Shown here piece after piece: positions 1 to 64,000 of a stretch of 64,000 nucleotides of DNA. The stretch comes from Mesodorylaimus sp. YZB2_4. Its lineage: Eukaryota > Nematoda > Enoplea > Dorylaimida > Dorylaimidae. The position numbers were made by a program, and so were the translations under genes. The notes below the pieces were generated by a model. It was not told the DNA's origin and made no database searches. It saw only the letters and a program-made list of their open reading frames with translations. The stretch lies in contig JASANH010000253.1 of assembly GCA_030248295.1 (NCBI GenBank), positions 186,001-250,000 on the forward strand, given 5' to 3'. Positions within the stretch are counted from its first letter, which is position 1. Every line of letters starts with the position of its first letter.

Positions 1-538
1 CAGGAGGTGAGCGTTTTATGATTGTGCTTTGAGCCAGCATCGACTGACCCGGGTGTGAGGTCACCAAACCGACCCGACCCAATCCGACCGACCCAACGCT
101 GTATTGTTTCGCTTCTAGACTTCTTAGAGTGGAAGGTGGTCGGTATGAGGACAGCTTTTTAAATGTTTTTGCGGTGGGCCCCCACCAACCCAAAATTCCT
201 ATGGGTTTTGCCAATTGCCAGCCAGCAGTCATATTGACGTGCAGCCATGTGTGAGGCGACTAACTCTTGTGGCAGGTTCCCTCTGACGGCTCCGCTAAGG
301 GCTGCTCCCTGGATGATGGAGGGCAAGAACGGAGGGCCCCGACTGGCAATTAGGACCAGTTTTCTCAATCTAGGGCGGCATGGGTGTCCACCACTTCCAC
401 CTCCAATTGAATTTCTGGAGAGTCGCCCAGGGCCAGTTCCCTCTCTGAGAACGGGTTTCCTAAACTGACGTCTTCAGCCAGAATAGAACTGACGCTTTAC
501 AGTCAGGGTTGCCCTTCAATTAAGCTCTTACAAGATAA
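1..538. other. Left edge, no gene supported
   Basis: I see no convincing coding exon here. Positions 60-105 hold a short run of CCGACCCGACCC-type units, the same kind of simple repeat seen as longer arrays near 50.3 and 51.4 kb. The small open frames at 159-468 overlap on opposite strands and have no recognisable domain. Confidence 0.5.
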
Positions 539-1661
539 ATGAGCCCCTGTGCTCCCATGTGGACAGAAGGTGGGTGGGGTCGAAAATTCAAAAATAGCGT
601 CGATGTCATGCATGGGCGGCCAGTCCAGTGGGTTAAACTATCGACCGTAGCTGCCTGCATGAAGACATGGCTGGAAGCCCGAGATGATATTTTGGCTACA
701 GCTCGAAAGAATTACAACGAAAAGGATCAGATGGGTGACGAAATAATTAAACGTGAGTAGCATGAATTTACTAGGGGGGGGGGGGGGGGGGATGGTGGGT
801 GAAGATAAGTTCGTATTACTGCAAAAGGAGGCATTTATTAATAATGAAGTGCCCTTGATACTTCTTTAATTCTTTTTAGATATTCTGAAACGCATAACAG
901 TCGAAATGCGGGTAGCCATCAAACGATGCGAGCTGGAAGGAGAGGCGGATGATGTTATTGAAAGCCGTTCAGAAAATTATCGGAAAGCGTTGATTGGCTC
1001 AAAGGCAGTCGAAGAGTTTGTCCAAGAAGCCGCCTAGTCAGCTGGAAACGATCTCAAGAAAGAAAAGTGAGTTTCATTTCCAAGGACTGGCACGTGTCGA
1101 TACCAAATTACGTCGTGAGTTTCTCCAAACGCATAAAGGGGGGCCTAATTGATGTGTCGCACGAAGGTTTCTGTAATAAACTAGTTGAACATCGCTGACA
1201 ACGTCTGCGGGCAGGGGGCTGATCTTCTTCCTGAGGGGGGGGGGGGGGGGGGGTGGGCATTTTTTTTTCTTTTAAAATTTTAATTTTTTTCATCATTCAA
1301 GTTTTGGCGGGAAAATTTAATTTTTTGGCGGCAAATTAAAATTATTTCACTGTAATTAGTTCACAATGTCTCTAGGTACTAGTTCAAGTATTTATTGTTT
1401 AGATGGCCATTGGAGGAGGGGTCGTTTTATTGGGATCTGCTCCAAAAAAAATTGCGGAAGCCATCGAACGATTGGACAATTTGGGACGAAGTTAATGTTT
1501 GCCGGGCAGCACGTATGGAATTCCAGAAACGGAAGCAGAAGTCCGGTTTGACAGCTTTATATAAACGGATGGTACAATTGAAGCTAGAGATTACCGATAT
1601 CAGCGAAGAAGAAAGGACTGATTTTATGAGCAAGTACGATGAATATGGCGAGTCATTGTGA
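539..1661 (+). pseudogene. Three-exon helical protein gene with an internal stop; function unknown
   Basis: I do not recognise this gene. Three blocks splice in a consistent phase. Exon A runs from about 539 to 754 and ends in AAAC|GTGAGT. Exon B runs 881-1066, from a TTTTTTAG acceptor to a GAAAA|GTGAGT donor. Exon C runs 1404-1661, from TTGTTTAG to TGA, with an AATAAATAAA signal near 1711. The product would be charged and mostly helical (segments such as KHILKRITVEMRVAIKRC and ALYKRMVQLKLEITDI), with no signal peptide or membrane segment. One in-frame TAG at 1035-1037 interrupts exon B about 30 bases before its donor. Because the frame, donor and next exon all fit on both sides of the TAG, it looks like a nonsense mutation in a formerly intact gene, an alternative 3' end, or a read-through codon. 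The start is uncertain: 539 is simply the first ATG in frame. A homopolymer G run lies in the first intron. Confidence 0.5.
769..790. repeat. Poly-G run in intron
   Basis: An almost pure run of about 20 G residues sits in the first intron of the helical gene. A similar run lies at 1236-1253 in the second intron. Such tracts are prone to length error and to G-quadruplex formation. Confidence 0.85.
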
Positions 1662-1769
1662 AAACGTGTAACGAAAATTTTAGCTGCGCCATGTTTAATG
1701 TGTCAGGAGTAATAAATAAATGCCTGAAATGGATTCGAAAGCAAAGAGTATGCCTACAGGAAATGTAAG

Positions 1770-1905
1770 GATCTTAGTAAGAAGCTTAAAAACGTCTCTA
1801 GGATCCCCCTGCTCTGCCTAAGATCTGGGTTAAATCTGACTAAGATCTCAGCACGGACTCACGAAATCTTAGTGAGAAAATAGCAAAGATCTTAGTGAGA
1901 AAATG
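1770..1905. repeat. Cluster of AAGATCTTAGT motifs
   Basis: About five copies of a palindrome-like motif related to AAGATCTTAG lie within 135 bases, in both orientations. Two are near-identical units of the form ATCTTAGTGAGAAAAT about 22 bases apart. A related cluster lies at 21590-21715. This resembles the subterminal repeats of a small non-autonomous DNA element, but I could not place its ends. Confidence 0.4.
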
Positions 1906-1926
1906 CTAATTTGGGAAATACGGGCA

Positions 1927-2712
1927 ATGTCCGCCAATGATGAGTCGTCAATTGAGGCGATTCGCAGACGGAATGCCATTGTGATCAAGCGAGCTGAAGC
2001 GGAGCGCAATCGGCAAGTGCGTGAAAATCTGGAACATATCCCCTTCGTTGGTCTCTGCAACCTATACTCTACGCTGAAGGCATCAGGGAAAAACGATTTT
2101 TTAGGCAATCGTTTTGTTGGTTTCAACTATTTTGACTTTGTTATATCTCGTGCCCACAATTCTCAAGTTCTGTCAGCTCAATACAGTCATCGAGATTCAA
2201 CATGTGACAGAAGTTGACTCCTCATTTCCGGTCTTTCATGCCTGCGTGTCGAATGGCGTCAACGGAACCTACATGCACGAGCATATCGGCCGAGTGACAT
2301 CGGTCCTGCTGAACTATACTCGCTTGCAATTGATCGCTCGACGACTCCAGACTTCTGTCAGCGGCCTTATTCACATGGCCATGATTTACATGACCATTTC
2401 TCTTGAGTTCGACATGTCTTGGCTGGCGCCCTATGCACTTGCGGCCGATGAAGTCATTGATAAAAGCATTAGGGCCCACGGGTCAAAGTGGGTCAGCATA
2501 GATTCGTTGTCCACAGCGAGCATGTACAAGTGCGATAGGGTTATGCTCGATTGTTCTTTGAATGGCATCGAGTTCCCTTGCTGCTCAGCTAAAAATAGTG
2601 GACACGACGCCGCCATGTCAAAATGCTTCACACTCAATGTAAGTGCTCATCTTTTTCTGGGTTTTTTGAACTTTCATTGGCCAAATTTACAGTTTCAAGC
2701 GCCATCGTGAGC
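1927..2712 (+). pseudogene. DEG/ENaC (amiloride-sensitive-type) channel fragment, 3'-truncated
   Basis: The main exon, about 2105-2640, starts at a TTTTTTAG acceptor and ends at a GTAAGT donor. It opens with one hydrophobic helix (LLVSTILTLLYLVPTIL), then a short stretch ending FPVFHACVSN. That matches the first membrane helix and FPxVxxC motif of degenerin/ENaC sodium channels. Near the exon end, LDCSLNGIEFPCC followed by KCFTLN matches the finger-region LxCxFNGxxC...GxCYTFN signature of the family. An upstream exon (ATG about 1927) probably encodes the cytoplasmic N-terminus; its donor could be GTGCGT or GTTGGT, both in phase 0. Beyond the final donor the next acceptor (before 2692) leads to a stop at 2707-2709 after five codons. 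No exon for the cysteine-rich finger/thumb, the second membrane helix or the pore is visible. Family channels are usually over 450 residues, so this copy is not a functional channel. Confidence 0.6.
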
Positions 2713-4049
2713 GAAAATGCTTGAAACTGGAAATGCCAAGCATTTATCTCGCCTTGCTGCTACCCGCAACAGCCTTCTCTTTGCGTACGCTTGCAGCGCA
2801 AGCGATTTCGTGTTAAAAAATGATTTTCATGATTAGGCAATGCGCGCTTCTGGTATAAATGCTATCGCTGAGAAATGAGGCTCCGGCGCAAAGAGTAAGC
2901 TGCCTTGGCATACAATAATTAGTGATCTCAAGAGAAATTTGGGCCAACGAACTAGCCGTAGCATGGTATATCGGGTAGGAGACCAGAAATCGCCGCTGGT
3001 TTGGGGTGGCTAACCCGGTGCTATTAAGGCATTGACTCCGAACGAGCATAGAATCATGGAATTTCCCTCCGGAGCGCCAGCTGGCACCTGCACCAGTAAT
3101 AGCACTGGGATTCTCTCTGGGTTGCATTGTAACACAGAGTGTGCTCGGCCGAAATGCTCCAACAGTAGAAGGCGTCAAACGAAAGCTGCCTTGTAACATG
3201 GTCTTCAATACATTCATGACTTTCAGTAGTACATGAAACAGTCAGGTTCTCGTGCTTGCACACTGAACCAACTGCACTGTGGTGTAAGGTTCGGATCTAG
3301 CCACGCAGCCCAGGTACCGAAGTAGTTTATTGCAAGTGTCCACTACGCCGGACCAGATGGGACTCACGCAAGGCACCTGAAGGCACCTATTACTGAAGGC
3401 ACCTATTACATACATACTGTTGCAGTCATGTGGAAGATTCAGGTCGGCACGGGCTTGGAATGATGACTTTTTGGAGGGGGCACACCAGCTGATAGATTAC
3501 TGCAAGATGAAAACACGCGGCTGCGGTGGTGCAGCTGTTCGATCCCCTGTTTGCGGTGGAGGTCGGTTTGCGAACAATAAACCCTCGCTGGCCTTGCATG
3601 CCAGGCCGTGGGTGTCTCACCTGGTACCGTCGAGGCGGTCCGAGTGGCGCGAGAGAGAAGCCACACGAGTAGACAGTCTCGGCTGTCCAACACCGACGGG
3701 GTTTAAAGCCCACCCGCCATCGTCCGAGGAAGTCGGTGTCCTGTCCAGGATGCCCTCACGTTGAGGTGCTCCTAGTGCTAAGCGTGGAGGAGACACGCAG
3801 AGGGAAGCTGCTGTGTGTGCTAGCCCCCGCACAGCCTTGCTTATAAGGTCTTACTCCTGGCCAGCTATTCGCAAAAATGGGCTTTGGTCCACTAAACTTT
3901 AATTAAAAAGACAAAAAAAGATGAAAACACCTGAATTTCATGAAGCTTGATCTAGGTTGTATCAGGCGGCGGGAAAGGACAGATGCTGGCTCACACAGAC
4001 GCTCGACATACACGTGTATCGTTCGCCAAAAATAAGCCAGAGCCATTGC
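2713..4049. repeat. Intergenic; repeat-like tract at 3560-3850
   Basis: No gene is supported. Positions 3560-3850 are GC-rich and share blocks with two other places. GAGGAAG..GGTGTC followed by AGGATGCCCTCA resembles 17640-17680, and CAGAGGGAAGCTGC plus CCTTGCTTA resembles 18900-18930. The tract contains a B-box-like GGGGTTTAAAGCCC, so a tRNA-related SINE is possible, but I cannot fold a convincing tRNA. Confidence 0.4.
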
Positions 4050-5371
4050 TATAGTCGGATTACTCAGTCTAGACCCACTACGACGGGCGGCGCCAGACTG
4101 GCGAGGCGGCCCATGGCCGCGCGAAACACAGAACTAGTAACGAGAGCGCGCCTGAAAACAGGTTTCTTGTATGCTAGGGGCGGGAGAGTTTTAGCAAAAG
4201 GACATGTAGCTAAGGATTTTCGCGCTCGGCAGATACTATTGACCTTATAGGGTGAGCTATTGTGGTGGACTAGAATATTTTATATTTCATGGCTACTCGA
4301 AAAGAATCGTTTTGGGATGATCTATCTGGCTGTGAAAGAGCGTTTTTAAACATTGGAGTGCTTACATGCCGCTGCTGTTGCTCCCACAGGGTTAGTGCTA
4401 AACATGGAGAAATAGAGATGGACGTTAATTATCACTTGCCTCAAGTGTCCGTCAGCCTTCCCGCGTCTTTCATAGGAGGTGCCGCATCTGCTGGCGACTT
4501 CTCTGGTGCCGACATTTTGGGCTTCGCCGCAAAATCGCTTGCAGCTCCTCTAGTGCCCTCAACGATATCACTAACAGTGTTGCTGCTAAGTTTAAACGCT
4601 GCAGCTGTAGCCGCGACAGGATTGGTGCTTAATGATACTGAGTAAATGATATGATCCTGAGTGGCCTTCATTTCACTCTGTTGCAGCGGGATCAGCTTGC
4701 GATTGCGGAATAAATTTAGCGTATCCTGCGTGATCCCATTCACATGGACGTTTTTGATTGCGTTTTGACGCTAATCCGCCATCCACTCCAATCAAATCAA
4801 ATCCAAATCTGTGTTTAACTGGACATGGACTTCTGGTTTATTCATGTCTATCCATACTTGTGTCCATGTCAATATTAATGCTGGCATCTGGTTCCGTAAG
4901 CACCTCAGGGCCCTCATCAGTGTCGCCATGTTTGCTTTGGCGAACTAATAGTAATAAAATTATTGGTACGAAAAATACAGTTTTCATGATCTTTGTATAT
5001 TACGACTTATTCAATGCAGGTACCGTAGCTAAAGCTCGCAAAGGACAGTTCAGCCTGCTTTGTGGATGTGCAGTGAGACGGAAGACATATTCACTAAGCA
5101 AAACCGAGCTGGGTTCAAAAAATTAGCTTTTCTGCATTTATCAATGTGCAGATGGTCTTCAGGATGTTATGCGGCTATCTTGAAGGCCTCACTCAAAAAA
5201 GGTATCACACATCTGGCGCTAGGAATTCAAAAAAACGCCGCCCCTAGCATACAAGAAACCTGTTTTCAGGCGCGCTCTCGTTACTAGTTTTGTGTTTCGC
5301 GCGGTCATGGGCCTCCCCGCCAGACTGGCGCCGTGCATCGTAGTGCCTCTAGGCTGATTAATCCGACTATA
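4050..5371. mobile_element. DNA element with ~135-bp terminal inverted repeats
   Basis: Positions 4050-4184 and 5237-5371 are inverted copies of each other and end in TATAGTCGGATTA/TAATCCGACTATA. The inner part of the arm (CTAGTAACGAGAGCGCGCC and onward) is almost identical between copies, while the outer part carries scattered changes. The 1.05-kb interior has open frames on both strands (4289-4645 on +, 4441-4743 on -), neither resembling a known transposase. Termini close to TATA make a TA or TATA target duplication possible. I read it as a non-autonomous or internally decayed DNA transposon. Confidence 0.7.
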
Positions 5372-5469
5372 TAGATGTGTTAAAAATTGTTTAGGGCTAC
5401 AGTGAAAGTCCTCATCCTAAGAGGCGTGCCTGCCACCAGGGGTCCTAAAAGCCAGTTTAGGGTTTTAGG

Positions 5470-5548
5470 AGGCCTGGTGGGTTAGGCTTCTGCCTCTCAC
5501 GCCAGGTGCTGTACCGGGCGAATGATCGACTTGCGCTTGGTGATGCGG
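5470..5548 (+). repeat. tRNA-Glu-like SINE head (copy 1)
   Basis: GGCCTGGTGGGTTAGGC (A-box-like), GCCTCTCACGCC (a CTC anticodon-type loop) and GAATGATCGACTTG (degenerate B box) occur in tRNA order and spacing. The same block occurs at 37831-37912 on the other strand with a better B box. Two diverged copies with non-tRNA flanks indicate a tRNA-Glu-derived SINE rather than a working tRNA gene. Confidence 0.55.
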
Positions 5549-6680
5549 TAAAACAAAAAAGGATAAGGAAAAAACAGCGTTTTGTCCGGGGGTAAAGTTT
5601 TGTCTCCGATCTCTCGCAAACAGACCTTTCGACTGGAATTGTCAGGAAGGCGCCATTTCCTTGGCAGTTGTTTCTAGTGTGCTGTGCATGCAATATATGA
5701 CTGTCAAACGCAGCATTTAGGATAAGTCGAAGGCACCATCGGCAATCATGCCTAACCACCAGCCAACTTCTAAATTATAGTCATTTCTTCATTACTTTAG
5801 GCGAGTTCGTTTCCTGCAAAGGCGAAAAACAGATTTTTAGTTACAGAAAACTACAACTGGAAACTACAGTCTGGGGAGTAGCTGCTTGTATAAGACTGCG
5901 GGAGAGAAATTTGGTGTCTCATTTGGAAATTTAGCTTGAGGTATCGGATTGTATTTAAGATTGCGATAAAATACATTCGTATCTGTACAGTGTGTTGCAT
6001 ATGCTCATCTAGAGGAGCAATAAAATCGATTGAAAATAACACGAAAATTCTGGTGTCTACTGACTGGCCTATAGAGGCACTGCTCAACGGTCCTGTGAGC
6101 TAACACGAATTGCGGCACAGAAAGGCAAAGATTGGTGGAATTTTACAAAGCTTAGCGAAAAAACACCCGTAAAAGCTCTCTCTACAGCCACTGACATGAC
6201 ATAAAATAAATGCTGGGTGCTTTCGTAATTGAACGGACTTGGACATAAATTATTTTCCAATTCGTGATATGTGAAGAAAAGATGAGGAAAATAAGGGTCG
6301 GCGAATCGAAGCAATATGTGTTTCCTCCTGGGGCATGGTGGGCAGCACAACACATGAGTTCGTGCTATTCTGACTAGCAAAGATCTTTCCTTTCACTGCA
6401 CAACAACTGACTTTCAGAAAGAATTGGAAGCCGCCTGATGGGGGCGAGTCTTCCGCTTGTACTGCCCTTACGATCTAGCCAAATGTCGTGAATATTAAAA
6501 ATGTCATGTAGAATTATTCTTTCAAATAGGTCCAAGGCGGAAAAAACGGTATTTGGGTGCATTATAGGTAAACAACGATATAGGTAAAATATAGCATCCG
6601 CATTTAAGTTCCTCAAAGGACATAAAAGGTGTACACTTCAAATGAGCGCCACTCTTTGAGCGTTTGGAATTCTCGCCACA
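5549..6680. other. Intergenic, nothing recognised
   Basis: AT-rich sequence with only short overlapping open frames on both strands. No splice-consistent exons or repeat ends were found. Confidence 0.5.
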
Positions 6681-7203
6681 GCCGGATCGGCTTAACATGT
6701 ATCGGTTCTAAACCTTTCGCTTTGGTTCAATTTTTCGGTTTGAGAGCGCTAGTTTTTCCTATGCAATATAGCCTCAACTTTGACCATTACTTGTAATACT
6801 TTACCTCCACAAAGCATGCTGCATAGAAAATTACCATTTTAGAAAATGAAAGCAAGCCACGTTTTAAGCTGAATCATGACACCGTACCATTTTTTTGTAT
6901 CACACAAGAACAGAGAATTATATGACTTCTGACTTCTGACTTCTGCGTTGGAAAGGCTCTGCGGTGGCTCTCACATCAGACCCAATAAAAATTTTATCGG
7001 CCCTCGGCCAATATTCAAAAATTATATCCAGCTCCATGATTGCGCAGCACCAGCTGCTTGGTGTGCCATGGAACAGAAATTTCGGTTCGGTGCACCGAAC
7101 TCTCTCCACCTCTACCTCCACCTTCCTCTTCTTTCGGTTTGATTCAGTTTCGAGAACCGAACCTAACCGAGAACAAAACCGATTGAACCGAACCGATCCG
7201 CCC
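6681..7203. mobile_element. GGTTCG-rich palindromic element, copy 1
   Basis: The segment begins GCCGGATCGG and ends CCGAACCGATCCG, an inverted pair. Both flanks are loaded with GGTTCGG/CCGAACC units, and the middle contains CACCAGCTGCTTGGTG followed by GCCATGGAAC. The same order of parts recurs at 18151-18767, so this is a dispersed non-autonomous (MITE-like) element of about 0.5-0.6 kb with no coding capacity. Confidence 0.65.
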
Positions 7204-7331
7204 GTAAAATTCTCGATGAGCACGCGGTTCATGCACTGTTCTTCCTCTGATAGGGCCTTAATTTTTGTATAAAACTGAAATTGTATGTTCTCTCAGTGGC
7301 TACTGCTCCCGTTTCCGTGTTATCAACAGTT

Positions 7332-7830
7332 ACCGTATTTCCTCGAAAATCCCCCTGAGGGGAGAAATTTTTTCAAATGGGTCCCAGACGGGGAGAATAA
7401 CCAGAGGGGGGAGGATTTCCAGAAGGGTAGAATAAAACTCAAACATTTTCCCGATGCCATTATAGAAAGATAGACAGGCTAAAGCATCCCAACAAGTAAC
7501 GCTAACTTCCTTTATTTCAATACTTGTCTTCCCGTATTCATGCTACTCATAGCCGATTTCAATCAATATGCATGATACTTCGTCTTCAACCTCATCTTCA
7601 TCCTCTGACTCTTCGAGGGAAACATTTTCTATCACGCCAAAACTCATATCCTTCACATTTTACACACCTGGTGATTTTGTGCGGTGATTCAAATTCGTCT
7701 CAGGGGCGGAGGGGGGTGGGGGGATTTCCAGAGGGAAGAATAAAGTTCAATCGGGGTCTAGACGGGCAAGAATAGCCAGAGGGGGGGAGGAGGATTTCGA
7801 GGGGGTGGGAGAACTTCGAGGGAATACGGT
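7332..7830. mobile_element. MITE-like element with ACCGTATTYCCTCGAA ends
   Basis: The segment starts ACCGTATTTCCTCGAAAAT and ends TTCGAGGGAATACGGT, which gives inverted ends of about 16 bases with one mismatch. The two sides also share GGGGAGGATTTC-type blocks (near 7405 and 7790). There is no coding capacity. I see no clear target-site duplication. Confidence 0.6.
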
Positions 7831-9461
7831 GCTCCTGCTGTTCCATTCAAAATAAGAAGCGGGAACACGCTCGTAATTTGTGCTTTTGGTTATCAACCTA
7901 TACTTTTTGGTGGGGCGTCCGCGCAGCACAGGCCCTAAGAAAAGCGAGCATGTTCCCTACTCGGAATGCATGCAGTAAATCGAAAGCATTATAGTTCTGT
8001 CGTCAGTCAGAGAGACAGAGAGAGAAAAGAAGCAGGAATCCTAGCAATGCGAACATGAGTGCTCCTGCAGCAGGTCAAATTCTGCTAAGCCACTTGCATG
8101 AAAGATCCGCCGTCTAAGCCGTTTAGGGCTGCAAAAAATCTCTGGCTAAATTTTTTCTGGACGATAATCCTGCATCGATTTATCTGCATTCTCACAACAT
8201 CATTGTTACGGGTCTACTATCATTCCAGAAAGTCTGTTATGACAGATTGAAAACTCATAGACCAACCCTGCTTAACCAATGGTTCGCCAGGGCTTAGGAT
8301 GGCTGGTCTACCCGGGCACTGCTAAAACCAACCACGGTTGATTACGAAACTTGTGCAGAAACGCAGAAAAAGCAGATGCAATATCAGCGGCACGACTAAG
8401 CAACGAGCGGATGATCATGTAAAGGATCAAGCTCATATGTAGATGTGGAAACTGCACATCGCGTTCAAGGCACGAACATGGAAGAACGACCCATGGCAGC
8501 ATGTATAAGACTTGCACTGCCTGGGGGCAAGCGTTTTTTTGTCGAGCATTCATGACAGTGGCTTCAATGAAGGATATAAACCCTGGGTATGGCTTTTAAT
8601 TAAGCTGCATTCTTAGAATCTCATTAGCGCCCCTTCGATGATTTACGGTGCTTGGTAGCGGGTCAATCGCGACTCCTGACGCAAAGAAAATGCTGCGTCG
8701 TTCAGGCGAGCGTGCGTGCAAAACTGACTAATGACTTGCCGAAATTTACTTTGGATACGATATGGTGATTAATTTACTGTCTGCGGTGCCAAAAACGCGA
8801 GCACCACTTTTTTCCGCACTAGATCGCCTCGACTTTATTCGATCCATTTTTCTCCAGCCATGACCGTTCGAATAATTTAGGTCTCGTTTTCAAACTCATC
8901 GCAGAAATTTAAAATGACAAACTGCTCACAAAATTCGATTTTTCCCTTCAGCGCCACTTCGTTTTTGTCATTTCTCGAAAACAAACCGGGCACTCACCCA
9001 TTATGCATTCTGGAAGAAAACTGCATTTACACGTTCACACAGACAACAAAATCTTATTGCGCCAACGGACAGTACTTAGCCCTACTCATACACTTTTAAA
9101 TCTTTCAACCCAATAAAATAGGAAAAAGTTGAGCCAGAGAAGGTTGGGAAAGTGAAAACAAGTTTTTGCGTATACGTTTCCAGTCTGCGCCGCCTGCTGT
9201 CAATTTAGTTGCAAATGGCTGGAGGCTACAAAAGACTGGTGACAATGATTTGACGACACCATGTCGAGACTATGCGGCCAAACGTAAAGTTCAGTGAGAA
9301 ATTGTAGAAATTCCCTGAAGTATAGTCAGTTTTGTCAAATTGGTGACGAGTCATCCAAACGAGTTGGAAATTATTTATTTCGTCTTACATTTACATGAGA
9401 ACTCATAAATTTTAAACCGAACGCATTTAAACTTAATTTCATTTAACTTTTATTACAACCA
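7831..9461. other. Intergenic, nothing recognised
   Basis: No domain-bearing frame, no tRNA and no clear repeat ends were seen. The open frame at 8308-8553 (- strand) has no supporting features. Confidence 0.5.
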
Positions 9462-9524
9462 TGTTTCCAGCATTTACGTCGCTGTCGTCGATTCTTTACG
9501 ACAGCCATCGAAATGTGGAACAGG
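9462..9524 (+). CDS. Candidate first exon of the TMEM245 gene
   Basis: ATG in the context AACCATG opens a 21-codon frame (MFPAFTSLSSILYDSHRNVEQ begins and ends it) that stops cleanly at CAG|GTAAAA in phase 0. This matches the phase-0 acceptor at 12186 that begins the large TMEM245 exon, across an intron of about 2.7 kb. The competing first exon is 11989-12120, which is closer but has a weak donor (AGT|GTTTAT). The sequence cannot decide between them. Confidence 0.35.
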
Positions 9525-11988
9525 TAAAAAATATTCTTGCAAAAAACGTTTCAAATTTGCTTCAGAAATAATATTGTTTAATTTTTTCGGTTTTTTTCCC
9601 GTGACCAATACCGTACTTTGTCTCCTGTATTCAATCTCTTGCTCTCCTCCAAATCCATCTTCTCCATAATAATTTTAGCGCAATAGTTTTACTTTTATTG
9701 CAAACCAGTGAAGCAAAATTTGGTACACTACAATCACTTTTTCTTGGCCCAAGCTTTTATCAAACTGTCCGTCTATGTGATGAATAGCAAACCCCATTTT
9801 CACTTTATTCGGGCATAAAAATTGCCTCAAAGCCATTTGCGCACGAGTGACCAAATTATGAAATGGACATTTTGCAGTCATCCGTGAAATTTACTTCCTG
9901 TGACTCTGGTTCTAAAATCACTTGTCATTAGTGTCGGGTAAATGGTACAGAAACTGTCAGCCTTGTCCCTCACTGAGGGCGGAATTCTGAATAATTGCTA
10001 ATGGTTCGTGTCCTCGAAACCACCTTTTCTTTAGACGATGACATGTGTGAGGTGTCCGTGAGGCACGCATGTATAGTTGTTTGGTATTTTTATTCATTTA
10101 TTGCCTTGCGGTTGTCGACACGGTCGGTTGAGATGAACGTTAAAAAGATTTTTTGCAAGAGTCAACACTGTTTGGTCGACTGACGAGTTGTGTATATTTG
10201 CCAATTTCGTACAACCTGATGCCACTGCCAAAATGAACATGGGGATTGTAGGCCCTAGTATGTGCTGTGCACTATGTACTTTGACACTGTGCAATGTAAA
10301 CTGACATTGAAAAATAACGCGCGTCAATATTAGGTGCCTACCTAGGAACGTGGGTGCGAATTGGTCTACTTGGTCGTTGGTAGCTTTTTGAAACAGCGAA
10401 TATTTTTGTGCGAGGTCGCGCTTCTGTTTGGCAAACCAAATGAAGGGACTTCTTTTTAGGCTAAAGAAGGCCCAAAATTTGAGTAGAAAAGTCAAATACG
10501 TGTTTTGTGAGCTCGCTGATTGAATCTCATTGAATTTTTTCTTGGTCGTATAAAATGGGTAATAGATCAGCAAAATATAAATTGGCGACATATTGGACAC
10601 CGGAAGTAAGACTTCAATTTTCTTAACGCCTAGTGATGTACAGCCGATTTTTGCGGGCTAGTTTTTCTGTTCTTTTAGAGGACAAGTTTTTTCTTTGCAC
10701 CAGGTTAAGAAGTTTCATGCTCTGTAGATCCAACTTTCCAGCCGAGCCTTGTCGCTTTCGTGAACAAAGCTATTGGACAAAGCCCAGGCTTGTTTTCTAA
10801 AATTCTTTGTATTCTTTGTCGTCAATTTCAGACCGTTTCTCGATGTTGATTATAGGTTTTGCACCTGTCTCTCTCGCATACCACACCTAAACCCACTTAT
10901 GACTTGAAAAAAGATTCCGCGTCTGGTCTTAGGTGTTCCACTGGCTTTCTTCACCTTCACCTGTCGCTTCGAATTTGGCGCAGGCAGATGACACGGACGG
11001 TAGAAAAATTTGCTCGACTTTTCAGGCTTAGCGCACGTTTTTATTGATAGGACTGGTATGCGGCCTATGGCCTGGTGGGTTTGCTGTAAGGATAAGGAAG
11101 TGCTAAAAAGATAAGCACCAACGGGTGGTTGTAAAATTTTTATAATTTCCTATTACTCATGTCTGGGAAGCTTCTGCTTACGCGCAGCAGTTCGCATGGG
11201 TGGGCCACGTTTGCAGTGCGCGATTACTGCGTACAGCAAAGATTGGGTGGGTGATGTACAAGCGGGTGGCAGAAGCGGTGCCAAAACACTAGTCACATGA
11301 TTCCAAAGTTTCTTCCTCCTTCTCGAGGCCAGACTGTTTCTTTCGATTATTCACTCCGTTTTTCATATTTTTAAAGCGTCTAACTTGACTGAATGATCAA
11401 AATTTGATTGAAAAGGATGCATTTCTTCTCGGTTCTTTTAACTTTTTGAAACTTCCATAGGAAGCCCTTTCCAAGGTGGAAAACAGCTGGAGTCGTTTTA
11501 AAAACTTCAATGACTGATGAGTTTCCTTGAGTACATAATTTGACCTTTTGCGCTAGTGGCTCTTTGTAGATTTGATAAATTGTTAGTCAGCTGGAAAAAT
11601 TTTAAAAGGTCCTGTTTAATGATAACTTTCGGTTGAGTTCATAAAATTTAAGCCACACGCAATTTGTGGAAATGAATATTGAAATGTCAAAAAGAGGTCC
11701 ACACCACTGCTCATTCGTCTCATTGAGTGCTTCTAAAACGTGCCCTTTTTGCGAGCTTTTATTCGACTTCAGTCACAGAGTACAAAAGACGGTAAGAAGA
11801 AACTGGACGTGAGCATGCATTTTGAGTGCGACAAGATTCTAATGTAAATAGATCTGTTCCAACGTCGCGGCAGGTTGCGAATTGTGCTTTTAGGGAAGGG
11901 AAAAGCTGAATCTGAATCTTTTATGCGTCCTGTGTCGGAGAGTGTCTTTGATATTGAGTCACGCCAAGAATAAGGAGTAAACGCTCAC
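9525..11988. other. Possible long first intron or intergenic
   Basis: No exon or repeat is supported. The 168-codon frame on the - strand at 10094-10600 has low-complexity composition and no recognisable domain. I treat it as chance. Confidence 0.45.
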
Positions 11989-17038
<5,050 letters not shown>

Positions 17039-17438
17039 TTTGTGCCGACTTTAATGTGTTTGACTTTGATCATAAAACTTGCAAGAAATAAGGGAAATAC
17101 TCATGGGTTCGACTGGCTATTAATTGATCATGAAGTTTCTCTCTGAAGAACACGACAGCTGTCAATCTACGTACTGTTATACATGCTGTATGTCTTTCTG
17201 CAGATCTGAATAGTCAACCAAGAAAGACCTTCTGCCGAACTGCAAGGTGCCTCAGTGCACTCTAAATCAATATTGATTCGAACCGTACAACATCGCATCG
17301 GCAGACAAATGACCTGAAACGAGATCTGACAGGGTCACGAGTAACACTTTCTGATCAGATAAGAACACTGCAGAGCTACTGTATGATGCTCGCAGGCGCG
17401 TTTCAATAAATTTATTCTCTAAAGCTTGATAACTTGCT

Positions 17439-17945
17439 CAATCAGTCATGAAGTCCTCAAATAATTTATACTTTTCGACATTGAGGCAGCAGTGCGGCTT
17501 CCGTCAACCATTATTGCTTGGTAGCCAGGTGATTCACATCGTGCTGGCTCATCTGCTCCAAGTGGGGAAACGGAAGCCCAGTAGAATTTATGTAGACCCT
17601 GAACATGTGCAGGTTCAGAGCCCATTAGGCATTGTATACGAGGAAGCTGGTGTCGTTCAGAATGCCCTCATTGACAGAGTGTAACCCTCGTGCCTAATGG
17701 GCCATGGCGAGTGGTAGAGAGTAATCGATACTCTCCCCTGGCTGGGAGACGTCAACCCCTCGGGTTGATGTTTCAGCCGTAGGTGTAGTCGCAAGACTTG
17801 CCTGCTTTAGTCGGAGTTTTTGCCCCACTGACTCCGGTCGGCCACTGAAGCCTAGGACCGACCGCCGGCCGCCGAGGCCCGGCGGTCGGTCCTACGCCTG
17901 CCGGGCTTGGTTACATAAGTGGGATTTGTCCCGGCAAAATAAAAT
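17439..17945. other. Segment dense in perfect short hairpins (possible structured RNA or foldback repeat)
   Basis: Several perfect stems lie in series. GCCCATTAGGCA at 17620-17631 pairs with 17691-17702. GAGAGTA at 17717-17723 pairs with 17729-17735. CAACCC at 17753-17758 pairs with 17762-17767. The 15-base arm 17854-17868 (AGGACCGACCGCCGG) pairs with 17879-17893. TGCCGGG near 17899 pairs with CCCGGCA near 17931. The tract is much more GC-rich than its surroundings. Part of it resembles 3720-3760. I do not recognise an RNA family. The 78-codon frame at 17448-17684 overlaps the first stems and has no known domain. Confidence 0.5.
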
Positions 17946-18150
17946 TTGTCGGAAGAACGAACCCGCGTTCCGTAGTCCACGACACCAGTGATATTGTTAG
18001 CTAATGCTAATGCGCAGAATGTCCCCAGAGCTATCTAAAATAGGTCTGCATTTCCTCCAACACATCTGGGTTTCAGATGGTTCACACAAATTAAATCTAT
18101 TGTAAATTCGGGAGCACCCAGGCGAGATTTATCAGAACCTGGGGCTTACG

Positions 18151-18767
18151 GCCGGATCGGCTCTATATGTTTCGGTTCGGTTTGGCTCTTGGTTCTTTCG
18201 GTCTCGCTCTAGGTAAGCCTTTCGGTTCGGTTCAATTTTTTGATTCGACAGCTCTGGTTTTTCCAATGCAATTAAGCCAACTTACGATTAGACAAAGAAG
18301 GCAAAGAAGGCTTTTTGAAAAAAAACTGCTTCCCAGACACGAAACAATATTCTAAGCAAGCCATGATAGCGCACTTGAATACCATATCAGTATTCAAGGC
18401 GCCAAAAACTTTAATGCTTCGGCGAGACCTGCACCCAGCTTCTCATCATGGGAAACACCCTTTGGAGCAACGGCATTTCTCGAGAGAGCTAACAAGAGGA
18501 CAAAGTGCCAATATATAAGGATACCCAAAATGCCCTGATAATATTAGATTGCCCTTGAAGTGCCACTGTCCTAAAACCTGCCTTCACAGCTTACAATAGC
18601 CCCAGATTTAGGGTAATCGCCCTGCACCTGCTGAAGGGTTGCTCGACACCAGCTGCTTGGTGCGCCATGGAACCGAAACAATTTCGATTCGGTGCACCGA
18701 ACCGAAATCTCGGTTCCTCCTCTTTTGGTTCGAGGAAAACCCAAACGAGAGCCGAACCGATCCGCCC
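18151..18767. mobile_element. GGTTCG-rich palindromic element, copy 2
   Basis: Starts GCCGGATCGG and ends CCGAACCGATCCGCCC, as in copy 1 at 6681-7203. It shares the internal block CACCAGCTGCTTGGTG followed by CGCCATGGAACCGAAA, then TTCGGTGCACCGAA. The interior between the two repeat-rich flanks differs in length from copy 1. Non-coding. ACCTGGGGC occurs just outside both ends. Confidence 0.65.
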
Positions 18768-20208
18768 CATGACCTGGGGCCAAAGTGCTCGCAGCTCTAG
18801 ACCAGTGACTCAAAACTTATCCCAACCCTCGACTAGAGGGTTAGAGGCACAATCAGTTCCCTGAACTGGTGTTCGTATTCCCAAAATATGAAGTGGTGAC
18901 ACAGAGGGAAGCTGCCTTGCTTACTATCACATTTGTCTGCAGTTCGCACACGTACGCAAGTTGCGACCGAAATTACTCTGCTAATTATTAGAAAATAGGT
19001 GTAATTACACCAGAGTACGATTTTGTAGGAAATCAAATAGTGTCAGCGGGCGCGTTGAGGAAGTGTTCTAATGTTAACTGGTATGCTTGAAATCAGACAC
19101 GACCAAGAGCACTGTGGTTCAAGAACTCATTCGAAACTGCAAGTGCTAACCATATCGCATCGCAAAAGATATTTGGCATCCGACACGTGGTTCCCTCCCA
19201 GAAGAAACGGCTTTCCTGCGTAAAAAAGAATATATGATCAAGTTAAAACGCCAAAATGAAGAACCCACACAAAACTGCGCGCCTTAAACTTCTGATAGGC
19301 TTGTGGATTTGGCGCGCCTGAATGCACACTTCTGTGACCGCATGCGCGACTTTTCTATCCCCCCCTCTCCTGCTATGAGTATGCCAAATTTCTGTTTTGT
19401 CAATATGCACAGTACATCATGGAAGCACATTCCTGGTGAATCGGATAGGCCAGTTACCAACTTCCAATGTGCCATGTCGAAGACAGCAGGAATTCGACAA
19501 AATTGGTGAAACACACCACTGGTTTTTCCATTTTTCTGCTATCCTTCAGCTACTTTACGACCATTTTTGTGAACGAGGGTAGGAGGGCTCGAGAACGAAG
19601 GCGCTTTGTCTCAAGGTATACCAGCCTGGAACGAATGCGGAGATTTATGAGGTAGCTCTGGCCATTTTGAGTCTTGAGAATCAATGCACGACGCGTCTAG
19701 ACTGGGAGCCAAACCAAGCACATTGACGGGCAATTTTACGCCTGACTTGCGCTAAATCTCACGAGTAAAACGTCTTTCATGTAAATCCGTTCATCTCACT
19801 GGCGGAGTGGTCTCGCCAATGCATGCAGTAAAAAGTGTTCTCTCATACGAAGAATTTTCAGCGAAAAATGGAAACTAGAACACTTGTCAAGTGGCGGATT
19901 AAACGTTCCCTGTGCCACTATAACCAACAATAGCCAGGGGCAAAAATGTCGGTAGACGATTTTCTATGTAGGTCGAGCACAAAAGAATCGTTTCCCGTTT
20001 TACATACAATTTACTATTACAAAATTTTGTTGCTGCACAATCTAAATATTCTATAGCTGGTTAGTGGCCGACTTGTTGACCATTTGGAAAAAGTTACTTT
20101 GACGCACTGGTTGCTGGTTGTCGCGCTATAAAAGATCATAGTTGCCTTCTAGAATCTCCTGGTGCGGTTAGTTTGCCTCCATCAGCTTGCGTAGGGAATT
20201 TACCAAAT
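18768..20208. other. Intergenic, minor repeat similarity
   Basis: Positions 18890-18935 share GGTGACACAGAGGGAAGCTG and CCTTGCTTA with the 3.8-kb tract. The overlapping frames at 19284-19655 lie on both strands and show no domain. No gene is supported. Confidence 0.4.
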
Positions 20209-21253
20209 ATGGCAGGTCCATTGCTTTTTCTTTGTGGTAAGCAGTTTTGTCATTTTTAGATTTCAATTCTCTTTTAACATGAAACTATAATTATTCTAGT
20301 CCTTTATCTCGCTCATCAAATTCATGCTGGGTCGATTTTCAAGGCACCAATTGTCAAATCCTATCACGTTGGCCAATTGGAGCGTGTGAGACGGCAAGCA
20401 GATAATTTCACCGATCCCGATCGTGATCCAGATATTTGCGTGGTCAAGTGCTTGAGATCGACCGAGGAAAAGTTAGGTGCGTTGCAAGTGGAGAATACTG
20501 ATCAAAGGCAGACTAATCCATTGTCACCGCAAACAGCGTTGAGCAGGGACTATGATCCCAAGGATTTTCAAAAGCTGTGCGAGTAAGTGGCTTGCTCTCT
20601 TTACTGCGATAGATGTAATGAACCCAAGACTCACTGGTATACATTGACCTTTTTAAGCGCTTATCGCCCCGGCAAAGATTGTCTCGACGAGTGCCAGACC
20701 ACTAAATTGAAGACAGCTGCCCTGAAGGGCATGGCGCTCTTGCAATTCATGTGTGTCGATCGGTATGAAGGTGAATCCTAATTCATTTATACCCAAGGCC
20801 TCATCAATCGTGTGGTGTTAAAGACTTTAAGGAAAATCTGCCGTGCATGAACAATGCTAGTAGCGAAGCCGAAGTGACGTGCAAATCGAATTGCACCGAC
20901 TTCGAGTTAGCAGTAAACCGATTAGAAGAACTGAGCGCCAATCGTGACCTCGTGATTAGCCTTAGCCAGCAAGAATTAAGTCAGACGTTGGCCGGGAGCT
21001 GTTTGTAAGTGCCGATAGTCTGTGACATGTCTTTTTATTTCCTCTTTTGCCAATGCTTTTCAACAGATATGTGAACTGTCTCGGTCACTGTGGTAATCCA
21101 ATCACTGCAAGACGATGCGGGAAGAAAGTGGCCGAACTCGACGAAGAACTCGTTCAACACGTCTTCAACTCGTTGCGTCACACTGTTACTGCACTGGGTG
21201 CAGGCGATCAGTTGCCAAAGGAGTGTTTGAAACTAAGCGGTCAAGGCAATTGA
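20209..21253 (+). CDS. Secreted cysteine-rich protein (possibly CPG4-like)
   Basis: Five exons splice in frame: 20209-20236, 20300-20582, 20658-20770, 20824-21004 and 21067-21253. They give about 263 residues. All introns are short (about 50-75 bases) with GT..AG ends. The start is fixed by a typical signal peptide (MAGPLLFLCVLYLAHQIHA, cleavage before GS). RVRRQ shortly after suggests propeptide processing. The mature part has about 15 cysteines, including CVVKC, CLDEC, CKSNC and CLGHC, arranged in paired CxxxC steps between helical stretches, which indicates a disulphide-bonded extracellular fold. The spacing recalls nematode chondroitin proteoglycan-4 type domains, but I am not sure of the family. 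One N-glycosylation site follows the RRQ (NFT), and others lie at NAS and NCT. It is therefore probably a secreted or extracellular-matrix protein. Confidence 0.75.
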
Positions 21254-23491
21254 TTGATATTGGCCGAATGTGGAACATGCCATTTCTTCCTCTTGTCTGT
21301 GCATTAAAGTATGGTGGCAGAAGCTGTTATGCTTTATAAACCTTACAGTTTTCCTACACGTTCAAGGTTCTGCAAAAATGTATAAGCAGAATGGAGTAAA
21401 TTCTCGGGAATGAATAAGTAATAGAAATAGATGCTGTACAATTAAACACACCAGCTTTGCCTCGGAACAGTTCATTTATAGTTTGATGAATCTAATGCGT
21501 GTTACATTTTATGTTACAGAGCGCATGTACCTCACATTTCCTGCCTCGCTAACTTCTAAGTGATGGCACAATATCCTGCTAACTCCAGAAAATCTTACGG
21601 TTAGTAAGGGCTAATATCTTTCTAATGGATAAAAAATCTTACTAAAGATAGCCTTTCCAGAGCGGAATTTCTTAACAAGAATTTCTTAAGATCTTGCCAA
21701 GCCAAGAGTGCTGTGACTTTTGCATCTTGAGCACCTAGCATTCTTCGGAGTGTGGCTAGGGCAGTTAGCTAGGTCGAGAGGAGCCAAGGCAGTATAAGAA
21801 CAGGCCGCTGGGTGAGATCAAAAGGCGTCTGTCGGCTTTTGCTTTTCTACTTTGATCGATTATAACGGTAGTGTGAGAGATATTTTCGTGTACAGAGCGT
21901 TTTTCTTCTTCTTGCAAGGTCTAAGATACTGAGATTAATAGAACACTGAAAATTAGTTTTTCAAACTCCGTCTAGGAGGCTGGGTTCATCGCTCATGTCA
22001 TATAGCCTTCAAGTCGTTTAACCCTCCTTTAATCTCTGACATAGTTTAGTCAACGAGGCGAATCGCATATCGACTAAGCCCAGGGAGTACAAGTTCTAAC
22101 GATTCATTGAATTCGCGACTGCACCAGGGACTTGGCCGGCGTAAGAATGTCTGTCTTTGTAGTTTTTCTTGTTTTCTTGTCTGACTGCTGCAATATGTAA
22201 CCTTAGTAATATTGGTCATCATACTTAGCGCTCCTTGTCCGTACACCTTTTACACACATCGCTTTATACCTTTTATATATTGAATGATTATCTTTCTTAA
22301 GACGTATACTCGTATTTGACAAGTATCACAAAACGAAAAATAAACACAAAAGAATGCTGGCTTGCCTCTCTTCGCCAATTCATATCTAAGCCTAATTTTT
22401 AGCATCGTTATCGATAGACACACGCCAACGTATGGTCCGTGTCGATCTCGATAGATAGCAGATTTATGCTCTCTCTCACCCTCTAACATACAAGCACTGG
22501 ATTGACGTAAAGAAGCAGTTTATATAAACGCGATCGGGTCGTTGACTTCGTGAATTCATATCTTCTTTCCGAATTTTTCTTCCAAACTTCAACGTGGTCG
22601 ATGGCACCCCGGGAACTAAGACAGGCTGACTTTTGCCTCCTTTGTCTTCAGAAAATTCAACGTGTTTGATGTTTTTTCTGCCGAAGCTGAACCTAAAATA
22701 AGGGAATAGTACAGCTGATTGAAGGTTGGAAGGGCCAGTCCTCTTTTCGATTCTCTTGGACTGACATGGGTGTCGCTACGAAAGCTCTTTTCCAGCTCCT
22801 CATTCGCATGCGCCATCAGATACAGGGTCGACTGACTTTTTTGACTGTACTCGTACCAGGCCCAGCCTGAGGCCTGGTACGGCTCATACCGCACCGTTAC
22901 CGTGCTGACCAAAAATTCCATTTTAGCAACTTTGAAACATTAAAAAAATTTTTGCTGAAATTTTTTATACTGAACGAAAGCTTCTAATTATTCGGAAATT
23001 AAAAAATACGTCCAAAATTAAAAAATAGGTACTTGACGGCCGGTGCGGTGGTACGGTCGACCTTGAATAAAGCTATTGTAAATTTTAAAATCCAATTACT
23101 AGGACTCACAAAAGAACGGTCGCGAGGGGGCAATCTGGGCTTGGTACCCCTGGAACGCATCCCCGAAAATCTAGGCAGCTGATGGCTGTGGCGAGTGATC
23201 AAACTTTTTTCTTGATACACTGGAGGCATTTTCCCAAAAAACAAACAAACGCAGCTGATCTTTCATCATGGGTGTTTGCTTGCCCTAAGGACTCCTGCTT
23301 TTAGATCGCTTCGACACAGCTGACCGCCTTTCCAACAGCCGCCATGAACATTTTGCGACCACTCGCTTACCAATTCAGGACAGTCACCCTCACCACGTTC
23401 CTTGTCAGTCCAGTATCCATGTTACTTGTGTAGCGCACCTCCTCGTCAAAATCATCCTGTCAAGCCACGTTCTCTCACCAACATTCTGGTC
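21254..23491. other. Intergenic, weak open frames only
   Basis: A second cluster of ATCTTA(C/G)T/AAGATCTT motifs lies at 21590-21715 (compare 1770-1905). The - strand frame at 22616-22921 begins MEFLVSTVTVRYEPY and could be an exon, but I find no partner exons and no domain. Confidence 0.4.
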
Positions 23492-23683
23492 CTAACAATC
23501 CTCAACTTCCCAATCAGCAGCCGCGCGACTCTTGTTGTCTGTTCGTCGGTGAGAAGAAGACAGGCCCAAATAATATTCTTACCTTTGACTCAAAAAACTT
23601 GACACCCTAATAGCGGCAGACTCACCCAAAGAAGCATTTAATAACAGAAGGCCGAGAAGAAGAAAAATTTTAAGCGACGCCAT
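23492..23683 (-). CDS. Candidate two-exon micro-secreted peptide
   Basis: On the - strand, ATG at 23683 opens a textbook signal peptide (MASLKIFLLLGLLLLNASLG) in exon 23683-23626, which ends in G|GTGAGT. An acceptor with a pyrimidine-rich lead (ending GAACAG) starts a second exon, 23538-23492, in the right phase. It adds about 15 acidic residues ending DWEVEDC before TAG. The total is 34 residues. A different 3' part is possible, since a conserved-looking block (DDFDEEVRYTSNMD) lies further downstream but not in an obvious phase. Function unknown. Confidence 0.3.
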
Positions 23684-24504
23684 ACTTAAGGCTAGCTGAC
23701 CGATCTTGACCAAGAAAAGTGGTGAACTTTAGCTCTGCCAAGAACCAGACGGCGATAATTTTCTCGGATCCAACCATCGAAACGATATGGACGGATGGGA
23801 CCGAGACTAATTAGTTAGCACGTCCGTTATTTCATTAAAGCGGCTCTGAATATGTACGGTTAATAGACTTGGCCCTGATTATGAATCTTCTAGAGTCATC
23901 ATATTCTAAGAAGTTGTTTCGAATGACGTTATATCATTAGGTCTGCTAAGGAATATATAGAATATCATGTGGCGGAAAGGAAAGTTAATCGGGGGCTTGC
24001 TGTAGGCGACAAGATTCGGGTCCGTCCGCTCAACCCACGTTTGGAGCAATTATGGCCAATCATCGACCGACGTACATCACATGCATTTAACTATCAGGTG
24101 GTGTGCCTGTTAGAATGTTCGCACTATCAACGTGATAAAAATAGGTGCATTTGGTTCATGATGCTCCAAATTAAAGTTCTAGTTTTGGCTGATCTTGGAG
24201 ATCATACAGTATCTTCCGCATAAAATTGAATTTGCATGTTACAGCTATCAGCCAGCAATATGTACAATGAGCATGCTGAAGACAATGTTCTATGCGATCT
24301 TCTCCATAGGTACTGATTTCAAACAAAGGAGTCACGTTGAATCGTGTACTGAAAGTGTAGTCTTTTGGCTGTGTCCGCTAAGAGAGTGACAAACACAGAG
24401 AAGCCTCACTTTGAGGTTGCCTCTGTGTTGGAAACCTGAGGTCGTTTGGTTGTTATCTCGAAAGTTTGTTAGTCTCGAAAGAAAGTCTTGTTATCTCGAA
24501 AGTT

Positions 24505-24608
24505 GGGGGGGGGGGGGGGGGGGGGGGGGGGAGGGGGTGGTCCCCACACCCCCCCCCTTTTTTTTTGCGGCCTTTTCCCCCCCCCCCCCCCCCATATAAG
24601 GGGGGGAA
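24505..24608. repeat. Long G-run and C-run tract
   Basis: About 25-30 Gs (24505 onward) are followed within 60 bases by runs of 9 and about 17 Cs and a further G run. The two strands could pair or form G-quadruplex/i-motif structures. Run lengths are unreliable in assemblies. The frames through it encode only poly-Gly or poly-Pro and are not genes. Confidence 0.85.
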
Positions 24609-25376
24609 CCACAGACAGGGGGAAATTCCATTTCCGATGAAAACGCCGGGCCTTGGTCGCGAGCGTTTCCGGTTGGCACCGCCAAGTTTAAATTCACGTA
24701 GACGGCTGGCTGTTAATTAATGAGGATGCGGCCACAGGCTCGTGCAGTATGGACCAATCCACAAATGTTGGTTGTTTCATCATACTGCACGAATCTGTAC
24801 GACACGAAGCTAACGAAACGCGACATTTCTTCCCGATCTGTTTCGATTGATTCCGACAAGAGAACTGCTGGGAACTGCTGTTACGAGGAATAGTGGTTGC
24901 TGGTCTCTTTCTTGCACTTTGACGATATAAATTTGAGAGGGGGTCACGTAGATTTAATCCTGAATTTCAGAATGTTCTTGCTCGCATTCATGCAGGTGTT
25001 AATAACTTACCACCACTAATGTGCCCAACTGTGACCAACCGTGGTCGCTGATTAGCGTTATTCCTTGTTGGCGCAGTTTAAAAATTCGTCTGTGCACCCG
25101 CCGTGCCATGAGTATGTAGAGCCCACAAAAGGGAGAATCATTTCGGAAACCCTTTTGTAAAATGTTGTGAAATAACCTTTACGATTAGACCTGCGTTTGG
25201 TTGTTTCAGCGCTTACAGTTGTTGCTTGCTCGTGCTCATGAATGACGCTGCCGCCCCTCTCCCTCTCATTGGCATGGGATTTACTTTCGCCTTTGCTACA
25301 TTCTGTACAGTAGATGAGGTTAATACTAGCGTTAGAAATGGCCTCAAGGTCACGGTCAGAATTCTGTCCAAACCCC

Positions 25377-26606
25377 GATTAACCGACCCTTGGTCAAAGT
25401 CAGGGTCAAGGTCAGAAAATTTCTTGGGGTCGCCAAGGTCAGGGTCAGGGTCAGGTCAGAATTTCTTGCACCCAGTCAAAGTATTTTGACAGCGAAAGAA
25501 AGTAAATTTAGTGAAATGTCGGTGAAAGCATTTCAAGCTCCCGCCTTCCTGTGTGGGGATCTGGGGGCAGTTTTACAGCTCTAAATCCCAAGTCATCTCA
25601 CAATCAGCTTGGCGTCCCGCCCCAGGACACCAGGTTGTCTTAATTTCAGGACGACCTCGACTACGTAGTCCTGAAATTGACCTGACACTTTCTGATGTCT
25701 TTCTCCCAGCAGCGTTGTCAGGCGCACGTCAATTGCCCTTGATCTATGGCAATTTTGAGCTGACCTTTCTAGAGCAACTTTTTGGCCGATCTTTGGGCGT
25801 CTTGAGATTTCGGCATTTTGCCTTAGCTCTCTCGACCCGTAAAAATGGCTCTTTTTCAGCTGAACTAAAATTCTGTCGTCCCTTTTCAACCATTGAGGCC
25901 AAAAAAGGGCGACAGAATGCCATCATCATCATTTTAATCCTTCCTTACCCAACCAAATTCATGCACTTGACAGGGAAGGGGGGACACAGTACTAATTAAA
26001 ACTTATACGCGTGATAGAGTCACTGGCAAGCATAATCCCATGGTACAGAATCCCGTAAAACAGTCGCAGAAAACACGAAACTCTGAGGACTTAAAATTAT
26101 GACTTGGAAAAAAACAAATGATGTGGTTCACGCAGTCTGCTGACATGACGGTCAGATATTGTGCATAAAACGAGGATTTCCAAATCGTTGAACCTATCTT
26201 AAAGCTTATGAAATAAACCCAATTTGGCACGTTTACAGAGCTCATATAATGTGGACCACCCTGCATCCATGTTTTTGGTTTTTGGAAAATTAGAGTCCTC
26301 ACCTTTTTGAAATTTCCGTAAGATCACATTCAGAAACGTATCGCAGTCATTGGTGAACTAAAATTAACATTTATATCAGTGTTTTTTTTACATTTACGCG
26401 ACAAAGTTTAATTCCCAGAAGAAAAAAGACTGAAGAGCTGAGTGGCGGCGCTACCTTTAACAGTATTAACCAGTCTTCCAATGACCTGGGTTTTTCACTG
26501 TCTGACCTGACCCTGACCTTGCCCGACCCCTTAAAAAAATTGCCTGACCTGAACTTGACCTTAACCGAACCAAACAAAACTTTCTGACCTAACCCCTGAC
26601 CTGCGA
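25377..26606. mobile_element. Element bounded by inverted GGTCAG-repeat flanks
   Basis: The left flank (25377-25480) is full of GGTCAGGGTCAAGG-type units. The right flank (26490-26606) carries the complementary CTGACCTGACCCTGACC units, so the ends are inverted. The 1-kb interior has no recognised coding frame. The architecture is like the GGTTCG and GGGTTT elements in this window. Exact termini are not clear. Confidence 0.45.
26430..26462 (+). repeat. Fragment of the gypsy-like LTR 3' end
   Basis: The block GAGCTGAGTGGCGGCGCTAC followed by CTTTAACA is identical to the last ~28 bases of the 197-bp LTRs at 29515-29711 and 31591-31787. It stops exactly at the same CA. Upstream similarity fades within about 15 bases, so it is an old or truncated LTR remnant inside the GGTCAG element. 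Confidence 0.6.
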
Positions 26607-27089
26607 GGAATTCTAAATCTTCTGGCTCTGACTTTGACAGTGATCGAACAAAAACTTTTGCTGAACCGGCACCAGTAACAAAGCTTCTTTGTGTCTGCAA
26701 TTTTACCAAGAAATTTCACAACAGCTGACAACTTCCTAGCATTACGTGAAATTTCACGGGCAGTCCGAGAAAATGAATTTTTATCAAACTCAAAAAGATA
26801 TGCAAAGCTGTTTTCACGGCTTTGGAAAAACTAGAGAAGCTGACACCCATTGAAAATCAAAAATAAATCTTGCTCGTTATAACATCAATTCCTGCTTAAA
26901 CTGCCCCCACATAATCGATTTATTTTCCTCGTATTCCGAGAAAAGGCGCCTTTCCTGGCTTGAAGTGGCTGGTTAAGCTAGAATATCTTGCGCCAATGAG
27001 GCGAGCTGGGATATGAAAGAATGGAAAGAGATAGGGATGGCTAGGCCACGGATGAATGGCATTCGCAAGCGCACACTACGCTGGCACAC

Positions 27090-28162
27090 AGTAGTCCATA
27101 CTACTTGACCAAGTATATCGAAGCCTTCGCTGTTCCCAACATTACGGCAGACACCATTGCCCAGTTGCTGGTGGATGGCATTATCTGCCGCTGGGGTGCG
27201 CCTCGCAAGATCATTTCTGATCGGGGCACTAATTTCACATCGGACCTGATCAAGAGTATTTGTTCAGCGCTTAGCATCAAGAAGTCGTTTTCTGTCACGT
27301 ATCATCCTCAGACCGATGGCCAGGTCGAGAGGACAAATCGTGTCTTTCGCGACATTCTGCGGATGTATGTTGACCAGAGTAAGCAGGATAACTGGGACGC
27401 CTTCATTCCGTTTGCTCGTTTCGCATACAATACCGCCGTCCACGATTCGACTGGCGAGACTCCTTTCTACTTGATGCACGGCTTTGATGCGAACTTGACT
27501 CTAGATGTTGCTCTACGTGAGAAGGCGTACCGATTCGAAACACCTGCAGATTACAGGGAGTTTGTTGTCTCCAACTTGGAGCGCGCGCGTGCTTTGGCTT
27601 TCGACAACATTGTATACGTATCCAAGAGCAGCGTACTGCTCGGCAAGATCCCTTGAATGGTTCTGGTTTGCGTCTGGGAGATCAAGCGATGTACAGACGC
27701 ATGCATACGCCTGTTGGAAAATCACCAAAGTTTTTGGGCGACTGGTTGGGTCCCTATCGCATAGTTGAAGTCATATCTCCCCAGAACGTGGTCATTCGAC
27801 CTGTAGCTGGGTTACGAGAAGATGATAAGCGTGTCCATGTCACGCAGTTGAAGTTCTTTCGGCCTGTAGTTTCGAAAGCATTGACGCCTAAAACAAAGTT
27901 GTTAAAAATTGGTGATGTGGTCTGGGCCAAGGTCAAGTACCAACCTTACTGGCCAGCCACAATCGTGGACCCGTCGTCTCTTTCGCTTCGGAAACCTTTG
28001 GCTTCGAACCAGTTATTGCTTCAGTTTTTTGAAAAATCTGGTCTGGATATTGTTGCTCGTGACGATGTGTTCGATTTTTTGGCGTATCGTAAAGAGTTCA
28101 CCTCGAATGCTCGTGGTTTACAGCGTGCGCTCAAGGCCGCTGATCGTTATCTCCGTGAATAG
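27090..28162 (+). pseudogene. Ty3/gypsy-like integrase with C-terminal PWWP-like domain (frameshifted)
   Basis: The first frame (to 27656) carries the middle and end of a retroviral-type integrase core: YLTKYIEAF, then ISDRGTNFTSD with the second catalytic Asp, then HPQTDGQVERTN with the catalytic Glu. The zinc-binding N-terminus and first catalytic Asp lie upstream and are missing. A one-base-type frameshift near 27600-27620 moves the frame. The second frame continues with LRLGDQAMY, a GPY/F-type module (GDWLGPYRIVEVIS), and then an ~90-residue tail. That tail opens KIGDVVWAKVKYQPYWPATI and ends in a helix (GLQRALKAADRYL), the signature of a PWWP chromatin-reader domain. Integrase inserts element DNA, and C-terminal chromatin readers steer the choice of site. 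Reverse transcriptase and RNase H are absent upstream, so this is a 5'-truncated, inactivated copy. Confidence 0.8.
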
Positions 28163-28329
28163 TATATGGTCTGTTAGTACTCTTCGTCTGTGTACAGTAT
28201 TGGCTTCGCAGTTGCAGTGACCCAGTGTATGAGGTTACTATTGTCCGCACATGTTGGCCTGCTGGTCTGTTGATTGCACTTGCACTGCGTACCGACCTGG
28301 TGCTAATGGTATGGTATTTTTTGTTGTAG

Positions 28330-29214
28330 ATGGCTGAGGTCGCTGAACTCAGCGTCTCCGTCGACTCCGACGAGTACACTGCGCTGGTGGCTCCAGTCTC
28401 CGAGCCAGCGACCACTACGCGGCCTCCCACTTCAGTGATGAGTCAGCGGTATCGCCCACGTCGAGCCCGCCTAATGCAATCTTCCCAGGCCTATCATATT
28501 CCTCGTGTCGCTGGTCCAGCTCCGGCACATACCCGTGGCTATACCAGTCCACTGGCTCGTTCCACAGTAGCCCGTCCAGATACCCCGGCTGCCTCGCTGG
28601 TGCATCCATGTCGTGGATCGAATCCTTCGCCTGGCACCTCTTTGGCTACTGTTCGGCGTCGTCAACGACGTCGACGTCGTCCTCGTACTACGCGCCAACC
28701 TTCGCGTTTGGATGCTGCAAGCCATGGTCCGCCTCAGTTCACTCGCTCTGCTGTGTACACGTCTCGTCGTACTGGATGGCTTTTGGATCGTCAGCCACCT
28801 GCTGTGGATCGCCAACCTTCGTTTTTGGATCGCCACCCTTCACTGCTGAATCGCCGCCCTTCGCTGGATCGTCCAGCCTACCAAGCTCGTCCTACACCCA
28901 GCGTGCATAGCCCCTGGCTCACTGATCCGCTCGCGCCACCTGTCGCTGTTGTGGCTCCTACACCGCGCTTGGCGATGGCAGTGGCTTCTACGCTGCCAGC
29001 GGATGTCTTGCGAGCGGCGTCTGTCATTTCGGCTCCGTTATTGGCTTTGGATCGACCGCCCATCGGGAATCTCTCGACTTATCTCACCGAGCGGATGACA
29101 GCTTACTTCTTAGCGGCACGTCTGGATCCATACTGTCCGACGGCTTTGGCGATTCGTGACTTGGTCCGATCTGTGGGCGCTACACTAGCCGTTGCGTCAA
29201 ATGCGTCTATTTGA
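28330..29214 (+). CDS. Third ORF of the gypsy-like element, basic Pro/Arg-rich protein
   Basis: This open frame of 294 codons starts 165 bases after the integrase stop and lies upstream of the polypurine tract and 3' LTR, the position an env-like or accessory gene would take. It has no signal peptide or membrane helix. It contains a polybasic stretch (RRRQRRRRRPRTTRQ) and degenerate tandem units of the form DRQPxxxDRQPSFLDRHPS. A splice-acceptor-like string (TTTTTTGTTGTAG) abuts the ATG exactly, so it might be expressed from a spliced RNA. It may act as an RNA- or DNA-binding accessory factor, but no family is recognised. Composition is more GC-rich than the flanks. Confidence 0.55.
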   Translation: MAEVAELSVSVDSDEYTALVAPVSEPATTTRPPTSVMSQRYRPRRARLMQSSQAYHIPRVAGPAPAHTRGYTSPLARSTVARPDTPAASLVHPCRGSNPSPGTSLATVRRRQRRRRRPRTTRQPSRLDAASHGPPQFTRSAVYTSRRTGWLLDRQPPAVDRQPSFLDRHPSLLNRRPSLDRPAYQARPTPSVHSPWLTDPLAPPVAVVAPTPRLAMAVASTLPADVLRAASVISAPLLALDRPPIGNLSTYLTERMTAYFLAARLDPYCPTALAIRDLVRSVGATLAVASNASI

Positions 29215-29499
29215 ACATTTTCTGCTTACGTTGATGGGGGTGGTAGCGACTTACGCACAATTGCACTCATGTCTTAGTACGCACATGGTTGGAGATAAAA
29301 AGATTGCACCCGCACAGGGATTGGGAGAGAATGGTTGCACCCGCTCGATCTGCCTGGACACCTACAATTGGACAGCCTACGACTCAACAACCAACTCAAT
29401 CAACAACGACCGATCAATGACTTCGCCTCCACCACAACCAACACCAATGAAGATTCAGGATAAAGTGATATATTGTTGCACAGGATCGAAACTTTATTT

Positions 29500-29514
29500 A
29501 AGAAGAGAGGGTGA
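29500..29514 (+). other. Polypurine tract before the 3' LTR
   Basis: AAGAAGAGAGGGTGA lies directly before the TGTGAAG that begins the LTR. This is the normal primer site for plus-strand synthesis in LTR elements and supports the LTR start. Confidence 0.7.
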
Positions 29515-29711
29515 TGTGAAGTATGCAGATGTGATGGCAACACCTTGGTGAACCGCCTGGCCTGGCGCCGACCAGACGGGACACCTTGTCCTAATTATTT
29601 CGATAACCAGTAATCGTGCCTGTTTGTGTAGGCCTATGTCTGTGTTCCAGGCCGGGAGAGCGGCAGAGGAAAATCGAGACTAGGAGCTGAGTGGCGGCGC
29701 TACCTTTAACA
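29515..29711 (+). mobile_element. 3' LTR of the gypsy-like element (197 bp)
   Basis: It begins TGTGAAGTATGC and ends CTTTAACA (TG..CA). It is near-identical, in opposite orientation, to 31591-31787, which has the same length. It is flanked by a polypurine tract on the left and by a primer-binding-site-like TTTGGCGAGC on the right. Confidence 0.8.
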
Positions 29712-30030
29712 TTTGGCGAGCTTGGCAGGAGGCTGGCAGGAGCCTTCTACCTGCACACGCTGCATTTCTGTGTTTTGGCTGCTGATTGCGATCTACGCCA
29801 CGTCGCTTCCGGCGTTGATTCAGTTTCTGAACTTTGATCGGTCGTCCGTACACCCATCGTCCACGAGCATCGTCCAGTGGTCGAACGCTCTACCAATCGA
29901 TCGATCTCGTTGGTCAAGCAACACGACACGTCCACGTTGGGTCTGGTGGTCTCGTGCGGCATCGCTCGGCATTGGCACAGCCTCCGTATCTGGTCACGTT
30001 GCAGTAAGTTCGTCGCTCTGACGTTTATTT
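29712..30030 (+). mobile_element. Primer-binding site and leader of the element, truncated
   Basis: Immediately after the LTR comes TTTGGCGAGC, a typical gypsy tRNA-primer site, then about 300 bases of leader shared with 31285-31590 in inverted form. This copy has a short internal duplication (GGCAGGAGGCTGGCAGGAG) not present in the other. Shared sequence stops abruptly at 30030, where inverted gag sequence begins. Confidence 0.65.
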
Positions 30031-31106
30031 ATGTCCGAGAAGGTGTCCGAGAACGAGCACGTGGTGTGTCGTACTCGCCTTGACGCACGGACGAACGAGC
30101 CCTCCCATAGGCCTGAGCCGAAGGACGAAATGAGCTAGACCGATCCTGACGCTCATCACGACTGTGCCGTGGAATACGATCGGTACGTGAACCATAACGA
30201 TTGTCTCTAGCCCAACAATCCCTGGTCCAATGATTGTTGCGACGACAGTACGCACAATACCTGTCCTGAGGACGGGAAGAGCTATAGCCAGCTACCTGGT
30301 GCGACACAACACGATTGACTGCATGCCCAGTCGAGCCACCACAAACAGAAAGGGTAGCTTCGGCGCGCTCCGCAATGGAGCGCGCAGCTGACAAGAGCTG
30401 CGGATCAGCACGACGAACCTCTAGTTGCAACTGGACAGTGAGCCCAGAGATGTATTTCTCAATGAGCCAATGTTCGCCGTCCTGGAGATCAGGGAACGCA
30501 GCGGTACAGTATGCCAAACGAGCTAGACGTTGGAAGTCGAGACTATACGCTGTGACTGTTCGTGGATCTTGCCTCAACGTCGACAACTGCGTCTTGAAGA
30601 TGCTACGCTTGCCTTGCAGAAGACTTTCCAGCCAAGTAGGAAGTAGCGATCAATTGAGCAAGCCGACGCTCATCCTCAGCAAGTCTGCTACCCAGTCGCG
30701 AACCGGAAGGTGGCGGCACTGCATCTGTTGATGCCGACACCGTGGACAGCGTAGAGGTCATAGCTGTACTGGTGGATGAAGGCATGGCGGAAGCGAAATC
30801 GCCGAGAAGTCGAGAAACATCGTCACCTTGGCCGAAGGCAGAGGAAGCTGGCACCTCGCGAACCGATGATGAGAAATCAAGTGCACTAAGACGTTCCGCC
30901 GAGGCCCAATCACGAATGAGCGAGATCAGCTCTGTCGGCATCTGATCCAGATGATATTCGATGGAGTGCAAGCGACAAAACTGCTGCAAAACTGGCTTAG
31001 AAACCCATGAAGGAAACGAAGGCTTGAGAACCGAAACCGCAATCGTAAAGTCGTCTCGAGACAGGGCCATCACGAGTGGCACATCAGAGAGGCACAAAAG
31101 CGACAC
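30031..31106 (-). pseudogene. Gag-like polyprotein of the gypsy-like element, C-terminally cut and frameshifted
   Basis: On the - strand the first frame (31106-30603) gives the N-terminal part with Ser-rich linkers. After a one-base-type shift near 30595-30605 the second frame (30586-30031) gives a capsid-like helical region (AYSLDFQRLARLAYC) and a zinc knuckle of the CX2CX4HX4C kind (CAYCRRNNHWTRDC), followed by an Arg/Ser-rich tail. The knuckle packages element RNA. The frame ends artificially: its stop codon is created by the junction with the inverted leader at 30030. No protease or polymerase follows. Confidence 0.75.
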
Positions 31107-31284
31107 TCAAAATATATGGGAGAAAAACCTCACGAGAAACAAGAAAACGAGATCCCTAACAAGCGTGATCCTCACTGCTCACACCCTATTCTCCTAGGCA
31201 GGCACTGCAGTGGTCAACAAGTCTTCTCGGCGTGCTGATGCGATGAGTGTGATGTCTGTGCTGCCTATAGTGCACACACCACAA

Positions 31285-31590
31285 AAATAAACGTCAGAGC
31301 GACGAACTTACTGCAACGTGACCAGATACGGAGGCTGTGCCAATGCCGAGCGATGCCGCACGAGACCACCAGACCCAACGTGGACGTGTCGTGTTGCTTG
31401 ACCAACGAGATCGATCGATTGGTAGAGCGTTCGACCACTGGACGATGCTCGTGGACGATGGGTGTACGGACGACCGATCAAAGTTCAGAAACTGAATCAA
31501 CGCCGGAAGCGACGTGGCGTAGATCGCAATCAGCAGCTAAAACAGAAATGCAGCGTGTGCAGGTAGAAGGCTCCTGCTAGGCTCGCCAAA
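31285..31590 (-). mobile_element. Leader and primer-binding site of the - strand copy
   Basis: Inverted counterpart of 29712-30030. Here the primer-site region reads (on the - strand) TTTGGCGAGCCTAGCAGGAG, and the sequence continues without a break toward gag. Confidence 0.7.
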
Positions 31591-31787
31591 TGTTAAAGGT
31601 AGCGCCGCCACTCAGCTCCTAGTCTCGATTTACCTCTGCCGCTCTCCCGGCCTGGAACACAGACATAGGCCTACACAAACAGGCACGATTACTGGTTATC
31701 GAAATAATTACGACAAGGTGTCCCGTCTGGTCGGCGCCAGGCCAGGCGGTTCACCAAGGTGTTGCCATCACATTTGCATACTTCACA
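31591..31787 (-). mobile_element. 5' LTR of the - strand gypsy-like copy (197 bp)
   Basis: On the - strand it runs TGTGAAG...CTTTAACA, with the same length and nearly the same sequence as 29515-29711. Flanking DNA beyond 31787 differs, so this is the element's outer border. Confidence 0.8.
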
Positions 31788-32064
31788 ATACGCAGCACGC
31801 AATTAAGTTCGCAAGGTTTTTTCGACGTATATGTTAGCTCTGTGAGGTATCGCTGCTATATGCTTATACAATTTATTAAAACAACTTTTTTTCTGCCTAG
31901 AGTGCGTTTCAAGGCCAGCGTCTTGTAGGGTTGATTCTATCAACCGCCGCCTTCATTAATCTTCACTTTGCCTCCTGCGGTTACCTAATAATACCTAACA
32001 AATAGTTACTGGCTGTAAGGCGCCGACTTTACCTGCAACAGCAAGCTTTTCAGTTTAGGGCCTT

Positions 32065-32622
32065 CCAGGTCCGACATTGGGTCTTAGAGCCAAACCCCTT
32101 TTTTTGGGTTTTTGGGTTGGGTCGTGTTTCTAGACTGGGTGGTTTTGGGTTGATTTTTTTCTGAACCCAACCCAAAAAACCCACTTTTCCACTTGGGGTC
32201 AGCCTTCGTCAGCATGAGCATCTGGTTTATCAGCACAGTGTTTTGAAGCCACTGTTACATGATGTCCGTTGGTTTCGAATCGACAGATCCCGGTGTTACA
32301 AAAACGTACCCAGTGCCCCCGGCATCTCAGTCTGACTGTGGTGAAATTTAGAAATAGTCTGTCAGCAGATAATGCTGAGCTCTGACTTGATCTCTTATCG
32401 ACTCGCAGTCAAAGATCAGGTCAGCCAGGTCAAAATTTTGAAAGTTTGAGAGTTTTGTTTGTCAGAATCCACGAAGAAGACTTTTGGGTTTTTAAGGGTT
32501 GGGTTTGGGTTCACTATCGAATGGGTTGGGTTTAACTTTCCAAAAATAGGTTTGGGTTGGGTTCAACATCAAAATTTTTGGGTTGGGTTTGGGTCGAACT
32601 GTGAACCCATTGTTGGACCTGG
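32065..32622. mobile_element. MITE with CCAGGTCC ends and GGGTTT-rich flanks
   Basis: Left end CCAGGTCCGACATTGGGT and right end ACCCATTGTTGGACCTGG are inverted copies with two mismatches. Inside both ends are many GGGTTT/GGGTTG units. The 558-bp element is non-coding. It was placed just outside the gypsy-like copy. Confidence 0.7.
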
Positions 32623-33076
32623 GGCATATTAAACTCGTCGTTTGCGTCTTATCGAGCGACCATCATTTTAAAAAATCGCGGAAGATCTACAAGTGTCATC
32701 GTCAGTCTCAGGCACTGGTGGTTATATAGTCGATAGTGGTACAGCCTTGGTGCATTGGTGCAAAAAAAATTTGAGGCACAGGCGGATACCCTGGGTAGCG
32801 TTACAGTAATTTCGTCGCATCATGGCCTTGAGCGGCTTGAGCATGGTTGCAGTTATGCCCTGAGAGGCCAGAGCCGATTTTCATGCCGAACACCTGAGCT
32901 CCACTCCTTCCTCTCATCGTAGATGGACATCCTGCACTATATGACACTTCCCAAGCATAACTGCTGAACTTTTAATTCTCTAGAACATACACCAAAAACT
33001 GTCGTGGCCCGTAAGCGTCTACATTTGCCAAATTTTAGCCAAATCTTTATCGCTAAAGCGTCGAATCAGAAGAAAA

Positions 33077-33512
33077 ATGAATCAAACTGTGAATATGGAA
33101 TACAAAACTAATGACAGTGATGAATTATTTCGAGACTGGAAACCGGCAACAGTATCAACGGCTGTGATTGGTCAAACGAGCTTGGATTATTCCGGCGATC
33201 TAAAAACCTCAAAAATTGTCGATTTAGGATGCGGGACCGGCCGATTTTTTTTAAAGTTGTGTTTAAACAAAGGAGCTTCGTATTGTCTAGGAGTGGCCGC
33301 CTACGATTATCAAGTCAGGCGGGAACGAAGTATCAACGTAAGAATGCACCAGATTTCACCCAAATACATCTGTCGATGTATTTGAGGCGAGTAAATTTTT
33401 TGTGTAAAATTATTCAATTTCAGAGAAATGCAACATCAGGAACGCCTGCAGTTTTTTATGAATGATTGTTTCCAACTCGAGAAAGACATAAATATTCATA
33501 AACTGCTTTGCT
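33077..33512 (+). pseudogene. SAM-dependent methyltransferase fragment
   Basis: ATG at 33077 opens a frame with KIVDLGCGTGRFFLKLCLNKGASYCLGV, the glycine-rich motif I and following helix of class I methyltransferases, which bind S-adenosylmethionine. After motif I the frame drifts (LGVAAYDYQ where the acidic second motif is expected). A GTAAGA donor near 33337 and a TTTCAG acceptor near 33422 could add EMQHQERLQFFMNDC..., but the phases only fit with a non-obvious donor. Only about 130 residues are present, roughly half a domain, so it is probably a truncated copy of a methyltransferase gene. Confidence 0.55.
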
Positions 33513-34018
33513 AATTCGGTTGTTAGTTTTTGGCATATCAAAAGTGCTTTGATGTTTGCTTCAGAACGGTAGCTGAACGATAGGCGATAGGGGAAAGTTT
33601 TTTGAAAAAAAACTGAATCAGTCAGTCTCAATTCCCGGAATCTTTTAAGATTAAGTTAACTGACACAATAGGTTCCGCATGCTGTGAGTCAGTCACAGGT
33701 GAATGGCACCTAACGCACTTGTGATCCTTACTTGAATATTCAGCGCTCCATATACTTGCCAAAGTGAGATCCCATGAGAATGCTGTCGTTCTAGATAACT
33801 TCCAATACAATCGTTTCGGGTCACCTTGGCTCTCATCTACTGGAACTTGATCATTCGGACTCCCACATGTATATATCAAGTGGACATTTGGAATGAGATA
33901 ACAGATTGCCTGTCCGCCCATTTTGCCTGATGAGAGGGTATATAAGGTAAGCGCATTCCAACGCCTGCTCAGTTGTGACACGCCGACTTTCCGACGAGAA
34001 AGAAAACCATTATGTTAT

Positions 34019-34090
34019 CTGTTTTCTTTGGGAATGTACACGCGGCCTATGCAGTAACGCGGAGGGCGTGTATATTCTCAAAGAAAACAG
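34019..34090. ncRNA. miRNA-like 25-bp foldback
   Basis: Arms 34019-34043 and 34066-34090 are complementary over 25 bases with two mismatches, with a 22-base loop between them (72 bases in all). Size and shape resemble a pre-miRNA, but a small inverted-repeat remnant is equally possible. There is no evidence of expression. Confidence 0.35.
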
Positions 34091-36794
34091 GTTATAGCCT
34101 CGGCTGAAATATTGCTGCAATCAATACCAGTTGGCGTGAGCAATATCGATCAACAAGGAGTCCTAACTTACACTTGTGAATAATGAGGGAGTCTTCAGGC
34201 ACAGCTGTGTAGGTGATGATCGCTATAGCTACAGTACCTAACCAAAAATGAGAAGGTAAATAGATCTGTCAAAGGCAGTCGACGGGCTCGCAACGCCCAC
34301 AAACACAGATAACCTTTAGGATGACACGTTCCAGTTGGTATCTTCCCTGTACGTTTACGATCAACCAGATTGCGCAGTCACGGCACTCACTCTTTGAGCT
34401 TAGCAGAAAGCTTTAACGGCATCAGTTTCTTATTAATCATAAATGCATATCGCGCGGCTACGCTCAACTGGGTCAGCTATGTTGCGGCGGATGCTCGTGG
34501 GAAGACGGATTAGTTAGTGCTTCGGCTGCCTGCTCGTCACGTGGGCACTAAACTCACAATGAGAAAAAAAAACAAGGCAACTGAATGTCGCTTCAGAAAA
34601 CCGCCGCGATTTGCGATTCTTGTAGCACTTCGTGCTACCTTAGCACCCTATAACGAGCATTTAAAACTTGGAATTTTTAACGCGTGCTTGTGCAACCATG
34701 CCTGGACAGAATATTCTTTCAGCCGCAGATCGCGAGATTTGTCTTGGTTCAGTCGAGGTTTTGGTCCCATAGACTTCGGTCGGTCTCGTCCTGAGGGACC
34801 GCAAACGAAATCACTGAGAGCTTAATTCGTCTCCAGCGAAAACCTTGACGGTCACGCAACCGCCAGAAGAATTCGTCTCCAGAGCACACCAAGGTACTCA
34901 AACGAAAGCTCTCACAAAATGAAGTCCGTCTCCAGTGCAACCAAAACAGGAAGCACAAACGAACAAGGTAACACGCTCGGAACGTCACCGAAAAGTCTTA
35001 CCTCTTTTCTCTCTCCCCTCGCCAAGACCGAGACGGCCCCCAAAAATGTAATGACGATCCCCGATGTTGCTCGCCTAACCACTTGTCTACGGGCTCGGGT
35101 TCTCAGGGGCTTCGGGTTGCAGTATGAGGACTCACAACCCGGAACCGAACTCACCGAACGTGCACAGACTACGATGAGCCATACTCGATTATTGACCACA
35201 CAAACATTCCCGAAACGCACGCACTACTACTCTCGGTGACAGTCAACCAACAGTCTCCCATCATAGCAACGCACACGCCCGACCAGAAGTATGCAGCATT
35301 ACACTATCACTCGGATACACGCGGACGCACGCTATCATTCCAGCACAGCTTCATCACAAGTGAAAAGCGGCTGTTAGTTGCTGTTTGGTGCCCGAGTTGC
35401 GTTTTCTCGGCTATGCGGAATGCTTTATCGAAACTCCAGAATTTCTGGCTATGGTCCAAGTCGGCTATGCATCCATGCATGATCGTCGGCACTTGTTTCA
35501 TGAGCTGCTGGCCGAAAAATGAGTTGGTTGTATGCTCTCACTTGGTTTACAGATTGGTGTTGCTGGTTTTAGCGTAGTTTCTGATACTCTTAGATTTGGG
35601 GTTGTCTCTGTCAGTTCTGGAAAGTGTGTGGTCGCGACGGATATTGCATTCGCTTTTCAGGATGAAAGTCGAAAACAATTTACGCGTAAGCACGCCGAAG
35701 GTGACTTGTGTTTCCAACCGGATTGTGTTCGATCTGAAGTGAAGCGATTGTTTTCTGGAACTTCCCAATCTTGACCACCGGTCTGTCGAAACGATGATAC
35801 CGTCGTCCAGTCGTGGGTCGATGGATTCAATGAAACGATTGTTTTCTAAACCAATTCCCGTGCTTGGTCGGTCTTTTGAAACGATGACACCGTCGTCCAG
35901 TCGTGGTTCTGCCGTCTATTGTGACTGTAATAATGTAAGTGTGCGTTTTCATCATTTGGGTCGAGTCGAGTGAATGACTGTTTACATGCAGGTCTTGGTT
36001 TAGCCCAGATATAATTTGATCGCTTCTGCTTCCTTCCTTTTCTTTCTTCCTGCTAGACCTGAGGTAAGGGAAGGGAGGTTGAGAGGAAGGGTTCAGTATC
36101 CTGGCTGGCCCACGCGGGGTTTACCCCCGCCCCCATACTTGTGCTCGATGTGTCTTTCATTGTCGTAATGTTTTTCAGTGCTTTGGTGAGGTGCCCACCG
36201 GAAGTCGTTATTATTGTCAGTCACCGGAAATCAAGTCGCTGGGTCACCGTACACAGAGTTTCATTGACACTGCGCAATTCGCAGACATGGTCGACATTTG
36301 CACATTTTAGTCATTTCTTTGTCAGTCTGTCAAACCACACCAGCTAATGAAACAGCCTGACGATCACATTCACAGACCATGTAACCTTTTGCCGCAATTA
36401 TCGAGCATGATCGCGACGGAGTTTTCCATGATTAAGGGGACGGATATACGAGGATTCTTGCCATGCGCATGATCTCATTCTTACTCATGCGATACGGACG
36501 ATGTGCGTAAATTTAGGTTGCTAATTGAATAATTGATTGGGCAAAGTTGGTCACGTGAGCCTTGCTAATCGCAGCGCCCAAAGGATCTGTCTTCCGTTTT
36601 CCTTAATATTTAACATTACAAGCCGAATTAGTAACGTCATTCTAAGAAACTTCCTGAGGAAATCGTATGGTGCCGCACCTTGCCTCTCATCAACTTGATG
36701 ATGAGGACTTTTAATTGGTAGCAGATTGACATATCGGGGGCATATTTCTAATAAGACAACGGATGCGCATAGACGAGTATTTTTTGGCACATAT
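34091..36794. other. Unassigned region with a duplicated ~90-bp unit
   Basis: Several open frames (34919-35239, 35236-35577, 35532-35774) follow one another but show no known domain. Positions 35740-35910 contain two imperfect copies of a unit with GCGATTGTTTTCT at its start and GAAACGATGAYACCGTCGTC in its middle. A purine-rich run at 36060-36090 is followed by GCGGGG..CCCCGC. It may be a decayed LTR element, but I cannot show paired LTRs. Confidence 0.35.
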
Positions 36795-36820
36795 CCGCTC
36801 ATGTTGACAGATGAGCTGGC

Positions 36821-36962
36821 ATATAAGGAAGGTGCCCTCCGATGCCTAGCACAGAATTTGTTCAAACTTCTTTCCTCCAAGTGAACAGTGAACAATGGAA
36901 TCGGGAAAGTGCCTCTGTTCCTAGTAATCCTCTTGCTGTCTGTCACTTTAAGCGAATCTATT
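36821..36962 (+). pseudogene. TATA box plus decayed signal-peptide exon
   Basis: CATATAAGG at 36820-36828 is followed about 70 bases later by ATG (36895). After five codons a single-base slip would open a strongly hydrophobic leader (VPLFLVILLLSVTLSESI) ending at a GTAAGA donor (36963). As written, the ATG frame stops at codon 10. A similar TATATAAGG cassette sits at 33939-33960 ahead of ATG 34012. I read this as the dead 5' end of a secreted-protein gene. Confidence 0.35.
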
Positions 36963-37830
36963 GTAAGATTGCCAGGTTTTCTCAGTGAAAAGTTAGGCTA
37001 TGACGTGTATACTGAGTGAGAAGTGCATGACTTTAGAACAAGCTTAAAGGTGCACTTAGCTAAGAACGTCAATGTTAGATGTACATGCGCTTAATTGACA
37101 GTTTTTATTGACGTTTTCAATTAACTCACTGATCAGGCCCAATAAGTCTGTAATTTCAAGTACAATAGGGCATCTTAGGTCGGCTAATAGCTGGAAAATG
37201 ATAAATAAGAAAATGGGTGATAGCCACTGTCGTATAGTCACATGGCTGTCTAGGTAAAGAGCAGCGATGCTGGCTGTTCTTTTGGTCATCGCCTTTATTT
37301 GGGATTGGCGCAGGCCGCAAAAACATCAAGCACGTCGGACAATTATCTGATGGCGGAGGACGCCAAAATCAACCAATCTCATCGACCCTGGTAGCCTCGA
37401 CCATGGAGGCGAATGGAAGAACAATTCTGGAACAAAGAATTAAAATATGAATTCATCGACGTGATCGTGTTTACATAAATTGTTTCTTCACACCGATTCA
37501 GTGTCGGTATTTTCGAGGGTGAGCGCATGATCTTGGTGACGTGTGCCCATTGGTCAGGGGCATTTATAAACTGAGTTCACAAAACACTTCAAAAATTTTC
37601 CTAGAGTCCAGCAAATTTTCGCGCACTCATGCAGTAAATCTATCTCAGTTTTTGGAATTTTTGGGAAGATCGGGTCAAGCGGGTCAAAAATACAACAATT
37701 TTGCAAGCTTTTACTATCAGCATTTACAAAAACCTTCTCATGTTCATGTTCATGTTCATGTTTTACCGCATCACCAAACGCTTATGCGCACTCGAGGGTG
37801 AAGGGACACATTTAACACGAAATGATTTAC

Positions 37831-37912
37831 CGGCCCGCGAGTCGAACACTCGCCAGTAACTGCGCACATGGCGTGAGAGGCAGACGCCTGACCCACCAGG
37901 CCACGAGGCCGG
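37831..37912 (-). repeat. tRNA-Glu-like SINE head (copy 2)
   Basis: The - strand has GGCCTGGTGGGTCAGGC (A-box-like), a CCTCTCACGCC anticodon-type segment and GTGTTCGACTCG (B box), with a partly paired acceptor end. The same head occurs at 5470-5548. The anticodon stem is poorly paired, so a working tRNA is unlikely. Confidence 0.6.
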
Positions 37913-38556
37913 TCACTGTAACGGTCAGGGCCACGAGGCACGGTTCATAGCTGTTCAACCCTAGGATTTGCGGGATTTGCCTCATGCATGCATGTATAAA
38001 GCCTTGCATTACAACGCGTCTTGAATTCTGCGTCACATGTCAGATAAATTGTAGGATGCGACAATGGCAAATTTTTCTGAGTAATTTCTGCATAAGGAAA
38101 GGTCCATATCTCAGAGCTCTTATCAACCGTCTTAGCAACTCTGATGAATGGGTGGGACTAGCCATAGTGTGAGAAGGACTGGATAATCCTTGATAACAGG
38201 TCGTTGGATTATCTACAATCACAGCTGATTCCTGAATGTGACAAGTAAAGTCTTGGGACTTGGCCCCGGTTCCTCGAAAGCACTTATGCAGATAATGCTG
38301 GCTTGGGAGATAAGTCCACAATAACCGAGACAAGCTGGCATTAGATAAGGGGCCCATTACACTAAGGTCTGTTTCTCGACCTGAAGTCTGGCATTATCTA
38401 ATGCGGAATTAATGTCATAAGGTCCTTATTAAATCCAACTTGACTTATCGCTGATCGCAACTTGCTGCGGACGTGCTTGTTTGTGTGCAAAGCAGTTTAC
38501 AAGAGAATCAATTCTTCCTCTTCATCGATTGTGTGTTTACTGTAAAATTGATCGCG

Positions 38557-38676
38557 ATGTCGTCTATTCGCAACAAACCGGATGACAGGAAAGAACGTGC
38601 CAAAAATTGGAATGTAAAAGATTCACGTGTCCTGGTCGACTTGATCGAAAGATTCAGCGACCACTGCGGTCACTGA
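38557..38676 (+). pseudogene. Myb/SANT-like accessory protein fragment of the Harbinger element
   Basis: The 39-residue frame begins MSSIRNKPDD and contains RAKNWNVKDSRVLVDLIERF, typical of the first helix of the Myb/MADF-like protein that partners Harbinger transposase. It ends prematurely at TGA. Confidence 0.55.
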
Positions 38677-38739
38677 TTGCTTGGACATTGATGCTGTGGT
38701 AGTTCTTCCGATTAGCAATATGGGTCTTAGTCCCCCCCC

Positions 38740-39238
38740 GCTGGATCACAATAGCTGCTGATCTGACAGCCACAATAGCTGCAACCACGCCCGTCATGCG
38801 ACCGAATTAATAAAACTCATTCGTGATTTTTCTAATCAAGGCCTGATCATCTGGTAAGAAAACGAAGTCATCCAGCCTCTCCGACAACGCCAACGACACA
38901 TCACGAACCACACGACTGACAGTTGCCTTGGTGACAGCCAAAAAGGTGTCACCAACGACTTCCAAAAAACTGCTAGTTGCCTAAAATCTAAGTGCGATAC
39001 CAACTTATATTTCTGTTGTCAATGCGTGCTGTCGCTTGGCCTGACGGCCAATGTCCTCTTCCAAAGTCCCACAAATCAAATGAAACGTGTCCTTCGCTAA
39101 TCGATATAGCTTTCTGAATTTCTCGTCTGAATAGAGATCGATTGGACTGATTCGAGTTGGAGCTTTCCACAGAGGTAATGTACGTCGCTGGTTCACAGCA
39201 AAAATTGGAACAATGGGCATGATCGCAAGTAAATGCAT
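38740..39238 (-). pseudogene. Harbinger (HARBI1-type) transposase, N-terminal remnant
   Basis: On the - strand, DLYSDEKFRKLYRLAKDTFHLI matches the conserved N-terminal helix of Harbinger transposases. After a stop and frame change come GDTFLAVTKATVSRVVRDVS and FLPDDQALIRKITNEFY, then a TAA, then GRMTGVVAAIVAV where family members have GVVGAIDGTH. The first catalytic Asp is therefore gone, and the rest of the DDE domain is absent. This copy cannot move itself. Confidence 0.75.
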
Positions 39239-39470
39239 ATTTGATTGCAGGTACTAATCGAGCTAAATTTTCGCGAAAGCGTGATAATGCGAGCTTGTGG
39301 TACTCCCGGAGATACCTTATTTTTTAGGCCTAAGCTGCTTAACTTAATGATCAACCTTAATTTTAAGTTATTTTGAGACAGATCGCAAAGATAATCCCGA
39401 TCCAAAAAAAGCGAGATTATCCACAAGTTAATCCCGACTCGAAAATAAGTGCTTTCGAGAAACCGGGCCC

Positions 39471-42412
39471 TGGCTAGAAAAGCCTGCTATTCAGTCTGTG
39501 CCCAAACCACAAAAGACTTACACAATAATAGTCCCCTCGACCACCATTCACGTTACCATTGCGAAACAGTTCGTTGTGTCCACAAGTCATATGTAAGCAC
39601 CCCACATTCCTCCATCAGCAGCAAACTTCTGACTGGAGCTATATGACTCGAGCACAAAATTATGACTTTGTAAGCAGTAGCTTTTGTGAAGACTGGATGC
39701 ATATTCTTGGCTGGGTTAATAGCTGTGTTTTTGGGTATTTATATATTCAACAAGTAAAGCCTGTCTCTGATTCCAAAAATTATGCAAGTAGTCTATATTA
39801 TTTGTATTGATTAAATCTTGATGACGACTAGCAGACAGACTTTAGTCGCTTTTAGATCTACCAAGGTATTTTTCAATTAATTAGATTACTGAAGTCGGAA
39901 ATATTAGGGAATGCTGTTTTGGAACGTGTATCGGGGATAACAAAACATGAAAATTCGGAAATAATAAGACCGTTTTCTTTTTTTGCTACAAGCTAGTTAG
40001 ACCCAAAATACTCTATGTCCGTACATAGATAAACTGGAAGAATTGGGTGACATGACCACAGTCACCTTCTTCCAAACCTTCAAAAAAGAGAAACATAAAA
40101 CGGAACGAGAACCCGCGCCCATGAAATTACTCGCAAAGACCGCCTACGGATCGACCATTTCACAGTCAGAAACTCTTACCCGCACTACCGTGCCTGCTCG
40201 TGAAATGCGGAAATTTTTTGAGTATGTAATTACGATTAGACATGCAGGCGGCATGAAAAACATCAAAAATACTTCTTTGATGCCTCTATCATCCCCGATA
40301 CCATCTTTAATTTGGCAAAAAGTCCAATAGTAAGACCGCTCATACTCCTTGATCGAAAAACATGCTCTATGGCAAAAATTTGCTGACATTACTGACATAA
40401 CGAGAAGGCAAGCAGACAGAGGGAACAAATGGAACTAATATTCACAACCTATCGAAGCCGAAGCCAGTTTAAGGAGAACTAGCTCATGCTTGGGGTGGTC
40501 CAAACTTTATATCCTCAGAGCATTCCATCAGAAGCTGAAACAGAACACTCAGGATCTGCAAGTTTTATCAAGTTATTGTTAGCTCTAATGCTCCTCAGCA
40601 ATATTACCTCTACATCTTGTAGAACATGTCCAGTCCATTGCAACTCTTTCCACATCATTTATATTCGTTCACATATTCTCAATTTATTATCGGCATATTT
40701 ATTGCTGTACACCAAACCTATCTTCGTGAGAGCGCGCGGAACCTAGCCAATCAATGGTGCTGCACCTCAACCCGTTCAGTTGATGTTTCTAAACTCCGCG
40801 CCGAAAAACCAGAAACACCAGCTCTATCTACTTTCGTTAGTCGATAACTAAAACATAATTAAACCAAAAAAGATGAAATTTTGCATTCGTTGCAAATTAT
40901 GTCAGATCTGTTACTGTGTAAATTTTCATCAAAATCTGTCGAGTACCTGACGAGCGACGGGTTAAAAAAGCCGAAAAAAGGTTTATTTTCTGTAATAACT
41001 TTTCAGAAACTGAAGCTTTTGAAAAACGAATGTTAAAAGGCAGATTCTGAAGGCGCAAGGTTCCAGAAAAACTATTATTTACAGCTGTACGACCTCTGGT
41101 TGTTGCGCTAGTCTGATCTTTATCCTCCTCCTCCTTCTCGTCTTGTCCCGCCTGAACAAGAAATCGCGTATTCTGGATCTCGACAACGGCCTGACGGATT
41201 TTGATAAAAATTGGCACGATTGTAGATTCGGCCGATTCCGATATGTGTGCAAAAAATCAAAAATTTTCGTCGAGCCGTTCTCGAGTTATTAGCCGGCGAA
41301 AATCGATAGCATTATAGGCGTCTGGTTAACTGCTTGTGCCTGCTGATACTTCCATTTGTGTTTTATAAATTTGATTAAACTTCGTGTTATATAAAAGTAA
41401 GTTCTCCTCAAGTAGTTCCTCCTTTTCCCAGGCTCGTTTTATTATAATTCCTTCTATTTATTGGTGGGTCTAGCTTCCTGGATCTTGTAAATATATCCAG
41501 TTATACCCCATGGACATTCTGGCATTTGAAAACTTTATGTCGCTTTAAAAGCTGTCACCACGTTTGCAGTGCATGAGAAAATTGATTGTGTCTTGTCCGA
41601 CCTTAAACTCAATTTCATTCCGTGGACTCTGGCAGATGGCACCCTAACGTAACATGGGTTAAAGCACAGCTTTGTACGTTGACCGGAAAAACAACTGTTT
41701 CACGCGAAACATAAAGCTCAGGTCGAAATTAGTTTTTACGTTTCCTACTAAATGTATGCGTCTAAAATAGTAAGCTTAAATATGTCAAACCAGCTTTGGG
41801 CCTGTTAGCTTATGCTTCCGTGGTTTTTTTAATTTTTTCTTTGTGAAATAGCTCATTCAATTCCGGAAGCGACTACAACGATTCGGGTATGTCCTGCATG
41901 CATTTAAATAGGGCGACGCTAACCCCCAGAAGCAAAACGAATCAACGTGGCAATTCGCCCGAAAATTGGACCATAAACTAGGTCTCGTCTCGTTTGGGGA
42001 TGAAAACCCAGACCTCGGGCGGGGAAAAATTCGATTCTATTTAAAATAGACTCCTTCGAGATCAAAGTATACTAGCTGGACTAGAATCGAGATTTTGCCA
42101 CCCAAGGACCCATATTTCGGCCAAAATGCACGTTTTATATCTGAAATACCTTCTCCATCAACGTCGACTCGTTTTTGTGCGCAACATCGCGGGAGAAAAA
42201 AGAAAATGGTCATTTTTCACGCAGTGCTCACTTACTGATAAGAAATTTTTCGCCAAGTCACTAAACCTCTCAGGCATACGAGTAAACTGCTGCTTTACAC
42301 TCTCCAACACTGTTCAAACGCACCGTAATTTCGTGTATTTGTTTTATCATTTATGGCTGCACAAAATAGCATTTTACACTACAACAACTTCTTCTTTACA
42401 GCGTGCGACTGT
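39471..42412. other. Intergenic, nothing firmly recognised
   Basis: The frames at 40043-40330 (+) and 40897-41217 (-) are open but show no family. Positions 41200-41290 contain a CGAGCCGTTCTCGAG-type block, related to a block inside the 1.1-kb repeat at 47 kb. The 3' UTR of the - strand GPCR presumably lies at the right edge. Confidence 0.45.
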
Positions 42413-44623
42413 TTACATACCCGCATGAAGGGTTTCAAACGACCCCGTCTCGATTCGACCCGTAACGCTGTGCACTGATGAACAGAGAAGCTTTCGAGCA
42501 TCGTCCTCATTCGAATAATTGATTTCCAGGTCTTCTTCTTTTCTGAGAATATGAGTTGGAATTTCGCGTTTTGCTCCTTCTCCCTCGTCTATGGCTACAG
42601 TTTCGATGGATGGCTGTCGACCATGCGAATTAACTGACGTCGATTCCAAGCCACTCTTAAATGCACATTTGCACAAGCAGGAACATCCAACTAGCCATTG
42701 CTTTTTCTCACATTTAAGTTTTTCATGAGTGTTGGATTTCCTGTCGGATTTCGATTTGGAAGCTTGATTTGTTTGAAAAATGCTCAAAGGAAACATGTTC
42801 CTTCTTGATGTAGATTTTTTCGGTGTGGAGGGGAAATGATCATTTGTTGCATTCGGAATTTGATCGCTTGTAATTAGGGACGGTTGCGGAGGTAATAAAG
42901 CAGCTTTGCTAATTGTTTTCTTTCTGATCGTGCTCAGTCTTGGAACTATGGAACCCCTCGAAGACGAAGCAGCGGAAGGAGCGCTAGGAATGTTCGGACG
43001 TTTATTTGGTGGAGTTTTTGGCAATAGAAGAGATCGAAGACGCGATGGCGATGGTGTCCAATGTTCGTTCTGCTCCTCTGGTATAGCTTCATGGTCATTT
43101 TGATCCAAAGTGAAGGTGAAAATTCGACTTCGACCATCTCGTCCATTCCTGATTGGTGTGCTGGGATCGTATCTGGGCGATGCGCGATCAGTGCCCATTC
43201 TTTCAGTTCCGAGATCATTGGTTGTAAAATCCATCGTATCATGGTAGGCAGTTTCATTAAAATCGCTATCACGATGTCGTCGATTTCTTCGATTTAATAA
43301 ATTCGAAACAGCGCATAAATTTTGAGCTTCCGGGCAAAATTCAGAAGCGGTAATTGGCGCCATTTGTGGCCGCCGTAAATTACGAGATCGAAGACGTGCG
43401 CTTTGCCTGGGTCGTACAAACCAGCGTACATAAAATTTTCGTGGTAAGACTACTTGCCAAAATACTTGTCTGTATTTGGAACTCATGATACAATATAAAA
43501 TGAAGTTGACACTACTGTTGATCAGTGATAATAAATCCAAAATATCGGCAACATTCGGATACACGTATTCGTGCATGTGAGCTACATAAATACCGCTCAA
43601 TATCGAGATAGCCCCCTGGGGCAATTCAGTCAATAATGACAGTCCTAATATCATCAATAACATTGCTGTCGTTCGATCTGATCGCGTCTGCGAATTTTCA
43701 CGTTGTGTGCGCGGATGTGACTGGGGCCCAAAGGCAGCCGTCGATGTCAAATTAGCTATAGCTCGATTTCGATTCATATCTAATAGAGCTTTTCGGTTTT
43801 TCTCAGCTCTTTTTATCGTAAATAATAAACTAAAAATTAATAAAGCTAACAATATGCATGGAATAATTTTAAATAAAGTTCCAGTTAACCAAAAAGTTAC
43901 TGTGAAAATAAGGCAGTTTTCTAAACGTGTTCCGATCGTATATGCTTTATATAAACGATCCATTTCAGCAGCAGTTTCTTCAGGACACGTTTGATTAAAA
44001 TATTCTTCCCATGCCAAAATGCTGTTACTAAATACGCTAGGCACGCAAAGGATAAATACGAAACCATACACGATAGCGCATATTTTCCATGTATTGTCGG
44101 ATCTTAACCAGGGCGAACCGACGCGAGTTTGTCGCAATGTCATATTTCTGATGAACGCCATGGCTACCGATAGCCACAAGGTGGTCGTGTGCAGGGCTAT
44201 GCTCAACATGACGTGACACATGAGAAAGAACATCCAGCCGTAAGTGTATAACTGGGCATTACATAGGTGATCGGCCAGCACGAAATGGACGATATAGATT
44301 AAATACGACAGCATAGTGCCCATATCGCAAAATGCGATGCCGGTCAAAAGAACGTTGATTGAAGTGCGCATTTGACGTTTGGTCAAAACGACCACATTGA
44401 TCAAATTGGTCAAGATACCAAACGAGCATATAACCGTACATAGATAGCCATGATAAGGCTCGTAGAAAGATCGAAATCGCCGCAGACTATTTATCAAGTC
44501 CAATGTAGAATTGTCTTCGAAAGAAAATAATGGCAGACCGTACGAACACATCATGTCCATTTTGAAAAAGCAATGGCTTTTGCCGAGGTATTGAACACCC
44601 GCGCTTTGGATGGAACACTGCAC
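42413..44623 (-). CDS. Rhodopsin-class peptide GPCR, DMSR/myosuppressin-receptor-like
   Basis: Intronless frame of 736 codons. Translation may start at residue 1 or at the Met of MDMMCSYG (residue 22). Seven hydrophobic helices lie at about 59-81, 88-113, 128-152, 179-201, 240-270, 318-345 and 357-380. Helix 1/2 wording (GILTNLINVVVLTKRQMRTSINVLLTGIA) and helices 6-7 (MILGLSLLTELPQGAISILS, LLSLINSSVNFILYC) match the DMSR / sex-peptide-receptor group. The DRY motif is replaced by FIR (158-160) and NPxxY by NSSVNFILY, as is usual in that group. Such receptors sit in the plasma membrane and bind RF-amide or myosuppressin peptides through Gi/o. The ligand here is unknown. The C-terminal tail is unusually long (about 340 residues), Ser/Arg/Pro-rich, with a Cys cluster (CSCLCKCAFKSG) that may be palmitoylated. 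A single-exon structure suggests an old retroposition or intron loss. Confidence 0.9.
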   Translation of the reverse strand: MQCSIQSAGVQYLGKSHCFFKMDMMCSYGLPLFSFEDNSTLDLINSLRRFRSFYEPYHGYLCTVICSFGILTNLINVVVLTKRQMRTSINVLLTGIAFCDMGTMLSYLIYIVHFVLADHLCNAQLYTYGWMFFLMCHVMLSIALHTTTLWLSVAMAFIRNMTLRQTRVGSPWLRSDNTWKICAIVYGFVFILCVPSVFSNSILAWEEYFNQTCPEETAAEMDRLYKAYTIGTRLENCLIFTVTFWLTGTLFKIIPCILLALLIFSLLFTIKRAEKNRKALLDMNRNRAIANLTSTAAFGPQSHPRTQRENSQTRSDRTTAMLLMILGLSLLTELPQGAISILSGIYVAHMHEYVYPNVADILDLLSLINSSVNFILYCIMSSKYRQVFWQVVLPRKFYVRWFVRPRQSARLRSRNLRRPQMAPITASEFCPEAQNLCAVSNLLNRRNRRHRDSDFNETAYHDTMDFTTNDLGTERMGTDRASPRYDPSTPIRNGRDGRSRIFTFTLDQNDHEAIPEEQNEHWTPSPSRLRSLLLPKTPPNKRPNIPSAPSAASSSRGSIVPRLSTIRKKTISKAALLPPQPSLITSDQIPNATNDHFPSTPKKSTSRRNMFPLSIFQTNQASKSKSDRKSNTHEKLKCEKKQWLVGCSCLCKCAFKSGLESTSVNSHGRQPSIETVAIDEGEGAKREIPTHILRKEEDLEINYSNEDDARKLLCSSVHSVTGRIETGSFETLHAGM

Positions 44624-47024
44624 TGGGTGGTGACCGAGTGAGGAAGTAGAGTGAGCGCGGAGCTGTTGCAGTTGGAGCCTTCCATAGTGTTAAGTATTGT
44701 AAAAATATAAGATTCAATTATTGGAATAGGATTCTATTTTTTACAACATCCTACCCCTCGTCGTTGATTCGCAATTGTGGGCAAAGGCGATGGCACTTTT
44801 GCAGCTGACGCCCAGAAATCACTAGAGAATGGCGAGAGCGAGCGTAAGAACCCGTTCTTCACTTCTCGAAACAAGAAAACTAACCTCGCCATTCTCACCT
44901 TCTTTTCTCACAGGCCACAATCGACAACAGCCACCAAAGTAGATAAAGCATTTAAATTGGCGCCAGACGCAACTGATAAATTCAATGAATAAACGCCAAC
45001 GAGGTGCTCGGCCAACGAGCATGCACCAAGGCGAGTGGACGTAATTGAGACCACGGCCTCGTGCACTGTAGTAGCGCCCATAGAAAAACCAAGATTGATG
45101 GCTAGCTCTCCATCGATCGAACTAAAAATTCATCCATTTTGTCATCTCAAAGTAAACGAGACGTTGGTTGGCTTTGGAGAACTGGGTTCAGTTATTTCTT
45201 ATATTTCTTTATCAAATTGTGTAATTGACGATTGATACGAAGACTAAATTAATTGGAAAGCGCTAAGAAATGTTGCCAAGTGAAAACCCAGCAATAGCTT
45301 TGAAAAATGAAAAGTAAGTAAATAAAATGACAAATAAATGCAAATTTCGTCAAATATTTCCCCGCTGCGTCTTTGGAGCTAGATACCATTGGTACCTAAA
45401 ACTGATTCTGCTAGAGTAAGCCAGGGCAGACTTCAGACATAGACTATGGATATACCGCACATCACATTACAGCAGGTACAGAACGTCATTGACAGCCCAA
45501 GTTCAGAGTAGTTTGTTCCCCGGACGGTGGAAAGTGAAAATAACAGCCGTCACACTTCCTCAAATACAGAAAGGTCAAATTAGTTCATTCCGCCCGCCCC
45601 GCTTGCAAAAAAGACCAAAATGACTTTCTTATCTGCAGTTGGAAAGAAATGCTTAAAAGGGAAAACGCAGCCTTTATGCAGCAAAATCGATGCATGTTAA
45701 TCGACCCGTTCAATTATTGGCAACCTGGCAGTGACTTTGCGGGTTTTGTTTCCTCGAAAACGCTGCAACTGTAGAAAAAGGAAGAGGAGGCGTGTGAACG
45801 GGCTCCCCGTGAACAGGAAAGGCATTCATGCAAATTGTAAACTTTGAAAGCAAAAAAGCACGCTTTTAGCAGCAAAGGTTTCGAGCGCAAGGCGCAAACT
45901 CGATCGAGAATGGCCGAAACTATTCGTTGAGTAAACGAACGATTTCCAGTGGGTGGCACCGTCCAAGAGTGCCTTTTCTCCTCTTTTATCCTTTGTAGAG
46001 TTCCGAGTAGATGACGCCCAACGTAAGACTAAAAACGCTATCGACTTAGTCCGTCTGTCGGTTGTCAGAGTGGATCAAAGGATGGCAGATTAAAGTATTA
46101 CAGACTTCATTTTGGGCATTCGGTTCGTGTTGTTAGTCGCAAAAGGAAGAAAACTGGCAAAACCCTTTCCGATGAGAACGAAAATCCGCTCTCTGACGCA
46201 AAGAAAACTTTCATTCGAAGCATGGTCTCCAAGTCAGGCTTTATAAAGGTTAAGGCCGACGTCGAGGTCTTATCAAAAACAACTCATTCCAAGAGGATTA
46301 TAAAATGGGTTTTTTCAGAACCCGAGCCTGTGGTAACGAGATTTTTCGGTGAATAGCAAGACCCCGAGAGCGAGGAGTCGCAATGGAGAGGAGTAATGAA
46401 AAGGGTCGAAGTTAGGTGCCCTGATGCATGCCATGAAACTAGTTTATGGTGGCGTTTTACGTTACCGCTTCACTGTTCAATATAGTTTTGTTTCGGCTTG
46501 ATTTGACCGAGGGAAAAGTAAAAACAAGCGAACAGAGTGGACTCATTTCGAGGATTCGCTTTCGTACTCATTTCCTGTCCTCGCAAGCATGTTTTTGCTT
46601 GGAGACCATCGTGCCCGGTTTATGCCACCTTTGGGAAAGCGGGCACTCGCCTTGTGGGTGGTCAATAAAATGAACCAAGAACGCGATTAGTCGCCACGCA
46701 GAGTGAGTGGTAAATCCTAGACTCACTTTGTCGCTAAGGCTCGATTAATCGCTGTGTGTATTGGAGCAGTGGAAAAATCCCAGAGGACTTCCCCGGACAT
46801 CAGATTCCCTCTCATCCTCTCTCAAAATGTACGATCACTCCTAGTCGAGCGCTAGTGCATCAAATTTTGCATTGGGAAAGGTCACATCGCCTACGTTTAA
46901 CGTGTCCAAACTGCACATAGCATGTTTGCACTAAGGCTCCACAGAATGAAGAAAGATCGATATTTAATTAATGTTTTTCAGAATTGAGAAACAAGTACCG
47001 AATTCATATTCATTTTGATGACGT
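44624..47024. other. Intergenic, no gene supported
   Basis: Contains the 5' flank of the GPCR. A - strand frame from 44717 overlaps its start, but in a different frame. The frames at 44777-44992, 45035-45235 and 46446-46673 have no recognisable domain or splice partners. Confidence 0.45.
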
Positions 47025-48605
47025 AATCAACAGGCGCGGTAGCTGCCTTTCAGCCCAGCCACACAGACGCGCAATATTAAGCGGGCAACTTTGCCCGTCC
47101 ATAAATCGACAACAGATCAACAAAACTGCAAAAAAATTGAAGGGGTGAGCTATGTTTGCCATGCCAATAATAGTGCAAAATTTTGTTGGAAATGGCTCAG
47201 CCGTTCTCGAGATCCAAAATGCACGTTTTGCTGTTCCAGAGGCGACGACGGAAAACTATGAAGTAGGTACCTACTTAAGACACGTCCACAGCAATAACCA
47301 GTAAAGCTGCGGACAAAAGAGTAGTATTTTTCTGAAAGCCCTAATAGCGCGAATTATTCTTTTGAGGGTGTGATTTCAAGATTCGAGCTAATTAATTTTT
47401 TGTGCTACAGAAACTGGATTTTAACACATACCGCCAGTAGGCGGAATATTTTTATTAGCCGTGCGGCGCGTAAGTGCTGTTTCTGTTAGCCGTAGTTGCC
47501 CTTCGTTAAAATTACTAGCCGAGACGAGAGTTCTGTTCTGTTCAGTTTAGTTGCATTTTTTGCTTTAGTTTGGTGGATTAGTTGGCTTGTTTTTTAATGT
47601 TCTGATTTCTGAGCCCAAAGTTTTTGAAAAATCTACTCGCGATCTACTTCACATTTCTGTAGCAAAGAATATTTGTTGCTGAAATTGAGCCTGTTTGCCA
47701 CCAGAAAATAACTCGAATGTTGATTTTTTTGCTGGCACAACCGGCACATTATGGCACCAGCACAACCGGCAATGGAGTGTTTCAAGCCCCTGCCCATCAA
47801 CAGCCACATTAGTAGCCTGTTTAGCCCAGCCACTCTGGAACTTATGCGCGGTAGGCTACAGTGGCAGAGCATTACGTGCGAACCTTCTTTGTACTAAAAT
47901 TGCGTCAGCTCAGGAGGGACCAGACGGCAAATTTATTCCATCTATTCTGAATTCCTAGCTCAAATGTGGGTGCGAAGAAGTACTATTATTTCTAAAAAAT
48001 CTGTTATCAGACAACGAAAGCCCAGCCACCCTACTCTAACCAAATTCAAGGCAAACGAGATTGGCTGGGCTCCCTCGGCGGCGTTTGAAAAAAGATTTTT
48101 ATCTAACAGAATTGCTACACTGTCACTAATCGAAAGTGCAACATGGCGTGTGCCAGAGATGCAATACTCGTGCTGTCACGGCAGAAGCAACCTTACTGCA
48201 GCAAGTCCTTACTGTTCCCCAAGTATGTTCGAGGTAACAATCGTATTCCAAAACCACCAACTTCCGGACTTACTAAAAAATACGAATAAGTGTATTCATG
48301 AGGGTATTGGCCTTTGGTGAAAAACAGAAAGAATAAAATCCCGGAGGGAATCGACCCCACGACTCCACGATGCACCCAGTACATCACACAGGCATGCATT
48401 GTGGGTGAGTGTGGGATTGCGATCGTGAGCCTCGCCCTGAACATAACATAAACGTAGATATATCACATCTGTACATAAGTATAACCCACTCAAGCATGTG
48501 CCGCCGAGGGAGCCCAGCCAACCTCGTTTGCCTCGCATTTGGTTAGAGTAGGGTAACTTGGCTAACCTTTTTGTTGTCTGATAACAGATTTTTTTAGAAA
48601 TATTG
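47025..48605. repeat. 1.1-kb dispersed repeat, copy 1, with inverted tail
   Basis: Positions 47025-48082 match 52654-53780 in the same orientation, from AATCAACAGGCGCGGT to GGCTGGGCTCCCTCGGCGGC. Positions 48479-48605 carry the last ~120 bases again but inverted, so this copy ends in a foldback with a 400-base spacer. The interior includes a CCGTTCTCGAGATCC block and scattered stops on both strands. No protein is encoded. It is likely a non-autonomous transposon. Confidence 0.65.
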
Positions 48606-50305
48606 TTACACGCCTGGGTCTGTGTGACTAGAGGATGGGACCATTGGCACCACGCCAAAGTCTGGAGCAGCTGAGCAAGAATTCCAGTTTGGCCTGTGAT
48701 TGAAAGATCGCGTCATGGATGTCCATAGCGCTAGGTCGGAACAATATCAGCATAGTGGAAGATCGCAGCGAGTAAAAGGCACTGCACACTTCTGCAGATG
48801 CTTCAACTCTTTGGAGCCGCTGGCGCTCGGCTGGGGGCTAGGGGCTGGGAAAGGCAGCTCACCATCATTCAGGGCGGGAAGTGGTTTCGACGGTGATTTG
48901 GTGTTCCGTTGTCTTGCAACCTTCCTCGGGCGACTCACCCAGTAGTGAAGAGGTAGGTCCTACAATACCGCTTGCGAAGGAGCTTCCTTTCTCGCCCGCT
49001 CTCATTCCGAGACGCTGGTTCTGCTGGCATACGATGCCCTCGACGATGGGGCGCTCAAGAAACTACAGCTGCACCAACACTGATAGTGGCCTTACCGTGC
49101 AAATATGAGATCAGCTGGCTAAATTTGAGTCAGCTTGAATGGAATGTTCGCATAATCCTGCAAAAGGGTGACATTTTAAGGGATAATCCGCAAAATGCCT
49201 TTTTTGCTCTCATTCTAAGTTGAGGGGTTTATTGCTAAGACCAAAGGTCGGAACGAAAACTTTGTTTCCTTCATGCTTTTTCATTTCTTTTACAAAATAT
49301 CCAAATTTCAAGATGACCTGAAATAACTTTTCTTGCAATAAAAAGATCCCTGATTCGATCAAATATAAGCTGTCCAGAAACTGTTGCTGAAAAGAGGACA
49401 GGTGGAAACAGCGCGCTCATGAATCTACTGCGGGAATCATAAATAATGGCTGCAGGGTCCAGTCCTCTGGCATGTCGTCTACTGGTATTGGTCCCGGCTT
49501 GGGTCGCCCCAGCGCCAGGGGCCTGGTTATAAAGCAGATAGCCCTTCTGACCTGTTACAGTAGAGTGGGGGACTCACCTACACGCAATCGAGGCTCTCTG
49601 ATGTGAGAAGAAGCGAAAGGCAAGCATGGAAAGTATCGGTTGGGTACACAGACCTTCCGCCATTCCAAGGAACCAAGTAATCAGTTAAGGGTGCCTTCAC
49701 ATGGGTGATTCGTCTGGAGGCAAAGGGGGAAGATGTCGCGCAACCAATCAAAAGTAATCGTGTCCCACATGAAGCATGACTCCTCAAATTGACAAGTTCA
49801 TGGCTTCGTTGCACAAAAGTCATCCTTCGTCAACTCATATGACGCCTTTCACGCCGACTCATTTTCCCACGCTACACCAGTATCGTAGAGCCGTGTATCG
49901 AAAAGTTGACATCTCCATAAGAACCTTTTGAATAAGTTGGCTTGATAGGTCATCTGTGCAACTGGGCCCACTGCCGTCATTTGAGGCTACTAGCCACAAT
50001 ATGCAATATTCTGTTGATCATAAACTTTTCTGACAACAAAGACTGTGATTTCTAGTAAGTCCTCGGAGTTAAGGATTTCACTGACTCAACGACGGGGCGC
50101 AAAGCTAAAACGTCCTGATTTTGTTGCACTTTGACCCGATTTCATGATAAGGCACGAGGAGGTCATGAAACAAGCGCATAAGAGGGGGAACGGATAGACC
50201 AGGTTTGATCAGAATAGTTTTGTCATTCCGATCGATGGGACTCTGCCAATGAAAATAATTTATGCGCCTACCTTTCTTCTCCTGACATCGATCAGGAACA
50301 GCCCC
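48606..50305. other. Intergenic, nothing recognised
   Basis: Overlapping short frames only (48700-49223 on +, 49578-49823 on -). No family, no repeat ends seen. Confidence 0.45.
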
Positions 50306-50392
50306 CGGGTCAACCCGACCCGACCCGACCCGACCCGACCCGAAAGTCCCTGACCCGAAATTTCGGGTCGGGTTGACCCGAACTCGGTATAA
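50306..50392. repeat. GACCC pentamer array 1
   Basis: Six tandem CCGAC(C) units, then AAAGTCCCTGACCCG, then a short inverted stretch (CGAAATTTCGGGTCGGGT). A related array in the same orientation is at 51355-51446, so the pair may be subterminal regions of one 1.1-kb element or two separate fragments. Confidence 0.75.
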
Positions 50393-51354
50393 GTAGTTGA
50401 AGTTCCTCGCGATAAAAACCATTCACAAATGCTCAGAACGTGGTGGCGTTGGTGTAAAAGTGACTGCGAGAAAATATGAGATGGAGACATCTAACGCACG
50501 CGAATCTTCCTCTTTTGTCATTCCCTGGTTATCCTTAGTAAATGCAATAACGTTCCTTAATATTTCCCACAATAGTGGTCAAATAATTTTTTAAAAACCG
50601 TAGATCTAAAAGCGACTATGGTCTGTCCACTGGAGACAAGATTTAATCAATCCGAATAATAGGCGTGAAAAATAGAGACAACTCTGTCATAACTTTCGGA
50701 GTCTGAGACAGCTTATCCTTGGTTAAACAAAGAAATACCCAAATACATATGAAACCCAGGCTAGAGTTGCATCTAGTCTTCACAAAAGATGTTGCTTACA
50801 AAGTCATATTGTGCTGGACACTAGCTCCTGTCAGAACCTACGCCTGATGGAGGAATGTGAGGGCACCTATCACTTTTGAACACAGCAAACTGTTCTGCAA
50901 TGCTAACATGGATGGTGGTCAAGGGGCTATTATTGGTACATATTTGGTGCTCTAGGGTACAGACTACTGCTCTTCCAGCCAGGTATACCCAGGAAGTTAT
51001 GTCATATTCAGGAATTTAATGTGATTGTAGATACCCCTACGACCTGCTAAAACTTATCAATTCCTTCTTATGTTAGAGTATAGCTAGTCCCACTCATTCA
51101 CCAGAGTTGAATGAGAACTTCCACATATGGACGCTTCCCTTTGCAGAAATAACTCAGAACAATTGGTCATTCTCAGAACTTACAATTTGTGTGACATTCT
51201 CGGAAGTTACGCAGAATGAGAACTGCAATAATAGACTTTGTGCATGCATTCATAAAGCATATACTGCAAATCCTGGAGTCGAGCAACTATGAAAAGGTTT
51301 CTGTAGTTGCTAATAGAAGTAACTTGCAAAATTTCAGTATTTTTGACCTGTTTG
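50393..51354. other. Sequence between the two GACCC arrays
   Basis: No coding frame is recognised. It may be the interior of an element bounded by the arrays. Confidence 0.4.
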
Positions 51355-51446
51355 ACCCGATCTTTCAAAAAAGTGACCCGACCCGACCCGAAATTTTGCT
51401 GACCCGACCCGACCCGACCCGACCCGAAAGTACCTGACCCGATCCG
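51355..51446. repeat. GACCC pentamer array 2
   Basis: Two groups of CCGAC units separated by GAAATTTTGCTG, then AAAGTACCTGACCCGATCC. Same motif order and orientation as 50306-50392. Confidence 0.75.
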
Positions 51447-52653
51447 GGGTCTATTCATCACAGAAGAGCGCGCATCTCATCTTGCGAATCGCAGAAGAAA
51501 CAATCCCTTTCTTCATTGAACAAGAGCATAATCTCAGAGAGATCCGACAGAAACGAGGAATCCAATGCCAATAAAAACACCAGATTTCAGAGCGAAGTTC
51601 CCTTTGGTATACAAACCAGAACAGAGACAGCCTCGGGCAGATATCGAAACCTAGGGATGCAAAAAGAGCTGATCTAGGAGTCAATTTAGGGATTCTGGGG
51701 AAGAACAAAGTCGATGGTGCGAGGACTTATCCATGAATTTTCAGTATTTTTCATTGTTGGAAACTTGAGCCAATTCTAAAGTTTCGCCACCAATGAAAAT
51801 CGAGACAGATTGAGGCCGAATATCAGACTCTGTGAATGTGCGCATTGTGAGGGCAGGGTGCTGAGGGGGTCGTCTGATGAGCTAAAACTAGTTAGTCATC
51901 TCTTTCTGATGAAAATGGCGAAGTGCAAGCTCAGAGCAGTTGAATGAGCACTTTGAATTTTTTGCGCACAGGTTAGCTTACAGAACATACATGGTTAGCG
52001 CACCTTGCACTCATGTCAGCTAGCCTTAGCCGTACACATTTATCGAGAGTCTGGCACCATAAACGAAGCCTTATTCCGGCATACACTCCTTCACTGGACA
52101 TACCTACTGTACCGTTTTGCGATGAATTGATATATGTCCCGTGTTTCCTGAAATCAGAGAATTTTACACAGTCGGTTTCGGTCAACTCCGAAGGCGATTA
52201 AAGGCTAATGAGGTCCAAAAATCGAAAAATCGACCAAGGGTCGCTTGCGACCAGTCGCGCGCGTGCGCACACTTGCAAGTTGGACTGATCCCACTGGAGT
52301 TCGATGCACACGTTTTCCGATGCAGTCCGACATTGCGGAAAAGTCAGTGATCTATGGACGTTCTTCGACGCGTTCTCTGGTGCGCGAGTTTCCTTTGATA
52401 GCGAAAATTCTGTCGTGTGAAAACTTCGCTCAAATACTGCGGTTTACCCAGCCTGGTTACTATATTTAACCGAAGTCAGAGGTGATCAACCAGCTAAAAC
52501 GGATGATGACTACTAGTACTCCAGTCTGTATTATTGAAAGTATTTCGAGAAAAAGGGGGATTATTTCATCAGTCGATCAAGAGTAAGATGAATGGTCAAC
52601 GATGGCTGGTCTATCGGAAGTCCGCTTTATTGGGCCCCCAATTTCACCAACAA
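51447..52653. other. Intergenic, nothing recognised
   Basis: Short frames on both strands only. No repeat ends or RNA genes were noticed. Confidence 0.45.
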
Positions 52654-53805
52654 AATCAACAGGCGCGGTGGTTGCCTGTTTAGCCCAGTCACAAAGACGC
52701 GCAATATTAAGCTGGCAACTTTGCCCGTCCATAACTCGACAAGAAATCAACAAAAATGCACAAAATTTTGGGGATGAGCTATGTTTTCCATGGCCAATAT
52801 TCGTGCAAAATTTTGTTGGAAACGGCTGAGCCGTTCTCGAGATCCAGAATGCACGTTTTGCTGTTCTACAGATGACGACGGAAGACGACGACGACGACGA
52901 AGTACCTACTTAAGTCCTGTCCACAGCAATACCACTAAAGCTACGGACAAAAGAATTGGTTTTTCTGAAAGCTCTCACGGCGCGAAGTATTCTTTTGAGG
53001 GATTTTAAGATTCGAGCTAATTAATTTTTTGTGCTCGAAAAACTGGATTTTAACGCATACCACCAGCAGGCGGAATATTTTTATTAGCCGTGCGGCGCGC
53101 GCTGTTTCCGTTAGCCGTACTTACCCTTCGTACAAATTACTGGCCGAGACGAGAGCTCTGTTCTGTTCAGTTTGGTTGCATTTTTTGCTTTAGTTTGATG
53201 GATTACTTGGCTTTTGTTTTATTGTTTTGATTTCTGAGCCTGAAATTTTTTAAAAATCCACCTGCGATCTTTGTACATTCTCTGTAACAAAGAATATTTG
53301 TTGCGGACCATTGAGGCAAACGCCATTGAGGCAAACCGTTGAGGCAAACGCCTATTGCGAAGCAATTAATATTGCGGAGCCTCATTTTCCGCAATATTAA
53401 TTGTTTGGTAGAATTAATTAATTAATATTAACTACGGCACAACCGGCAGTGGAGTGTTTTAAGAGTGTGAAAACCCATGCCTATCAACAGCCACATTAGT
53501 TTGCTGTTTAGCCCAGTCACTCTGGAACTTATGGAACGCGCGGTAGGCCACAGTGACAGAGCATAAACGTGGGTACCGTCTTTGTACGAAATTTGCGTCA
53601 GCTCTGGAGGACTAGACGACAAATTTCTTCTATCTATTCTGAATTCCTAGCCTAAATGTAGGTGCGAAAAAGTGCTATTATTTCTAAAAAAATCTGTTAT
53701 CAGACAACAAAAAGGTAGCCTAGCCACCCTGCTCTAACCAAATTCAAGGCAAACGAGATTGGCTGGGCTCCCTCGGCGGCACATGGTTGAGTGGGTTATA
53801 CCATT
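52654..53805. repeat. 1.1-kb dispersed repeat, copy 2
   Basis: Direct copy of 47025-48082. It extends about 25 bases further at its 3' end (ACATGGTTGAGTGGGTTATA), and that extension is also present in the inverted tail of copy 1 near 48479. It contains a GACGAC microsatellite (52875-52900) and three tandem TTGAGGCAAACG units (53311-53354). Confidence 0.65.
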
Positions 53806-54225
53806 GTTGCCCCGAAGGTTTTGAATTTCTGTACGCGATCGACAGCTGTCTGGTCGATTTGTGTGCCTGGCATTAATTTTGTAATTGTTTAGTTTTGGAA
53901 TTGTCAATTGCATGGAACTGAATTCTATTTCCGAGATTCAGAGAATACAGTATTTGGGAATGTAATGTCCAAGCAGTATGGTCACAGAGCAATGGCTTTT
54001 ACGCAAAATCGGCAAACTCAGCGTTGAGTTGTCTATCTCCACAAAAGTCGGTTCAGTATATTCACACGTGCACATTTTGAGAGCCAAACCCAGTATGTAG
54101 AACAGGGTACGTAATCTACATGAAACCCGCTTCGAGAAATTTTTTTGGAAAATTTTTGCAGGAATATTAAAAACTCTCGACCCTTTTTGAAATGCGTTGC
54201 AGCACAATGATAATATTTTGTCGTA

Positions 54226-54250
54226 TTGTATTGTATTGTATTGTATGACT
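54226..54250 (-). repeat. ATACA pentamer tail of the LINE
   Basis: About five tandem ATACA units on the - strand directly follow the LINE 3' UTR. Many Jockey/CR1/I-group LINEs end in such short tandem repeats instead of poly(A), so this marks the element's 3' end. Confidence 0.65.
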
Positions 54251-55460
54251 TCGACTGCGAAGCACAGATCGTGCACTGATAAAGCAGAAGGACACATAAA
54301 CGAAAGAAAATAAACAGCTCATGTCGAGTAAAACTAATCATAATCATAACGGGGTCAAGGAATGTAATTCAGAACGTTTGTCTTAAAACTTGTCACATAA
54401 TAAGTCCAGGCGACTTCGTTTGGTATTGAGTTCCATAGAACAATCGATGAGTATTCAAATGCCTGTTTAAACGATTCAGTTCGAGGTCGAGAATTGTTGA
54501 GATGGTGTGGCGGCAATCCAATGCGGTGACTGCGGCGTAGTCCGGATTGGTCGGTGTGAGCAAAACGGGCATTTGGATAAGCATGGTAACCGTGATAGAA
54601 CTTGTAAAATTGAACGAGTTTCAGTTGTTGACGGCGACGCTCGAGACTTGACCAATTCAAATCTTGAAGAATGCGGGAGTAATCGGAATTCCAGTCGTTC
54701 TTTATACATTGGGCTGCAAACTTTTGAGAGCGTTCAAGGTCTTTGATTGATTGTGATTGAATAGGATCCCACGCAGAGCAACCGTATTCCAATTTTGGAA
54801 GTACGCAGGATGTGTAAACTGTTTGTAAAACATGAGTGGCGAATTTCCCAAATTTCTTCCTAAACGCACCAACCATACGCCGAGCCGCAGCCGCAATCAG
54901 ATGACAATGATCTTTAAATGAGAGATCGAAAGTAAAATGCACCCCGAGGTATTTGACCACGTCGGTGAACAAGATCGGAACTCCTTTAAGAACGATTTGA
55001 TGATAGTCATGCCTCTTATGATCAAGATGAAAGACGCACGCTTGTGTCTTTTGCGCGTTGAACTCGAGACCACTTTCACTTATGAGCTGATCTATGAAAT
55101 CGATTGCAGGCTGAAAAGTTTCTGATATGGTTTCAGCCACTTTGGACGGTGCTAATAAAACGAGATCATCGGCGTATGCTTGTAGAAGTATGTCTGGTTT
55201 GAAATTTTCGGCAGACCATGCCTCGAACTTTTCCAAAATAGGATTCATGAACGCAATAAATAAAGTTGGGGCCAAAACGGACCCTTGAGGTACACCGGAT
55301 GGAACTGCAATCGTCCTTGAAACAGCTGAGTCCACAGCTACCATTTGTGAGCGACCACGTAAATAGGACGATATCCAACGTACTGACTTTGGACAGAGTG
55401 AATGATGGTTTAATAAGACTTTGTCAGCTGGCCCCCTCCTGACTTTAGCGAGCATTTCAG
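54226..55460 (-). pseudogene. 5'-truncated LINE retrotransposon (reverse transcriptase)
   Basis: The open frame 55455-54355 (366 codons, - strand) holds the reverse-transcriptase core from RWISSYLRGR, through SGVPQGSVLAPTLF (motif B) and AYADDLVLL (catalytic motif C), to FNAQKTQ, YLGV and the thumb/C-terminal region (LEYGCSAWDP, ERRRQQLKLVQFYK). This belongs to the Jockey/CR1/I type of non-LTR elements. Motif A with its catalytic Asp, the endonuclease and ORF1 are missing upstream, the usual result of incomplete target-primed reverse transcription. The 3' UTR ends in ATACA repeats. It cannot transpose by itself, but the long open frame suggests a recent insertion. Confidence 0.85.
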
Positions 55461-55679
55461 ATACTGAACTTTGGAGAGTACTGTAATTATATTTTTTATG
55501 CCTGCCTTGCGGCGCAAGATGACAAAAGCTTGATCAAATGGATCCTGATAGATCGGACTGAGCTTGAATCGAATTTCTGTCACCCCTAATGATAGTAATG
55601 CCAGCCTTTCATCCTGAAGGTGCCTAAAATTCTTTCGAAGGCAGTTTGTGTCCCCAGTTGGCTCGGTTGGAACCATGGT

Positions 55680-56420
55680 CCGAATTAGTGCTCTCTGTCC
55701 CTCTCTTTCTTACCATCTGCTCCTTTGCCTCCCTCTTCACGCTCCCCACCCAAACCCCCCCCCCCCTTCCCCTCTCCCCAAACAAAAAACTTATAAAAAA
55801 AAAAAATCCGCATTTGAACTTTAACCATCTGCTCCTAATTCAGGGGTAACCCTTTGAACTCAGCTATCCTATTCGGCAGACCTCGTGGGGGCAGCGCCTT
55901 ATGGCTTTCAGGAATCTGAATCCCCGTGATCGCTAATCTGCAGGGCAAGCCTTTCTGCTAGATGTAAGGCCCTCGGGCCTAAGATTTGGAGTGCGAGTAA
56001 AACTAGAGATGGTTAGGGTCCCGCCCCCTGCCTCCCCCCCCCCCCCCTCCCCCCCCCTTCTCTCTTCCCCCCCCTCCTTCTCTCCTCCCCCCGTAGGACT
56101 AAATTCGGAACAATAAAGCAAAAAGGAAAATGAAAAGGACGAGAACGATAGCGAGAGAAAAATAAAAATAAAAAAATAAAATAAAAAAAAAAAAAAAAAA
56201 AAAAAAGAAAAAAACAAAACAAAGCAATAGAGAATGTTAAGCATACTCTACTCCATCAACCTCCCTACCAAAAAGAAAAAAAAAAAACACCTCCAAAAAG
56301 AAACAAAAAAAAAGAAAAAAAAAAAGAAAAAAACAAAATAAAATTATTCTCTATCCCTCTCTCTCCCCCCCCAACAACCAACCAAAACCCAAAACAGTCA
56401 CTTGTTACGAGTAGTCGCAA
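55680..56420. repeat. Low-complexity C-, A- and pyrimidine-rich tract
   Basis: Runs of C (near 55760 and 56035-56060), CCCTCT-type pyrimidine stretches, a run of more than 20 A (56185-56206) and several AAAAAGAAA blocks. ACCATCTGCTCCT occurs twice (55709 and 55824). The apparent frames encode only Phe/Leu- or Gly-rich runs and are not genes. It could be the 5' flank of the truncated LINE or a separate retrotransposed fragment. Confidence 0.6.
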
Positions 56421-57103
56421 CAATCCCTAGTATGGTAGGAATCGCACAATGTCCATACTAAAATTAAGCCCGAGGGATAAATCAGAAATGTGCGCATTTT
56501 AACCAAGCTTTGCGATTGCGCATGAGCAATCTCTGCCAGTTCTCATGCTGCATATTTCTGATGTGGTCCACATTTAGCAGACATAGTTCAACCCACAACA
56601 ACAACTCTTTTGTCATGACACAGGATTTCTTTGGCGAAGTTCTTCCAGCTGATTGTGAGAACAACTTCGACAAACAATTACAGCTGTACATCTTTGATAC
56701 TCAACTCGAAAGTAAGCTAAGCTAGTACGTACATTAAAAATGTGTGAAACGTTTTCTGAAACCGAAATTTACAAGGACGAAGTCATCTTTAATTTAAAAA
56801 GAAGAAACGACGCAAGACCGCCCAAACTATCGCCTGTAAAACTAGTTGACGAAGGCGTTGGAACTGACTCGCTGGTCGCGTACTAAAGACACCCCTCGTC
56901 CTACAACCATACGCCCACCTCCTTACACGTTTTCGACAGATGCAAAAATTTGCCCCGCCCATTTTCTAAACGTTTCCTTTACTGTACTGTGATTGTCAAA
57001 CTTCGGTCGAAGTTCGCAGTTTACAAATTCGTTGTGTTCGTAACGATTTTTTGACAAAACCTCTTTAAATGTCGATCGATAAAATTTTATAAATGCCTAA
57101 AAA

Positions 57104-60100
57104 ATGTTTCAAGTAGTTTTATTTGTTTTGATATTCTTCCGATTCCCTTCTTCAGACGCACAACCAATATTTAACAGTATTCCCGGCAGTTTTGTCATTT
57201 CGTCCGTGAATGAACAAATTCAAACTGCAGTCAACGAGTTGTCAGTTCCATGGGCGGGTTTTGTACCCCCGAACAGGCAATCGAGTGCCCCACTGTACGG
57301 TTTGACTTATTTTCCGTGGCGAACTGTGGAAGATTGTTTAAATATTACTGCCTCTGATATTGAATCTGATATTCGTACGATTTCTGAACTGGCAAGTAGC
57401 ATTTATATTTATGAACTTTTCTGCGATTACGGTCCATTATTGGTCAATTTAACTCGGCAATACGACATGAGTATCCTTATCGGGTTACCATTGACTAACG
57501 AATTAGAATTCGAACGCCAGCGACAAGTTTTATACGATATTCTAACGACACCAAAAATAAATTTATCTCACGTCGTTGCCATATCTGTAGGTCATTTGGA
57601 ATTAGGACCCATTCTTAATCGCTTAAATCCAAACATGACTGTGAGCAGAGTCATTGAAAAGCTAAGAAATATTACATCAATGGTTGATCAATCACCATTC
57701 CCAGAAATTCCTGTCTCAATCACTGATACGGCTGATAATTTTTTTCGGAGACAAATATATAAACACATCGAAATTTATATCGGAAGCCACAGCACAATGG
57801 GAAGTCAGAAAAATGCAAGCGTAGCCGCCAGTTATCTTTACGAAGGTTTGTTCCAAATTCGTAATTCTAATCCCGATTTATCATTTGATGACGATACAGT
57901 TAATAAAGCGATAATTTTAACCGACATTGGCTGGGCTTCTGGAGGTTATTACGAATCGAATCGACCAGACCGTAAGCCCTTGCCACCACCAAATAGTGGA
58001 ACTAGCGTGACTGTGAATCGATCTCAGAAACAACTAATTAATCCCTTGGAACAATTGATGTTTCTTTACAATATCCATTGCCCGCAGTACGCTCTTCCGC
58101 CAATGTACTACATCCATTCCGCCTTCGACCTGACCTGGAAGTATGATTCAAATGATAGCTTGGCTCACTGGGGATTGGCTGATGCTGTGAGCAGGCGATG
58201 GAAACATAATGTTGTATCTGCACTCACTTACTCGTGCGAAAAGGAGGTCCCTTCAAAATTCGATGAAGATAAAGCTTTGGAACGTGACAAAAGCTGGATT
58301 TACATATTGACTGGAATTTGCATTGCTTTGTTCGTCATATTTCTTGCTATGTGTGGGTTGGTATTTTGTTTTTGGAGATGGAAACGAGATGCAGTGAGAA
58401 AACTGAAAATGACGCAGGAACAGCAATTGGAATATATGCGCAATTGCAGCACCACGAGTGGACGTAAGTGTCATTTGCTTTTTCACTTGTTAGATTTGTT
58501 TACCCCAACCAATCTCTTTAAAAAAAACCCTAGAATTTGAGACGGCTGTAGTGTCGCGATTTTTAGATTTCTTCTGTTTTTCTTTCCCTCTCTATTTCTT
58601 TCTCCTCCTTTTGATTTTGGAAGGCAAGCAGCTGGACTTTCCTCTCTCCGTCCTTATAAAATACATACATGTTCGTACAGTAACTCCCTGTTAGCCCCTG
58701 TTTTGGCTTCTCTGACGTGATGGAGATTGATTTAGGAGACAGCCTCCTTTGGCATTTATGTGCAATCACAATCATCCTTGTCGCTCGAAAGTACAGTCAC
58801 TGGCGGGAAGCTCTGTTTTCTTCGGCATTTTAAGCGAAAACATGGTTTATGCCGGCAACACTTATGAAGAAATCGACATTCTCTATCAGAAGGAACCCTT
58901 GTTTTTAAATGCTTACAACTTTTCAGAAGGCTTCGGCGTACATCCCAAAACTTTTCAAAAAGGCTGTTTGAAAATCTGAAAACGCAGCACTACCCGAGAA
59001 AAGAGAGAAAGTACATTCTGCACAGTGTCTCTACAAAACTGTAGCCCGCATCGATCAGTTACCACTGACAATGTCGGCGCAGGGTTCTAGTTTGTGACTG
59101 ATCGTGAGCCCTTTTAATGCATTATAACGTTATGAGGAATAGGACATAATAAAAAGATACAAAAATCCATGAAAACGTTTCCTCGATAGCCTCTCAAGAA
59201 AACAGGTATGCCTCTGTAAGCAGAATAATTGCATTCACGCTGGAGTAATCGAATGCTTACTAATTGTCACCTGGCTTTTTTTAACGGGTCATAGCTACCC
59301 CAAAACCAAAATTCCAAATGCCTTGATAAAAAGGGCATCGCGCGTCACAACGACACCTCACTTGTAATTTTTTCCTTCAGGCTCCTTAACAACGTTCAGT
59401 TACATGCAGTCATCAATAGTTTCGGTGTAGGCTACTTGACCCCAGGCATTTGGCTGACAAGGGCGACATGACATTATTCCATGGTTATACAAATTATTTA
59501 TGTTAATCAAACATTTCTTTCAGCCGATTCTGAATCGAATCGCTACGTGAAGGATATGACTCGATTTAATACCCGGTGGGACGATTATTTAAATATGCTT
59601 GAACCTGATTATGAGGACTTGTCTTATTTGGTGGCGCCTGAATTGCGTATCGATTTGTCACATTTGGAATTGATGGAAATTGTTGGGGAGGGTAATACTC
59701 ATAATTGGAAATCTATAAAAGATTAACCGGAAGTGAGATTTCAGGGCACTTTGGGATTGTGCAAAGAGCAAGACTGTACAAGGATGATGAGACATTTGAT
59801 GTGGCTGTAAAACGATTGCATGGTAAGCCAAAGGAGTACGTTTTCATTCCTTTCTTATTTCTTCAGTACAAACCTTTTTCTTGCCGCCTCATATTTTCTT
59901 TATCATCATGCTTTTTCGATTATCAGCACCAATTTTGGCGGAGAGACATAATCCACCCGTAGTTAGACCTCCATCCCCATCTCCAAAAACAAAATAATGC
60001 CAATGCTAGTTTAGTGGAAGCAATACATAGTACACTCCTTTACAAATACGGAGCTGCTTGTAATTTTTGAGCCTAAAGAAATTTTCTGTGTGATGTTTTG

Positions 60101-63048
60101 ATTTTGGTGTATTTGATCAGTAATATCAACCAATACATGTTTGTTTAATCGGCGGAATTCGAATCTTGCCAGCAAACTTCTCCGAAATTCCCCAATTATA
60201 TACCTGTATGTCTGGAAATGACACAAGCCATTTTAGTGGGCGCCAGAAACGTACATCAATTCTTAATGGAAGGAATAAAAATGCAGAAATTCAATCACCC
60301 AAACGTTTTGAACTTGATTGGCATCAGTTTCACTCCGACTAACATGCCGATGATCATTACTCCGTTCTTGGACGAAGGGGATGTCCTCAATTATATTCGG
60401 AAACCCGAAAATATGGTAATATAATTGGTAGATAGGGGCCGTTCATAAAGGACGTCCAGGCTACCCGGGGGGTTGGCGGAAAATGGACGGTATGGATGGG
60501 GAAAGAAGGGGGAGGGGGGAGGTCGGCGCCAAGTGGACGTCCACTTCTTTCACATGTTGTTTTTTCAAATTTCGCGGGTGAAAATGTGTGCTGTCTTCCT
60601 ATTGCACCATAAACCCAATACAACAACCCAATACAACAAACCCAAACGCGTTATAAGCCAGCCTCGAAACTTGCAATGGTTATCAGAATTTTTTTGTGAT
60701 AACATGGCGAACGACAGAGAAAAATTATATTTGGAATTTACTAGCGCTTTTGTCAAGTTGAAAACGGACATTCCGAAAGAAAAAGCTCATCGCTACGCTC
60801 AGGACCGATGGAATGCCATAAAGACCAATGAAGAGAAAGTCCGCGAAGAAATTATTGTTGATCAGTTGGCCAAACGAATTTGTAATCGTTGCGGTCTTTA
60901 CTTCGCTTCTCAAACTTCGGCAAAATCTCATTTGAGCGTTCATAATGAGAGTGCGATCTCGGGTGTAAATGATGATCCTGAACCACCGCGTCGAGTTGGT
61001 CGCACGGGCACGATTCCTGTTTTAGAAAACATTTTCGATATCTTAGCAGGTCCATTTACTGATGCGGATCGATGATGAAATGATGTTGTTTTTTTTTTAA
61101 TGTCATGTTTATCGCTTTCTTTTTTTTCTTATATAAAAAACGGGATTTTGCTCCGAAGATGGTCTTTGGTGGGGGGGGGAGGGGTCGACCGAACCTGGAC
61201 GTCCATGGGAGGGGGGGTTAAGGCAAAATGGACGGAAAGGTGATAGGGGGTGGGGGGGGGGGGGGGTCAAAAAAACCTAAATTTTTGTGGTAGTCCTTTA
61301 TGAACGGCCCCATAACAAAAATTATAATGAATCCTTGAGCGATCAAAAATGTTTTTAGACAATCCCATTACGACAATTGTTGAACTTTTGTTATCAAATT
61401 GCGGAAGGAATGAAATACTTGCATGAATTGAAGATGATTCACAGAGATCTGGCTGCGAGGAATTGCATGTAAGTTACAAAATAATCTGGGTAGGTGACCT
61501 GTGGGCTCGTTGGTATTTGGATTCACACCCGCGAACTGTTTTCAAAATGGAAAGTATTTCAAGGTTATGAAGAGGTGCCGTTTCTGCACTGTAGGCCCTT
61601 TCATATATAGGTGGCCCTACTTGCTGGCCCGAGGCCTATAACTGGGGGATGCGTACAAGTGCAAAATGGTGAACGTGGTGAACGTTGCGGTAATCATAGT
61701 TTTACCCTGTCTTGTTCCTTGTACAGGCAAAGCGTGTACTACTGCACAGTACGTGCCCACACAAAAGAAGCATGCAATTCTAACTGAGTTATACTGCAGC
61801 AATGCTTTATTACTTACTTTAGGTTAGACAAAGAACTTACAGTAAAGATTGCTGATTTTGGCCTGTGTCGTGACATCAGTGAGAGCGATTCGTACCACAC
61901 AACTAAGACATTTGAATTACCGATCAGATGGATGCCACCGGAAGCCATCGAAAAATTACATTGGACCAGTAAAAGCGACATTGTAAGTAATTTTTTAGCT
62001 GTTTTGCTCTGCTTGTTCAGGAGGGAATCGTTTCAAATTGCTAAACATCGTGAAGCTTACTGTTAATCAACCACCAGCACAGGGCAGCCAAACTGACGAC
62101 AAATAGGTCCAGGCCAGCATGCAATATAAATTCCATATAGAAATGAAAACTAGGTTCATTTTCTGCTGAGTGTGCAAGTTTAAAAATGCAAGTGATTTAG
62201 CTGAGGCGTCTAATTCAGTCATTTTAAAAGCATTTTGCAACCGAAGACACGAGGGGAGTGCCGTTGGGCTCCCACCCCCCCCCCCCCCCACATAACCTTT
62301 CTGACTGCTGACTGCTGACTTTTTCTGAAAATCTGACTGCTGCCAGCTTTGGACGATCACAGCGCGCAATAAAAACTATCACCTTATGCCCTACAGGTGC
62401 TAGGCATATTTCTAACTATGTAGAACCAACGTTTAGCATATCACCACATGTCATTTTAGCTTCGCGAAAATCATGTTAGTTTTTTGACGTGTTCTCAAAA
62501 AAAACATTTTAGTGGTCTTACGGCGTCGTCATGTGGGAACTGATCAGTCGTGGCCAGCAACCATACAGCGAAATCGCTTTGATCGAACTGCGAGGTTTCT
62601 TGAAAAGTGGTGCTCGCTTGGAAAAACCAGCCGAATGCCCCGATATTGTGTAATATACATATTTTAGCGCTCCATGTTACATCTCTTAGAAAACGCAATC
62701 CCCTTTGTTTCTAGCTATGAAGTCATGAAAGCGTGTTGGGTGATTCGTCCTAGTTTTCGTCCAGAGTTCAGTGATATCTGCGAAGGCTTGCCAGTTCTTA
62801 TTCAAGCTTTGGACGATGCAGAAAATTTAGACCAGCCTGATTACTTCGATGTCATAATGCCACTGATGGCACGGCGTCAAATAGAGAATGAGAATGAAAT
62901 CGAAGTATCGCCTCCCCAAACACCAGTGCACGTGCAACCATCTACGGCTAGAAAACGTTCAAGGAAGCATGCGTTTAGTCGGAATCCGTTCACGTGGACA
63001 ATGCCTAAACGTGTTCCATTCAGGGAAAGAAATACATCTTTGCCTTAG
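57104..63048 (+). CDS. Receptor tyrosine kinase with degenerate GH17-like (glucanase-fold) ectodomain
   Basis: Eight exons in frame: 57104-58463, 59524-59691, 59745-59822, 60237-60415, 61359-61468, 61823-61982, 62513-62649 and 62715-63048. They give about 841 residues. Signal peptide at 1-19. Residues about 60-375 read as a GH17 beta-1,3-glucanase fold: YGLTYFPW (65-72), SHST (228-231), AASYLYEGL (241-249), a TDIGWASG strand (273-280) and [12 protein letters not shown]...AHWGLAD (335-360). Both GH17 glutamates are lost: VGNE reads VGHL (162-165), and the nucleophile position is Asp274. Eight N-glycosylation sites are present. The transmembrane helix is at 398-423. The kinase (about 500-755) is intact: [57 protein letters not shown] resembles MET/TAM kinases. 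It has a single activation-loop Tyr (SDSYHTT). The C-tail is basic. Probably a ligand- or sugar-sensing receptor, with the ligand unknown. Confidence 0.88.
60435..61311. mobile_element. Small DNA transposon with GGGGCCGTTCATAAAGGAC ends inside an RTK intron
   Basis: The 877-bp element starts GGGGCCGTTCATAAAGGAC and ends with its exact complement (19 bases). It is flanked on both sides by ATA, which fits a 3-bp target duplication. Subterminal motifs recur: the palindrome GGACGTCC near 60450, 60536 and 61198, and AAAATGGACGG on both sides (60480 and 61216). Both flanks are G-rich. It lies wholly in the intron between kinase exons 4 and 5, 19 bases after the donor site. It may belong to a PIF/Harbinger- or ISL2EU-like group on the basis of end sequence and duplication size. 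No transposase is encoded. Confidence 0.8.
60704..61075 (+). CDS. Single C2H2 zinc-finger protein encoded by the small transposon
   Basis: This intact 123-residue frame is fully inside the element's inverted ends. An N-terminal helical half ([20 protein letters not shown], then [16 protein letters not shown]) precedes one perfect C2H2 finger: CNRC at 60-63, then twelve residues, His76 and His80. An acidic-Pro linker and a short hydrophobic tail ([11 protein letters not shown]) follow. The start is the ATG at 60704 (AACATGG context). An in-frame ATG at 60473 would add a run of Gly/Arg from the repeat and is unlikely. One finger alone gives weak DNA binding, so a dimer or a transposase partner is expected. 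The palindromic GGACGTCC repeats near the ends are plausible targets. The frame is open despite lying in a short element, which suggests recent selection. Confidence 0.65.
   Translation: MANDREKLYLEFTSAFVKLKTDIPKEKAHRYAQDRWNAIKTNEEKVREEIIVDQLAKRICNRCGLYFASQTSAKSHLSVHNESAISGVNDDPEPPRRVGRTGTIPVLENIFDILAGPFTDADR
62270..62291. repeat. Poly-C run in RTK intron
   Basis: About 18 Cs, almost uninterrupted, followed by CTGACTGCTGACTGCTGACT units (62301-62320), in the intron before the exon encoding WSYGV. No coding role is apparent. Confidence 0.7.
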
Positions 63049-64000
63049 CCTGTGTTAATATCAACTTTTTGACCGAGTTTCAGTGGTTAAGTTTTACAAA
63101 CGTGTTTTGTATTGTATGGCTTTGTGTACGGTGCTAGCACTTTGATAACAGATACTTCTATGTAGCATCGGGAAAATATTATTATTTATAAAAAATTTTG
63201 AGTGTATTATCTGTGACACGTTCTTGCTAAGTGGCATGCGCATAAAAGCTGATTATCCACACATCAGCACACATCGAATTTTTCCCTTCGACGCGGCAGA
63301 AATAATACAAATAAGTTCCAAAGTTCAAAGTGAGTGGAAATTGAGAAAATGAAGGATCACCGCGTCAAGCGTCTGAGCAAAATCGTCTGATTCTCGCACG
63401 GCTGACACGGATGACGGGTGGATATTCGATGTATTGTTTTCTAATAAGCTTGTTATTTTGTATGCGAGCATCTAATAAGCCCTGGGGACAAGGAGTAGAA
63501 GGGAAGTTCGTCGACTGTCGTCCTTAGGACTCCACTCCACGCGTTTAGCGAGGAGTCCTCCTCGCGAAAATTTAGCGATATATGTCGATTTGCGTCCACT
63601 AAAATTTTGGCGAAGTAAAGGCCTCTATGTACACCGTTTAACATCTTGCTGTCCTTTTCTTATCTTGTTTTAATTGTGGGCATTTTTTATTATTAAGTAC
63701 AATTTCATTTCTCCCTTGGGGCTTTCAAATGACAGCAAAAAAGACGAAATCAGTAAATGAAGATAAATGCTTGGCGATAGCTTGGCCTACGGCCTGACCC
63801 AATGCTCGCACATTACGAGCGAAATCTTGACCGTGTACGTGAAGGCTAATTTATGCTGGGCACCGAGTTCTCTGTGACAGAGCGGCGCACTGCTTTGAAT
63901 GGTCCCAGATTTTCATGTTCGAGGATTACTGTACTCTGTCCCAGTCTTCACTGGACCCTGAAAACTCGGGGAGCAGTATAAATGCACCAAAGTCAGGAAA
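63049..64000. other. RTK 3' flank, nothing else recognised
   Basis: AT-rich 3' UTR/intergenic sequence. I see no domain-bearing frame, tRNA or repeat end. The - strand frame at 63453-63644 has no support. Confidence 0.5.

Follow-up and report, generated by a model that had tools for sequence, protein, structure and literature searches.

A receptor tyrosine kinase gene with a GH17-homologous and apparently non-catalytic ectodomain

The window (the whole stretch of DNA analysed, 64,000 nucleotides) encodes an 841-aa receptor tyrosine kinase (RTK) at 57104-63048 on the + strand, in eight exons with GT-AG introns. We consider it probable that this protein is a MET-like RTK with a swapped-in, non-cutting GH17 domain as its ligand-binding part. 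A wider proposal, which we favour with somewhat less confidence, is that it represents a distinct class of animal RTKs in which a captured GH17 domain replaced a MET-like ectodomain, lost catalysis and the sugar cleft, was re-tooled for new ligands, and came to be present as four diversified receptors in a single animal. If true, this would be a new ectodomain type among animal RTKs, and a clean case of sensor change in which genes like the donor and the receiver, together with a shared intron, are still present in one genome. The features of the gene are as follows.

57104..58463, + strand: exon 1, with signal peptide, pseudo-GH17 ectodomain, membrane helix and start of the juxtamembrane part; ends in phase 1
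57104..57163, + strand: signal peptide, approximately residues 1-20 (hydrophobic N-terminus, by eye)
57287..58228, + strand: GH17-homologous domain, residues 62-375 (limits from hhalign and the PDB profile search)
57596..57598, + strand: Leu165, at the GH17 proton donor position (VG[SN]E), by alignment
57923..57925, + strand: Asp274, at the GH17 nucleophile position (E[TS]GWP), by alignment
58316..58372, + strand: single membrane helix, residues 405-423 (hydropathy maximum 3.0)
59524..59691, + strand: exon 2, juxtamembrane part with a motif of 11 letters, kinase start
59745..59822, + strand: exon 3, remainder of Gly-loop GEGHFG, VAVK lysine
60237..60415, + strand: exon 4, alpha-C helix to hinge
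61359..61468, + strand: exon 5, catalytic loop HRDLAARN
61823..61982, + strand: exon 6, DFG, activation loop containing a single Tyr (SDSYHTT)
62513..62649, + strand: exon 7, kinase C-lobe (WSYGVV)
62715..63048, + strand: exon 8, kinase end, tail with DYFDV, stop

The exon 1 frame was open from 57101 to 58540, and the ATG at 57104 lay one codon after an in-frame stop. When the eight exons were spliced in silico, the stop was reached without a frame break. This bore out the earlier note, which had described a long intronless first exon followed by seven kinase exons. Exon 1 encodes the signal peptide, ectodomain and membrane helix, and contains nine N-X-S/T sequons, eight of them ahead of the helix; the kinase is encoded by exons 2-8. 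The kinase matched PF07714 with an E-value of 1.2e-83, and its tyrosine kinase motifs, including the Gly-loop and DFG, were intact. Hydropathy placed one membrane helix directly after the ectodomain. The gene model thus has the layout of an RTK (secretion signal, ectodomain, one helix and cytoplasmic kinase in one chain), as had been claimed before.

The junction between exons 1 and 2 (58463/gt and ag/59524) is in phase 1, as computed for the window gene, and encloses a first intron of 1060 bp. Given this intron, and because the joining is known here from the gene model, exon 1 might be a membrane-protein gene of its own, attached to the kinase exons in error. However, the splice sites are canonical, the frame is kept, and the arrangement is repeated at four loci on three contigs; we regard such a misjoining as extremely improbable. 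A chimaeric assembly was rejected because the ectodomain-helix-kinase layout occurs at all four loci. Three recurrences elsewhere in the genome, on two contigs besides this one, indicate that the layout is neither a chance frame nor an assembly chimaera.

Two observations concern the rest of the gene. Intron 4 (window 60416-61358) contained a 208-aa stop-to-stop frame (60449-61075) flanked by inverted arms (60420-60458 and 61288-61326, 77% complementary), which looks like a DNA-transposon insertion. A possible zinc-finger motif was seen by eye in this frame, and no Pfam family matched it. A 99.6% identical copy of window 62507-63890 was present on C1042, an 11.3-kb contig of which 10 kb was compared. 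The copy holds only exons 7-8 of this RTK gene together with downstream sequence, and may be either a recent partial duplication or a haplotype or assembly leftover.

A search of the genome (145 Mb, 1067 contigs) revealed three more GH17-type ectodomains with kinase exons, two on C139 (~253 kb and ~268 kb; C139a and C139b) and one on C85 (~50 kb), and one stand-alone GH17 relative, L004 (C3:531551-532489). The window, C85 and L004 queries all led to these same five GH17-like loci; the number is a lower bound because only the best candidates were scored. L004 is a 313-aa frame that passed the PF00332 cut-off (33.2 bits; cut-off 28.2). It was the only place in the genome matched by the Pfam GH17 model, which matched none of 14 control genomes. 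A protein search with L004 gave eight proteins at E≤0.001, all PF00332 and none an RTK. Proteins P0001-P0008 are mostly assembly-derived and all annotated as PF00332, and only P0004 is recorded as coming from a bacterium; P0001 and P0002 were 86 and 87% identical to L004 over 80% of its length. Upstream of L004, a frame was noted by eye that has a hydrophobic start, resembling a signal peptide, and a short Cys-rich stretch. This frame seems to be the first exon of L004, which is apparently a secreted GH17 protein. Contig C3 (2 Mb) also carries Wnt genes; the genome gave 31 Wnt exon matches, which we grouped into nine loci. Contamination was ruled out, since L004 lies on this Wnt-bearing contig and a GPCR of animal type is encoded on the window contig.

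GH17 kinship was not visible in searches with single sequences. The window ectodomain alone matched no Pfam family, did not pass the PF00332 cut-off, and gave no PF00332 hit up to E≤10; the paralogue ectodomains gave none at E≤1. In the whole window protein, no Pfam family other than the kinase exceeded its cut-off, and no Sema/plexin-type ectodomain was found. No relative scored for the window ectodomain (5052 candidates) or for the four aligned RTK ectodomains (5745 candidates) in searches of 5.8 billion proteins. Both searches were blank, so the claim covers this one genome. That single-sequence searches are blind to GH17, and that the Pfam GH17 model matches L004 only, counts against our explanation.

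Profile comparisons gave a different result. A profile built only from the ectodomains of the four RTKs, and so free of any GH17 enzyme, matched PDB entries 4wtp (2e-10) and its variant 4wtr (8.5e-10); three further matches were weak (E 0.4-0.79). The 4WTP match spans positions 106-351 of the 457 in the profile. In hhalign, in which E-values refer to single comparisons, the four ectodomains aligned with six environmental GH17s (P0003-P0008) at 99.2% (E 6e-20, 254 columns), and with L004 plus P0001-P0008 at 99.8%. As a control, we used an unrelated ectodomain found in other RTKs of this genome; it gave 0.1% against the four and 0.1% against the GH17 set. A chance motif match was ruled out by these profile searches and controls. 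GH17-type motifs are found in the window protein at residues 65 (YGLTYFPW), 273 (TDIGWAS), 339 (SAFDLTWK) and 354 (AHWGLAD), so the landmark strands reported in the earlier note are present. The matched entries belong to RmBgt17A (PDB 4WTP/4WTR/4WTS), a fungal GH17 beta-1,3-glucanosyltransferase. The window protein shares with it the landmarks GW, AFD, WG and K, but differs in being membrane-anchored and fused to a kinase. Judged by profile similarity, the window ectodomain is homologous to GH17, as proposed before the HMM and profile check was run, even though single-sequence Pfam was blank.

GH17 catalytic motifs are VG(S/N)E and E(T/S)GWP(T/S) (PMC10237404). In the joint alignment, the proton-donor Glu position was occupied by L165 in the window protein and by L, T and N in the three paralogues, and the nucleophile position by D274 and by D, E and G. 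Neither catalytic Glu (VG[SN]E, E[TS]GWP) is present in the window protein, as the term pseudo-glucanase had implied, and the pair is incomplete in register in all four GH17-RTKs. We also mapped 15 active-site positions of RmBgt17A (residues from PMC11005184) under three MAFFT settings. None was retained in the window protein or C139a, 2-3 were retained in C139b and 2 in C85. The corresponding numbers were 5 for L004, 5 for P0001, 6 for P0002, 7 for P0003 and 8-11 for P0004-P0007; P0008 was omitted because its sequence is cut short. Compared with RmBgt17A, the window protein has substitutions at the two catalytic Glu and at the other 13 mapped positions, including Trp65, Trp157 and Phe230. All four GH17-RTKs lack Phe230, Trp65 and the Arg that precedes the Thr in GH17. 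In L004, D143 is at the donor position and E238 at the nucleophile position. Both Glu are present in P0003-P0008. By this alignment, the ectodomain appears to be a pseudo-enzyme in which cutting and sugar-gripping residues have been lost.

Two details run against loss of catalysis. An acidic residue lies one place past the lost donor in three of the four GH17-RTKs (E166 in the window protein), so a shifted catalytic site is possible, and C139b retains the nucleophile Glu. The ectodomain might still be an enzyme with altered chemistry (Asp nucleophile, acid shifted one place) whose signalling is coupled to catalysis. The nucleophile position holds Asp in two of the four and Glu in one, and Asp replaces the donor Glu even in L004, P0001 and P0002. 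However, C85 has G-A-G at the nucleophile, no acid lies near the donor site of C139b, and the shared losses of Arg, Phe230 and Trp65 speak against this reading (the Trp65 position is lost in L004 too). We consider an altered enzyme quite improbable and prefer a non-cutting domain.

In the mechanism that we propose, the GH17 domain would no longer cut glucan and would serve ligand binding. We infer activation through a dimer: ligand binding would bring two receptors together, each kinase would phosphorylate the activation loop of the other, and tyrosines in the tail and juxtamembrane part would act as docking sites that recruit signalling proteins. The juxtamembrane segment is similar in all four receptors (the 11-letter motif in the window protein, EPHYADLSYLV in C139a, SDYENLSALV in C139b and YADLKNMV in C85), and in the tail, the window protein has DYFDV and C139b has DYYNAL. 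By eye, these tyrosine motifs look like phosphotyrosine docking sites.

The earlier note had suggested that the domain could bind glucan or glycan ligands. Glucan binding is not supported by the residues, given retention of 0/15 active-site positions in the window ectodomain relative to 7 in P0003 and 8-11 in P0004-P0007, and the idea of a glucan sensor is weakened by that count. Since the alignment shows no remaining glucan cleft, we think that the ligand is more likely a protein, or a glycan different from plain beta-1,3-glucan. A dead GH17 barrel might nevertheless act like a lectin, binding beta-1,3-glucan or a similar polysaccharide from fungi, algae, food or the animal itself and signalling its presence. 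Inactive enzyme domains often retain binding. GH17 ancestry and this general tendency favour such a receptor, and the ectodomain cores are less alike between paralogues (28-31% identity) than the kinases (53-61%), which is common for recognition domains. However, the loss of Trp65, Trp157 and Phe230 weighs against it, and for scale, even stand-alone L004 retains only 5 of the 15 positions; we find glucan sensing doubtful. The ectodomain might also be an accessory scaffold with no ligand of its own, in which case it would partner a co-receptor and a different receptor would drive the kinase. Klotho is a precedent, as an RTK signalling partner with a glycosidase fold (PMC6056499); however, a kinase with intact motifs lies in the same chain and nothing here points to a partner, and we regard a scaffold role as unlikely.

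The kinase has a different kinship from the ectodomain. Among the best 60 of 2638 PDB matches of the whole window protein, the first was an entry named EGFR, the 2nd to 41st were MET/RON, and AXL and MER followed. Within these best 60 of 2638, the window kinase is, by sequence, closest to MET/RON. In a tree of 21 kinases, the four GH17-RTKs grouped together (0.98), C14 and C487 came next (0.84), and then C45 (0.94), a further related kinase in the genome; these support values are approximate because the alignment was anchored on the window sequence and held only 21 kinases. Of 439 candidates, 149 were scored, and these gave at least 117 tyrosine-kinase exon matches in the genome at E≤1e-8. Many kinase matches on C20, C18, C178 and other contigs had nearly equal scores, perhaps reflecting an expanded kinase family.

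The sister RTKs, at C14:386.7-393.1 kb and C487:34.6-41.6 kb (L049, L050), have a large ectodomain and are 49% identical to each other. Their ectodomains, searched as exon-joined pieces, gave no Pfam family above cut-off and no PDB match; a Sema/plexin ectodomain was sought in both searches and not found. They end in a WGCGWC cysteine cluster (PSI-like by eye only) and showed no likeness to GH17 (0.1% in the controls). A phase-1 intron lies just past the membrane helix in all six genes, i.e., the four GH17-RTKs, C14 and C487 (phases by eye). In an ectodomain tree without P0008, a split with support 0.998 set the four apart from L004 and the remaining GH17s; branching among the four was not firm. 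That C14 and C487 combine the same phase-1 intron with an unrelated ectodomain fits a single ectodomain replacement followed by duplication, and we infer that order of events. The earlier note had suggested that the ectodomain was acquired; its gain as a module is supported by the intron common to the six genes and by the differing ectodomain of the sister RTKs. The starting point would be an RTK of the MET-like kinase group with its original ectodomain. A module of signal peptide, GH17 domain and helix, probably donated by a secreted GH17 gene related to L004 on C3, would have taken the place of this ectodomain at the phase-1 intron that lies immediately on the inner side of the membrane helix. 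A single replacement would then have been followed by gene duplication to four.

MET itself has a truncated plexin extracellular domain (PMC6374515), whereas the window receptor resembles MET/RON in its kinase domain and has a GH17-like domain in that place. PMC6374515 reports Met as absent from Ecdysozoa, which fits poorly with finding a MET-like kinase if the animal is a nematode. C. elegans SVH-2 has been termed MET-like (PMC5161311) and homologous to Met (PMC4618690).

We found no description of an RTK with a GH17 ectodomain in the open-access literature searched, and the main text of a holozoan tyrosine kinome paper (PMC8662651) has no words starting with "glyco" or "hydrolase". The receptor type thus seems not to have been described previously. 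Comparable systems differ from it in one or more parts. Like the window receptor, Klotho puts a glycoside-hydrolase barrel to use in RTK signalling, as an FGF co-receptor (PMC6056499). Plant CHRK1-type proteins join a glycoside-hydrolase ectodomain and a kinase in one chain (PMC5485988, PMC4707873); PMC5485988, with 91 plant sequences, predicts the GH18 domain to be active, whereas the window ectodomain is GH17-like and has lost the catalytic pair. In whiteflies, GH17 glucanases of plant origin occur in an animal genome, tested active and have both catalytic Glu (PMC11800479); the available text of that paper mentions no kinase part, whereas the window receptor is kinase-fused. To the knowledge of its authors in 2025, GH17 was undocumented in animals before the whitefly cases (PMC11800479), so the GH17 gene of the present genome is of interest by itself. 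The parallel with Klotho and plant CHRK1 offers a test of whether glycosidase barrels have repeatedly been recruited as receptor modules. In the window receptor, the domain and kinase are in one chain. Klotho is a GH1-type barrel, of a family other than GH17, on a separate co-receptor chain that has no kinase, and CHRK1-type proteins are plant receptor-like kinases, not tyrosine kinases.

The genome is that of an animal, as indicated by the Wnt loci and by an Srw-type GPCR and a DEG/ENaC-type channel in the window, and a nematode or near relative is possible to likely. TTR-52, a family centred on nematodes, had 27 matches. No SL1 spliced leader was found in the genome at ≤2 mismatches, and Chitin_bind_4 (cuticle domain) and tardigrade SAHS were not found in searches that had no positive control. 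Other window features include the GPCR, a 758-aa open frame at 42416-44689 (-) with an Srw-type domain (2.1e-39) and a long C-terminal part, and the DEG/ENaC-type channel at 23.4 bits, just below the 23.6 cut-off. A reverse transcriptase frame (RVT_1) at 54358-55533 (-), and an integrase with a weak, sub-cut-off gag match at 27045-30649, suggest an LTR retroelement.
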